64,000 nt of DNA, from positions 1,426,001 through 1,490,000 of the forward strand of contig JYIP02000005.1 of the NCBI GenBank assembly GCA_001051155.2, written 5' to 3'. Below the pieces are notes generated by a model. It was not told where the DNA came from, searched no databases, and saw only the letters and a list, made by a program, of their open reading frames with translations. The position numbers and the translations under genes are program-made. Positions within the stretch are counted from its first letter, which is position 1, and every line of letters begins with the position of its first letter. This DNA comes from Chrysoporthe austroafricana (Eukaryota > Ascomycota > Sordariomycetes > Diaporthales > Cryphonectriaceae). Shown here piece by piece: positions 1 through 64,000 of the stretch.

Positions 1-27
1 TTAAAATTGTGCTCTAACATCAAACAG

Positions 28-1117
28 AGGAGGAGCGGGAAGAGCAGGAGATTCAAGATCTCAAGAATCAGATCAAAGCTGTGAAACAGGAGGATGTCAA
101 ATCTCTTCAGCGAACCATTCAAACTGGTCGACAAGGGCTCGATCAGATCCTGACCACTCGAGTCCGGATCGCAGAGCAGGAAGAGCGCCTGCAGGATACG
201 TACGTTTTTCCTGTCATATCACCTGGTGATCTGGCAGACCCGTGCATCGTAAATCCTTCAGACTCAAGTCGAGAAGAATGCGCACTAATACTTCCATTCA
301 GTGAGCGAAAATTGGACTTGGCAACTATTCATGCCAAGGACGGTACAGACAAGACAAAGTGAGTGGCCCCTAATGTTGTTATCATTTGCTGTCCTGTTCC
401 CTGCTAACGGTGGTTCACGTAGGTTGCTTGACAAGTTGAATGGGACACCCTTTTTTGTTCCTGTGGCTCCGGGCAAGAAGGCACGGGCAAGGGAGGTGGA
501 GGCCACTATGGAAAGGCATCGCGAGGAACGAGAAATACGTGAGCAAACGCGTCGCGATGGCTTTGCTGCTCAGCAACGGATGGAGGAGACGACAAAACAA
601 CTCCTCAGGGATCAACCCGAACGCAAGCAACTGGGAGGGAAGAGAAAGACCAACGACAAATTTAGGTTCGAGGAGCCTGACGAGGAGGAGGAGCAACTCG
701 ACCAAGAGACGGAAGATAATTTGGATGAGGTTGCAGACATCCTCGGGAAGATTAATTCAGCTGCCAACCTTGTGGGAGAAGACATTCAACAAAGCATCCA
801 CCGGCTGAACAGAATCGGCGAGAAGGTATGTTTGAGTTATGCACACGCTTTGCTAATGTATCTGCTAACCTTTGTCGCAGACTGATCTCGTAGACGATAA
901 TGTAAGACAAATTCCTCTCCTTTTGGGTTTCATGATCTCGCTTGCAGGTCAATTTGTCATTTACATGGACTTGTCGGTGGTTACCACGAGAGATCGCGAG
1001 CAGATTTACCTACGTACCCCTAATGATGGGACAACTTACCACCCCCTGAAGTGAACCACACTGACAGATGTATAATAGGTCCGGAAGAACAGAGCAATGT
1101 TGAATCACATCAGGTAA
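28..1117 (+). CDS. SEC9: SEC9/SNAP-25-family t-SNARE, 3' part (5' end outside window)
   Basis: Plasma-membrane Qb,Qc-SNARE that pairs with a syntaxin and a synaptobrevin in exocytosis. Exons read as 28-199, 302-358, 423-825, 881-901 and 1079-1117; the frame is open to the acceptor at 26-27, so earlier exons lie upstream. The visible protein starts inside the Qb helix, passes through a charged linker rich in R, E and Q with an acidic stretch, and ends in a Qc SNARE helix. Key signs are EDNLDEVADILGKI, a Gln in the DIQQSIHRL segment at the zero layer, NRIGEKTDLVDDN and the Sec9-like C-terminus NRAMLNHIR before the stop. Exon 4 has only 21 bases (seven codons). The family call is secure; whether this is the essential single SEC9 or a diverged paralogue cannot be decided here. 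A patatin NLR lies two genes away, which matches the sec-9/plp-1 allorecognition pairing. Confidence 0.88.
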
Positions 1118-1794
1118 AGATGAGGGCGCGTAACCTTGTTTATCCGGTGGCATTCATCTCGAGGTATCAGAATGTTCCAGGCCTACTGCAAGACTCAGTC
1201 CGCTCTTCCTATCTACTCTCTTCAACATGTAGCATCATTAGGTAGAGATGACCCAAAGAACGTTAATGGATCATCTTCAGCACTCGCTATGAATGTTCAA
1301 CGTGTCACTGTCAACCCAGGTGTGGAATCACGCGCCTGCACGGGCGAGGATACAGCTCACATACCCAGCTGAAGGCAGGCCGGCGGCCATGTCCAATATG
1401 AGAGCATCCAGGCTGATCCAAGATAATCGGACTGATCCAAAACATCAAGAAAGTCCTCCTGATGCGTCATGTAGCCTCTTGAGATTCGCTTCTCAAAAAA
1501 CAGTTATTGGAGCTCTGTTAAGCCCATCGTGATCATGAGCTTAGCTCTAGCATGGAAGAAATTTTCTTCTGGTGTCTTGTCTATTGAGCAAGTAGAATTC
1601 ACCTTAACCTAATGTTTAATGTTCTTCCGCTACAAGTCGTTAGTCTCTTGCTGCTAAGCGCTTCCCAGGCGTGAGGTGGGCTGCGGGCCGAGTCGTGTGT
1701 GCTTAGATAATCAAGATAATTCTGCCACCATCTTTTCAACTTCTCAGAAAGGCTTCTCAGAATCTCAAACCCACCCACACTGAGGACCGCCGAA
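1118..1794. other. Intergenic, no gene seen
   Basis: Short overlapping frames only, none with a recognisable domain. It should hold the SEC9 3' UTR and the promoter of the helicase gene. Base composition is close to even, less GC-rich than most of the window. Confidence 0.5.
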
Positions 1795-4107
1795 ATGCCC
1801 AAACGAAGAAAGACATCGGAGGCTGGTACATTTGTCAGGATTGGAGACAAAGTCATCTCAATTGAAGGCTATTTGAATGGCGCACCCAAGGAACAAGACA
1901 CGAAAGAGGACGTCAAAAAGAGCGATGCCACCAGCCCTCTGAATGGGAACCAAGAAGATGAGATCTCACAGAAGGGCAAACGACAAAACACAGCATCTCA
2001 AGTGAGCAAAGATTCAGTCAAGGGCCTTGCTTCTCGCTCACATCAACAAGAGAGAGGTGACCCAGACCTTTTGCGGACCCGCGAGAGACTTCCGATTTGG
2101 AAACACCGAAATGACATCCGAGAGGCTCTGAGGAAAGCAGACGTACTCGTCGTCGTGGCCGAGACGGGCTCTGGAAAGAGTACCCAGGTACCTCAATTCC
2201 TCTTCACTGAAGATTGGTGTCGTAAGAAGACGGTCAAGATACGCACAGCGAACCGCACACAGGACGTCTCTGTCGGGGGCACCATCGCCATCACGCAACC
2301 ACGCCGCGTCGCTGCAACAACTCTCGCTCACAGAGTGTCCAAGGAAGCCGGGACACCACTTCGTCCGGGATCTAGTCATCTCGAGGGCCTCGTTGGATAT
2401 TCCGTTCGCTTCGACCACAATGTCCCCAAGGGAACAAAGATCAAATTCCTGACAGAAGGCATGCTTCTTCAAGAGCTGCTGCGCGATCCTCACCTGCGGC
2501 AGTACAGTGCCGTCATTATCGACGAGGTCCACGAGAGAAGCGTTGATGTCGATCTGCTCTCGGGTTTCCTCAAGCAGATCATCTCTGGTGACAAAGCGGG
2601 TCGTGGTGGCACGCCGTTAAAGGTTGCAATCATGAGCGCAACCGCAGACGTGGAGAAGATCCGATCTTTCTTCACGATCAATCGCGCTGGTCAACTCAGG
2701 GAGCCGACTTTTCTGAACATCCCAGGTCGTCTCTACCCAGTCAATATTATTCATACCCAAAAGCCAGTTCCAGACATCCAAGATGCACTCATTAAGACAA
2801 TCACGAAAATTCACACCGAGCAGCCATGTCCCGGAGACATCCTGGCCTTTCTCACTGGACAGGAGGAAATTGAGGCTGCCCAGAAAATGATAGAAGACTA
2901 CGCCAAAACATTGGCTTCAAACGTGCCGAAGCTTGTGCCGGTGCCCCTCTTCGGGCAGATGTCGATCGAAGCACAACAGAAAGCCTTTCAACCTGTCTCT
3001 GGGAGGGTTGCTCGGAAGGTTGTCTTGTCCACAAATATCGCAGAAACGTCAGTCACAGTTCCTGGAGTTCGGTATGTCATTGACACCGGCAAAGCCAAGG
3101 TCAAGCAGTATCGTGTCAGACTTGGCATGGAGTCTCTACTTCCCAAACCTATCTCCAAATCATCAGCCATTCAGAGGAGCGGAAGAGCTGGCAGAGAAGC
3201 CCCAGGTCAGTGTTACAGGCTGTATACCGAAGACAGCTACGACACCATCCTCAAGGACTCAGACCTGCCAGAGATCTTGCGAATCGACGTCTTGGGAGCG
3301 GTTTTGACCATGAAGGCACGGGGTATCGACGATATTTTTTCATTTCCTTTGATGGACACTCCGGATGACGAAGCTTTCGAGAAAGCGCTACTTCATTTGC
3401 ATGTCCTTGGTGCTATTGCGGATGATGGTTCTCTCACCGAGATGGGCAAGAAAATGGCGTGTTTCCCCGTTACCGCACCGTTTGGAAGGGTCTTGCTTGC
3501 CGCGGGAGATCCCAGGAACGATTGTCTTTTAGAGGCCATTGACATCATTGCTTGCTTGACGGCTGGAGACGACATCTTTCATCAGCTCCGCTCGGAGGAG
3601 GAGATGGAGGAAATACAAGAGAGCCGGAAGGAACTTTATCGCCGTGAGGGCGATCTTTTGACCTACCTCACCACAATGCAGCAGTATACTGCGGAACATA
3701 CGGATCGAGTTGAGTGGTGCAAACGCAGGAAGATTAACACAAGGGTCATGAAGCAAGCTCTCAATATTCGAAAGCAGCTCCGCAGTCTGTGCCTGAAGGA
3801 GAAAATGCTAGCCGAAACTCCGCTGCAGGACCCTCAGCCGTTCACACCTACCTCACCGGAACGCGCCGAGGTCATCTTGAAATGCTTTCTCAGTGGGTTC
3901 GCTATGAAGACTGCCCTTTTAGCACCCGACGCAAGTTATGTGACCTCATTCGGCAAGCACGTTGTTGCTATTCACCCCTCTAGTGTTTTGCATGGACAGA
4001 AGAAGGAAGCTATCATGTTTCTGGAGCATGTCTTTACAACCAAGAATTATGCCAAGAAGGTCAGCTTCATCCAAGCCAATTGGATATTTGAGGCAATGGA
4101 AACTTAG
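1795..4107 (+). CDS. DHR2: DEAH/RHA-box RNA helicase, DHR2-like
   Basis: Intronless 770-residue SF2 helicase. Motifs in order are AETGSGKST (I), TQPRRVAA (Ia), DEVHERS (II), MSATAD (III), FLTGQEEIE (IV), STNIAETSVTVPGVRYVIDTG-like region (V) and QRSGRAGR (VI). Winged-helix/ratchet and OB-fold regions follow, ending in a block around residues 715-765 (SFGKHVVAIHPSS, then TTKNYAKKVSFIQANW) as in the Dhr2 branch. Yeast Dhr2 acts in the nucleolus in 18S rRNA processing; the same role here is inferred. Motif II reads DEVH, not DEAH, which still keeps D-E-x-H. The start at 1795 is the first ATG of the frame. The gene sits between SEC9 and the NLR and runs convergent with the NLR, with only 74 bp between their stop codons. 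Confidence 0.88.
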   Translation: MPKRRKTSEAGTFVRIGDKVISIEGYLNGAPKEQDTKEDVKKSDATSPLNGNQEDEISQKGKRQNTASQVSKDSVKGLASRSHQQERGDPDLLRTRERLPIWKHRNDIREALRKADVLVVVAETGSGKSTQVPQFLFTEDWCRKKTVKIRTANRTQDVSVGGTIAITQPRRVAATTLAHRVSKEAGTPLRPGSSHLEGLVGYSVRFDHNVPKGTKIKFLTEGMLLQELLRDPHLRQYSAVIIDEVHERSVDVDLLSGFLKQIISGDKAGRGGTPLKVAIMSATADVEKIRSFFTINRAGQLREPTFLNIPGRLYPVNIIHTQKPVPDIQDALIKTITKIHTEQPCPGDILAFLTGQEEIEAAQKMIEDYAKTLASNVPKLVPVPLFGQMSIEAQQKAFQPVSGRVARKVVLSTNIAETSVTVPGVRYVIDTGKAKVKQYRVRLGMESLLPKPISKSSAIQRSGRAGREAPGQCYRLYTEDSYDTILKDSDLPEILRIDVLGAVLTMKARGIDDIFSFPLMDTPDDEAFEKALLHLHVLGAIADDGSLTEMGKKMACFPVTAPFGRVLLAAGDPRNDCLLEAIDIIACLTAGDDIFHQLRSEEEMEEIQESRKELYRREGDLLTYLTTMQQYTAEHTDRVEWCKRRKINTRVMKQALNIRKQLRSLCLKEKMLAETPLQDPQPFTPTSPERAEVILKCFLSGFAMKTALLAPDASYVTSFGKHVVAIHPSSVLHGQKKEAIMFLEHVFTTKNYAKKVSFIQANWIFEAMET

Positions 4108-4181
4108 ATTCGGACAAACTTAGCCTACATACGCATGATAGTTAATTCATCTGAGCAATTTCATGTCCAATTCCTAGCAGC

Positions 4182-7100
4182 TCATTCAGTCAATAATAGA
4201 CTATTCACTCTTTTTTGAAGTGCTTTTGTTCCATTGTCCATGAAGTGCTGAGACGATTCGTTCGAAGTCAGAGCATAAGCTTCTTCTCGCTCATAAGTCT
4301 GAGTCTCTGATGCGACAGAGCCGCCGCTCCAGCGTGCAAGTATTTCATCACTGAAGAATGGTTTCCGTTCACGGTAATTGGGGTCACTCTTCTCGTCCTG
4401 ACATAATACTCTCCATGTTGCCGGTGGGGCGATCATGTCCAGAGTTTGAGTCTCGGAATTGTCTGCAGCGATGTCCAGCTGCTTGAAGCTAACCAGGTTC
4501 ACCATGTCCACAGGAACTGTCTCAGAGATGACTCGGACTTCTAAGCCCTCTGGGGTCAATGGTATTGCAATGTGCTGCGGTTCCCACTGTGCAATCTCTT
4601 GCAAGGTGCTGTCGAACCCGAGGTCTTGTGTTGCTTGTGCCTCCTTTTCCTCCTTAAGGGCAGCTTGTATTACCCTCAGCCGCAGAAACAGAGGCATTGT
4701 CTCATAGCATTCGCGAATCTGCCTATGAAGGTCAACGTGTAAACGTGCGTGGAGGGAGTCTTCCCCATAGATGATTCTTGCGATCCTCACAGAGCCTTCG
4801 GACAATTCGAGGGCCTTGCCAAAGGCGCCCATTGTCTGGAGAGCCACAGCCAAGTCAAAACGGCATTGCAATGTCTGGGGATGCCGAGGGCCAAGTGATG
4901 TGTGGTACTTAGCGAACGTGCTCAGCAGGACGCTGGCCCCAAGCTGATGCCGGCCCATCTTCCCCAATACAAGCGCCCAATCGCAACGGGTCTTGAGAGT
5001 CTCGCTGGCCCATTTGCCATATGCTTCCTGGTACCACCCACTTATGGACCTGTAACGGAGCTCGGCCTCCTCAAATTTGCACTCTCGCTCAAGGCATTTG
5101 GCAAGATGTCGCTCTGCGGAGAGGGTCTCGGGGTGATCAAGCCCCAAACGACGTTTGGTCTCAATGTATTTCGCAAATGCCTTCGCCGACGTTGACTCCT
5201 CCTCGTGCTGGTCCGAGATAAACTTTTCGATATTTTGGGCTCGGACAACACATCTATCCGTTTCCCTGTCGGTATTGCGGCGGCGGCCGCACTTGGCCCA
5301 TTCCAGGATGTCAGAGACGTGTCTCTGCGCCATATCATGATGGCCTTGGCAGTAGTACAACGCCGCCAGCGCGATTTTATCCTTTCTGGTTTGTTCGTCG
5401 TCAAGAATGTTCTGGTGAATACCGACGACAGCATCCTCTTCTCTCGTCAATGCCGATGTTGGGTGCTTCTTCTTCCTCGCCTGCGTTGCTAGCGATTTGG
5501 CATCATCAAACAGCAGCTGGCGGCGGGCTAAAGCCTCTATCCAAAGCTGCTCTGCTTGAGCGATCTCGCCGTGGCGGTCGTGAAAAGCCGCTTTTCTAGA
5601 AATTGTGCGAATGGTCGTATCATAGAAGAGGCCTCCCTCCCGAGCGGCGTATAATATTGCTCTCTCCCACGCTAGCCCAGCGTCGTGGACACGATCGGCG
5701 TCTTCATATATTCTGGCAATCTTCCGCTGATACTCTGCCTCGAGCTCAAAGCTGTCCTCATTAGCCTCGACGAGCTTTACACATGCGTCGAGATGTGCAA
5801 GCATTTCGCGGCGGTGAGAAATATCGCGGCGTGTTTTGGTGAGGGCGATTGAGTCCAGGAGGATACACCGAGCCACGGTTCCCCATTCGGCTCTTTCTTT
5901 GGGGTTCATACGTCTTCGCGCCCACTCATGTACTAGGACGTGCATGTTGCTGTGCAGGTTTTCGTAGTCGTATTTGAGGAGGGAGAACTCCTCCAAATAT
6001 CTGATCCCCATGTCGAAATCCTCGCGCTGCCATTCCACTCCATCTTGCTCGTCCTGGACTGTGTTGCGCATCTGTATGAGGTGGTCAAGTGGTGTCTCTT
6101 CTGCCCAAAGCGGGTGCCACCACAACCTATCAGAGTCGAACCTTTGCATAGCGGCATATCCGAACATTTGGGCGATATATCCCTCATTATGGTAGAAGCA
6201 AAGCAAACTGAGCAGCTGGAGGGCATTCCGTGCTTCCGTTGCCCGTCTGACATCCTTTCTCTTTGCCGCACATGCCTTAATAGCCTCTAAGGAGATGTTG
6301 AAAGTCGCATAGACAGGCAAGTTGCGAAGATTGTTTTCTCCCCTGAATGTCGGATTGCTAAGCAGTGCATCCCTCTGCTCAGTGAACTTGTGCAGATACT
6401 GCTCAAGTGGACACGGGGCCATGTGTATGTCTGATGGAGATACCGTCAACGATTTCGTGGGCAAGTAAAAGACGAAAACAAAGGTCAAGGGGGGAGGGGG
6501 AAAAAAACAAAAAAAACAAAGAATAGGAAAGGGGGGGTGGGACTCCGGCCGCCAACACCGGGGGTTCAAGGATTTGCTGAAGATAACTTTTGAGTTGTAG
6601 TGATCAGCTTACAGGCACCAGCTTGGTCAAGTGCCAAGGGGAGATACCCAAGTTCCTCCGCTATGGGTCTGGCGAGGGCTCTGTGACCCTCATCGAACTC
6701 ATCCATCCGCGCCGACCGGAGAAGAAGGGTCAGGCCATCTCCAACGTCCATCTGGTCGACGTGGAGTCTGCAGCCCGGACCGACTCGTTGCTCGAGATAT
6801 TTGTGACGAGTGGTGTAAAGAATGTTCCCACTGTTTCCATCCGGGATGTACGAGCTTAGGCCCTGCTCCGGCGCGTTGTCGAACACAAGTAACCATTTGT
6901 GGCTCCTCTCTAACCTCCCCAAAAAATTCTGAATCGACCCAGTGGCCTGCGTTTCCGATTCGGATTCCTTTTCTATCAGGCGAAGGTAGCTTTGTTTCAT
7001 AGTCACAACGTCTGTTGCGTCGATCCAGCATATCTTGTAGCTTCGCATTGTCAGCTTCTCGAGGCAAATATTCGCGGTCAGTCGTATACGTACCCGTTTT

Positions 7101-8637
7101 GCTCGAATTCTTCCGAAAACTTTAGGGCAATTTGTGTCTTGCCAACCCCGCCCATGCCCCATAAATGGAATTCTCTCCGGGAGACGTCCCCGGAATCCTG
7201 ACGGTCGAAGTGTGTGCGCAGTCTCTTGAGGATAGCATCTCGTCCCGTGAAAATGGTGCTCGCTCTTCCTCTTGGCTTGGCCTCCTGTGTGTCTAGAATG
7301 ATCGCGTCCTTGGCAAGCCCCCCTGATAACTGATCAGAGACGAGGCTCGAAGTTAAGGTGTTCTCGAAAACACTCACCCAAGTGTGCAAGAGTCAGGCCG
7401 TTGTGTTTGCCTTGCAACAACGTTTCGGCCAGCTCGTCGATGGAATTCGCCACCCGTTCGTTCTGAAGATACTTCTTTGTCCTATCCTTCAATGCCCCGA
7501 GCTTTTTCCAATCGTTGAGGCTAATACCTTCGGCGCCGCTTGGAAAAGATCATCAGCTTGTTTGACCTTGACAATCACAGAAGTTTGTCCGAAGACAAGT
7601 TACTGAGATGATGGGAATCTCGGTGCATACTAACCCGGCGACGTTCAATCGGAAATAGGAATTTGGGAATTCCTTGAGCATGTTCAATATCCGTCCGTGG
7701 TCCCTCTCCGTGTCGGTGGTGAACTCCTTCAACACACTGAATAAGCTGTAGAGCTTCTTGGCGAAGTTGTCCGACGCAAGCTCTATATTCCGAGATCCAG
7801 TTCCCAGACTGACCACGCAACCGAGCCGCCGTCGCATGCCGAAAAGAAATCCGGCCTCTTCTAGCAAGATGGCGACTGGATTGTTGCGTCCCAGAGCCGC
7901 ATCAACAAAGCTCGACATCACGCCCTGGTCATCCTTTATTGGCATGGGTTTGAAGAAACTGGTCGCTGCAGTTGTTGCCCGCGCGGCCTCATAGATTTGA
8001 CACTTCGTAAACGTGTCGCCCTCGACGTTGTAGCTGCGAAGGCGTACCGTTGTGTTCCGGTCTTGCAGGGGCATTGTACAAACGAAGGCGCGCCCCTTCG
8101 CCGTAGCTGGCCGGGAGTCTTGCATGAGATGGCCCTTCCGGGAGGTCCGGACAAGGTCCTGCACCGTGTCCTCGAGAACTTTGGCTCCAAATCTCGAGTA
8201 GCCGACCCGCATGTTCTTCCAAGAGAATATCTTACAGGCGAACTCGTCATATGCGTTCAGAGCCTCTTCAGTGCTCATCTGTAGGCGGCCGAGCATGATG
8301 GCGACAAGGCTAGAGCAAAACTCAGTGAGGTTCTTTTTAGGGGGGGGGGTTGAATAAAGTCCCAGAGACTGACCCCCCAGTGCTAGTACCACCTATAAGA
8401 TGGAAGTATTCGCATGGCTTCGGCAGTTTGGCGAGTTCTCCCTTCTTCTGTATCGTCCTCATCAATTCATCGAGAATGATCAGCTCCGATACTCCCCTAA
8501 TGCCTCCACCGTCTGCTTATAGTTAGAAACCTGAGGTAACAGCGATTCGGTTTATGGTCAAGTCCACTGCGACCTAAACAGGGGAACATACCACAGGCCA
8601 GGAGGTTAACGGGCTCATTCTCGCTCGAAGCTGGCAT
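4182..8637 (-). CDS. plp-1: Patatin/NB-ARC/TPR NLR, PLP-1-like
   Basis: Fungal NLR (STAND) of about 1308 residues. Exons on the minus strand are 8637-8592, 8512-8374, 8309-7635, 7538-7378, 7322-7094, 7040-6613 and 6430-4182; all phases agree. N-terminal patatin-like phospholipase: oxyanion motif DGGGIRG at residues 16-22, nucleophile elbow GTSTG with Ser59, and a likely catalytic Asp198 in FVDAALGRNNP, where DAA replaces the common DGG/DGA. Central NB-ARC: P-loop GMGGVGKT (396-403), Walker B LLVFDN (about 467-472) and GYLPLALDQAGAY (about 548-560). C-terminal half: degenerate TPR_10-like repeats with LGLDHPETL and LGPRHPQTL cores. In Neurospora, PLP-1 has this architecture and triggers cell death on meeting an incompatible SEC-9. 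Here a SEC9 gene lies 3 kb beyond its 3' end. Function is inferred from architecture and linkage. The start is the first ATG directly before the conserved patatin motif; a longer frame reading exists upstream. Confidence 0.87.
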
Positions 8638-9634
8638 CGTCAACTCCCCCACGAGGACCTCACGGCCACCAGCAGAGGAAACGAAGGGGGAGAGCAACAG
8701 ATGCAGGGTTTCGTAGCAACAACAGACCGAAAGTGTGATTCTCGCAAGGTAAAAAGCACATGCTCCGGCCAACAGGAAGGCCACGTCAAAAGCGGCCACC
8801 CAACCCGCTTAAAAGGGCCCACTGGAAGACCGATCCCACGCTGCAACCCCAGCAGGAGTTTACCCCGGCCTGCATGTGCATCTGTGCATGTGCGACCAGG
8901 CCCAGAGGGACAACCAACTGCATATGTTTGTTTCATGCCGTACCAAACTGTTCTTCGGGTGGCGCAGGCTGGATAAAGGAGGGCGCAGCAGGCTAGTAGG
9001 GAGTTTGGAGCAAACATGAAGCTTGCACAGCGCTTCTCACAAGGAGTTCATTCAGCTGCAAATTACCAGTCAAACTGACAGGTTGACCCGCTGCCTGCTG
9101 ACAGCAACAACCATATGCATATCCACTACGTCTGAGATGACCTGTTTCGGAATGTGGTGGCTGTCAGCCTTCGCTTTGGGAATTCATTCTCAAGAAAGGG
9201 GCATGTGATGCTATGACTCAAGGGCACTCTCATCCACGACTTGTCTGTCGACCTCACTGAGCAGTGATGACTGACTGGTTTCAATGTGGAGGTATCTGCC
9301 TGTTGATGAGGGGATCTTGATGCTATTTACAATGTATGCATGGTATGGTACTATGTACTGAAGAGTAGAGGCGTGCACTGGCTTGGTCTCTCGGGACGGA
9401 CCGAGTGCTGCTCGTGTTGAAACGGGACACTGTGCGTTGAGTGTCGGATGTCGGATACTGATGTGTAAAAATCATGTCTGCGCACTGTCTCGGGACTGTA
9501 TACCTCACGCGGCAGCCTCACCTCCTCTCGCAACCTGCTCCTCTTAACGCATCCGGTGCTTATGAGACCACCACAGAACCCAGGACAGCCCACCGTCCGC
9601 GCCGCCCTCCGCCCCCTCTCGGATCGCAGACACG
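8638..9634. other. Divergent intergenic region between the NLR and SDHAF3
   Basis: About 1 kb holding both promoters. No coding frame with recognisable domains. I see no clear operator-like or repeated element. Confidence 0.45.
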
Positions 9635-10230
9635 ATGAAAGCTGCGACCCGCCTCCTGGCCTCAGCGACATCCGCCACGCGCGGTGGCGCCGGCCTGAGG
9701 CCCGAGCCTATGGCCCTGCTGCCGCCCATCCCGCTGTACAGGCGCCTCCTGCGGGCGCACAGGAGACACCTGCCGCGGCAGATGAGGCTGCTGGGCGACG
9801 AGTACGTCAAGGCCGAGTTCCGGGCTCACCGCGAGGTAGACAACCCCGCCCACCTGGTACGTTGGACACTCTCTTCTATGTGGAGCTTGAGGTTGAGGGG
9901 ATTGGGGGGGTGAGGGGGGATGTGCCTCTGGGACTAATTTCGGGGCCGATACAGATCGGGTTCTTGACGGAGTGGCAGCTGTATGCGCAGAAGATTGAGG
10001 GCGATTCGTGGGTGGGGGAGAAGCTTGATCCTGGGAAGATCGAGAAGATGAGTGGTATGTGCGCGCGCCCCCGGCCCCTGGACCACCGTGGCTGAGGTGC
10101 ATCTGGGAGGGACAAAGAGAGTTCGTGCTGACACTCCCCGGCAGATGAGCAGATAGGGCAGCTGTACGAGCTGATGCAGGCGATAAAGAAGCAGCGGGAG
10201 GAGGGCGATCCGGAGGGCTCGATACCGTGA
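9635..10230 (+). CDS. SDHAF3: Succinate dehydrogenase assembly factor 3 (ACN9/SDH7)
   Basis: Small LYR-family protein of 135 residues. Exons are 9635-9856, 9955-10054 and 10145-10230 with matching phases. The N-terminus is rich in Ala, Arg and Thr, as in a mitochondrial presequence. It is followed by the Leu-Tyr-Arg motif (residues 34-36, in [11 protein letters not shown]), then [17 protein letters not shown], a [10 protein letters not shown] segment and a C-terminal amphipathic helix ([12 protein letters not shown]), all typical of ACN9. The family acts in the mitochondrial matrix and protects the iron-sulfur subunit SDHB during complex II assembly. SDHB itself is encoded 15 kb to the right. 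The 98-bp first intron is G-rich. Confidence 0.9.
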
Positions 10231-10824
10231 CGTTCCACGGTGGCACAAGAGCAGAATGCACAGCTTTCTCAGACATGCCAATATGCAACAAGCAGCCTCA
10301 GATAAATTGCCATAGTGATTGGCACAGTCACGATCCGCCCCCCTCCCCCCCATCCCCCGGGAGTCGACGACTGCGCAGCCAAGCTTGGTATCCCTTCGCA
10401 AGAAGGACGCAGCCAATTTCCGGGGTTGAATTCGCGTGAGGCGAACCTTGATCACTCCGATGAGCTAGATGGTCTTTCTTTGGAATACACAGCGTCGTAC
10501 GGTCTCTCCTTTACATATTCTCGGCCGTCTGGGAAACCCACGCCGAGCGTGAGGTGCGTCTCGAACCCTGAAAGTGGAGTGACTATCTTCTCTTCCCTCT
10601 GTGCTTATTATTATTGACCCTCTGCCGCCTCCTGTCTATATCTGCAATTAGCTAGCCAGGTATTCAGTGATCCGTCATCTCATCAGAGGCAGTGCGCCTC
10701 AAGAACCTGGCTTTGTCGGCCGCAAGCATCATCTCGGGTTCGGCCAAAGCGATGCACATATAATGCTGACCTGCCGTCATAGTATTACTATTTCTAATGC
10801 ATAACTCATCTAGTTAGGGGGTCG

Positions 10825-10857
<33 letters not shown>

Positions 10858-10933
10858 CGCCCCCCCCCACCCCCCCCCAAAAAAAACCCCCCCACCCCCC
10901 CCCCCGCCGCCACCCCCCCNTATATGTAGGAGG

Positions 10934-10966
<33 letters not shown>

Positions 10967-11041
10967 CCAGTCCGCCACCAACGCCATTCATAAAAAGTGC
11001 CGCCTAACGCGCCCTGGCGAGACAAGCCATGCTTGTGCATC
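10231..11041. other. Intergenic with an assembly artefact
   Basis: 3' flanks of SDHAF3 and of the convergent monooxygenase gene. No gene seen. The part from about 10,828 to 10,964 is homopolymeric and unreliable (see separate entry). Confidence 0.5.
10828..10964. repeat. Homopolymer runs flanking a single N, probable assembly artefact
   Basis: A run of 28 A, then a C-rich stretch broken by short A runs, then N at 10,920, a short unique segment and another run of about 29 A. Sequence of this kind usually marks low-quality read ends joined across a gap, so the true length and content are unknown. Confidence 0.75.
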
Positions 11042-13075
11042 TCAGACAGTAGCCGGCTCGTCCAGATACCAGCTCGGATCCCACCCCTCCTCCACCTCCC
11101 TCACGGAGAACCCATTCCCCAGGTACCCGAACCGATTCTGTCCCTCTACGTCCCACACGTATTCGAAATCCTCCGCCCTGAACGTCTCCAGCATGTGGAA
11201 GAAATGCACCCGGCTCCCGGGGTGCAGCGCGACCACAGGCCCCTGCTCTTTGCCCATCTTGAACCACGACCTGCCCGGTGCCGCCCAGGCCATCCGTGGC
11301 ATGAAGTGATCGACGTGCTCGTTGTAGTCGTCGACGGCCTGCGGCAGGGGCGCGACCGCGCGGATGTGCTCTGCCTGGACCTTCTTGAGGATGCGGGTTA
11401 TATATTTAGCGATCTGTTCGCTCAGCGTGAAGACCGAACCGTGGGCTATGGGACCGTTGGGGCCGAGGAAGGCTGTGAGCCGGCTGTTAGCTGGTGGACA
11501 CTTAGGCAGGTACGTGGGGCGGTCGGGACTCACTGAAATAGTTCGGCATCCCCTTGACGGCAACGGACATATAGGCCTTCGGCGTGCTGTTCTTCCATAT
11601 CTCCTGGAGGTTACCCTCGCGCCCGACAACCGGGAACCGCGGGCAGAACGACAGGTCGAAGCCCGTGGCGCAGATGATGGCGTCAACCTTCAACACGTCG
11701 CCGGATTCCATCTCGATGCCGTCGGCCACGAACCTCCTGATGTTGCCGCCGACCACCTCAACATTGTCCCTCCGCAGGGCCTCCATATACCCCGGCGCGG
11801 GCGTCACACGCCGGGTACCGATCGGGAACGTGGGGATGAGCAGCTTGCACAGCCGCTCGTCGCCGCCGAGCATGTACGTCATGTACTCTCTCGTCTTTGC
11901 GGTGGCGAAAGCCTGCATGGGGCTGTCTTTGATAAACTGCCGGCGTCTCGTCAGGGGAGATACTCAAGCAGATGGCAGCCAGGAGTTTTGGGCGGGGGGG
12001 GGGTTGTTGCTTACCATGCCGAAATTGCTGCCGGTGTCCCTTTCAATGGACCTCACAAACTTCCGGTACAGCTCGTCGTCATCTTTGAACTTTTGAAGCT
12101 GCTCTGGCGTGAAGTTCTCCTTCTCGTCGACGGCAATCGTCTTCAGCATCTCTCCCCGGCCAGCCATCATCTGCGCCTGGCGCCATGGTGGGGTGATCCA
12201 TGTCGGTGTGCGCACGATGTGGTAGAGCTTCTTCACGCCTGCGGTTCCTCGCATTAGCTTGGGTGGATCATGACCATGTCCGAAGTCTGTGACTGACCTG
12301 GTTGTATCGCTGGCAGCAGTTGGATACCCGAGGCGCCGTTACCAATGACGGCCACTGTCTTGCCTTGGTAGTCGAAGTCCTTCGGCCAGGCGGCAGTATG
12401 TATTAGTGTTCCTTGGAAGTCGTGGAGGCCCTCCACCTCGGGCCACTTCCAGTTGCTATGCCCTCAAGTCAGCACCCTGAGGTTTCTTGTACTACAGACT
12501 GGCAAGATGACCCACTTCAAAACTCCACAAGCGTTTATCAAAAAGTTTGCAGTATCGTCAAACTGATCGCCCGTCTTCAGGTTCCGAACCCTCAGATTCC
12601 ACAAGCCCGACACCTCGTCCCACCTGGCCGCGACGACCTGGTGCGACAGCTTGATCGAGCCGCCCAGGTTCTCGTCCTTACACGCCTGGCACAAATACTC
12701 ACTGATCTCCGCGCTGGGCGCAAAGAAGCAGCTCCAGTCCTTCTTCTGCCGCCACGAGTACTGGTAGCAGTGGCTGGGGATGTCGCACTTGCAGCCCGGG
12801 TAGGTGTTCTCGAACCAGGTGCCGCCGACGTTGTCGTTCTTCTCGTAGACCACGGCCTCATAGTGCTTGAGGTTGAACCGCAGGGTGCGCAGCAAGTTGA
12901 TGCCAGAGACGCCCGCGCCGATGCAGGCGATGCGGAGGTGCTTGGGGGTGCCGAGGGGCTGCTCCAGCACGGTATAAGCTGGCTGGCTGCCGGGGCTGGC
13001 GGGGGATGGCGGGTAGTCGTGCATCCTGGGTATCCGGAGGTTGTCTAGGGAATCGTGCTGGAAAGCGTCGCCCAT
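11042..13075 (-). CDS. Baeyer-Villiger-type flavin monooxygenase (class B)
   Basis: FAD- and NADPH-dependent monooxygenase of 591 residues. Exons on the minus strand are 13075-12516, 12455-12298, 12238-12015, 11936-11534 and 11472-11042. Features are the FAD Rossmann motif GAGVSG (53-58), NVGGTWFENTYPGCKCD, the complete Baeyer-Villiger fingerprint F-x-G-x(3)-H-x(3)-W (Phe200 to Trp210, in FQGTLIHTAAW), the NADPH motif GNGASG (225-230) and, later, ATGFD followed by the NYFTFLGPNGP segment. Such enzymes insert oxygen next to a ketone, making esters or lactones. The substrate cannot be read from sequence. No polyketide or peptide synthase is nearby, so it looks like a stand-alone catabolic or detoxifying enzyme. 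All four introns are 59-78 bp. Confidence 0.9.
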
Positions 13076-15202
13076 TGCTCTCAGCTGGGCCCGTTCAAGT
13101 TCTGTGTGTCCGAGGAAGACTGGTCTGGATGGGGTGTCTCTCCCTGGGGTCGGGAAGGTGCAGACGGGTCTTTATGGAGAGACCAAGTGGGAGGAAGGCC
13201 GGGAGGGGGATATGTCTTCCAGGGCAAAAAGGACGTAGAGGAGGAATATGGCGATGGCTCGGTAGCGCAGGGCGTGATTCACTCGAGACAAGCCCCGCTA
13301 GCGACAGGATTGGACAGTCGGTCCGGTGAACGAAAAGAGAAGCAACAAGATAAGGGGAATCGTCTGATGGAGGAGGGACACGAGCTGCCGGTCGCTCGTT
13401 TCTGGCAACATGCAGACGATCACGAAGAGCCTCGGCGCAGACGTTGCCGTGGAGGTCATGTCATCCCGCAAGGAGGAGGAGGATTTAAGGTAAGGGTCTC
13501 AAGGGATGTACTCCTGCGCGGGCATGGGGCCGGAGGCGACATAAGAAAGGAGACGCAGAAACTCCCGGTCGCCGTTGGCCGGTTTACGGCGAGGGAGCAA
13601 GATGTGGCCATGGATGAGGCCAGTCGCGCGATCCGCCGTCTCCTTACCGTAGAACGCTGCGAATGCCATATATTATGCCACAGGCTGGGCTGGGCTGGGC
13701 CAAGCCCGTGTTAGCCACGCAGCCAGGCACGCCAGGCAAGGCCCGACGGCGCTGGGCCAGGAACAGGAGCCGGCGCCCATCCCCCCCCCCCCCATATCGC
13801 GGCACGGCGTATCAGGCACAGAGACCGGGAACGGTCCACTTGGCCGTCAGAAGGGGGAGGGGGATGATGCCTGTGATTCACCAGCAGGAAGGAGACTATC
13901 CGTCGAGGCTGCGTTAGCCCCGCGCGAGGGCGTGCGGGAGGAGGAGGCGGCACGGTTTTGAGACGGAGGATGCGCGCAGGCGACGGGCGAGACGGCGCCC
14001 GCGAGGAGGAGGATCTGCAGCCCGTCGCAGCTCGGACGGTGCGCCTGTGGCCCATACCACGGCGGACGAAGGTGTCGCTCGCATGCGCGGTCGTTCGAAT
14101 CTGGATGGGGATGCAAGTCGAGGGTAGGATTTGCCCCGCGTGGTCGAGCCCTGGAGGTGAGGTTGGCCCGAGGCAGGTCGTATACCGTCCTATCACAAGG
14201 CTCAGCCCTTCCCGAGCCCGCTCTGGCGGGCGGTGAGCCGGCGAATGAGACGCAGCGGCCAGACGGAGGGCCGGCCGGGATGAGGGCGATGCTAAGGTCG
14301 ACGTTCATCTGTACTCGCAAGAGCAAGCATGCTTGCCTGTGCCTGGGCCCCACTAGGCCCGGCTGCTGGCTTTCCATCGTCCACCATCCGCCCTGTCGTG
14401 CTGGCGAAGCGAGAGACGAGGCGAGGCTAGGCCAACCCAACCCAACCCAACCCAGCCCAGCCCAGCCCAGCCCAGCCCAAACCCGCCGGCCGAACCTGTC
14501 GATCGATCCGCGATCCCGTGATTGCCAGTGGCTGGAACCTGTGGCCGACGACGTCCGCCGCCGCGTGTCTCTCGCCTGGGTCTGCCGGCCGCGGGCGCGT
14601 CGACCTGGAATCTTGTGAGATCATCCCGTCGCCATGGTTCCAATAGTGCCATGTGGACGTCGCGGGTGTGTGGTGGTTTGCGGGGATGCAGTTGGTGAGT
14701 TCGCGATCTGATGTCGCATCTGCAGCGCACGCATGGGTCCCCCCCCTCCCCCAGCAGCAGTTAGTGGTGGCAGCAGGCCAATGAGGGGCGCTGGAGGCCG
14801 CTGCAGGGCGCTGCAGGGCACCGCAGGGCCCCTGTCCGCTGCCCACCTGCCCGCTGGCTCCGGCTGATCCGCCCACCCTGCCGCCCATTACGGCGGGCCG
14901 CAGCTCTCACTACTACTGGGTAATTACTTTGCCTACTACCGCCAAAAGTCCCCTACGCCGGCCCCAGCCGCTTGGGTCCTACCTGTGCGTGCCTAGCACG
15001 CTGGCCCGCTTCCCTGTGGTTAGGTAACGGGAACCAGCCGCCCCAGGGTGCCAGGGTGCTGGGTGCCAGCCTAGCTTAGCAGGCAGGCTTCTTCAGCGTC
15101 TCTGCTGCGCGCCGCACACAGAAGTTTCTTGAGGCACCCTGGTGAGAAAAAGGTTCGACCTCACCGTCCCGCCGCCCACCCAGGCCCGAGCCCCCCCTCA
15201 CA
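13076..15202. other. GC-rich divergent intergenic region
   Basis: About 2.1 kb between the divergent monooxygenase and HPM1 genes. Long frames exist on both strands but have low-complexity, Arg/Pro/Ser-rich translations with no conserved motif, as expected from GC-rich non-coding DNA. It carries a poly-C run near 13,785 and a pentanucleotide repeat at 14,432-14,481. Confidence 0.5.
14432..14481. repeat. Pentanucleotide microsatellite (CCCAA/CCCAG)
   Basis: About ten tandem units, first CCCAA and then CCCAG. Confidence 0.9.
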
Positions 15203-16447
15203 ATGTCTTTCTCATTTTCCTTCTCCGGCGACGACATAGAAGCTGAACCCTCTTCGCCCCAGGCCAGCCCTCCTTCAGGCTCGGTGGCTCCTCCGCCCGC
15301 TCCTCCTCCTCCGTCAGCCGCCAGTGCCTTCCCCGTGCAGGGGAAACCTCAGCTCCCTCCGGTCCACCATGATCTGAACCAGATGCTGGCGGCGCTGCCG
15401 TCCAAGATCGCGTACAGCCTCTTGGCTGTGGACCTAGACGGCCGGGCGGCGGTCCAGATCCCGCGGCGCGAGCTCTGGGATGTCAGGGTCCAGCTGATGG
15501 CCGAGGACGACGGCGAGGGCCGCGGCGAGGAGCTCGAGTCCGGGCTAGGCAGCCATGATGTCAAGACGGGCATCTACGAGGGGGGCTTCAAGAGCTGGGA
15601 GAGCAGCGTCGACCTCGTCAAGGTCCTGGCCGCCGAGGCTCTGCCCCGGTCACCTGCCGGAGGGGCGTCCAGTGTCATCGAGGTGAGTGGACGAGATCCG
15701 AGCATTCCTTCCTGCGCCCTCACGACTCGTCTGGTGTCGCAACCTGTCCAGTTGGATCTCGGTGCTGATGAATTTTGCCTTCGAAAGTTGGGGTGCGGCA
15801 CAGCCTTGCCCTCGCTTGCGCTCTTCCAGTGGGCCATGGCGGAGAGGGCACAAGCACCGGATGGATCGGAGGAGCTGGATCCCCTGTGCCTCACGCTGGC
15901 CGACTACAACCCCTCCGTCCTTCAGCTCGTGACAATGCCAAACTTCCTGCTCGCCTGGGCCCTGCATCAGCAAGCGCATGACGAGGCCCTGCAGGCAGCC
16001 CTCTCTTCGATCGAGGGCGAGCTCGAGATCAGCGAGTATGTCGTCGACTCGTTCAAGGGCTACCTCGCTTCGTCCAACATCACCCTCTCCTTCGTCTCGG
16101 GAGGCTGGTCTCCAGAATTCGTCGACTTAATCTACAGCGGCTCGCCGGCAGGAGCGGGCCGCAAGGTCACGGGTCGAGCTCTCGTCCTGGGCGCCGAGAC
16201 CATCTACTCGCCGTTCGCGCTCAGCTCCTTCACCGAGACGCTGCTCTCGATCCTGCGGAGGGAGCGAGACAGCTTCCCGGGCCGGCAGGCCGTGGCCATT
16301 GTTGCTGCTAAGAGGCTCTACTTTGGCGTGGGCGGCTCCCTCGATGACTTTGTGCACAAGGTCCGGGAGCTGGGCGTCGCCGTCGGCATGGTGAGGGAAG
16401 AGACCGAGGGAGTGAGGCGAGGCGTTGTCAGGTGCAGCCTGCCCTGA
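15203..16447 (+). CDS. HPM1: Protein-histidine N-methyltransferase Hpm1 (METTL18-like)
   Basis: S-adenosylmethionine-dependent methyltransferase of 379 residues, exons 15203-15682 and 15788-16447. The 105-bp intron is a multiple of three and lacks an in-frame stop, so an unspliced reading stays open; splicing is favoured because it restores VIELGCGTALPSLALF (SAM motif I, from about residue 158). Other signs are the N-terminus MSFSFSFSGDDIE, LADYNPSVLQLVTMPN (motif II region) and LGAETIYSP. In yeast and human, Hpm1/METTL18 methylates a histidine of ribosomal protein uL3. The N-terminal 50 residues are Pro/Ser-rich and probably disordered. Confidence 0.9.
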   Translation: MSFSFSFSGDDIEAEPSSPQASPPSGSVAPPPAPPPPSAASAFPVQGKPQLPPVHHDLNQMLAALPSKIAYSLLAVDLDGRAAVQIPRRELWDVRVQLMAEDDGEGRGEELESGLGSHDVKTGIYEGGFKSWESSVDLVKVLAAEALPRSPAGGASSVIEVSGRDPSIPSCALTTRLVSQPVQLDLGADEFCLRKLGCGTALPSLALFQWAMAERAQAPDGSEELDPLCLTLADYNPSVLQLVTMPNFLLAWALHQQAHDEALQAALSSIEGELEISEYVVDSFKGYLASSNITLSFVSGGWSPEFVDLIYSGSPAGAGRKVTGRALVLGAETIYSPFALSSFTETLLSILRRERDSFPGRQAVAIVAAKRLYFGVGGSLDDFVHKVRELGVAVGMVREETEGVRRGVVRCSLP

Positions 16448-19237
16448 ACAACCAACACCCTTGTGAGCCGCCACGGTTCGTGCCAGGGCGAAGATACACA
16501 CGAGGACACCACCGCGCGGTGCTTGATTCAGCTCTGATTGACCTGCAGCGCGACCAAGGCGACACGCGGTATATCCGAGACCTGCAGGTGCCTGATCCGC
16601 GTTGGCCAAGCAAGTATAACTCCGAGCCACCTCACCGAGTGCCGCCGTGATGAGGCCACAAACCTTGGTCCGAAAATTCGAACGAGTCGTGTGTCCTCAG
16701 CCTTGCCCACCCGAGACGGACAGATCGGTTTCTGCAGAAATCGGAAGATGGCGAACGAGACGTCATCTCGCGTTTGCCATTGGAGGGTTCCCGTCGGGGC
16801 ATACCAGACACCCGGCAGGGCGAGAGGGAGCCGTTGCCACAATCCGGGGCGGTGCACGCCTCAATGAGAGTCTGAGCGGTCTGTGAGTGAGTTTATGGTT
16901 TGTGCAGACCTTGGCCTCCAAGCAGAATTCTAGAACCTTGTTTACAATGACGGTCACGCACGCCATGCACGCCGCCCTGCGGCACTACGGGTATGCTAGG
17001 CCGATCGCATCTCGCAGCCTTGCAGGACGGGCGGGCGGCTTGTCGGCTGGTCACGGGCGCGCCGCTCGGCCGGTTGGGATGGAGATTGGACTCCACATGT
17101 CGATTCGATAGAGGACTAGAATTGCGGGTCGCCAGGCCTTGCGTCCTTGTCATTGTGGCATCGACCGGAAATTTGGGGCTACTAGGTACCGGAGTTGGTA
17201 AACTCCGCCAGATTTGTCGGTGAGAGTCTTCACTGATGGAAAACAGCAAAACAATGCATAAGATCGGGCGCATATATGGTGACACTTTATCCCGTGGGTA
17301 GAAGAAGAAGGTTTTGGCGATTTGCTTGCTTGCTTGCCAGGTGCCAGTGTCAGTTTGATCGACGCGAAGCAGCCAATGAGCCAATAATCAACAAGACATC
17401 GCGACTATCGGCAGCCGAACCAAGGCACAAAGTGCACCAGTCTTACGGGTGGTCGTGGGGTGGGTAAATGCACGAGCCCAGCTGAGTTTGTGGTGTGCAT
17501 GACCAAACCGGAGATGTGCAACGGCCGGCCCAGACAGGAGGCCTGCTGCACAAGTGACAGGCAGATCAGGTGGCACGATATGCGGGATGATGATGGCTGT
17601 GACGTCTGGCGAGCCCCGGGTCGAGTTCCAGAGGGTGTTTTCGCCCCCGTGGCAGCAGCGAGCTGAATGAAACAGGTTGAGGTCATCGCGATTCCTCGAC
17701 GACCCAAGAAGTTCCAAGACCCAGAACCCACAAAGAGAATCCAGGCCAAGCGGCAAGTGTGGCATGCACAGCCTCCTCGCCCTGCCCGCCTCGACTGCTC
17801 GACAAAGAGGGTTGTCCGTCCCGGGGTGCCATCGTCCAGCCCAGATCTCTCGTAAAAACCTTAAACCATGATTTGCCATCCGCCAAGCGCGAGTGTGAAT
17901 TGGCGAATGAGGAGGCAGAAGCGCACCCATCATCGAACCTTGTTGCGCGAGTAAGGGGGAGGTGAAAAGGCTGGCCCAACGGCGCGAACTACTACTGAGT
18001 ACTTAGTAGGTGGCGGTTGGTTGCCCCTGGACCCGGGCCTGGGATCCTTGAGAAGGGGCCTGTGAATCCTCTGGCGAGTCTGGTCAGCCGCTCCGTTCCA
18101 GCAATCTGCGCTCGAGGTTACTGGGCAGGTACTACTACTATGGTATAGTGAAGAAAAGATCAGCCTCGACACCATCCTCGCCCCTCGCAACGCTCAGGGC
18201 ATGTCACCGTGGCCAGGTGCCAGGCTAGCCCTTATCGGGGTTGAGGGTGGCATCGTGCCGGGGTCAATCTCGGCTAATTTAAGCTAATAATTTTCTTTCG
18301 CTGTAATTGGGGCAAGGCGACAGGGGGCAGGGGTCGTGACCACTAGTCGGCGCACTGGAGAGTTCGCGTGGGGCTGTCAGGCTTCCAGGTGCCAGGCTTT
18401 TTCCCCCAGACCGGATGGGCTGCCTGGTTATGGTGCTATGGTACTCTGGTCCTGCATAGTGTTTGTGGCCCGCGGTGCTATGTATGCAGGGCCAAGGAGG
18501 AGCGAGGGAGATAGCCCGCGGGTCTCGCGCGTGGTAGCGAGAGGATCGCAGCTGGCGGGAAAGGGCCTGGGTGGGAAGATTAGGCGCGTGTGGTAGGACC
18601 ATGATGTATTTGAAGGGAGGGCGTGCCTCCTCCATAACTCGACCGCCTTCTTTCTTCCTGCCCTCCTCCTCCGCTTTGCCTTTCTCTCTTCCTCTCTCTC
18701 CACCCGACTCAACCCGGTGCCGCTCGTTGTCACTCATTCAACGATTTTCAGATAAACTATACGCTTTATTTCCAAACTAATTGGTCGTCTAATTCGATAC
18801 TGTAAGTGTGGCCACTCCCGCCCCGTCGTCGCGTCTATTCTTGTGTGTCACATGCACATTCCTCATTCCTCCCTCCCTCCCTCGCTCGTCCTCGTGCCAG
18901 AGTAGATCAGGTCTGTGTCAAGATGTGACGGGTGGCGCATCGCCTGTCTGTGATTCAGTTCGGATACCCGCGAGACAATAACACCCGCCCACATTCCTCC
19001 CTCCAAGACCTCGTCGGGGGCTTGGAGGTTACTTGGAAACCCGTTTTCCTAGCCTCGTCTCTCGACTGGGGCCGCTTGCTTGTAGACAGACATTCAACCT
19101 TACAGGGACTAACCTCATAACCTACGCAGTCTTCAAAAACCCCCCCCACGAGCATCTCACCACCACCACCACCACCCCATCCAGCTTATACCGAACTCCA
19201 CCCACTCAGACCAAGACCCAGATCGAAGTCATCCAAG
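16448..19237. other. Long intergenic region, no gene seen
   Basis: About 2.8 kb. Only short frames without domain signals. The last 450 bp before the next ATG are CT-rich and CAC-rich, which fits a transcribed leader of the GPI protein gene. Remnants of genes or a non-coding transcript cannot be excluded. Confidence 0.4.
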
Positions 19238-19967
19238 ATGCAGTTCACCGCTCGCTTTCTCGCCATCTCGGCCGCCATCTCCCAGGTGCTTGCCCTGCCC
19301 GTCCTCACCAACAGCGCCTACGACGTCACCGAGGGCCAGGCCTTCGACATCACCTGGACCAACGCCACCGGCGATGTCACACTGACCCTCAAGACCGGAG
19401 CCAGCAATGACCTGAGCACTGTCAGCACTATCGCCTGTAAGTCCATGAACCAAAAGCCACGCGTGGTATCGCACATGTCAGAACGCTAACATGCATGCTT
19501 GTACCCCAGCCGGCCTAACTGGCGATTCCTATGAATGGACACCAGAGAGCATTCCCAGCGGCACATATGCCATCGCCATCACCGACGGGTCGGGCGAGAC
19601 CAACTACTCGCCCCAGTTCTCGTACCTGGGCACCGGCGTCGCTTCCACCAGCACCAGCAGCTCGGCCTCGGCCAGCGCCACCAGCACCACGACCTCCACC
19701 TCTTCTGGGACCACCACCTCGACTGTGACGTCGACGAGCAGCTCTGCCACCCTGACCTCCAGCGTGACCAGCGCCAGCAACGGCACCACCACCGCCTCGT
19801 CCAGCCTGTCCACGTCGACCAAGTCGTCTTCGTCCTCCACCAGCACGTCCAGCAGCTCGTCGTCCTCGTCGACCAGCACCCCCATCAACACCAACGACAG
19901 CCAGAAGATGGGCTCGCCCCTGGCGCTCATCCTGCTCACCGCTGCCGCCCTGGTGATCTGCCACTAA
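19238..19967 (+). CDS. Ser/Thr-rich GPI-anchored cell wall protein (Kre9/Knh1-type N-domain)
   Basis: Secreted protein of 218 residues, exons 19238-19436 and 19510-19967. Signal peptide at residues 1-19 (MQFTARFLAISAAISQVLA). A single beta-sandwich-like domain follows with EGQAFDITWTNATGDVTLTL and SGTYAIAITDGSGETNYSPQF, typical of the Kre9/Knh1 N-terminal family. Next come about 85 residues of almost pure Ser/Thr/Ala, probably O-mannosylated. The end is a short polar segment (NDSQK) and a hydrophobic tail (GSPLALILLTAAALVICH), as expected for a GPI signal. Likely a wall or plasma-membrane surface protein; the precise role is unknown. Confidence 0.87.
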
Positions 19968-22305
19968 GCGGATCTGACCTGGGGAGGGAAGTCAAAAGGC
20001 GCCATGGCGAACACCATTCTTTCTGTTTCAGCGCGGTGGCAGGACATTCAAATAGGGCAACTCATGGGATTCAAGGGAACGAGAAAATGTTTAATTGCAG
20101 ATCACGTCTTCATTCATTGCGATTTTGCGTCGATGTCACAGATACCCAAGGGGGTGGGGGGCAGATGGGGAGACATCTGCCGGGTGTGGTAGACGCAATA
20201 GAAAGAACGCTGTGTGGCGGGCGCTTTCTGGGGCAAATACAAAGGAGCTAGCGATATGATCACTTTGCTAGCGAGTTCAATAAAGACAAAATGAGCAACA
20301 TTATGTCCGTCCCCATCCCCCTTGGTTTGCTTTCCGGGTACGATGCGAAGTAGTTGACTGGCAGTTCGACCGACGTTGGATCTAATCTTACTCGATCCGA
20401 TCTTCGGCACGGTGCATATCGCCGCTCTTACTCAGAACCGCTCGATTTTCCGTCCAATCCGCTCTCTCCTTCACTTCTCTTTTTCGACGGCAAGCTGCCG
20501 TATCCTGCAATCTCTCAGCACGCGGCTGGCTGCATGGAAATTGCAGAGGCGAGGGTGCGGCCCGCGCAGTGCGTCCGTGCACCACCAAGGAAAATTCGAC
20601 CCGGGCGTCGACCCTCGGACGGGATCGCCTCGTCCAATTCGCGCCCACAATTCCGAAGAAGACAACGCGTCATCCCGATGGGCTTAAGTACTACATATAT
20701 TCATTACAGGAACAAGGGTTGGTCTGCTGAGAGAGAGATCGGCGCTGCTGTACCCCGCGGAGGACCCACCCACACCCTGCTGGTGGTACACAACTGCCAT
20801 GGGCCCGTCGGGCTGCAGGGCGGGTGCATCTGGGGTAACGGTACCCGTGCTGTGGTTGGGCCGTCCCCCTTCCTCCTCCTCCAAACAAGAACCTCCCCGC
20901 CCCCTTTCTCTCCACGCCGCCTCTCAGCCTCACGTCCTCCCCCGCGGCCGCGGCCGGGGCTCGGGCCGGCTGGGCGTGCAGCTTACGCCATTGCTTTTCC
21001 TTCCTCCCCCCGGCCCCCGTCGCTTCGCTGAACCGCGGGCCTGGGGAACGGGCCCGCCGTCGCTGCGCGTGGGGGCTGCGGGTTGGGGGAGGAGGAGGAG
21101 GGCGCTCACGGGCATTCCCTGCGGCCCGCCCATCGTGCTTACACCGTGTGTGTGTGGTCAGCTCCGCGCGCGAGGGGGGCCCCGAGCAGGCGCGGCTGTT
21201 CCCTTCGGCATGCTCCGGGGGCGGGAGCAGGGGCAGCGTGTGTAGCAGGAGCATCACCGCGGGCGTCCCGCGCGTCCCTGCCGGCGCGGTAGGTAGCTCG
21301 AGGCGGAGAAGGGACCGGGGGGGAAGGAGCGGGCGGGGTGTGCTGCGGGCGGGGGGGCAGGTACTTGTCTTCACCGAGGAGGCGGCTGCAGGAGCGCGGA
21401 CCGGTGACGTCTATGGCGTTTGGTCGGTGAGATCAGGCCCCCGGAGGGAACCCGACCTCCACGCGGTCTTCTCCACCTCGGTGCCTTCTGTTGTGTTCGC
21501 CCCAGCACGGAGAGATGATTACACACAGCTCGTACGGCGGCGTGAGCTCACTCGGCCGGTACGGGAGCAGTTCGGACGGTGTTTCTTGAGCCCTTCCCTC
21601 AGCAGGGCCGAGACCGTCCCTCCTCCGTTCGCATCGGGACCCAGTTAGGCCGAGCCCCCCTCTCGGTTTGTATGAGCGAGCAGCCTCTTGATCGGAGGAA
21701 GCGGCGAGCCTGACGCACAGCGGAGAGGCGACCCAGCGGTGGTCAGACTGCTTGTGCGCTTCTAACCCGCAGTTCTGTGGCCGGTGCTCTTACTAAGCTG
21801 CTTCATCCAACTCACCGCCGACAGAGGGCTTCACGCCATGACGTGGTACGGAAGGACGGGGGCCCCGCCACATAGCGGGCTCGATGACGATCGGCAGGGC
21901 GAGCTGAGGTTTGATGGGGGAGACGAAACGGTTGCATGGTCTCAGGTAGGAATGAGGTTGTGTACACCACAAGACGCATGGGTCCGTTGTATGAGTAAGG
22001 CCTGCGGGCCCGATCAGCTGTGTTCTGGTGTACCACGGCGGCTGTCTATCTAAGTGATGAGAGAAGTCTGTCTTTCGGGGGTCGCCCCATCTATCGCTCT
22101 GGAATGCTCCATTGCGTTTACGGTATCGTACAATGTAGCATCTAACAAGCCAACCAGGGTATGCAAATGACCGCCCACTCGTGGTTCCTAGCGTCCGGAA
22201 GATGTTTCCCCTCCTTTACTTTTAGTTCGACTCCGAGTTGTCCCAAAAAAAAAGGAAGAAAAAAGAAATCTCGCGTTTGGAAGCCGCCGTGATGTCTCGG
22301 CGGCC
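19968..22305. other. Long intergenic region, no gene seen
   Basis: About 2.3 kb between the 3' ends of two convergent genes. The 20.8-21.6 kb part is strongly GC- and CT-rich and gives long meaningless frames on both strands. No domain recognised. Confidence 0.4.
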
Positions 22306-23686
22306 TCACAGCTTGCTCTTCACAGGGCCCTCGTCTGCCTTGTTCTCCGAGACCACGACGGTGACCACACAGATGTCGTCCACCTTGCCGCCGTGCCACG
22401 CCTCCAGCGGGAAGTACTTCTTGACCTCCTTGGAGAAGGGCCCGTCCAGCTTAGTGTTGACACTCGCCGCCTTGGCCGCCGCCGTGATCCCCGTGGCGAT
22501 CGCGCCCTGGAGCGTGCCGGCGCCCTTGCCGCTGCCCTCCTCGGCGGGGGCGACCACCACCTCGGTGAGGGCCGACAGGTCGCGCGCCACCCTGGTGCCC
22601 CCGGCGTCGCTGCCCACCCAGGCGCCGCTCTTGGTCATCGCCGCGCTCACTATGTGCAGGATGTCCTGGTTGAACAGGTTGTCCCAGACGCCGTCCGTCG
22701 CGAACACGAGCACGTCCCCGTGGCGCAGGCTGTGCCGCGACACCTCCGCGTCGCCCGGCAGGTCGGCAAGCTGGCCGCCGCCGAAGGCCTGCATCCGCCG
22801 CAGGATCGCGGGCGGTATGATGCTCAGCTGGAAGGGCGTGTTGAAGGCGTGGACCTGCGGCTCCGAGTAGCCGTGGACGCCGTTTAGGCGTAGATGTATG
22901 TAACCGCTGTCGCCCAGGTTCGCCACATCCAGCACCCCATCCGGACCGAGCAGGCCGACGATAGCGGTCGAGCCGCCGGCGGGCACGGCAGGATCGGCGC
23001 AGATGGCCTCGTAGCCGGCCTGCATGAGCGCGCGGGCGGTCAAGGGCCGGCTGTCGCCGCCGCCGCGGCCGGCGGTAGCGGGGTGCGAGGCGGCCGCGGC
23101 CATGTAGTCGCAGAAGCCGTGGGAGAAGTCGGCCGGGTCGACGCCCGAGTCCATCCAGCCGCCGACGCCGTCCGCGACGCCCAGGGCGACGCCGCCCGTG
23201 TCGGCGAGGCGCGTCACGAAGAAGGCATCCTGGCCGGACTCCGGGCGGGCGCGCTTGGAGCGCCGGCGCGGCGGGAGGGCGCGGTTGTAGGGGCTGTACT
23301 GGAAGATGTGGGTGGAGGGGTCGTAGGGCCTGTCCTTGGCTATGTAGCTCGCGGCGATGCCGTAGGTGAAGGATCTGGCGGGCGCCGACGCCGGCGGGGT
23401 CTGGGAGCGCAAAATCGGCGTCGTCGAGAGCGGTCTCGCCTGTGCCCGTGAGGACATTGGTGGTAGGGTCGCGGACCTAGCGGTGCGAGCTGCAGCGGCT
23501 GCACAGGCAATAGGACTGGTGAGCCAAAGCGTGACGCTGCCAGGCCAGGCCAAGCCAGGCCGCGGCACAGCATGGCACGGCATGGCATGAATTTCAGGGG
23601 CGAGGCGAAGGGGGATTGGGCTTACACTGCAGGAGTGGTCGACATGCCTGGGCGAATGACCGGGTCGCACAAGAGGCTACGGCCAT
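22306..23686 (-). CDS. PTC7: PP2C-type phosphatase, PTC7-like (mitochondrial)
   Basis: Metal-dependent Ser/Thr phosphatase of 417 residues. Exons on the minus strand are 23686-23626 and 23498-22306; joining them gives a presequence (MAVASCATRSFAQACR) rich in Ala and Arg, as for import into mitochondria. Catalytic signs are GVADGVGGW (metal-binding Asp), GGSTAIVG, NLGDSGYIHL, FATDGVWDN and the C-terminal KVDDICVVTVVV. Yeast Ptc7 dephosphorylates Coq7 and controls coenzyme Q synthesis; the same role here is inferred. The gene is divergent from SDHB, another mitochondrial respiration gene, across 1.3 kb. The unspliced first exon also reads open upstream, but that start would lack the presequence. 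Confidence 0.88.
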
Positions 23687-24432
23687 TGCGACGTTGGGCG
23701 GGGGAAACAGACCAGGCGGGATCGTAGAGATGGAGACGCAGGCTGCGTGAAGCCCAGCCCACCAAGCGCGGGCCCACGCGTCTTCAGATTGGGCGGAGGG
23801 TCGCTGTGGGCATTATATGTGGCGAGGGAAAAGCTGTCACACGTCGGAGGGCAATTGTTGGGGGGGTTGGGCGCTTGTGATTGTCCTCCACAGCGGGGAG
23901 TGAGTTGTCCTTCTTGTCTCTGTCCGTCGCGTAAGCCGGCGGGTTGAGGGAGGGCGGGCCTGTGGGCTCGTCAGAGGACAATGAAGTTTTGGGAGAGAGA
24001 GCGACGGCGACAGAGAGCGAGCGAGACATTATGTCATTCAGTCAGGATCCGCGCCGGCGATACCCAGCCAATCGCCAGCAGCCGCCGATTGTCTGCTGGG
24101 GAAGCTCAGCAGAGACCGAGTCCCACTGCTGTCGGGACGGGCCCATCCCTGCATGCCCAGCAGAGGGCGAAGGCGCTGCGGCGAGGCGTCGAGGGAGGCA
24201 CGGATGGTGATGATATGCCATGCGCACGGTACTGGACTGAATACGATCAGGGGCTCAAGGGTCACACAGACGCAGGCGTAGGCGCAGTACGACGTCGATC
24301 AAGAATGAGTCCCAGGGCGCAGGGCGCAGGGCCTATAGCACGGGGTACAATGCTGATGGGGAAAACCCGGAGGACGCGCCCTCTGCTGCAGCCCCTCGGC
24401 TCGCCGACGAGGGCCTCGATGGGTGCAGAGTC

Positions 24433-24470
<38 letters not shown>

Positions 24471-25002
24471 CCTGCGTACTTCGCGATGGGATAAATTATA
24501 GGCACACTTACTATGTACAACATGCAGCAGAGCCTCCTGCCCAACAGGCCAAGGTTCCTTCCTGCTGGGTACTCGGTAACTGCCAAACTGGGTACTGCGT
24601 ACTCCGTACTGGGTCCTCAGTTTCCCCCGGAGAGGGCAGGCACGTGATTCGCGAGCGTTCCTTCCCGAATCATTACTTTCAGCCGGCCTCTGATTGGCCG
24701 GATATGCGTCGCTCCGGGATTATCCTCGGCTAGCTCACATCTATGATGAACCTCCAGACGGCCTCGACGCTGGACCACCGCAGGAGCTTGTTGCCACTAG
24801 CTCAGACCACCACCACCACACGAGAGGGTCCTACTCCGGCTGTCTCTCGCGCCAGGACGAGCAATTGAGTCTTGCTTTCTGTCTCTCTTGCCTGTCTCCA
24901 TACTTCGTCCCAGCCGCTGCCCTTCTCGCGAGCTGAGCGACACGAGGCACCGACAACCTCCACGATTGCGCTCCGCCGACCCGAACGAACGAACCAACGA
25001 AA
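23687..25002. promoter_or_regulatory. Divergent promoter region of PTC7 and SDHB
   Basis: 1.3 kb between two start codons on opposite strands. It includes a GA microsatellite (24,437-24,465) and a run of short 'gtactg'-like repeats around 24,570-24,620. No coding frame of note and no specific factor site claimed. Confidence 0.45.
24437..24465. repeat. GA dinucleotide microsatellite
   Basis: About 14 tandem AG units. Confidence 0.95.
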
Positions 25003-26007
25003 ATGGCTGCTCTCCGCTCTACCTCGACCCGCCTCCTGGGCGCCGCCGCCAGCAGGCCCGCCCTCAGGCCGGCGGCCGCAAACCTGGTGCGGTCGATGGC
25101 CTCCGTCTCCGAAGCCAAGGGCCTCGACAACGCGCACGCAGGCTCCGAGGCCGCCTCCGAGAAGGCGCGCATGAAGACCTTCCAGATCTACCGGTGGAAC
25201 CCTGACACGCCCACCGAGAAGCCGCGCATGCAGACCTACACCCTCGACCTCAACAAGACCGGGCCCATGGTCCTCGACGCCCTGGTGCGCATCAAGAACG
25301 AGCTGGACCCCACCCTCACCTTCCGCAGGAGTTGCAGGGAGGGCATCTGCGGCAGCTGCGCCATGAACATCAACGGCATGAACACGCTGGCCTGCCTGTG
25401 TGAGTACATACCCGGATCACGAGGCCAGGTGCCGCCTCGGGCCCGGAGAGATGCGGGTTGCTGACCGGAGACACAGGCCGTATTCCCACCGAGGAGACCA
25501 AGGAGATGAAGATTTACCCCCTGCCACACACCTACGTCGTCAAGGACCTGGTGCCGGACTTGACGCACTTCTACAAGCAGTACAAGTCGATCAAGCCATA
25601 TCTGCAGAGGGACACGCCTGCACCTGACGTAAGACCTGGCGCTTCTTCATCCCTCTCAATCTGGCCCGTGCTGACCACGTCCACAGGGTAGGGAGTACCG
25701 CCAGACCAAGGAGGACCGGAGGAAGCTGGACGGCCTCTACGAGTGCATCCTCTGCGCCTGCTGCTCGACGTCGTGCCCCTCATACTGGTGGAACTCGGAG
25801 GAGTACCTCGGGCCCGCCATCCTGCTCCAGTCCTACAGGTGGCTGATCGACTCCCGTGACGAGAGGAAGGCCGAGCGCAAGGACGCCCTCGACAACTCGA
25901 TGAGCTTGTACCGGTGCCACACTATCCTCAACTGCACGCGGACTTGCCCCAAGGGCCTGAACCCCGGATACGCCATTGCTGAGATCAAGAAGGAGATGGC
26001 CCTGTGA
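25003..26007 (+). CDS. SDHB: Succinate dehydrogenase iron-sulfur subunit (complex II)
   Basis: 289-residue SDHB, exons 25003-25399, 25477-25628 and 25687-26007. It passes electrons from FAD in SDHA to ubiquinone in the inner mitochondrial membrane. The N-terminus is an Arg/Ala-rich presequence. The [2Fe-2S] ligands lie in [13 protein letters not shown] plus the later Cys of TLAC, [4Fe-4S] in [12 protein letters not shown] (from Cys203), and [3Fe-4S] in [14 protein letters not shown] (from Cys260). His261, next to the ubiquinone site and the usual site of carboxamide-resistance changes, is the wild-type histidine. Both introns are 58-77 bp. Its assembly factor SDHAF3 lies 15 kb to the left. 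Confidence 0.96.
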
Positions 26008-27273
26008 ACAGGGCGCTAGGGAGGGGGGAGGAAAAGAAGAAGAGGAAGAATTACGGTCGAGAAACGATCTTTCTTTTGTCGATCGGAGCGATACCGAGAC
26101 AGGAGACAACTGTACACTTGGTCGATCGTGTACCTTCGTGCATGGGTTTTGGAGTTCACGTTGGTATAGTAGGGATGAATTGATGTCTAGGTTTCAGCCA
26201 CCTCGTCCCACCCAACCGGGCGACAGCGATGGCTAATTCTCAATCCAAACTTGGGTCTGGCCATGTGCTATTGCCTCCTGCTCCATCTTGTACCGGACGA
26301 GATCCATCGAAAAGGATGTCGGCAAGTTCGTGAGAAGGGTGGCCAGGACCACCTGGTGCAACATCTCCGTGCGTAGCACGCGCCCTCGGCTTCATATGCC
26401 CGCTTTCTTGCTGTGCCGTCTCCACCCTCGGGGACATTCGCTCATGACGGGCGGTCGCGAGAATAGCTCAGCCTCTCCTGCAGGAGCATGGACTACATCC
26501 CGCAGATTATCCCCCCTCCGGCAGGTAACTTTGCAATACACGGCTCGTACCTTCGTGGTCTGCTCCCTAGAAGGCCCTTGCCTGTTCCTATTCCTATCCT
26601 TTCATCTCTTGCACGCCCTCCTGCCTCATCGCTCCTCAACCTCGACTATATCACAAAACTTCATCGCCACTGAGCCTCGGTTGTGACCATTAAGATTGTC
26701 GACAACAGGTTGACGATTTATCGAAAGACAGGCTGTTATAGAATAGCAGAACAACCACGTAGCATAGCATCGCAAATTCACAGTCTCTGTTTTTTTTTTT
26801 TTCTCTTTGGTCTTTGACTCAACAAGGCAGCGGAGTGATGGATAACGTCAGATTGGTCTCCTTCCTCGGGGCTACCAGTAGGAGTTACACTGGTTTGCAA
26901 TGCTCTCTAGGTGATGTCTATAGAAAATTCGCACCTTGGTATTCCATCAGCTCTTAAACAAATTCTCCCTAGTATTCATCTAGCCAACTCCTTTTCATCT
27001 TCAGCATCCACAGTCACTTTCCTGTGCTGGCTGAATTTCTCCTCGTTGTTGCTCAAACAGTTTTGCTCGTTGCTTACGATTAACATGCTACTCATTTCCT
27101 AAACCACAAATTGGCTCATTTTCTTGTTTCATGTGTTACCGTCTCTGGTTTTCTCTTTTGGTTTAATTTAATCCTAGTCCGGAATTGATGCTATATTGAG
27201 TCTCCCAGCCCTTCAAAGGCTGCTGCCCACAATACATGCTAAACACCATGAATGAATAGTATAATCATCTCGA
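26008..27273. other. Intergenic, turning AT-rich, no gene seen
   Basis: SDHB 3' flank, then from about 26.7 kb sequence clearly richer in A and T with many stops in all frames. A weak minus-strand reading near 26.9-27.1 kb vaguely resembles a transposase helix-turn-helix but is interrupted by stops; no claim is made. Confidence 0.4.
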
Positions 27274-27390
27274 CTAGTAAATTTCCACCCAGACACTTCC
27301 ATATCCCCTCCAGCGAGTCACAAACTTCTTGCTGTGAGGATGGCTGCCTGTATACTTCTTTGAGGTCGGGTTCACTCCCGGGCGTTTCCA
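27274..27390 (-). pseudogene. Isolated copy of the WKRP repeat in a short open frame
   Basis: On the minus strand a frame reads W-K-R-P-G-V-N-P-T-S at 27390-27361 and continues for 28 more codons to a TAG at 27274. The first ten codons match the repeat of the neighbouring secreted-peptide gene, with mostly synonymous differences. Probably a decayed exon or a diverged second copy. No start codon or donor assigned. Confidence 0.4.
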
Positions 27391-27828
27391 GAAATCTTTG
27401 GTATGGGTACCTTCCAAGACTACGAGAAGGCTTGAGGAGAGACGGCATCATTCTTGCAAGTTGGGCATCTGGCTAGACAAATCAAGATACCACTAACGAG
27501 ACCACCCAGAGCTACGCTATTAATGACAGTCTCAGCATGTGGAAGCCGAGCCTGGACGAATCCAAAAACGACTACCGTTCAGAAGCTTTGTGGGTGACTC
27601 CAAGGTCCTGCTGCCGCTCGATTCAACCTCCAACGTCATGTTGTTAGCAAGACTACGGGGCACGGCAAAGGCTGATCTAAAGCAGAAACGGTCTGGCGAT
27701 GGCCACCTATTTCAAAGGGGCAGATCCAGGGTCCGAATGCCCTCCATATAAATAGGCCGCTGGTTGTTCAATAAATAGATTCAGGAAGTAAGCTTCACCC
27801 ACACTCTTTTACCAACCTTAGGATTTCA

Positions 27829-28003
27829 ACACGTCGGGTTCCCAATAGGACGTTTCCGGAGCCTCCCGGGCACGCTGCTACTAGCAGGAGTAGTGCTGCT
27901 GGTCCTGGATGTGGGCCTCCCGCCCGGACGTTTCCACAAATCCCGTAGGCTTGACCTTCCTGTGAGATGCTTAGCAGGTGGGACTCCCAACTGGACGCTT
28001 CCA
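27829..28003 (-). repeat. Degenerate coding repeat, unit W/R-K-R-P-x-G-x-P-T
   Basis: Three 30-base units on the minus strand: 28003-27974 (WKRPVGSPTC), 27936-27907 (WKRPGGRPTS) and 27858-27829 (RKRPIGNPTC), with spacings of 67 and 78 bp. A fourth lies at 27390-27361. Many differences fall in third codon positions (CGT/CGC, CCA/CCG/CCT, ACC/ACA/ACG), which suggests past selection on the peptide. The second and third units share a frame; the first is in another frame. Confidence 0.65.
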
Positions 28004-28280
28004 GACCGCGAAGCTTGAGGTCGACTTGCGGTGGGGGACGCAGCTTTTGGCTCTGTCGACCAAGACCGCATCGTCGCCGTGGTGGGCGGTCAGGGAGCCC
28101 GGGGCCAGATCGAGGCCTACAGTGGACAGATCAGACTCGACAGTCGAGGTGTTGATATCAGATGACACTCAGGAACTCACCTCTGAGAGGGATAGGGGCA
28201 CTGAGACCTATTTGGATAGTAGACGCGAGGATCAGAAGGACGACAAGGATGGCGCGAGTCTTCGACGTGACGGCGGCCAT
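27971..28280 (-). CDS. Small secreted protein ending in the WKRP repeat
   Basis: Putative 81-residue secreted peptide precursor with exons 28280-28181 and 28116-27971 on the minus strand; the 64-bp intron has GTGAGT and TAG ends and phases agree. Signal peptide at residues 1 to about 30 (MAAVTSKTRAILVVLLILAS, then a TIQIGLSA cleavage region). The mature part is about 50 residues with two cysteines (SCVPHRK and the C-terminal Cys) and ends in FAVWKRPVGSPTC followed by TAA. Two more repeat units lie just downstream in a shifted frame, so the gene may once have been, or with a further weak intron may still be, a longer multi-repeat precursor. Lys-Arg inside each unit would suit Kex2 cleavage. 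Family unknown; candidate effector or processed-peptide precursor. Confidence 0.5.
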
Positions 28281-30457
28281 GGCTGATATCGGCGTTGAGA
28301 TGAAGAGTATTTCCAGTGTATAAGGGACATACGAGCTGAGCCGACGTCGAAGCTGGAGATCGGCCATGCAACTTTATAGACACGTCATCGTCCCTCGAGC
28401 AGACAGCCTCACAGTGCGTTCTCCCTCGGGCGGTGAGCCTCACCGGCTTACTATCGTAGCCTATGCCAAGAGCGCCGTGGTCAGCTGCGCCTATAGCTCC
28501 CTCTCATGTGCAACCTCGAAAGGGAGCCCCATGATCGTACCTCCTCAGCCCTCGCCCACAGTGGCCGACCCAGGCTGGATGAGGCGGAGGATGAGGCGGC
28601 GAATATCGGACCTGACTGGATGGAGGAGCAGCAGAGCCGATACCGTGCATGTGAGACAGGATCACTTAGCAACGCCCTCCGTCAGCATAATACCTCCTCT
28701 TTCCCCCGTATCTCTTCTCTTTTGCATGAAGGGCCTTGTTAGAAATTGCAAGCATACGCTTGTACATGCACATATGAGGGACACCCTATATCCTTCGTCC
28801 GAGCAGGTTTCCGGTGATCACAGTCGTCCTGCCCGCCAAGGCCACCTGCTTTACACATAATCTTTGGAAGCTGCCAGCAATCTTTGGCGGTGCGGTGCGG
28901 TTCCTCCGGGCGATTAGGTCTTTATTGATGCTAAAGCACGACGAGGTTCTCATCGACGGTCAGGTCGATGATATAGGAGCGAGATGGTACTTGCGAATTC
29001 ACTATATTGGGGACACCAACCACATGATATTGAGTTTGGGAAGCGTCTGACAGTTGTGTAACTGTATGATTTTCTATCCACCCCTACTATTTCAGAAAAT
29101 ACCGGAAGGTGCATCTCTACTCGCGAGCGTGGAGCCTGGGCACTCAATCGTCATGTTGACATGCAATCGGTGGCGCCGGGGTGCTCTATCCCCTTCGGGC
29201 GCGGCCCTTCTCAGGACTTACCTTTGTTTTGTTTTTCCTGAAGGGACGTCAATACGAGCACCGGGTGCCGGCACACATCCCTTTCTCTATATATCCAGAT
29301 CGACATCCCCTCGGGCTTCGGGCGGTTTTCTCCTCTTGCTACTCACAGGGCTGAGACCTTGTTTCACACACACGCAACACCTCTTCCTGTCGAGGCACTT
29401 GCCACCAGGCCCGAGGCCAGAATCACATGAGTACAGGCGGCACGGCGTTGCATCTCTCTCGGAGGGCTGACGCGTGGACGTTGCTTGAGTGGTTGGGGGA
29501 TATTTTATTTTTCTTTCTCTTTCGGGCCGTTGCCTGAATCAGTGCGGGAGATAGTCTGAGAAGGATACCTCACATCGGCGCAGCCTCGTCGCGGCTCACT
29601 AGGGCGTCTGGGCGCTTCCCAGAACAGGAAAGTCTTGCAAGGTCATGGATTACGCCGTGTGGCTGCTCGCCCGAGAGCCATGCTGCATCCGTACCTCGGG
29701 AGGATACATCAGAGCAAGATCTCGTGATCCAAGGCGCAGGAGCACCTTCTGTCGATCGGTGCGCCGGAGGGCTGTGGAGCTGAGATCGAGCCTGTAGATG
29801 TTCTGAACTTGTGGTCCTTTTATGTTTGCTTTTGCCGGCTCGAGGCGAGATTGAACACTTACTATGTAAGCCCCCCCCCCAACCCCTTCTAGTCCTGATC
29901 ACAGGAGTGTGTCGTATACCCAGCTATCCCTTGGCTTAATGAGATAATCTAAGCAGGCTAAGGTATGCGGGCGGCACGGGCTGGCAGGCGGCGGGCACCA
30001 GTGAACGAATTCCGGGGGGTTCTGGCTCGGATCTCGCATCGAGTAGCGCAGTTGGGGACGGCTCAGTACCATGTGGCGCTGTACGTACCGGCACCCTCTC
30101 CGTTGTTTTCCTACTCTATCCTACCATGCCTGCCTAAGGGTTGAGACAGTGTGCGCAAGCAGCATGACGTGCACCGGAGACTTGCGGCCGGAATGCCTTT
30201 CATTGAGGTCCGATGAGATGGGAGGAGGGGAACATCACCATGGCCAAGTGGTCCTCATAGGAATGTCAAGGATCGGCAGATCGTGCTTCGTGAAACTGTG
30301 AGGACTGCACCTCTTGTTAAGAGGCGCTATGTGCTCGAAGTTTGATGCCTGCGAGGAGGCGCGGTACAATACAAGGAACATACACTCTGTTGGAGATGTG
30401 ACTTCGTGTGCTGTATGTACACAAGAACTGGCAACAAGCAGAGCCTGCAGGCTGTGT
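28281..30457. other. Intergenic, no gene seen
   Basis: About 2.2 kb upstream of the small secreted protein gene and downstream of the lactone-oxidase-like gene. Short frames only. A poly-C run lies near 29,871. Confidence 0.4.
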
Positions 30458-32291
30458 TCAATACACCCCGATGATCTCCCCGACAACGCTCCTGTAAATG
30501 CCGTTGGGGTCGAAGTCTTCTCTGATTGTCTTGAACCGGGCGATATTCTGGGCTACGTTAGCAGGTATCCAGTCCTGTACATTGCAGGTATGCTACTTAC
30601 GTCTTGATCCAGGTTCTTCAGCGCTTGAGTGAAGATGTCTCTTGTGTTCTTGGTCCAGTGTGGCCTACACGGGAACTCGTTGATGAGTGTCGACGAAAGA
30701 TTCGCGTCTGTTATGTAGTCAGCGCCCTGCAGCCAAGCCGCCCCGGGACAGATGACTTACAGAACGGCTCGTTGAACCGCAAGTGGTCGCCCACAGTAGG
30801 CCAGAAGGTGGGGAAGTCGAACATGATCGTCCCCTTGGTCCAGTCCGCGCCGTCAGAGGTGTTGTAGGTGACTTGGCCCAGGAAGTCGTAGTTGGGCCGG
30901 CCGAATTTGATGTTGATCCCACTCCGGTACGTCGAGGTCATGTTGATCAGGTGCTCCGTGTACTGCGCGTCAAACAGCTCCCGCACCCTCTTCAGCATGT
31001 CGTTGGCCATCGTCACGGGGAACGCCAGCTCCATCGTGTACCCGTGGAGGTCGTCCTCCCACTCCGTCTGCTGGCCCGGCCACAGCCCGCCGATCAGCAC
31101 GTCGTAGTTGTACCCCGTGACGGGCCACTCAGTGAGCGCCTCGTCTGTGTCGGAGGTGTGGAAGTTGGGGCTGGACCAGATGTCGAAGAAGATGTCCTCC
31201 GCCAACTCGTTGGACGTCTCGAGGTACTTGCCGGAGTTGAGGAGGGCCAGCGCCGTGTCGGCTTCGATGTGCGTGATGGAGAAGGTCGACTGTACGCCCA
31301 GCTGGTTGACTGTGCCGTTGGAGACTTCGCCGTAGGTACGGTAGTGAAACTTGCGCTTGAAGGGCCACCACTGCTAGAGATCAGTATCGTGATGATTTTT
31401 GGCTGGAGGGCGGCGGCGATGAGGGCCCGGAGCGGGACAGATGACCTACCCAGAAGTTGGCTGTGATATACGGGGAGATCATGCCATAGATGTCGGCGTT
31501 CATTATCTCATCTTCGTCAAACCTTTTTTGGTCAGTGGACTTCTCATCCAAGATGATGAGGCCGGGCAACTTACGTCTCCTGGTTCGCCCACAGTACGGT
31601 CTCGGGGTAGATCTTCATCTTCAGCCTCGCGATGATCCCTAACAGCCCTAGAGAGGTCGATGCGGCAAGCCACTCATCACTGCTCTCATCCCTGACTACC
31701 GTGCGGATAGTTCCGGAGCCGTCGATGATGTCCATCTCCAACACACCACCCACGACGACCGCGTCCGACCCCAGCGAGGTCCGGTGAGCACCCATTGCCA
31801 CGCTGCCCCCGAGACTGATGTTCCAATTTACGAGGCCGGTGCCGATGTTCGCACCCCTCTCATGAAGGTAGTCCGCGAGCTGGAAGAATGTCACGCCGCC
31901 CTCTATGACCACCGTGCCCGAGTCAGCGCCCTCGGTCAGGTTGAAGTCGGTGATGTTGTTCACGAGCTCCGTCCGGATGATCTCGGTAGGCACATCCGCA
32001 CACATCGTATCATACCACATGTGGCCTGTGCCGGAGGCGCGGATGTTGGTCCCGTTGGCGGCCGCAGCCTTGACGATGGAGACCACTTAGGGCCGTCCTG
32101 TGTTAGCATCATTTCCTCGGTGGAGAGAGCCAGGGGCATGGCGTACTCTCATCTACGCTTGTAGCGTTATGAACCGCCGTGACGTTGTAGCATGTCGGAA
32201 AGTCTGGGCCGTCAAAGGAGTAGTACTCGAAGGCCTGGGCGGCGCTAAAGAGAGACAGCGCCGCGACCGCGGCGTTATGAACACGCTTCAT
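30458..32291 (-). CDS. Secreted FAD-linked oxidase, D-arabinono-1,4-lactone oxidase-like
   Basis: 512-residue VAO/PCMH-type flavoenzyme with six exons on the minus strand: 32291-32147, 32085-31575, 31522-31450, 31373-30761, 30707-30601 and 30547-30458; all phases agree. Signal peptide at residues 1-22 (MKRVHNAAVAALSLFSAAQA). FAD domain: RASGTGHMW (the His is a candidate covalent FAD link), GGVTFFQLADYLHERG, GLVNWNISLGGSVAMGAHR. C-terminal ALO-type domain with HWTKNTRDIFTQALKNL, where H-W-x-K is typical of aldonolactone oxidases, and REDFDPNGIYRS. Several N-x-S/T sites fit secretion. The yeast relative Alo1 makes erythroascorbate in mitochondria; a secreted form more likely oxidises extracellular sugars or lactones and releases H2O2. 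Substrate not determinable. Confidence 0.86.
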
Positions 32292-35200
32292 CCTGCTGGA
32301 CACACGACGAGCAGACGCGTCTCATGGGACATGGGCAAGCCTGGTTTCTTCGACCGGGCTGGGTGCTGGTTCCATTCTTTTATAACGTCGGACCTCGTCC
32401 GCCATGATTATATGTTCCAGGCCAAATGTCACCCATCAACCCACCTGGTTCCCCATGGGGTCCTCCCGCGGGACCCGTACCTGTATTTACCTGTCTCGTA
32501 AAGGATTCACCAGTGTAAACCACCTGCCAGAAGACTGGCGCATCACCGAATCGGAAATTTCGGTTCCTGCCGGGAAGTTTCCCCAGACGGATGCCAAGCA
32601 CGGGGTTGCTTGGTCGGGCGCAACCTGCATGCGGAGGTTGAGCGGCGCCAAGGCAAACCCCATGACCAGCGTTGCAAAGCGGCCTAATTTCTCCTCAGCG
32701 GTGGACATATGTTGGATAAAAGTTGAAATTACTGGTCCGGTGGCTGGTACGCATGATCAGTCATGATCCCCAAGGTATGATGGGAGCCGGTGTGCGTGGT
32801 GGGTCAGGCAGACAACCCGGTGAGCTCGTAGACCATCATCGAACGAGAGAGTCACTTCGCCCTACTCAACGTCGCTGCCAAAAAGGGAGCCAGGCCAGTC
32901 ACAGCCACCGACATGAGCATTCGAGACGGCTGTGAGACCCAAGGAGCGTCGAACGTCACTAGCAGCAGGGTTTTCAAGCCACCTGAGCGGTCTGCACGAT
33001 AATTCCATAGCTCTATGGGCAATCTTCAAGGTGCTTGAGCGTGTCAACGCCAAATACCTGGTAGGGTAAATTAGGCCTAAACAAAAATTAGTTGATGGCC
33101 TGTGCAAAAGGGAAGCTGAGGAAGACAGTACGAGAAAAAAACAAGAAGGGGGCAAGAAAAAGAAAAAGAAAATAAAAAAAAGAAAATTTTTTTTAAAAAA
33201 AAAAAAAAAGAAAAAAGAGGGGGGGAGGAGGAAGACACGACCACCTACCCGTCGGCATACAGTCTCGTCACATGCTGGGACTTGGTGACGAGGCGTTCGT
33301 CTCTCTACTCTCAGATAGTAGCGGCTATTGTATCCATGTGATAGTACATAGTACTATAGGACTAAGACAAGCGGTTGGCGTGTGGGGTGGACGTGCTTGC
33401 GATCTTTTCCAGAAGGATATTCGAGCCAGGACCACGCTAGTCGTATAGTAGTCTGCATGGAGGGAGGATGCGACATGGGGTCGCCGAGAGTCATCAAAGT
33501 TATAACGGGTCGCTGACTTGCATGGAGTTGCCGGATGAGCGGTCTGGGTTGCCCTCCCTCCCTCGGGGCCATCAGTCACGGTGGCGTGGGCTCTCGTGGC
33601 TCCCTGGAGGAGAGACGGCGGCCAGCACCGGCGGAGGGTGTGCGTACCCAGTACTGGCACGCTGGGGGTTATAGGCACGCACGCACGCGCGCACGCACGC
33701 ACCGCACGGTAAGGATCCGCGAACAATGCCAGACAGGGCCAGGATGGGGCAGCGGGCCCTGTACAACGCCGTGCCAGGATCCAGTCCCATGTGGCGAAGA
33801 AGCGAGCTGCCCTATGCGCATTGCTCTGCGTCCACGGGTCCGGGATGTGACGGGTGTGGCTTGTCTGTGCAGCTGAATGGCTTGATGAAGGGTGGCCAGC
33901 CGGTGCTAGTGGTCGCTATGGGATCGGACCTGTGTCGTGGGCGAATGCAGGCACGGGCTGCAGGCTGGGATTCCTGTACGGGCGCACACGAGGCCCGGCT
34001 GGACTAGTCGTCGGGCAAGCATGCAGTGTGCCGTGCTGCTGCTGCTGCTGCTCCTCTGTACGTGCGGATGTGCTGGGCCGTGAGTCCAGTCCAAGACTTT
34101 TCGCCTGGATCCGTGGTCAAAAATAGAACCGTCGAGACGCACGGCAGATCACATTCCAGCCGACAAGGGCCTGGCACCTCCGCTGGGTCGTATCCGGGGC
34201 TGCATAACGTGTGGGCTGCGAACCACCTTAGCGAGCACACTCTTTGGTCCCAAACGTCAGCATTGGGGGCCTCTCCGTGCCGAGAGAGACGAGGTGAGCA
34301 TCTGATGTGTGCATCGCGGAGGACAGCTGGGGGCGTCAGGACGGGGAGGAAGAGGGAGCAGCATGAGAAGATATGATGACGTGAGGAGGGTTAGGGTTCT
34401 GGCGATCTGGGCTCGCCTTCCCACCGCGCCCAACTCAACCTGAACTTGAACTCCCAGAACCACCATCACCTGTCCATCCAGAGGCCCCTCGACAGCAGAA
34501 GAGAAGGCGACCCTCACCGGCTCCCGATACTAGCTCTCGTCCCCCCAAACGGTCCGAGACATTCAATCTTGGACACCGCGCCATTCAGACGACAGGAACG
34601 ACCCGTGGTCCAGTCTAGGAGTGGGCCTGCCAAGGGCCCCGTCTTCGCCTCTCACTAGTGACAAGTCACTACCATCGTCCCCCACAGCAAACAGCACAGC
34701 ACAGCACAGCACAACACAGCACAACACAGCACAGCACAGCACCGCACCGCTCAGCACCCTCGCGAGCCCCGGGCTGCGGTACCAGTTGCCGTTTGGCGTG
34801 GGCGTGGGCGTGGGCGGGAAGGCATCCGCCTGCACCACACGACGCTGCGCGCTGCGCTGTGCTGCGAGCTAATTATCAAATCGGTCGCGGCACCTTGGCC
34901 AGAACCAACCCGCCTGCTAGGCCTACTCCGTATCGCCATCGTCTTGTCTCTTCGCCACTGCCACCTCGAGCCCTCCAACCACACACTACAGATTACGATA
35001 CATCTCACCGACCTTGTCTCTGTCCCCTCTCACCTCAGCTCGGGTCGGCCTGGCTGCACACCCGCCGACCGACCGACAGACAGCCCAGCCCAGCCCAGCC
35101 CACCTCAGCCCGTCGCAGCTGGTGTCCTCCTGCGCGGACACACCACCCCCCCCCGGCACCATTCTCAAGATTTGACTCCACGCAGGTCGACTCGAGTCGA

Positions 35201-35556
35201 CTCGACACGACACGACACGACACGACAACGACCCGGCCCGGCCTGACGTCCCTCAAGCGCTGCGCTAGAGGGCGGGCGAACGGCAGCTGAAAGGCGGGCG
35301 AGGCGATATACATAGCCTACAAATATCCCCAAGACGCCCAGGCCCAGACCCCAGGCCCAGGCCCAGACCCAGATCCGGCCTCAACTCCCAACTCCAGATC
35401 CACTCTCCATCTTTTTCGTCATCGGGTTCCCGCCCCATCTCCCCTCGACCCATCTCCGACTCCATCCTCGTCTCCATCCTCGCCCCCATCACCCACCTGC
35501 TGCGAGCCTGGCGCGACAACACTCGCCCATTCAATGCCATTCGGAGGACCGCAGCC
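32292..35556. other. Long intergenic region, no gene seen
   Basis: About 3.3 kb. It contains an A/G-rich low-complexity tract (33,130-33,232), a CA/CG-rich microsatellite near 33,676, a CACAG pentamer repeat (34,691-34,742) and, from about 34.9 kb, a pyrimidine-rich stretch like a transcribed leader. Confidence 0.4.
34691..34742. repeat. Pentanucleotide microsatellite (ACAGC/ACAAC)
   Basis: About ten tandem ACAGC or ACAAC units. Confidence 0.9.
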
Positions 35557-35643
35557 ATGTCGAGCAGCAGCAACCCCTCTGAGCCCGCTACTGGCGGTGG
35601 CTTCGACCTCCTGAGGAGGGCGACCCAGAAGATGATGTACAGG
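35557..35643 (+). other. Candidate coding first exon or short upstream ORF
   Basis: An ATG after a CT-rich leader starts a 29-codon frame with a natural-looking amino-acid mix (MSSSSNPSEPATGGGF, then DLLRRATQKMMYR). It ends exactly at a strong donor-like AG|GTAAGC, so the stop TAA would fall inside an intron. No continuing exon was found, and it does not splice in phase to the SCH9 start 1.8 kb away. It may be a short ORF in the SCH9 leader or the first exon of an unrecognised gene. Confidence 0.3.
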
Positions 35644-37462
35644 TAAGCGTCTTGTCCCTCGCCCGCCCTTCCACACCCGCCATCTCCACCTCCCCTCTGC
35701 TCAGTACTTCCACCACCCGCTGCCGCCTCTCGCGGTCCCATGCCCTCTGGGCTCGTGGTCGGCGCCATTCTTCCCACCTGCGCTTCCGCCCGTCGCCTTA
35801 TAGAGCCTGCCGCTGCGGCCCCAGAGCCACCTCCGGGTGGTGCCACGCCAGTGCGTCTAGTGAGCCTGGCAGCCGGCAGCCCTTCCCCTACTTTGGTGCT
35901 GTACCATGTACACGGGCGCGCACCACATGGTCGCAGGAATCCTTCCTGGTTATCCCGGCTGGGCAGGCACTGGCAGTGACAGCTCGAGGGTACCCACCGC
36001 GCGAACGATCGACACCGGCAGCGAGGCTGGCTGGCTGGCTGGCTGGCTGGCGGCGGAGGTCTGTGCCGCATGGGATCCGGGCCTTCTAGGCTTCGCAGAC
36101 GGCGCCCGCCGCCATTCAGACGCCTACGATCATCAGTCATGTCAGGCAACCGGCGGGGTGACAGGAGGTCACCGCCGGCTTCGCCTGTTCGGGCAATCCT
36201 GCTGTCGCTGCAACCCCCAAAAAAAGCACGCCCGTCTGCCCGTGTGGGGTCCCCCATTGCGGGCACCAGAACGTCATCTGAAGGCGCCCTCTCGATAACG
36301 GTCACATCAGCCTTGCTTCACCCCTGCACTGGTCTCTGCCCGACGGTACGGCGCTCGCCAGTCGAGGCATATCATCGCCAGTCGAGGCGAGGTGTCGAGG
36401 CCGATTCATGGGCCTGGCGCTACCGCACCTGCAATCCGCTGATTCCACACCTGACTCGGCCTAGGGCCGCTGTCTCAGGGCCCTCATCACCATCAACAGC
36501 CCTGCCGTTCCGGCTGCCGCGCCTAGTTGGCATTTCGGCACTGCGGGTTATCCCATCTATCATCGGATTTTTTTTCCCTCTTCCCGGGAGGGGGGGTGTC
36601 TGCCTGTCTTATCTGGACAACCCGCACTACGGACTTCCCGAAGCACCATCTGCGGGAGGAGACGCTCGGGCTTGCATTGGGCGCTGCACTTGCTCCCTCG
36701 CCCTGCATTCATTGCTGGCGCGTCTGTAACAAGTCTGGCCGGTAGGTCCTGTGTCGTGACTTGTGTGTGCGCGCGTGTGTGTGAACGCTGCACGCCTGTT
36801 GGGCCCCGAGGCAGCCCGTGGCGGCACCTTGTCCTCGCCCAGCTCGAACGCCATGGCCGACTGACGAGTTTGTCCGAAGAATGACTCGCTGACTGGCCGA
36901 CGCTTGTTTCAACTTCCTGCGCTCACCCCCCTCCCCTTCGTGCCGTGCGAGCAAACCCGCTAAGGCGCACCCCCACATGGAAAGTTCCCACTGCCATCGC
37001 AGACCACACAGGCGCAGCATCAAGGATGCTGGTCGTTGCGCACGGAGAGAAACTGGGAACAGCCGCGAAGAGATTTCAGATGTCACGCTTGTTACTGGCG
37101 CCCTGCCCGCCGCTCTTGCAGACAACGTTTTGCATGAATCTCCTGCAATTCGGCCCTGCCCCCAGTCTCCAGCGAGCCTCGGGCCCTGAAAGTCCCCTGG
37201 TCTACCGCAGGGTAGCGTGTCCCAGTCCAACAGCCTCCCCTAAAACCTCAAAGTGCCCCCCCAATTTACCACCTCGATGTCATAGACCCTCACCACCACC
37301 CCTCAATTGCTTAGCAATTTTTTCGCCCCATTTATTTCCCATCGTTTAAACCCCGACCCGATTCCGCACGAAAATCGTCATCACAAGCTCTCAAACCAGT
37401 GTCCATGCTGTCTTCCGACTTCTGCCGCTCCCCCTCCACCGCCGCCCACCACCACCGCCTGC
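35644..37462. other. Intergenic or SCH9 leader, no gene seen
   Basis: About 1.8 kb upstream of SCH9 with several overlapping GC-rich frames and no domain. It contains a GGCT tetranucleotide repeat (36,025-36,052). It may be partly transcribed as a long 5' UTR or leader intron. Confidence 0.4.
36025..36052. repeat. Tetranucleotide microsatellite (GGCT)
   Basis: Seven tandem GGCT units. Confidence 0.95.
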
Positions 37463-40225
37463 ATGCCAGAGTTTGCCATGGCCAGTCACGTTAACCAGAG
37501 CAGCAGGACTGCCACGGCAGAAAACGACGAGAGCGCAGACCAGATCGGTAACGACACCCCTCGGTCCGGCTTCGCTACCCCGGAGCCAGACCCTCAAGAT
37601 AAGCGGTTGCCCGGCATCATGAGCTATTTCGGCCAGGTTCGTCCAAGCTCTTTTCAGCGTTTGTGGTCAGGCACCTTTTCCGCGGCTCCGGGAGCTGCGG
37701 CCCAGTCTTCCTCCACTGCGCCTCAGTCACGGCAGGATCAGGAGCAGATGCCCCCTCCTTCTTCACAGTTGCCAGTCAGCCCCCCTGAGCCCGCCTCCCG
37801 CAAGTCGTCTGAAGAACAAGGCCCACCTCTCCTCCCTCATGAGAGGGTGGGAGTCCTTCCAGAAGATCAGCCGCCTCCTGAAGGAGGCGAGATTCACCCA
37901 TACCCTACCCCGCCCGCGTCTTCACGTTCTTCGTTGCGCGGTGCCAAAGTGGGTGAGAGCAGTGGCGAGGGGGCGAGACACGGGGCGGCGGCTTCTGCTG
38001 TCACTCCACCAAACGCATGCAAGATGGGCGCCACAGATTCCTCGAGTTTCAAGGGACGCAGAACCTCTGTGCTCGCACCGATGTCCTCCGCCCAGGTCAC
38101 GGAGTCCATCGCTCATGCTCGTCACTTCTCAAGCCCCGGTACCACCTTACAAAACTCACTAGCACACGAGCACCTCACTTCTGTCATGGGGGACGCAGTT
38201 TCGGAGGACCTTGCTTCTGTTCGTCGGCTGAAGGGGCTAACAAACGAGGGGGGTTCAAAGAGTGGCCAATCTACACCCGCCCGAGCACTGTCTACGGCCC
38301 AACCCAGTCGAAATGATGGTCATGAAGATCGGAGGACCAGCGACGAAAGCGCGAGTGCGACGGGAACCCAGACGCCCACTGGCTCGTCTGCGGCGACACA
38401 GGTACCAGCTGCGAAGGGCAAGCTCACAATCAAGATCAGCGAGGCAAGGGGCTTGAGAAAATGCCGAGCGCCCTACGTGGTTGCGGTCTTTCAGAAGAGC
38501 GAGCTGATTTCTGGAGCTCCGAGGCAAGATGAAGAGGACGAGGAGACGGCCGTCTCTAATGTCGCCATGGGAGGTGTTCCGATTCAACGTCAAGGGAGCG
38601 ATTCGGGCCGGACGCCGATGGCCATTCCCATGAGGAGCCGCCAGAGCAGCAACACCAGCATTGGAGAATTCAACAGCTTCCGCAACCGGACCCAGCGGCG
38701 GTCCTTCACGAACCCAAAGTGGGACGCTGAGGCGGTCTTGTGAGTGGATAGGTCCGCGCCGAGGGAGTAGAGCAGCAGCTGACAAGAACTTAGTGATGTC
38801 GTCGATAAAGACATGCTCGTTGATATCTCCGTTTACGATCACGGCGCGAAAGGCGAGGAATTCCTGGGACATGTCGATTTCCAGGCGCGCAAACCGGACA
38901 GTCAGGAGCCGATCCGGGGCTGGTTCAGCCTCAAAGGCCACGCAGACACGATGGAAGAGAACGCACCAACCGGTGAACTATACGTTGAGGCCCTATACCA
39001 AGGAGGTGACAAGCGACACTACGGCCCCGAAGATTTTACGATCCTTAGGTTGATCGGGAAGGGCACCTTTGGTCAGGTCTACCAAGTGAGGAAAAGGGAT
39101 ACCGGGCGGATATATGCTATGAAGGTGCTTTCGAAGAAAGTAATCGTGCAGAAGAAAGAGGTGGCTCATACCGTCGGCGAAAGGAACATTCTGGTTCGGA
39201 CTGCGACTTCGGAGTCGCCATTCATCGTGGGGCTCAAGTTCTCGTTCCAGACACCCTCTGACCTCTATCTCGTGACGGACTACATGTCTGGAGGAGAGCT
39301 ATTCTGGCATCTCCAGAAGGAGGGGCGTTTCGACGAGAAGCGAGCTAAGTTCTACATCGCAGAGCTCATCCTCGCGATTGAGCATTTGCACAAGAACGAC
39401 ATTGTCTACCGGGATTTGAAGCCGGAGAACATCCTCCTGGACGCGAATGGCCACATCGCGCTCTGCGACTTCGGCCTGTCGAAGGCCAATCTAACGAAGA
39501 ACGACACCACCAACACCTTCTGTGGAACAACCGAGTACCTGGCGCCAGAGGTGCTACTGGACGAGGCAGGCTACACCAAAATGGTCGACTTCTGGTCTCT
39601 GGGCGTGCTCGTCTTTGAGATGTGTTGCGGCTGGAGCCCCTTCTACGCCGAGGATACGCAACAGATGTACAAGAATATCGCATTTGGCAAGGTCAGGTTT
39701 CCAAGAGATACACTGTCTCTCGAGGGCCGAAACTTTGTCAAAGGCCTATTGAACAGGAACGCAAAGCACCGCCTGGGCGCTAATGATGATGCGGAGGAGC
39801 TGAAGCGGCATCCGTTCTTCAACGACATCGACTGGAACGCTCTATCTAACAAGCTGATCACACCACCTTTCAAGCCGAGTCTGAAGTCCGACACAGATGT
39901 TTCTTACTTCGACCCCGAATTTACGAACGCTCTAGACCAAAACGGGTCGCTCAACGAGCGAGCAGCGGCCCTGGCTCGGGGCTTCGCAACGTCGACACCC
40001 CTCTCACCTTCTGTTCAGGCGAATTTCCAAGGCTTCACGTTTGTTGACGAGAGTGCGCTGGACGAACACATGGCGGACAGAATCATGGACGATGAGATGG
40101 ATGTCGATCAGAGCAAGGATCACGACTGGGATGAGCTGGATGACGTTGCAGCCCAGAAGTCAAATCGAATGAGCGGTGTCCGTACCAACGACGACCTCGT
40201 GGGCACTTCGGATTTTGATATGTGA
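37463..40225 (+). CDS. SCH9: AGC kinase SCH9 (C2 domain plus S6K-type kinase)
   Basis: 902-residue kinase, exons 37463-38739 and 38794-40225. Layout: a long Ser/Pro-rich N-terminus including PRSGFATPEPDPQDKRLPG; a C2 domain (about 315-470) with KLTIKISEARGL and VDISVYDHGAKGEEFLGHVDF; a kinase domain (about 507-766) with GKGTFGQVYQ, AMKVL, YRDLKPEN, DFG and the T-loop NTFCGTTEYLAPE; and a C-tail with the turn motif TSTPLSPS and hydrophobic motif FQGFTF (about 837). In yeast, TORC1 phosphorylates Sch9 on the tail and Sch9 controls ribosome biogenesis, stress and lifespan. The start could also be the ATG at 37478, which has a better context. The leader is long and contains a candidate short ORF at 35,557. 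Confidence 0.92.
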
Positions 40226-42145
40226 TGAGGGGCATTGACGGCCAGATCTCTTTAAGCTTTCCAAAGTTTCCAATTCTTCGGTTACTAAAAAAAAAAGGGC
40301 GAATAGGGTCTCGCGTGCGTTCATGAGATAAGTACGCATCGTGCATTTGCATATGGGCGGTTGAAGCACCTGCATTTGGCAAAACAGAAAAGATGCAGCA
40401 AATATGGCCTCGGCGTTTAGGGTCTGGAAACAGAGGGTGTCTCCCTAGGCGAGCGGAAATGAGTTCGCCAAGCGGGCGCTGTCAAGGAGGGTTGAATGAT
40501 GGCTTTAGCTTTGCTTCGAGAAGCATGCTTCGGACGAGAATGATTAGCTTGGCCCCATGGGGCCAAACAGGGCGGGATTTGGCGGTGGCGACCACGATGA
40601 GGAGACCAGGCTTGATTGTCTGCGTGTCTTCAAGACGAACGAGGCTGTCCTCATGCATCAGCCCTCGCCACGAGGGAGCGGGGGCCATATGAGTAGCAAG
40701 TATGTGGTTTGGTATCTATGCTTATGCCCTTCCAGGAGCATGATACCAGCATCTAGCATCTAGTTGCAGTTTGAAAAGGGACAAGCACTGCCTCCAGTGG
40801 TAATGCATAATTATGTTGTCATGCTCAACGGAGCATTTGGAATCCTGCGCATGCGTCCCAAGTAAATAAAGACCGCCTCCTGCGGTCCAATGCATTGCCG
40901 TGTCCAAATACCCTATTTTCACTCCCCACGGCCGTCCCCGGCGAAGACCTGGCTCTGCTTGTGACATGCCAGGGCTGTTATCGTGCCCTCGCAACCTTCC
41001 CTCGGGTACAGTTGACGTGTACGCCTGCTTCACCCCAGTGGGTACAGTCCCACCCGCACGTTGTCAGACCCGACACCCTGCAGCAGAGCCGGACTCAAGG
41101 AAGAAGAGGTCTGGCAGAGGGGAACACCCCCTTTTCCAGGACCGCGAGGCACACGACGACACCGTGATGGCCAACGGTGAGCAGGTGGGTTCCGGAGGAC
41201 CGGAGGAGTGGAGGGGGGGTGGTTTAATGGTGCCGGGGCAGACTTCGCTCGGCTGTACCCTAGTTTCTCCGAGGCTGCCGGTGGTGGCGGTCTCTTGCTC
41301 TCTCGGAAAAAGATATTCGCCCGTGGGGGTTGGTCTGGGAGCTCTCTCCCTCCGGCCCGTTGCTTGATGAGGTGTCCGGCCCATTGATCGGTGATTAGCT
41401 GCAGAGGGCTCCACCGTCCCCCCGCGTGCGCCGGTGGGGGATGGGTGTGTCTACCTCTCGAGATTGTGTCTTGCGCCCTGCACTGCTGTGGCACCACCAC
41501 CTCCTCCTCCCTCTCTAGCCCAGGAGGAGTTGGGTCTGGCTTGTTATCCTGGCTGTCTTGCTGCTGTGTGGTAAGTATACTCCCGCTCCTGCGGAGACTA
41601 CTTGGGTGAGTTGGTGCATCAAAGGCTTCGGGATGTTACAGCGGCACAGTATAGAAGTTGTGCATATATGTGATTCGACGGAGAGAACACGTGTCGGATT
41701 ATCACTTAGCAGAAGAAATGGCAGATTCGAGTGCTTTTTGTTAGATGCCCAGGAATGAATCTCAGAGCGAGGGCAGTGGTGGGAGCCGTGACACGGCTTA
41801 GTAACGTCTTGCGCACCAGCTTCACGAGAAAGGCTTCGTTTCCATAAATATCATTAGATTCGAGATTTCCACCTATTGCCACATCTGGGTGCCTGCTGGT
41901 AACCCTACCATCCTGGGATATCGCAATCTATCGCACTTTTGCCCCAGACGCCTACCTCGTCCTCGTGGCCCAGAATGGCATGAGTGATACGCCGAGAAAG
42001 AGACCTTCGTGCGTCCTTGCGATACCGTCCGTCAACAGAGGAAATCAACGCTAGAAATCCTTTAAGATGTGCTCCTCCATCATATGTGACACGAGCCGGC
42101 TCCTCACTCGCCCCTCGGCTACTGTTCCCGACCTGCTCGGCTAGA
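40226..42145. other. Intergenic, no gene seen
   Basis: About 1.9 kb between convergent SCH9 and cyclin genes, holding their 3' UTRs. Frames on both strands around 41.0-41.5 kb lack any recognisable motif. Confidence 0.4.
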
Positions 42146-43719
42146 TTACGATTCTCGCACTTCACCTTCGTCCTCGTCAGACAGTCGCGCCCGCTTCTGG
42201 TCTCTGTCTGTGGGCCCCTCGTCCAGCTCCGCCGCCGGGCTCCTCCTTTTCGCTCCTGGCGATCTCAGACCGTTGCTGGTGCCGTTCGTCCTGTCATCGT
42301 GATGATTGTGGTGGTTTGGCGCAGTCTTGAGAGTAGCCTCGGCGTCTCCTTTAGATAGAGACATATCCATGTCCATAGACCCGTCGTCGAGTTCTGTCTT
42401 GCTATCGGCCCTGCCGTTCTCGTCGTCGTCCCGCTCGGCCCTGCCCTGGTTCCGGGCTCGTGGGCTCTGCGTCCCGCCGCGGTCCGTGTCCATGGGTGTG
42501 CCGTTGTGACTGGATCCACCCTCGGTCTGACTTGGAAAGTCCCGGCCTCTCCTAGTGTTCTCGAGGCTGAAGGCTGGCGATCCTTGGTACCGCGAGTCTG
42601 ACTTCCGAAGAGGGTTCTCTGAGTAGAAGTCCATCACCACGCTGATGGCCGATTGCAAGAGCGACTCGTCGCCCTTCAGCACCCGCCACCAGGCCTCCCC
42701 ATCCTTGTCGTCCTCGATCTTCTCGCCAAGCGAGACCGTCGCGAAGTAGATAGCGCTGATGGCGACCTCCCTCGCGTTCATGAGCAGCGGGAGCACCGTC
42801 AAGGCCGAGTCGCAGCAGTATGCCCAAGCCGCGTCTCGGATCGGCCTGTGGTGGAGCATGTCCAATTGAGTCAGGCACTCGTACAGCCGCTGGTAGGGGT
42901 TGTCCACCATCAGGTCGAAGGTCAACATTTCCAGCATCATCTCTTCGTGCATCAGGATGCTGTCCCGCCATTTCCAGTACTCCTTGCTCTGCTCGTCCAC
43001 GACCAGTTTGGGGTTCTTTTGCGCCACCCTGACCACGGCGTAGATCAGGTCCTTCGTCTTTCGGCAGTTTTCTTCGGTTTTGTTTGCCAGAAAGAGGGCT
43101 GTCGCCGCGATATTCTGTTCCAATAGCGACTGCATTAGCCTCATCGCGATTCGGAAAGGAGAACGCGGGAGAGGGCGGGAACAGCGACGGCGAGCGCATC
43201 GCATCGCAATCCTAGCCATAGCGTGACACGACGACTGCGGGAGAGACTCACGTAGTGATGTATGCCTCCCTTCTCCTCAACCATGCTGCAGCGCATGTAG
43301 AAGCGATGAAAGAACACGGATGCGACCCAGAGCGTAGTTTGCGGCAGCTCTATCATAGCCCCGGCCTGGTATATGAAGTTCACGCCTTTTGCCCTCCGCA
43401 GCCTCTCGTCGGCCGGCGTGAGGCCATCCACGATACTAGGAGAGCTGAGGGCCTCGTCTGTAGTGAAGTACCACTGGCTAGCTCGCGGTCGCGGCGCGCC
43501 CGCTGGCGAGGGGTGGGCTGGGGACGGCGCGCCTCGTCGGGATTGTGGTGGCAGCGAGGACGTGCGCGAGGAGTGTGTTGGTGGCGAGGGGACTGCGGGC
43601 GGGACATCGCGCCGGCTCGAGGGCGACTTGGACGGGCGGGCGGCGACGGCTGGCTTGGTGGGAAGTGAGGGCGGCTGATAGCCTTCGCGAGGCGGTCGAT
43701 ATCTGTCGATACTCGCCAT
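42146..43719 (-). CDS. Transcription-associated cyclin, Pch1/cyclin K/T-like
   Basis: 478-residue cyclin, exons 43719-43252 and 43114-42146 on the minus strand. The N-terminal 80 residues are Pro/Ser/Arg-rich. The cyclin box starts with RAKGVNFIYQAGAMIELPQTT-like sequence, then FFHRFYMRCS and, across the splice, GIHHY|NIAATALFLANKTEENCRK. It continues with YWKWRDSILMHEEMMLEMLTFDLMVDNPY and a second fold to about residue 380. The C-tail is acidic and charged with stretches of Asp, Arg and His and ends in a KRARLSDEDE segment. This is the cyclin of a CDK that phosphorylates the RNA polymerase II tail (Cdk9 or CTDK type); Pch1 seems the better match than Ctk2 but this is not certain. The 137-bp intron is longer than most here. 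Confidence 0.88.
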
Positions 43720-44160
43720 TGCAGACGGGGGTGGGGCTTCACCACATGAACCAAGCTGACTGAGGACGGCGATTGGCTGGTGTCTGGGATGATAGGCTGA
43801 ACCACGATGCAGGACTGGGGTCGAGGGCGAGGGCGAGGGCGAGGGAGAGAAAGAAAAGTTGGAATGATGAAAGAGGAACGAATCGAAGTGGTGTTGAAAG
43901 AGGGTCGGCGATCGACTCCAAAGGTGGGCCAGGTTTGTCGCCCGGCGCGAGCCCCTGTCGCTCAAGCTGCGGGTCCAAGGTTCCAACGCAGCAGCCCGGA
44001 AGTTTCTCAACAACGCGGCAGGCAAGACACCACCTTTCAGCCGCCCGCCCTCCTTGAGCGTCTCGAACTGGACCTCAGCCCTTTCTTGTTCTTGCAGGGC
44101 CGGACGAGACCAGCCATACTTACCTACGCCTCGCTGCAAGGGCTCGGTCACGTCGCCAAG
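43720..44160. promoter_or_regulatory. Short divergent promoter of the cyclin and PRP4 genes
   Basis: Only 440 bp separate the two start codons. It has a GAGGGC hexamer repeat near 43,822 and a pyrimidine-rich tract ending in CAG at 44,098 that looks like a splice acceptor, so PRP4 may have a further 5' exon or a spliced leader here. Confidence 0.5.
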
Positions 44161-45839
44161 ATGATGCACCCTTCGAGGAAGGCGTATGTGGAGGACCAGA
44201 TGGACGAGGTGAGGAGACCTGCCCAGCGCTTCACGAGGCTGTTTGTGCTCAACAAAACTACACAGCGCGCGGCTCGACTGACTGAATCTCCTCTGTGCAG
44301 GACAGGGGGATGAGTATTGATGAAGTTCGTAAGTGCGAGCTCTCTCAGCCTCCGCGGGCGTCGCTGACCAGCAGTCTAGCAACTGATTACAACTATGACC
44401 TCGCAACCGGCGAGAATGCCTCGGCGCTGCTGTCCCAGTTTGAGCGCAAGCGGCTCGCGGCGCGCATCGCCGTCCCCACGAACGATGAGGCCATCAAGGC
44501 TATGCTACGCGAGAGGGGCGTGCCGATCACTCTCTTCGGCGAGAACAACCCTGCCGACCGCCGCGAGCGGCTGAGGGAGATCCTGACGACGGAGACTGAG
44601 CAGGCCAAGGCTCAAGGCCAGGAGGGTGCCGATGTGGACATGGAAGACGCGTCGGAGGACGAAGATGAGGAGGAGCAAGACGAGGAGTACTACACGCGAG
44701 GCGACGACGAACTGCTGCAAGCCCGGATCGAGGTCGCCAAATACTCACTCCCGCGGGCGAAGCGGCGCGTGCAGTTCCAACGAGAGGAGGCCAAGATACC
44801 ACTCCGGACGCACGTCAAGCACCGGAAGCAGATCAAGGAGAAGCTGCAGGACTTTGAGCTGCAGAGCTCGCAGGTCGGGGGCCAGAGGTACCTGAGCGTG
44901 GTCAGGCTCGCGCCCGAGGGGCAGCTCTGTGCCACGGGGGACTGGGGTGGCAGCCTGAAGGTCCTCTCGACGCCCGAGCTTGAGGTCAAGAAGACACTCA
45001 GAGGACACACTGCCAAGATCGGCGGGGTCGACTGGTTCCCCGGGTCGGCGAGCCCGGGGAGCGACACGGTCCGGCTGGCATCCTCGTCGGCAGATGGTAG
45101 TGTCCACCTGTGGTCGCTCGAGCGGGACACGCCACTCTCCTCACTCGCGCAGGCCGGCGGGACCAAAGTCAACAAGATCGGGTTTCACCCGTCCGGTCAG
45201 TTCCTGGCTGCTGCCTGCGACGATACGACATGGAAACTCTACGATGTAGCCACCGGCAGCGAGATCTTGTGCCAGGAAGGGCATTCGAGGGCGGTCATGA
45301 CAGTCAGCTTCCAGTCCGAGGGTGCACTGGTCGCCACGGCAGGGATGGATAGTATTGGCCGAGTGTGGGATCTAAGGAGCGGCCGCACGATCATGTTGTG
45401 CGAGGGCCACATTCAGCCCATTACGTCGTCGAGCTGGATAGACGGCCACCGAATACTCTCTGGGTCCCTCGATGGGTTCGTGAAGGTGTGGGATGTCCGC
45501 AAAGCACAGTCAGGCGGAAACCTGGCAGGAAATACCTCCGGCGTGACGGACCTGCGGGTTTTCAGGGGTTTTGACGATCCTGTGGAGGGCGAGCCCCCGG
45601 GCCAAGACGACAAGGGCGCGCAGATGCCAAAGAAGTCGGCTACGTTCTTTGCATCGTGTGGGTTCGACCGGAAGGTCAATGTGTACTCGATGGACGACTA
45701 CTCTCTGATCAGCTCTCTCGAGTCTCATACAGCGCCGGTCAGCTCTGTTGACATCTCGAGGGACGGCAGGTGGATCGTGTCTGGCAGTCATGACAGGACA
45801 ATCAAGCTCTGGGCGCGCAATGAGATGGAGGCTCTATAG
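44161..45839 (+). CDS. PRP4: U4/U6 small nuclear ribonucleoprotein Prp4 (WD40)
   Basis: 511-residue spliceosomal protein, exons 44161-44208, 44301-44328 and 44380-45839; the middle exon has 28 bases. The N-terminus HPSRKAYVEDQMDE is a Prp4 signature. Next comes the PRP4/SFM region (ENASALLSQFERKRLAARI, then TNDEAIKAMLRERG and ITLFGE), an acidic Asp/Glu stretch (about 115-140) and seven WD40 blades (about 215-511) such as LRGHTAKIGGVDWFPG and VSSVDISRDGRWIVSGSHD. Prp4 binds Prp3 in the U4/U6.U5 tri-snRNP. An acceptor-like site at 44,098 leaves room for an additional upstream exon, so the start is less sure than the rest. Confidence 0.9.
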
Positions 45840-47244
45840 AAAAACCCGCGACGAGGGGAGAACGTGTCAAGATACCCAGCACAATGCGACCGGAGGCCGG
45901 TTCATCACGGAAAAGGAAATTTGCGCCACAGCGACGCGTCGACCCTGCTCACGTCGCACTCAGGTCCTCGGTCCTTGAACTAGGTCCGCACCTGGCCCTT
46001 AGTCCACCGCGAAGGGCCTGAGCTTCCCGTATATTCTACCCGTCGACGAGCATGTGTCAATATTGTGTCTGAAATAGTATCCGCCTCAGACCAGCGGTCT
46101 GGCCTCCGGTAGAAGCTGTAGTGAAATGGAGGGCAGCCTATCTGCTGTAGGCGGCGCACTAGCCGATAGAAAGCGCCGAGATCAGCAGGCCTGAGTGGTT
46201 AGGGCCTGCTGTCGTTCGACAGAAGATACTCATCCACTGAAATTATTGGTCGATAGGAGATGTTCGACGAGGTGTCACGGTGTCATCCAACCTAGAGTCC
46301 TGGGAGGGGAAGCGCGATCGATAACACCCAGACCCGACTGGACCCGACGCGATGCTAGTGAGACCATCTACAGATGCGTACGAAGGGAGGGGGGCGGCAC
46401 TGTCCATGGTAGAGGATGCCTCTTGTCGCATGTGGAAGCTGACGGCCAGACGAGGTCGAGAGGAACAGACAGGAACAGGCGAGTGGGCCGGGCCAGGCGA
46501 GGCCGAGCCAAGGCTCGCAGGGCCGAGTGCAGCCTGAACGTGGAAGGTCCCACTGGGACGGCCCTGTTTGTCTTGCGGGGTTGCCCACTCCGTGGGGCCC
46601 AGCGCGGGCCGCCTGGAACCTTGGCAATCAAAATCAGACCAGGCCTTGGAAAGGCCGCCCTGGCGCCCTGGCATGACAGGGCCTCCACCCGCTGGCTCCA
46701 GTGGGCCTCTCACTAAGTACCCGGTCACCAGCCGCCAGTACCCAGTAATAGTAATAGCACTACGTATTGCAGAGTAGTGGTCCTCCCAGCGCCGTCAGCC
46801 ACTGCCCCAATTTAAAAATTACCCCAGGCTCAGCCCCACAATTCGTCCATGTAGGAACGGGCATGTGCCATTTATTCCTCCCCTCCCAACTTCTCTCCTG
46901 ACTTCCTCCCAAGCGACTTGCTCAGCAGACCACGACACCAACGACAACCAGCAGAATCGACCACTATTCCCTCGCAAATGCATACCAGTAACGATACTCA
47001 ATCCTCCTTCTCATTCTCCTTCTTCAAGTATCAGATGCGCGTCCAGTGCCGCCAGAGACCCTCCCGAAACGAGTTCGCCGACTGCCGCAAGGACCCGGAA
47101 GCCCGCCGCGGTGCGCCTTGAACGGCCACACGACAAGGCCACGACGACACACGGCGTCTACGCCCGCGATCGGCCGTCCCCGATAGATAGATCCCGCCCA
47201 CGAAGAAGCGCCGTCGCCGCCCTCGCGACGCCCCGCCCCCCAGC
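45840..47244. other. Intergenic, no gene seen
   Basis: 1.4 kb holding the PRP4 3' flank and the PSK1-like promoter and leader. Opposite-strand frames around 46.2-46.7 kb carry no motif. Confidence 0.45.
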
Positions 47245-48870
47245 ATGAATCTCAAGACGACGGCAGCCATGGCCACCACCGTGGTCCGCGGCTTTCAGAC
47301 CCCCGGTGGTTCCGGCGACGAAGAGTCCGAGTATGGCAGCGCCACGCCCCGGCTCGTCGCTGCTGAGAAGTCCTCGCCTCCTGTCTTACGGGGTCGACGC
47401 TCGCGGAACCCGGTCATCGATGATGTCGTCAGCGCGAACTGCAGCCCCGTCTTACGTCCAGTCCCACAGTCCCCTGCCGTCAGTGGCATCTCCCTCCTGC
47501 GGTCCCAGGTCGACTTCCTCAACCTCGACAGCGCCAGCTCCTCTCGGGCGAGCTCGGCCACGCGCCGCAGCAGCCTCTCGCCGCTGGCCCGCCCTGTCCG
47601 GGCTCGTAGCGCGCTGGATGGGACTGGTAACCGGCCACAGAGCAGCCACGGTAGCGAGGGGAGCGGCGATGAGGAGGCCTCGGATGTCTCGACGCGTTAT
47701 GAGATCAATTTGGACAGCGACTTCGTCAGCGCGAGCGCCCCGGGCCTTGGCGCTGCCCAGGGTGATGGCGTCTTCGAGGATGACATGGAGGGAGTGCCTG
47801 CCAACCCGCCTCGCAAAATGACGGCGGAGGACTTTGAGCCCCTGCGGTGCTTGGGCAAGGGCACATACGGGACCGTGATCCTGGTCAAGCAGCGCACCAC
47901 TGGCCGGCTCTACGCCCAGAAGCAGTTCAAGAAGGCCTCGCTGGTCGTCCACAAGAAGCTCATCGAGCAGACGAAGAACGAGCGCCACATCCTCGAGTCG
48001 GTCAATCGGCACCCCTTTGTGGTCAAGCTCTACTACGCCTTCCAGGACAAGGAGAAGCTGTACCTCATCCTCGAGTACGGCCAGGGTGGCGAGCTGTTCC
48101 ACCATCTCAAGGCCGAGCGCATGTTCTCCGAGACGCGTTCGGCCTTCTACTTGGCAGAGATGGTCCTGGCCCTTTCGCACCTGCACGACGACCTGGGCGT
48201 TGTCTACCGGGACCTGAAGCCCGAGAATATTCTTTTGGACTCCGAGGGCCACGTGCTCCTCACGGACTTTGGGCTGTCCAAGGTCGCCGCTGACGACGCG
48301 ACATGCAGCTCGATCTTGGGCACGGTCGAGTACATGGCCCCAGAGGTCATCAAGGGCGAGAAGTACGGCAAGGCTGTGGACTGGTGGTCGCTAGGTGCGC
48401 TGGCTTACGACATGATGGTGGGAGATGCTCCTTTCCGCGGCGGGAACCATCGCAAGGTGCAGCAGAACATCCTCAAGCAGAAGCTGGCCCTGCCTTACTT
48501 CCTCAGCAACGACGCCAAAGACCTCATCACACGCCTGCTGAAGAAGGACCCCAAGAAGCGCCTAGGCAGCCACATGCCCAAGGACCTTGCGATCATCAAG
48601 GGCCACCGTTTCTTCAAGCACATCGACTGGAAGAAGCTCGCCGCGCGCGAGGTCGAGCCGCCGATCCAGCCCATGATTACTGATCCGGAGCTGGCTGAGA
48701 ACTTCTCGGACGAGTTCACGACGCTCAGCCTGAGCCCGCGGACCTCTCTGGCGGAGCCATACAGCCCCACGAGTGCGCGTTTGGAGGAGAACCCTTTCGG
48801 TGGCTTCAGCTTCGTGGCGAGCCACAGCCTGCTGAACTCGAACGGCTTCGCGTTCGCTCAGGGGGCGTGA
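47245..48870 (+). CDS. AGC-family S6 kinase, Psk1/Ypk3-like
   Basis: Intronless 541-residue kinase. The N-terminal 190 residues are Ser/Arg-rich and low in complexity. Kinase domain from about 197: GKGTYGTVILVKQ, AQKQFKKASLV, EYGQGGELFHHLK, YRDLKPEN, TDFGLSK (about 338) and the T-loop SSILGTVEYMAPE. The C-tail has a PYSPTSARLE turn-type motif (about 509) and the hydrophobic motif FGGFSFVAS (about 517). Fission yeast Psk1 and budding yeast Ypk3 are TORC1-dependent kinases of ribosomal protein S6; the same role is inferred. ATGs at 47245 and 47269 are both possible starts. SCH9, the other TORC1 effector kinase, ends 7 kb to the left. Confidence 0.87.
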   Translation: MNLKTTAAMATTVVRGFQTPGGSGDEESEYGSATPRLVAAEKSSPPVLRGRRSRNPVIDDVVSANCSPVLRPVPQSPAVSGISLLRSQVDFLNLDSASSSRASSATRRSSLSPLARPVRARSALDGTGNRPQSSHGSEGSGDEEASDVSTRYEINLDSDFVSASAPGLGAAQGDGVFEDDMEGVPANPPRKMTAEDFEPLRCLGKGTYGTVILVKQRTTGRLYAQKQFKKASLVVHKKLIEQTKNERHILESVNRHPFVVKLYYAFQDKEKLYLILEYGQGGELFHHLKAERMFSETRSAFYLAEMVLALSHLHDDLGVVYRDLKPENILLDSEGHVLLTDFGLSKVAADDATCSSILGTVEYMAPEVIKGEKYGKAVDWWSLGALAYDMMVGDAPFRGGNHRKVQQNILKQKLALPYFLSNDAKDLITRLLKKDPKKRLGSHMPKDLAIIKGHRFFKHIDWKKLAAREVEPPIQPMITDPELAENFSDEFTTLSLSPRTSLAEPYSPTSARLEENPFGGFSFVASHSLLNSNGFAFAQGA

Positions 48871-50666
48871 CGGCGCCGCTTGGATTGTCGCTGTGGATTC
48901 CTTGCTTGAGCGGAATTTCTTTGATGGGTAGAAGCGACGCAACAGAAGCGTCATACACACACAATAGAGGATACAGACTACAGACAAGACAGGAGACATG
49001 GCCGTCGCATGGTCTGCAATGGATCCGTCCCACTTGGGTTGAACGTGGTACAGGTCTCGGAAGCACATGCGCCGCTGGCTGGGAACGATACAGGAGTTTG
49101 GGGCAAGCGAATGTTGCTGGTACACGAAGAATGGTCCACCGCACAGAGCGGGGAATAATGTCTTGACCGCGTGCGATCGAGACGCGAAGAAGAGGTGATC
49201 GATTTGAGTTAGAGTGAATTCATTTTCTCCGAGTCTTAATTTCGCACGCTCCGTCGTTGAGCTGGTGACGGAGCCGGACTCCAATGAACTTGCCAAATCA
49301 GAGCCCACAAGTAATCATTGGTCTCCCTTCTGTGGGAAGACCGCCCTTTTAGCCCGTGGGCTGATCGGCAGCTATCACTGGGGAATCATTCTCGTGATGT
49401 CCGGCGGGGGAGGGAGGCCGCTAATCGATCGTCACAGCACCAGTCTGGCAAGTGCCGACGACGTGAACAAGGGTCGATAGAGGGCGGCGCTGATACTGAG
49501 CTATATGGCGACACTGCCCCGTGCTCGACCCCGAGAGATGAATCCTCGTCAGTGCCCGCGTAGGGACCCCCCCCCCGAACCTGCACCGGCGTGTCGCACA
49601 CACGGAATCACTCCGGTAAGGCCCAGGCGGGCAAAGCTGCCACGCAAGCAAAGGGTTGTAGCCTGCCTGTGCAGCCTTCATGCCAACGCCGGCGGGTGTT
49701 TCATTACCGACGGCACGGGCGAGGCCTGCTTGGGTCTGTGCCGGAGTGTGGCGGTTTAGTAAACGCACGATGTGAGGATAAACTACGTAACCAGGACTAG
49801 AATTATATTGGTTGCAGACTTGTCTAGCTTGTCGACATGCAATGGGAATTGAATGCCTACGCACTGAAACTTCATAAACCCATAAAAATTTGTTTACTCA
49901 TTGTGAATTCGCAACTGACTGTTGGCCAATGGAGCATGAAAAGTTCTTCTCTCAGCTCCTGTGATCTGTCATCCGAGTCCCAAATCCTCGGGCCATTCTA
50001 CCCGACACTCGGAACTTTTTGTTCAGGGCTCCTTCAGTCGGACCAAAACTGTGTAATGATGGAGATTCGGAGTGCTCAACTAGTTCGGATTAATTAGAGG
50101 CCGCGTTGTCGTATTAACCAGCGAAACGGAGGCGTACATCAACGGATGTGCTTGTTAACAGATTAAAATTTCTTCGTATCGGGAGAAAGTAACCCAACCT
50201 GAGCCCTGTCTTCTCCGAACCTCAAAGACTTGATGTTCTGAAGGGTAACGTGAGTAGTGTACTCAGAATAATCAGTTCAGAAAAGTTGTCAACAGCGGGC
50301 ATTTTGAGTAAAATGTTGTTCAAATTAATGCCATATCCCGAATATCGTATGCATACGCGCTCAAGCCTGAAATATCCACTTAGAGAGAGCAGCGTTGGCT
50401 TGGCCGGCGGCCGGTTTAGAGGAGTGACTGTCAATGGTAATTAAGGAGCCATCGCGCCTGTGCGTGGTTGGATAAGTGTTTTGGTATGTATAATATTGAA
50501 AGTAATAAAGCCTGATGGAAGCTTGGTATACTTTGCGATCTCAGAGGCAGCTATAAGAAAAAATTGCAACTGTGAATTCATTGAAAGAAGTGCTAAAATT
50601 TTCATAACGGTTGTAGATCGTTGCAAGCTTTGGCTACCGAAATACATTGACTATTTGTCCAACGCA
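48871..50666. other. Intergenic, change from GC-rich to AT-rich
   Basis: No gene seen. From about 49.8 kb the base composition turns AT-rich. A 117-codon plus-strand frame at 50,460-50,813 overlaps the secreted-protein gene and has no recognisable features. Confidence 0.4.
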
Positions 50667-51158
50667 TTACGGCAGGCATTCCTTTCCACAAGAACCGCAG
50701 TGGGGAACAGAAACGGACGTGTCGCACTCGAAATTATTGAGGGCAGACTGCGAGGTGGAAATAGCGAGCCAACCGGTCCAAGTGCCCCCATGGCTCAGCT
50801 TGACACACTGTGAGCCACACAAATCGCCTTTCTCGTACTCGGTTTGAATCCAATTATACAAAGCACCCTGAATGGTCCCAACCTCAGCCGTGGACCGGCA
50901 GTCACCGCCGGTGGACGTAGCATAGACCTTGTAGTAGAGGTCGTCGATGGAGCCGGAGTGGATAGTGCAGTCGTTGTTGTTAGCGTCAGTGTAGAGCTGA
51001 GCTCCGATTTGCCTCGCGACGTTCTCGTCATCGAGGTAGATGTTATTGCAGGTGCCGCCCGTTTGAGCGCTGGACGCACACCAGTCAATCTTCCGTGCTG
51101 ATGCGAACGCCAGGAGGGAACTGGCGGAAAGAAGGACCGCAGCGAGGGTAGAACGCAT
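50667..51158 (-). CDS. Small secreted cysteine-rich protein
   Basis: Intronless gene for 163 residues. Start chosen at 51158 because the signal peptide (MRSTLAAVLLSASSLLAFAS, cleavage near ASA-RK) begins there; a longer open frame upstream would bury it. The mature protein of about 140 residues has ten cysteines, with clusters DWCASS, GGTCNN, NDCTI, GDCRS, DLCGSQC, FECD and HCGSCGKEC, so five disulfides are possible. No family recognised with confidence. It lies alone in an AT-rich island, a common setting for host- or competitor-directed secreted proteins in plant-associated ascomycetes; role unknown. Confidence 0.8.
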   Translation of the reverse strand: MRSTLAAVLLSASSLLAFASARKIDWCASSAQTGGTCNNIYLDDENVARQIGAQLYTDANNNDCTIHSGSIDDLYYKVYATSTGGDCRSTAEVGTIQGALYNWIQTEYEKGDLCGSQCVKLSHGGTWTGWLAISTSQSALNNFECDTSVSVPHCGSCGKECLP

Positions 51159-53249
51159 GGTGGAGGAGGTTTGAAGTATAGTATGTAAAGATCGGAGTAC
51201 TCCGAGCACTTGATCAGCTCTTTGGTGGGAGTGGAAGTGGTATTTGGAAAGTTGAGTTGAAGAGAGCTTGAATCTCATGGCTGTAACAGGGAAAAGGAAA
51301 GTTGGCAAGATGGACACGCCGTGTTATTTATACGCTTTTTAACATAGAGAATGGAGGAATATTTGCATGGTGGGATCAGCTCGGGTCAGCAGGGAGCAAA
51401 CTTTCGACTCAGAGTGTATACACATTCCCCAGACACCTCTCAATACGCGAACGGGTATGAACAAGGTGGTTGAAATTGATACTCCCGGAAAATGATCTTC
51501 AATTCCAACTGGCTGCACCCGATATCCCTCAATGAAATACCGCCCTATGTCTCACTCCGTAAGCAAACTGCCCTCCTTCAAGAATTTGGTAGCTATGAAC
51601 GACCTATAGTAGCAAGAAGATCTTCTTACGCTCTGAAACTCTGACTTCATACAGACCTGATCTTAGGGAAAGATGACTAAGTGGCTAAAACAGTAATATG
51701 AAACGTTCCATCTCTATCGTCATACATGAAGAAATCCCTCATTGAAAGCTCGTAAACAAAGTGCTCTCGACAGTGTCAGCTCAACGCGCTATTGACTTCT
51801 AAGACTCAATATCCTACAACGGACAGATTTTCGGCTGAATGCCTTCCTTCACAATCTCGTGATCCCGTTCTGAATTCTACTTAGAATAACTCTTAGATCT
51901 GGCTTTCCTTGGAAACCGCTTTCGTAAAATTTATCTTGATTTCTTTCTTCCAAAGCTGTGTTTCCGATGAGTACAGAATGAGTCGCTTCAGGGTTGATCG
52001 TAATTATCTGTTTTACTATTCAGATCTGTTGGCATCATGATTATCGGCACTCAGCTCTTGTTTCAAACTGGTCTCTCGCCTGTGGCTTATATCTGTTTCA
52101 CTGCGCTGATACCAAAAATCTTTCTGATTCCTGTTATTGACTAAGCTTGGTAAAAGCTTCATAACAATATTTGCTACTCATGATTGTAGTCTACCTGTGG
52201 CGATGCCCTTTGAGATAGGACCTATATTAATTTGGCAAACCAACATGATGACGAATCACAATAACGGGCTTGGCCTCTTTGATTCATATAGCCCGTTTCT
52301 TTCTTCGTCCACGTTCCTGTCAAAAGTCTCGTGAGCTGCATTCGTGAATTCAGAAGCCAACCGGGAAACTGCTTCGCGATTCCTACTTATCTACCTAGGT
52401 AAGCTATGTGCCTAGGTAAATAAATTTGAAAAATGTTCCACGTTAGCAAGAGAGTCCTTAGTACTTATGGACCGGAGACAAGGAAGGAGATACCAGAAAT
52501 TGGCTTATCAAGGGCAATATTCCATGCCCAGTTTTAGACTTATTCGACTAGGTCGAGCTTAGGAATTGTACCTTAACAGCGTGACCTCCTCCAAAAAATG
52601 GGAATAGGCATGCGAATTACCCGATGGCTCGATCCGGGCGCCCTTTGTTCTTCCATTATTATAACTTTTTTTGTTTTTCTTTTTTTCTTTTTTTTTTTTT
52701 TTTTGGCGGGGGATAGGGTATGTTATTTTATTCTCTCGTAAGAGAAGCTAAGAAAACCTCACTTGACTGACACCCATCCTGTCCAAGGAACTCCTTTATC
52801 ATCTCCGCCCTTACTGAGTTTGGATCAGCCCATTGACCTTCATGCACATCCTTTTTCTATAAAGAGACATCGTTGAAGTCTTAATTATACAAAAAGCCCA
52901 TCAATCAGCATAATTAGACTGCTGCTCCTTATGATTATCATCATTTTTGTTGTAATCTTGCATCATATTATTGATCTCGTCCAAAATCCATATCGAGGAA
53001 AGACATGTTTTGAAGAGGGTAAATAAGAGACGTTGTTTTCAAACACTAAGTCCTGATTGCAAGTTGCTACGGAGAATTAAAAAAAAGAAGACAAAACTGA
53101 AGTAAGGCCAGGAAGTGAAGAAAGACGAGCACTCAGAATCAAGCAGACTGGAGCTAGATCCTCTGCCCAGCCAACCTCTCCCGATGCATACTAGGGCTGG
53201 CTATACACTATCACGCAAAAAAGCATCATAGGGTCAAGAGCCCAAAGAG
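51159..53249. other. AT-rich intergenic island, no gene seen
   Basis: About 2.1 kb with frequent stops in all frames. It contains a T-rich tract near 52,670-52,705 and a doubled CCTAGGTAA near 52,396-52,420. It may contain decayed transposon sequence, but none was identified. Confidence 0.4.
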
Positions 53250-53485
53250 TACGTATTGCGTGTTTGTAAGTGAAGTCAAAGTACTTAAAGAATAGAAATG
53301 GGGAATAAGAAAAAGGAAAGCGAATACAAGCAACCCGATCTAGGAACAGGGGTAGGAGGGAGTACGGCAGAGGAAAACACGGTGGGAAGGGTAAAAAACG
53401 GGAAACGGAACGGGGAAAAATCAAAACGACAATGACAGTATTCGAATCTGCGCCTCCCGAAGAGACCGTGGTTCGAATCATTGTC
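53250..53485. mobile_element. Short interspersed repeat, copy 1 (SINE-like)
   Basis: Shares most of its length with copy 2 at 56,407-56,623: a TACGTAT edge, GAAGTCAAAGTACTT, AGAATAGAAATGG, GAATACAAGCAACC, GGGAGG-type purine-rich body, GACAATGACAG and ATTCGAAT. The right end (53,428-53,485) is bounded by an 8-bp inverted repeat, GACAATGA and TCATTGTC, and holds two T-loop-like cores (53,440 and 53,471); GGTTCGAATCA matches the Pol III box B in 10 of 11 positions. This is the layout of a tRNA-derived SINE, with the head probably at the right end and transcribed on the minus strand. No coding capacity. Confidence 0.55.
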
Positions 53486-54371
53486 ATAAAAGACGAGAAA
53501 TGTAGAACGAAGAATTGGATACAAACAGCAACAAATAGATTAGATTTGGCTGCAATTGGATTCCATGAAACTATAGTATCAGAGGTGTGGCTGGGAATAT
53601 GAAGCACCTCAATCGTACAGCAGTTCGAAGTGCAACAGACCAGAAACTGTATCACATTTCCCTGAAAGACATAAAAGTCACCAAGAAAGAGGCATATTTG
53701 GTCAAGCTAGGCAGAGAGACCAGGCATTCCGCTCAATATAGAAGAAATTTTAAAAATTAGAAAAGTAGAGAGTTACCACTCTACATAGATCCATTAGTAC
53801 TTATTACACCAGTACCCATAGGAATGGATGTCTACTCACGAGCCTACTTACACAGAATGCCCCAAAATGACAAGGCTCGGTGTACCAAAGACGCTCTTTG
53901 GAACAAGCGCCATCGAAACATAGACTTGTGAAAGGATATTCGAGTCAGACCGCTGCAAGGCATATTTCTCAACACACGGTGCCTTCCGGCTCCGAGTGGG
54001 AAGATGATGTCCTCCGCCATAATGTCTTTTGTTCTTTTCTTGTCCTTCCTTTTTTTTATTTTTATTTTTTATTTTTTCTCTCTTCGTTCTTTTATCCAGG
54101 GGCATTCTTCGCTTGGTTGCCGTCCTCCTTTCTTCCAGTCCAGCCTGGGCCTAGAGATACAGGCACTATCAACGATATACAAAGACGATGTATAACAAAG
54201 GGCTGGATAGGCCGAAATCCCGTGAGAGACCCCTGTGCCAGGAGCCTGAAATGGCCTTTCAACCAACGTGAAGCAAAACCTTCTCTTTAAGACATCTTCT
54301 TTCGCCCCTCTGCAACAACTGCGTACGTCGATTTTGAGGCTCCCAGCTGACCTAGTAACATATTGTTTGTC
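53486..54371. other. AT-rich intergenic, no gene seen
   Basis: Contains a T-rich tract near 54,045-54,090. Probably the promoter of the downstream DUF7924-like gene lies in the last few hundred bases. Confidence 0.4.
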
Positions 54372-55904
54372 ATGCGAGACACGATGAAGCAGCCTAGCAA
54401 GCGAGGGCACCGATACAACCTAAGGATACGCGAATCTGCCCCCCAACACCGTTGTAGCTCTCAATCAGAAGCATCACCACCAGCCTTCCCCCTGGCCCAG
54501 CAAGAAGAGCCATCGCCGCCGACACCCAAGCGCTCTGCTGCATCTCCCGAGCAGCGCGTCTACCTCTTCTCCAAACAAAATCAGGCATCGTTCGAGCCGG
54601 CACCGGGAGCACAGCAGTCCAGCAGGGCGTTGTCAGAACGGAGCCGTCCCGAGTGCAAGCCTGACATTCCCAGTTGTGACTCGGCCACACCCAAGCGTCA
54701 TCAACAACCCTGGCCAGCGTTAGAGCCCCAGACGGCGAGGCTTCGAGACAGTTGGTTCATTGATCATTGGCAGCGCAGAACTGCTGAAGCGCTCGTGGCA
54801 CAAGGGCAGGGTGAAGGCGTTGATGGTCTTAGCACTGACCTGGCCGAGGGCAGCTACATCAGCTCAAACGTGGAGGAACTGCCCGACTGGGAAAGCAACG
54901 ACGAGATGTCACAGCTGTGGAATGGATTCAGCCGGCAGCTTCCCTCCTCCGGTACTTCCGACAGACTCAAGACATCCAGTTCCTCGTACCGGATGACGCT
55001 GCGGATGCACAATATGATGGTGGACGACCATGGCATCGCGATACCGCCAGACGTTGAGGCTTTGGTTACCACGCACATACGAAAAGAACGCAAATCGTCA
55101 CGGCTAGGAGAGGAGGACAAGGCTACCATTCTGCGCCAGATCAGAAGCGCTTGGAACGGTTCGGAGACAAATGTCGCTGACATTGTTGGGCTTTTCCTGC
55201 TTCCCTTTCGCGATTTTGGGCCTGGCCTCTCCCGGGGGGGCGATCGTCTCTGGACCCACGCCCCGCTGCCCTATAGTGTCTACCACACGCTCGTAACCCC
55301 CAAAACCGACAAGCATTTGGGCTACGAGACCGTGCTGAACTCTGGGTGGACGTTCCAGGAACTTGTTGCGGCAACTCACCCCCGGGTTTGCCCATACTCG
55401 CAGCCGACGTCCGGAAACCTCTTCCCGTCCTTCCTTGTCGAGATCAAGTCCGAGGCCACCGGAGGCACAGCCTACGGAGCGGAAGCGCAACTGGCCACGG
55501 CTGGCCGCCACCGTGTCAGTTCAATGTTGTGGATTCTCGACCAGATCGATCCAAATCGCACCCGAAAGAGCAGCGACGCCATCGTCTTCTCGGCCGTCGT
55601 CACCCAAAGGGAGGTCATTGCCCACGTGCATTACTACGACCCAAGTGACGAGATCTTCCGCATGTCCTTCATCGACAGCTTCTACCTCGCCAAGGACATC
55701 CAGGGCTGCGTGGACTTCAGCAAGAATGTTGAGGAGTGGTTGGTGGAGGTCCAGCAGCCGTTTGTGCGGGATACGATGAGAAGATTGTATCCGATCACGC
55801 AGTCGTGGAAGAAGGGTCGGTCTGCCAGCGCTGTGGCAGACGACGTGGATCCGTCATTTCACAGTGACAGCGGCAGACCGAGAAAGAAACAGACGACGGA
55901 GTGA
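54372..55904 (+). CDS. PD-(D/E)XK nuclease-like protein (DUF7924-type)
   Basis: Intronless 510-residue protein (ATG at 54372; a second at 54384 is equally good). The N-terminal 150 residues are Pro/Ser/Gln-rich and basic at the start (KRGHRYNLRIRES), with no signal peptide. The C-terminal half has PLPYSVYHTLVTPKTDKHLGY, then FPSFLVEIKSEATGGTAYGAEAQ-like sequence, where E-x-K and a following Gln fit a PD-(D/E)XK active site, and a helical ending. It resembles the fungal family now labelled DUF7924, often multicopy and linked to repeats. The tail (GRPRKKQTTE) is basic. Its GC content is normal although the surroundings are AT-rich, and the frame is intact. Function unknown. Confidence 0.75.
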   Translation: MRDTMKQPSKRGHRYNLRIRESAPQHRCSSQSEASPPAFPLAQQEEPSPPTPKRSAASPEQRVYLFSKQNQASFEPAPGAQQSSRALSERSRPECKPDIPSCDSATPKRHQQPWPALEPQTARLRDSWFIDHWQRRTAEALVAQGQGEGVDGLSTDLAEGSYISSNVEELPDWESNDEMSQLWNGFSRQLPSSGTSDRLKTSSSSYRMTLRMHNMMVDDHGIAIPPDVEALVTTHIRKERKSSRLGEEDKATILRQIRSAWNGSETNVADIVGLFLLPFRDFGPGLSRGGDRLWTHAPLPYSVYHTLVTPKTDKHLGYETVLNSGWTFQELVAATHPRVCPYSQPTSGNLFPSFLVEIKSEATGGTAYGAEAQLATAGRHRVSSMLWILDQIDPNRTRKSSDAIVFSAVVTQREVIAHVHYYDPSDEIFRMSFIDSFYLAKDIQGCVDFSKNVEEWLVEVQQPFVRDTMRRLYPITQSWKKGRSASAVADDVDPSFHSDSGRPRKKQTTE

Positions 55905-56406
55905 ATTTCCAGGTGCTGACTGTCAAGTAAAGTTACATCTATCTCATTAGCAGTAACTTGTACAACGGGCAGTCTTATGTACTTCTTTGCTTCGACGCCG
56001 ATGTGTATGGAGAGAGAGTACTTCAGTAGGACTTCAACCTACTACACCTCAGTACAAAAGTTAACAAAAAAAAATAAAAAGTAAAGGTTGGAGGACATGT
56101 ATCAAGAAGAGATTTCAAAAAAACTGCCAGAAATTCGCAAAGCGATGCAAGTGTGACGATTACATTCCAAACCCAAGGGCCTTGATATTAATTACCTGTG
56201 CCTTCGTAGAGTATACATGAGCAAATCGGTTCAGGGGACCATCTTCTCATTCAACACGAAACTTCCTTCTCTTATATCGATAATCGGTAGCAGTAGGGCT
56301 GCCAGTTGAAGTATGAGTTAATGATACTGAGATTGATACTAGAGAGCTATAAGGGAATCCATCTACCTATAGGAAAACCCATCCTTACATATTCCTGAGT
56401 CCCTAT
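55905..56406. other. AT-rich intergenic, no gene seen
   Basis: 3' flank of the preceding gene followed by sequence with stops in all frames. Confidence 0.4.
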
Positions 56407-56623
56407 TACGTATCTGCAGATGAAGTCAAAGTACTTGAAGAATAGAAATGGCTCCGAAAAAGAAAACAGGCACTGAATACAAGCAACCGGACCTAGGAGA
56501 AGGGATGGGAGGAAATACAGTGGGGGCCAAAAACAGAGGACCGAGATAGAGGAACGGAAAAAAACCAATGACAATGACAGGATTCGAATCCGCACCTCCC
56601 ACAAACCGGCGCACAACCTTGTC
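56407..56623. mobile_element. Short interspersed repeat, copy 2 (SINE-like)
   Basis: Second copy of the repeat at 53,250-53,485 in the same orientation. GACAATGA lies at 56,570 and GGATTCGAATCC, a perfect palindrome, directly after it. The right partner has decayed to CCTTGTC (56,617-56,623). Body sequence differs by many substitutions and small indels, so the copies are old. Confidence 0.55.
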
Positions 56624-57873
56624 CCACATCGAACACTGGTGAGGTGGGCAGGACTATATAGGGGCACCGTGATTGGATGCGGGGGGTGCCTACGGGATTT
56701 CCGCATCTGAAACGGCAAGGCACCCTAAGGATTCTTTTTATTACCACGTATAAGAGGTAGCCCATACAATAGGGTTGGTATAATCCTTTTTCTCATTGGG
56801 TGGAGAGACTAGACCCACATGTTTGGGGCGATGTATAGATAGTATCAATAACCTTGGGAACGAAGAGAGCCTGAAGGACGTCATGCTCAGATCCGCAGCT
56901 TCTCCTCTGTAATTTTTTTCTTCTTTTTTTTCTTCTTTTTTTCTTTTTTTCTTCTTCTTTTTTTCTTTCTAGTATTTTATTTCTTTTATTGTTCCAGTCG
57001 GGAAGCTCGTGGTCGTGAATGGGCCGTCGAGGGCCGCAGACAGATCGCTGTCGTATGGTGCAGGACGCAGTGCGGGTCTCCCGTCCTCGGTTGCGCTCCC
57101 CCGAGGCTACTGTAGTGTGTCACCCCTTGCATACTGTAGACCACGTTTCCATCCCTCCAGACACCATCCACAACAGCGTCTGTCACAGGTTGGCCCGTGG
57201 TGCAGCCGGCCGCGTCCCAGCAGGCGCAGGCGCGATGCCCTACTCGCCCGCTCTTTGGCTCCTCCCGCCTCGCCTGGGGCGTCGACGCTTGCGCAGCTAC
57301 ACGATGCCAAGCCGCGCATGGTGCTGGACAGGTGTCGCAGGTGACTCCGGATCATGTCCTCGCGGCCGGGTCTCGCAGCCAGCGCGCCGCCAGGGAGCGA
57401 AATGACATTTCACCCCCGTCCCACGGGCACCAGACGGGCGGGATGCTGTCGTGTCCACGCAAGCGCTTCTCATGTGCGCGAGGCTGTGCTGGCGCGGCCA
57501 AGCCTGGGCGGTGTTTCCAGATGGGCGGCGCCCTCGTGCCATGGGCCCCCGCAGCAGCACCGCGACCCGGATCACGCCTGTCAGGCCGGCTGCCCAGCGC
57601 CCCTCTGGAGACCGGGACGACGTTCTGGGCCTGCACAGTAGCTCGCAGCACCAGAGCTTGTCGGGCGAGCTCTAGCGCCCCGCCAGGCCCGGCGAGCGCC
57701 CGGCGCAGCACGGCATCCCAGGGCGGTCTGGACGGAGGACGTGTGCTCGACCGTCCGTGCCAGGCAGCTGGCAGGCCCGCATACAACGGGGCAATACGCA
57801 GGTAACAAAAAAAAAAAAAAAAAAAAAAAAATAAAAGGAAAAAAGATTTATCTTTGGGTATTCTTTTGGGTTN

Positions 57874-57906
<33 letters not shown>

Positions 57907-58209
57907 AAAGGGAAAAAGCATTATCTTTTGGTATTTCTTTTGGTTCAATTGCTCCTGTGTAGGTTTCGGTATGATTCCGCACGCCGACGGCAACGCGGCT
58001 GGCACGCCGGTGGCACGCCGGCGAACTCGGCCACCAGACCATGACTTTTTCCGGTGCCCACTTTTCCGTCAACCCCACGAACTTTTAGCCACCACCAGCG
58101 ACCTCTACGCCCACGCCCAGCGCAGGCAGCCCGTCACAGCTGGTCTCCGGCGTTCCAATCCTCACACAGCACACAGACCAGCCAGGGGCCGACCACCGGT
58201 CCTTCAGAA
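56624..58209. other. Intergenic: AT-rich edge, pyrimidine tract, GC-rich block and gap
   Basis: The AT-rich island ends in a T/C-only tract (about 56,920-56,990). A GC-rich block follows (57,000-57,805) with long but meaningless frames on both strands, then an assembly artefact (57,807-57,904) and the ADE2 promoter. Confidence 0.45.
57807..57904. repeat. Poly-A runs flanking a single N, probable assembly artefact
   Basis: Two A runs (25 and about 31 bases) surround N at 57,873. The segments after each run (57,832-57,872 and 57,905-57,947) are near copies of each other, as if the same read had been placed twice across a gap. Confidence 0.8.
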
Positions 58210-59752
58210 ATGGCCTCCAGCAAGCCCACGGTCGGCCTGCTGGGCGGCGGCCAGCTCGGCCGCATGCTCTGCGAGGCAGCGTCGCCCCTCGACATCTCGC
58301 TCGCCATCCTGGACGAGGCCGACGCCCCCGCGAAGCAGGTCAACAGCAGCGCCAAGCATGTCGCCGGCTCCTTCAAGGACCCCGCCCGGATCCGCGAGCT
58401 GGCCGCCCGCTGCGACGTCCTCACCGTCGAGATCGAGCACATCGAGACCGACGTGCTCGAGGAGATCGACGCCCAGGGCGCCCAGGGCGGCCGCCGCGTC
58501 GCCGTGCACCCATCCTGGCGCACCCTGCGCCTGATCCAGGACAAGTTCGCGCAGAAGGACTACCTGGCCCGGCAGGGCCTGCCCGTCGCCGAGCAGATGG
58601 CCCTCGCCGAGGGCGCCGCCATGCCCGCCTCCCTGCGGGACGCGTCCGCCCGGTTCGGCTTCCCGTGGATGCTCAAGGCGCGCAAGGGCTCGTACGACGG
58701 CCGGGGGAACCTCAAGATCGAGGGTGAGGCGGACCTCGAGCGGGCCGTGCGCGAGTTCGGCCGGCTGTCGTGCTACGCCGAGAGGTGGGTCCCGTTCGAG
58801 CTGGAGCTGGCCGTCATGGTCGTCCGCACCGAGGACGACGGCGGCAGCACCAAGAGGCTGATTCCGTACCCCGTCGTCGAGACCGTGCACGAGGACAACA
58901 TCTGCTCCAAGGTGTTCATGCCCCCGCGGCACGTCTCGGCGGAGGTGTGCAAGAAGGCGCAGGAGGTCGCCTGCGGCGTGGTCGAGAAGCTGTGGGGGAG
59001 GGGCGTCTTCGCCGTGGAGATGTTCCTGACCAAGGACGGTACGTCTTTTTTTGCTGGCCGCATGGCCCGGGTGATACTAACGCCCTGTTTCAGGAGACGT
59101 GATGGTCAATGAGATCGCGCCCCGGCCCCACAACTCAGGCCACTACACCATCGAGGCCGTGCCGTACATGTCACAGTACAAGGCCCAGCTCTACGCCGTC
59201 CTGGACGAGCCCCTCCCGGAGGCCCTCGAGCCCCACGTCTCGTCCAGCATCATGATCAACATCCTGGGCGGCGCCAGCCCCGACTCCCACCACAGGCTCG
59301 TCGACCAGGCCAAGCGGATGTACGCCCGGGGCACAGCCGTGTACCCCCACCTGTACGGCAAGGAGTCCAAGCCCAGCCGCAAGATCGGCCACGTCACCCT
59401 GACCGGCTCCGGCTCGATACAGGAGCTGGAGGCGTACGCGCAGCCGCTTATCCAGACCGCCGAGGAGATACGGCAGGAGCGCCTAAGTGCGGCGAGCCAG
59501 GCGCTGCGGCCGTCCGAGGCGGCGGCACCCGCAGCGGCGCCCAGGGCGGCGCCAAAGGGCGGCGACGCCCTGGTGCTGGTGACCATGGGCTCGGACTCGG
59601 ACCTGCCCGTGCTCAAGGCCGGCATCGACGTCCTCGACCAGTTCGGCGTGCCGTGGGCGGTGGACATCACGTCCGCGCACCGGACGCCCGCCAAGATGGC
59701 CGAGGTCGCGGCGGGGGCCGCGGCCAGGGGCATCAAGGTCATCATCGCCGCT

Positions 59753-59787
<35 letters not shown>

Positions 59788-60181
59788 TGCGTACACGCCC
59801 CTCCCCGTGATCGGCGTGCCCGTCAAGGCGACGCACCTGGACGGGCTGGACAGCCTGCTGAGCATAGTGCAGATGCCGGTACGTGTATCTTAAAAAGAAG
59901 CCGCCGCGTCGGTTTCCACATCTCTCTCCTCCCCTGCTTTCCCGCTCGCCCCGTTGCTGACCGCATTCTAACAGAAGGGCGTGCCCACCGCGACCGTGGC
60001 CATCAACAATTCTACGAACGCGGCGCTGCTGGCCGTCCGGTTCCTGGGGGCTTTCATCCCCGACCTGCACGAGAAGATGAGGAAGTACCAGCTCGACATG
60101 GAGAGGCAGGTGAACGACAAGGCGGACCTGCTCAAGGAGATCGACGTGCAGGCCTACCTAGAGAGGATGGGCAAGAAATAG
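58210..60181 (+). CDS. ADE2: Phosphoribosylaminoimidazole carboxylase (bifunctional ADE2)
   Basis: 606-residue purine-synthesis enzyme, exons 58210-59038, 59094-59878 and 59975-60181. The N-terminal part is PurK-like with an ATP-grasp fold: [12 protein letters not shown], then [23 protein letters not shown] and [17 protein letters not shown]. The C-terminal part (from about 455) is PurE-like: [42 protein letters not shown] and [15 protein letters not shown], with the catalytic His in SAHR. It converts AIR to CAIR in the cytosol. The linker between the halves is Ala/Pro-rich. Loss of this gene gives red colonies in yeast. Introns are 55 and 96 bp. Confidence 0.96.
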
Positions 60182-61409
60182 AACGAGGAACGTGCTGTGC
60201 TGCCTACGTAAAACATGTCGGGACGGGAACGCATAAACGGGGGCCACCTCAGGGTACCAAGGTTCACATGATAGAAACGGCGCGATCGTGATCGCCGTGG
60301 CGATTCCAATTGAAACAAGAAGCTCAAAGGACGTGTCTTCCCCTGGTCCCCCTCTCTGCTTTTTTTCACGCAGCATCTGACTTGAAGAGCCGTCTCATGG
60401 CCGGCGTCGTGGGTGGTACACCAGCCTGACGACCCCAGTCCCTGCACCGCTGCGACACATCGAAGTAAACGCCTTTCGTCTGAGAAACGTCACCTGCGAA
60501 GTTTGACGCAATACCTTCTGTGCCACAAACGTGGTTGTGTTTCCTTTTTTTTGTCTTTCTTGCGTAATATTCTAGCTTTGGCTTTCTTTTTTATCTTCTT
60601 GTTTTTTAACTACCGAAGCGAGGGATCGATCTGTTTTTCCCCCTTAAGGCAAGGTTGGTCCATTCAGCGCACACTATTTGACGAGGGGCGCCCGCCGCTA
60701 CGACGGCTTCGTCCAGGCCCAGCGCCAATGTTCGAGACAAGCGGACGACATGTGCACGTAGCGCACTTGGCTGCGCCGGCCGCGTCACCCCGTTTCTCAG
60801 CACTACGGATGGTGTGGGAGCGCTGCCCTCTCACATGCCAGTGATGCCGTACGATGCTTGGAAGCCAAGCTGCTGCGGCCCAGCAGGCTAGGGGTGGGGG
60901 TCTCCTAAAACGCCAAACGCTTACGGTCACAGCTCCCTCCCAGGGCCCCCGAGGCTCGTGGCAGGAGGGACGACCCCGGCAGCAGGCCTGGGCTCAGCCC
61001 GTCGTCGCCTCGAGGTTTCCTCTGTACCCTCTCGTCGTTTCTCGCTCGCATGAAAGGGAGGCCGGCGGGACATACAAGTCGCACAAGTGTGTGTGTGTGT
61101 GTGTAAGTATATGCGCGCGCGTGTAGCAGATGTCGGGATGTGCATCCTCCTTCCCTGTAGTTAAGGCATGTGTGCTTCCTTTGTTTTATATTAGACACAT
61201 GCCATACTCCCTTCCTACGGCGCCGTCTTGTAAGATCCCGTCATCATATCCTTCCGGATTGTGCTACGCCCGCCAGTGACGCTCTTAATACCACAAGCTG
61301 GGCTGGCCCCCTCCCCCTTCCTTTCGTCTCAGCTTATTGCCCTCCCCCGTCTACCGTCTCCCGGCAGAGATAGCCCGCAGAGAGCTGTGCTCGAGGAGAT
61401 CCCACTACG
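60182..61409. other. Intergenic, no gene seen
   Basis: 1.2 kb with the ADE2 3' flank, a T-rich tract near 60,545-60,607, a GT dinucleotide run (61,087-61,104) and the promoter of the following gene. Confidence 0.45.
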
Positions 61410-62804
61410 ATGCAGACATATTTCGGTTTCACGGCCGCGGTGGCGGCGGTATTGTGTAAGTCCCCAGGCGGCATGCCCGACTGACCGGCCTCTTGGCACC
61501 GGTGTGCACCCAGGCTGACACACAGGTCTAGCCGCAACGTCCGCCAGCGCAGATTCGATCAGCACCTGCGCGCAGGGCGCCGACGATGTCTGCTATGCCG
61601 TCGGCGTCCCGGAGACGACAGCCGACTCGAGCACCGGCAACATCTACATGCAGATCTCCGCGCCCACCACCTACTCCTGGGTTGCGCTGGGCGCAGGCTC
61701 TCAGGAGATGGCCGGCGCCAACATGTTCATCCTGTACGCCAACGGCGCCGGCAACGTGACGGTCTCGTCGCGCCAGGGCAAGGGCGAGACCGAGCCCAAG
61801 TACAGCTCGTCGACCGCCTCGAGCATCTCGCTCCTGGCGGGCAGCGGCGTGTCCAACGGCACGATGCTCGCCAACATCCTGTGCACCGACTGCAAGTCCT
61901 GGTCCGGCGGGACGCTGAGCACGACGAGCACCAGCTCGAACTGGATCGGCGCGTGGAAGACGGGCGCTGCCCTCGACAGCACTGACCCCGCGGAGACCAT
62001 CACCTACCACGATGCGCACACGTCGTTCACCCTGGACCTGACGCAGGCGACGCTCACGACAGACAGCAACCCGTTCACCTCTGAGGTGGCGGCCACGAGC
62101 TCCTCGTCCAGCAGCGGGAGCGTCACGCAGGCTGCGAAGCCGAACCAGCAGGTCATCTGGGCGCACGGCCTCGGGATGGCAATCGTGTTTGGGATCTGCT
62201 ACCCCCTGGGGTCGGCCGTCATGCCACTGATCGGCAAGTGGAAGATCCATGCTGGGTGGCAGACGGTCACCTGGCTGTCTATGTGGGCGTTCTTCGGCCT
62301 CGGTGTGTTCGGTGCGCAGCAGCGGAGCCTGGTAAGTGATTCCTGTGCTGCGAGGCGGTCAGTAGGAGAGGACCCGTGCTGACTCCGTCGCAGCTCTTCA
62401 ACAACAGCCACACCACGCTCGGCACGGTGGTCGTCTGCCTCCTCGGCATCCAGCCCGCGCTGGGCCAGCTGCACCACCGGCACTACTTGAAGCACCAAAG
62501 CCGGGGCATCGTCAGCTACGTCCACCTGTACTGGGGACGCAGCCTGCTCATCATCGGTGCCGTCAACGCGGGCCTGGGCCTGGAGCTGACGCACGCGCCC
62601 AGCAGCTGGATCATTGCGTACACGGTGGTCGCGGTCATCATGTACCTCACGTATGCCGGCGTCAAGGTCCTCGCCGTCGTACGGCGCAGGTGGGAGGCTG
62701 CTGCTCTCAAGAATGCCGGCAAGATGTCGCCGAATACGGGCTATGTCGACCTCGGGGACGAGGTGCCAATGAACAACTGGTACGACCGTCGTGTCAAGAA
62801 GTAG
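61410..62804 (+). CDS. Secreted/membrane DOMON-cytochrome b561 protein
   Basis: 420 residues, exons 61410-61455, 61526-62331 and 62394-62804; the second acceptor could instead be at 61531. Signal peptide at the N-terminus (MQTYFGFTAAVAAVL). DOMON domain similar to the cytochrome domain of cellobiose dehydrogenase (about 25-200), with SWVALGAGSQEMAGANMFI and GNVTVSSRQGKG; Met in QEMAGANM is a possible heme ligand. A Ser-rich linker follows, then a cytochrome b561 core with about five membrane helices and His residues in WAHGLGMAIVFG, KIHAGWQT, NNSHTTLG and SYVHLYWG that fit two b hemes. The tail is short and cytosolic (DRRVKK). The family is thought to move electrons across the plasma membrane to extracellular acceptors; the partner here is unknown. 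Confidence 0.88.
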
Positions 62805-63527
62805 GAGAGATGATTTGCGTTTTCAATTGAGTTTATTGAGTTCTTGCTGCCGTGGTGTGATTCAAGAGAGTGGCACACAGAGAGAGCGCACCCGCCGAGT
62901 TCAGTGCCGGACTGGTCCGGTAGGAACCTGACACCGTTCGTAAATGGGACATGGTTATACATGACTGGAGACTGGGGACAGAATGTCGAAGCGAGCATTC
63001 ATTTTATTCAGACCTCACGATGAGGGTAGACCCAATCGTTTTAGACGAGCAAGAGGCCTTTCCGTTGACAGCTCTCGGTGCAGTGACAGCACCCACCTAA
63101 AGTCCAGTCCTAGAATCCTTTAATCATCAGCCCTGCAATGACATCTTAGCGGCGTCGTCTGACCTCTGGAGTGATCGATGCTGGAAGGGATCACAGATCA
63201 GACCATCAAGTGGGCATGACGAGGGAGAGATCGATGATGATGCGGGGGACGAGTGGAGCTCCAGCTGGGCCTGGGAGGCTGGTCTGGAGAAGGGTCACCA
63301 CGTGACCGTTGCAGGGGGGTTGGGAGGATTTCAGAGGAGAAGGCGAGAGCCCGCCTGCCCATGGGCCCGTGCGCTGCAGGCCTGGAAGCTCGGACGCAGT
63401 TTTGGTATGATGCGCCGACCTCACCCGCCCGGCCCGTTTTAGCTTTTTTACTCTCAAAAGACCTCACCCGCCCAACCCAAACGCCCTGCTCCGCCCCGCG
63501 TCAATTGAGCACCACACTCCAGCCAAG
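62805..63527. other. Intergenic, no gene seen
   Basis: 720 bp between two co-directional genes. No motif recognised. Confidence 0.45.
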
Positions 63528-63746
63528 ATGCTCTCCTCCGTGTCCCGAGCTTCTGTACGTTCCCCTCCGCCCTATCGAGGAGCCTGCACGTCCCGCGCGC
63601 CGCGGGGACTGGGAGGGCAGGATGGATTTTGGCTGACCGATCCGACCCGATGCAGAGCCGCCAGGCTGTCGTCGCAGTCTCCCGACTTGCTGGCCGTAAC
63701 GCCGTTCAGATGAGGACCTTCCTCAACCCCACCGTCTCGCGAAGAG
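63528..63746 (+). CDS. Mitochondrial precursor protein, first two exons only
   Basis: Exons 63528-63554 and 63656-63746; the donor GTATGT at 63747 opens an intron that runs to the end of the window. The 39 visible residues are an Arg/Ser/Val-rich presequence (MLSSVSRAS|SRQAVVAVSR) and the beginning NAVQMRTFLNPTVSRR. This resembles the N-terminus of ATP synthase subunit h (ATP14) of filamentous fungi, but too little is visible to be sure. Confidence 0.45.
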
Positions 63747-64000
63747 GTATGTCGGCCGATCTCCCCGATGCACGATGTTTTCTACACGGGGTCCGGATGG
63801 GCAGACGGGCAGGACCCGCGGATGGAGTGGAGGGAGGGTGCGGTGCCGCGGGCCGGAGATCTGGAGATGGCATCACGTCACGCCGCGACCCGGCCTGCTG
63901 CCCCAGGCTCCCATCATCCGCCCTCGCCCAGCCATCCGAGGCCTTGCATCTGCTACACGTCGACATCATACCCGTCCCATCTTGCACACACACCTCCCTG

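Follow-up and report, generated by a model that had tools for sequence, protein, structure and literature searches.

A SEC9-type SNARE gene and a patatin/NB-ARC/TPR NLR gene were found close together at the start of the analysed window, a stretch of 64,000 nucleotides of the Chrysoporthe austroafricana genome (C18:1426001-1490000; genome of 48.15 Mb in 22 contigs, one haploid-looking genome). In the PDB, a piece of ribosomal protein uL3 from this genome was closest to 7r81 of Neurospora crassa (E 4.5e-141), followed by 8oo0 and by 7olc of Chaetomium thermophilum (about 4.5e-140); no other distinct sequence passed the threshold of 1e-120. By this marker the host is close to N. crassa and C. thermophilum, as fits a Sordariomycete. 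The locus is probably an allorecognition pair of the SEC-9/PLP-1 type. In Neurospora crassa and Podospora anserina, sec-9 and plp-1 are linked and reportedly act in allorecognition; the locus described here resembles theirs in pairing a SEC9-type SNARE with a linked patatin/NB-ARC/TPR NLR in a Sordariomycete. It differs in having a helicase gene between the two and a serine at the Qc zero layer of SEC9. The original prediction had read the locus as such a pair and was partly supported, in that the gene partners, their domain order, their close linkage and the presence of a single SEC9 were confirmed.

The SEC9 gene lies on the forward strand, comprises six exons and encodes a protein of 415 amino acids. 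It starts 582 bases ahead of the window; exon 1 (C18:1425419-1425974), upstream and outside the window, was identified by splicing that included the upstream DNA. Exons 2-6 lie at window positions 28-199, 302-358, 423-825, 881-901 and 1079-1117, and the gene ends at 1117. The NLR gene, on the reverse strand at 8637-4182, was spliced from seven exons (8637-8592, 8512-8374, 8309-7635, 7538-7378, 7322-7094, 7040-6613 and 6430-4182) and encodes 1308 amino acids. The stop codons of the two genes are 3,064 bases apart, in agreement with the predicted distance of 3.1 kb. The predicted span of the locus, 28..8637, was correct at the NLR end; at the other end, only SEC9 exon 2 begins at position 28, the gene itself beginning further upstream.

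Between the two genes lies an intronless gene for a DEAH-box RNA helicase of 770 amino acids (1795..4107, on the same strand as SEC9), with Pfam matches to DEAD, Helicase_C, HA2_N, HA2_C and OB_NTP_bind. Its end is 74 bases from the last base of the NLR gene. The frames of all three genes are open and the splice sites are usable. In line with the prediction of one helicase gene between the pair, the helicase frame, at 795 amino acids from stop to stop, is by far the longest in the interval; the next longest reaches 192 amino acids, antisense to the helicase. It had been described as DHR2-like; the DEAH helicase assignment held, and the likeness to DHR2 was unconfirmed, the best PDB matches being of the DHX8/DHX15/Prp22 type. 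There was no close duplicate of the helicase in the same genome, where the next best match was 37-38% identical. Its position may or may not represent a variant of the known sec-9/plp-1 arrangement. The block is flanked downstream by an LYR protein gene (window 9566-9913; Pfam LYR), which we take to be SDHAF3-like, and upstream by a translational GTPase gene (L002, 4770-7427; Pfam GTP_EFTU), presumably GTPBP1-like. These two neighbours are handy markers for comparisons of gene order.

Yeast Sec9 (9cru_L) was the best PDB match of the SEC9 protein (E 9.4e-14), with both helices and the linker aligned, as expected of a full-length SEC9-type Qbc-SNARE. The identity of the protein rests on this match, as a Pfam search of the protein returned no SNARE domain at E up to 1. 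When the genome was searched with the SEC9 protein itself at E up to 1, all four matches were its own exons. A search with yeast Sec9 placed the C18 gene first (3.6e-5), and the next match reached only 0.465. By both queries, the linked gene is the sole SEC9 detected in the genome and not an extra copy; the second, more conserved SEC9 that would speak against the original prediction was sought genome-wide, and none was detected at the search sensitivity reached. A Pfam SNARE search of the genome gave 10 matches, but it is uninformative on SEC9 copy number because it misses even the C18 gene. The last SEC9 intron (window 902-1078) contains a second possible acceptor near 947, read by eye; if used, it would swap the last SNARE layers for an unrelated tail.

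As had been claimed, the Qc helix has its full length, but it lacks the zero-layer glutamine. In ungapped alignments, the SEC9 segment GEDIQQSIHRL is matched by GKELDSQQKRL in yeast Sec9 and GNEIDTQNRQI in SNAP-25, and the glutamine is therefore replaced by Ser386 (codon AGC, window 793..795). Five such alignments (two to yeast Sec9, three to SNAP-25) were available among the 26 listed PDB sequences, and all five have glutamine. At the Qb zero layer, glutamine is retained, with Gln236 aligned to the yeast glutamine. Two Qc-like SNAREs of the same genome also retain glutamine (L028, GDELDDQ; L033, GRELEEQ; assigned by eye). Also by eye, the two Sso copies (L026 and L027) retain glutamine and a Snc1-like protein (L071) retains its arginine. 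Some other Qc-SNAREs, such as Bet1, have serine at this position; the bundle can thus probably tolerate it. For the same reason, the Qc glutamine would appear typical of the SNAP-25/Sec9 family rather than essential for placement in it, which is decided by the match of the whole protein.

It is conceivable, if rather improbable, that SEC9 exists as ancient haplotypes differing as far as the zero layer, of which the form with serine in place of the near-invariant Qc glutamine would be one. The NLR would then read this region of SEC9, and the two genes would be inherited together with the helicase as one block of low recombination. Were this so, allorecognition would have reshaped the core of a fusion apparatus that is essential to the cell. 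The serine raises the question of how far NLR-driven selection can bend an indispensable fusion core.

In the NLR, Pfam identified a patatin domain (residues 13-210, 1.8e-17), an NB-ARC domain (392-562, 1.3e-8) and TPRs (TPR_12, 1.1e-13, plus TPR_10), each above the cut-off. The catalytic serine and the P-loop were both predicted to be intact, and were found so: the patatin domain carries GGGIRG at residue 17 and GTSTG at 57 with the catalytic Ser59, and the P-loop GMGGVGKT occupies residues 396-403. The second catalytic motif of patatins is usually DGG or DGA; in the NLR, DAALGRNNP at residue 198 keeps the aspartate and has the glycine replaced (DAA). The TPRs are degenerate, and a recent tandem TPR expansion was not seen in this gene. 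Residues 6-323 matched the PADLOC phospholipase effector model (E 7.3e-31; 317 of 331 model positions), and the patatin region matched CapV in PDB (E 3.3e-12); the score against the NCBIfam CBASS_lipase model was 76.7 bits, well under its cut-off of 200. The effector domain is thus homologous to the bacterial CapV/CBASS patatin phospholipases, from which the NLR differs in having its patatin fused to NB-ARC and TPR domains. The domain fits the CBASS model (7.3e-31) better than Pfam patatin (1.8e-17), the two E-values coming from libraries of different size. No relatives were confirmed among the prokaryote and viral contigs.

If the pair works as in Neurospora and Podospora, from which recognition, oligomerisation and killing are all taken over here by analogy, SEC9 would be the single-copy plasma-membrane Qbc-SNARE of the cell and, being present once, hard to lose. 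The NLR would be a patatin phospholipase that the NB-ARC switch and the TPR sensor keep inactive. On fusion of genetically different cells, its TPR/NB-ARC part would sense SEC9 of the other haplotype, and the NB-ARC domain would then oligomerise. The patatin domain could then attack membrane lipids, killing the fused compartment. A locus of this kind would extend the surveillance of an essential SNARE by an NLR to one more species. Population studies of fungal allorecognition would also gain a target confined to one locus.

The allorecognition reading is favoured by the full-length single SEC9, the intact NLR, the closeness of the stop codons, the low probability of a chance association, the closeness of the host to N. 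crassa and C. thermophilum by uL3 and the CBASS-like patatin domain; the DAA motif, the non-significant relative-rate test of SEC9 and the absence of the GC drop at fourfold sites count against it. One alternative is that the genes are neighbours by chance: the genome has several patatin NLRs, and an unrelated one would have come to lie near SEC9 while sensing a different cue. In favour of this, patatin gave 15 matches at 11 places in the genome (E up to 0.01), and it is joined to NB-ARC in at least three genes: the C18 NLR and at least two others, on C9 and C2. This count is a lower bound, since a six-frame NB-ARC search of the genome (12 matches) missed the intron-split NB-ARC domain of the C18 NLR itself. 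Nevertheless, by our own arithmetic (3 to 11 genes, 10 kb either side, 48.15 Mb), the probability that a patatin gene would fall within 10 kb of SEC9 by chance is ~0.1-0.5%, before the linkage in two other Sordariomycetes is considered. Given that linkage in N. crassa and P. anserina, common descent is the simplest account. The C9 paralogue (C9:243636-245661) has the same domain order as the C18 NLR (60% identity over residues 12-64, 33% over 153-610) but differs from it in its near-identical tandem TPRs, against the degenerate repeats of the C18 protein, and in its location, significant SEC9 matches being confined to C18. The contrast between the repeats also argues against chance proximity, which we consider quite unlikely. 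In the surrounding sequence (L066, C9:243301-248800), the TPRs of this patatin/NB-ARC NLR are 42 residues long and almost identical to one another (DKEHPDRLASQYNLAVTYQANGRTKEAIGLLEQVIEIQKK). Repeats of this type are expected in fungal NLRs that change fast; the sequence contains frame interruptions and one N.

An inherited sec-9/plp-1 arrangement that is not active in allorecognition in this species would predict the same genes and the same linkage. SEC9 would then be monomorphic, and the NLR would either guard it from foreign interference with secretion or be kept without that role. This reading would agree with the outcome of a relative-rate test, in which the two SEC9 helices were compared with those of yeast and SNAP-25 served as outgroup: SEC9 had changed no faster than expected (20 unique changes vs 12, p 0.22; in a test confined to Qb, with squid SNAP-25, 12 vs 4, p 0.08). 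Among the controls, Snc1 gave 4 vs 6, and one of the two Sso copies (L026) gave 17 vs 3 (p 0.003); faster change than in yeast is thus not special to SEC9. Identity of SEC9 to yeast Sec9 was 28% (16/57) in the Qc helix and 29% (20/68) in Qb, compared with 64% (36/56) for Snc1 and 47% (37/78) for one Sso, each against its yeast counterpart; in Qb, yeast Sec9 scored 31.9 bits against squid SNAP-25, and the C18 SEC9 scored 17.7 against yeast. Accelerated evolution of SEC9 is not claimed, given p 0.22 for SEC9, whereas the Sso copy L026 reached p 0.003.

The low, block-like fourfold-site GC of SEC9, helicase and NLR weighs against an inactive locus, although weakly and post hoc. Fourfold-site GC was 0.524 in the helicase, 0.54 in SEC9 and 0.59 in the NLR, compared with 0.565-0.881 in 12 flanking frames; the latter were hand-picked and include nine from a 15-frame list, of which the other six were chance-looking and left out. 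The three genes rank first, second and fourth lowest of 15, a result as low as in 2 of 455 placements (about 0.004; calculated by hand and post hoc). Six other DEAH helicase stretches taken from the genome for comparison all gave higher values (0.559-0.838) than this helicase, and the 9.45 kb block falls within the lowest 4% of GC windows over 84 kb, though it is not the lowest. These values hint at a long-lived block of low recombination; a local base-composition domain would look alike. A locus inactive in allorecognition is considered unlikely, and a SEC-9/PLP-1-type allorecognition pair is preferred.

Where the window begins, inside SEC9, bulk GC falls from 0.59 to 0.49. The drop is unmatched at fourfold sites (0.558 in exon 1 vs 0.528 in exons 2-6), which ruled out a haplotype boundary within the gene; the near-equal values indicate that the fall reflects protein composition and introns. 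Further along the window, an AT-rich stretch is present at 50001-54000 (GC of 0.46 and 0.42 in 2-kb bins), followed by a frame at 54351-55904 with a weak match to DUF7924.
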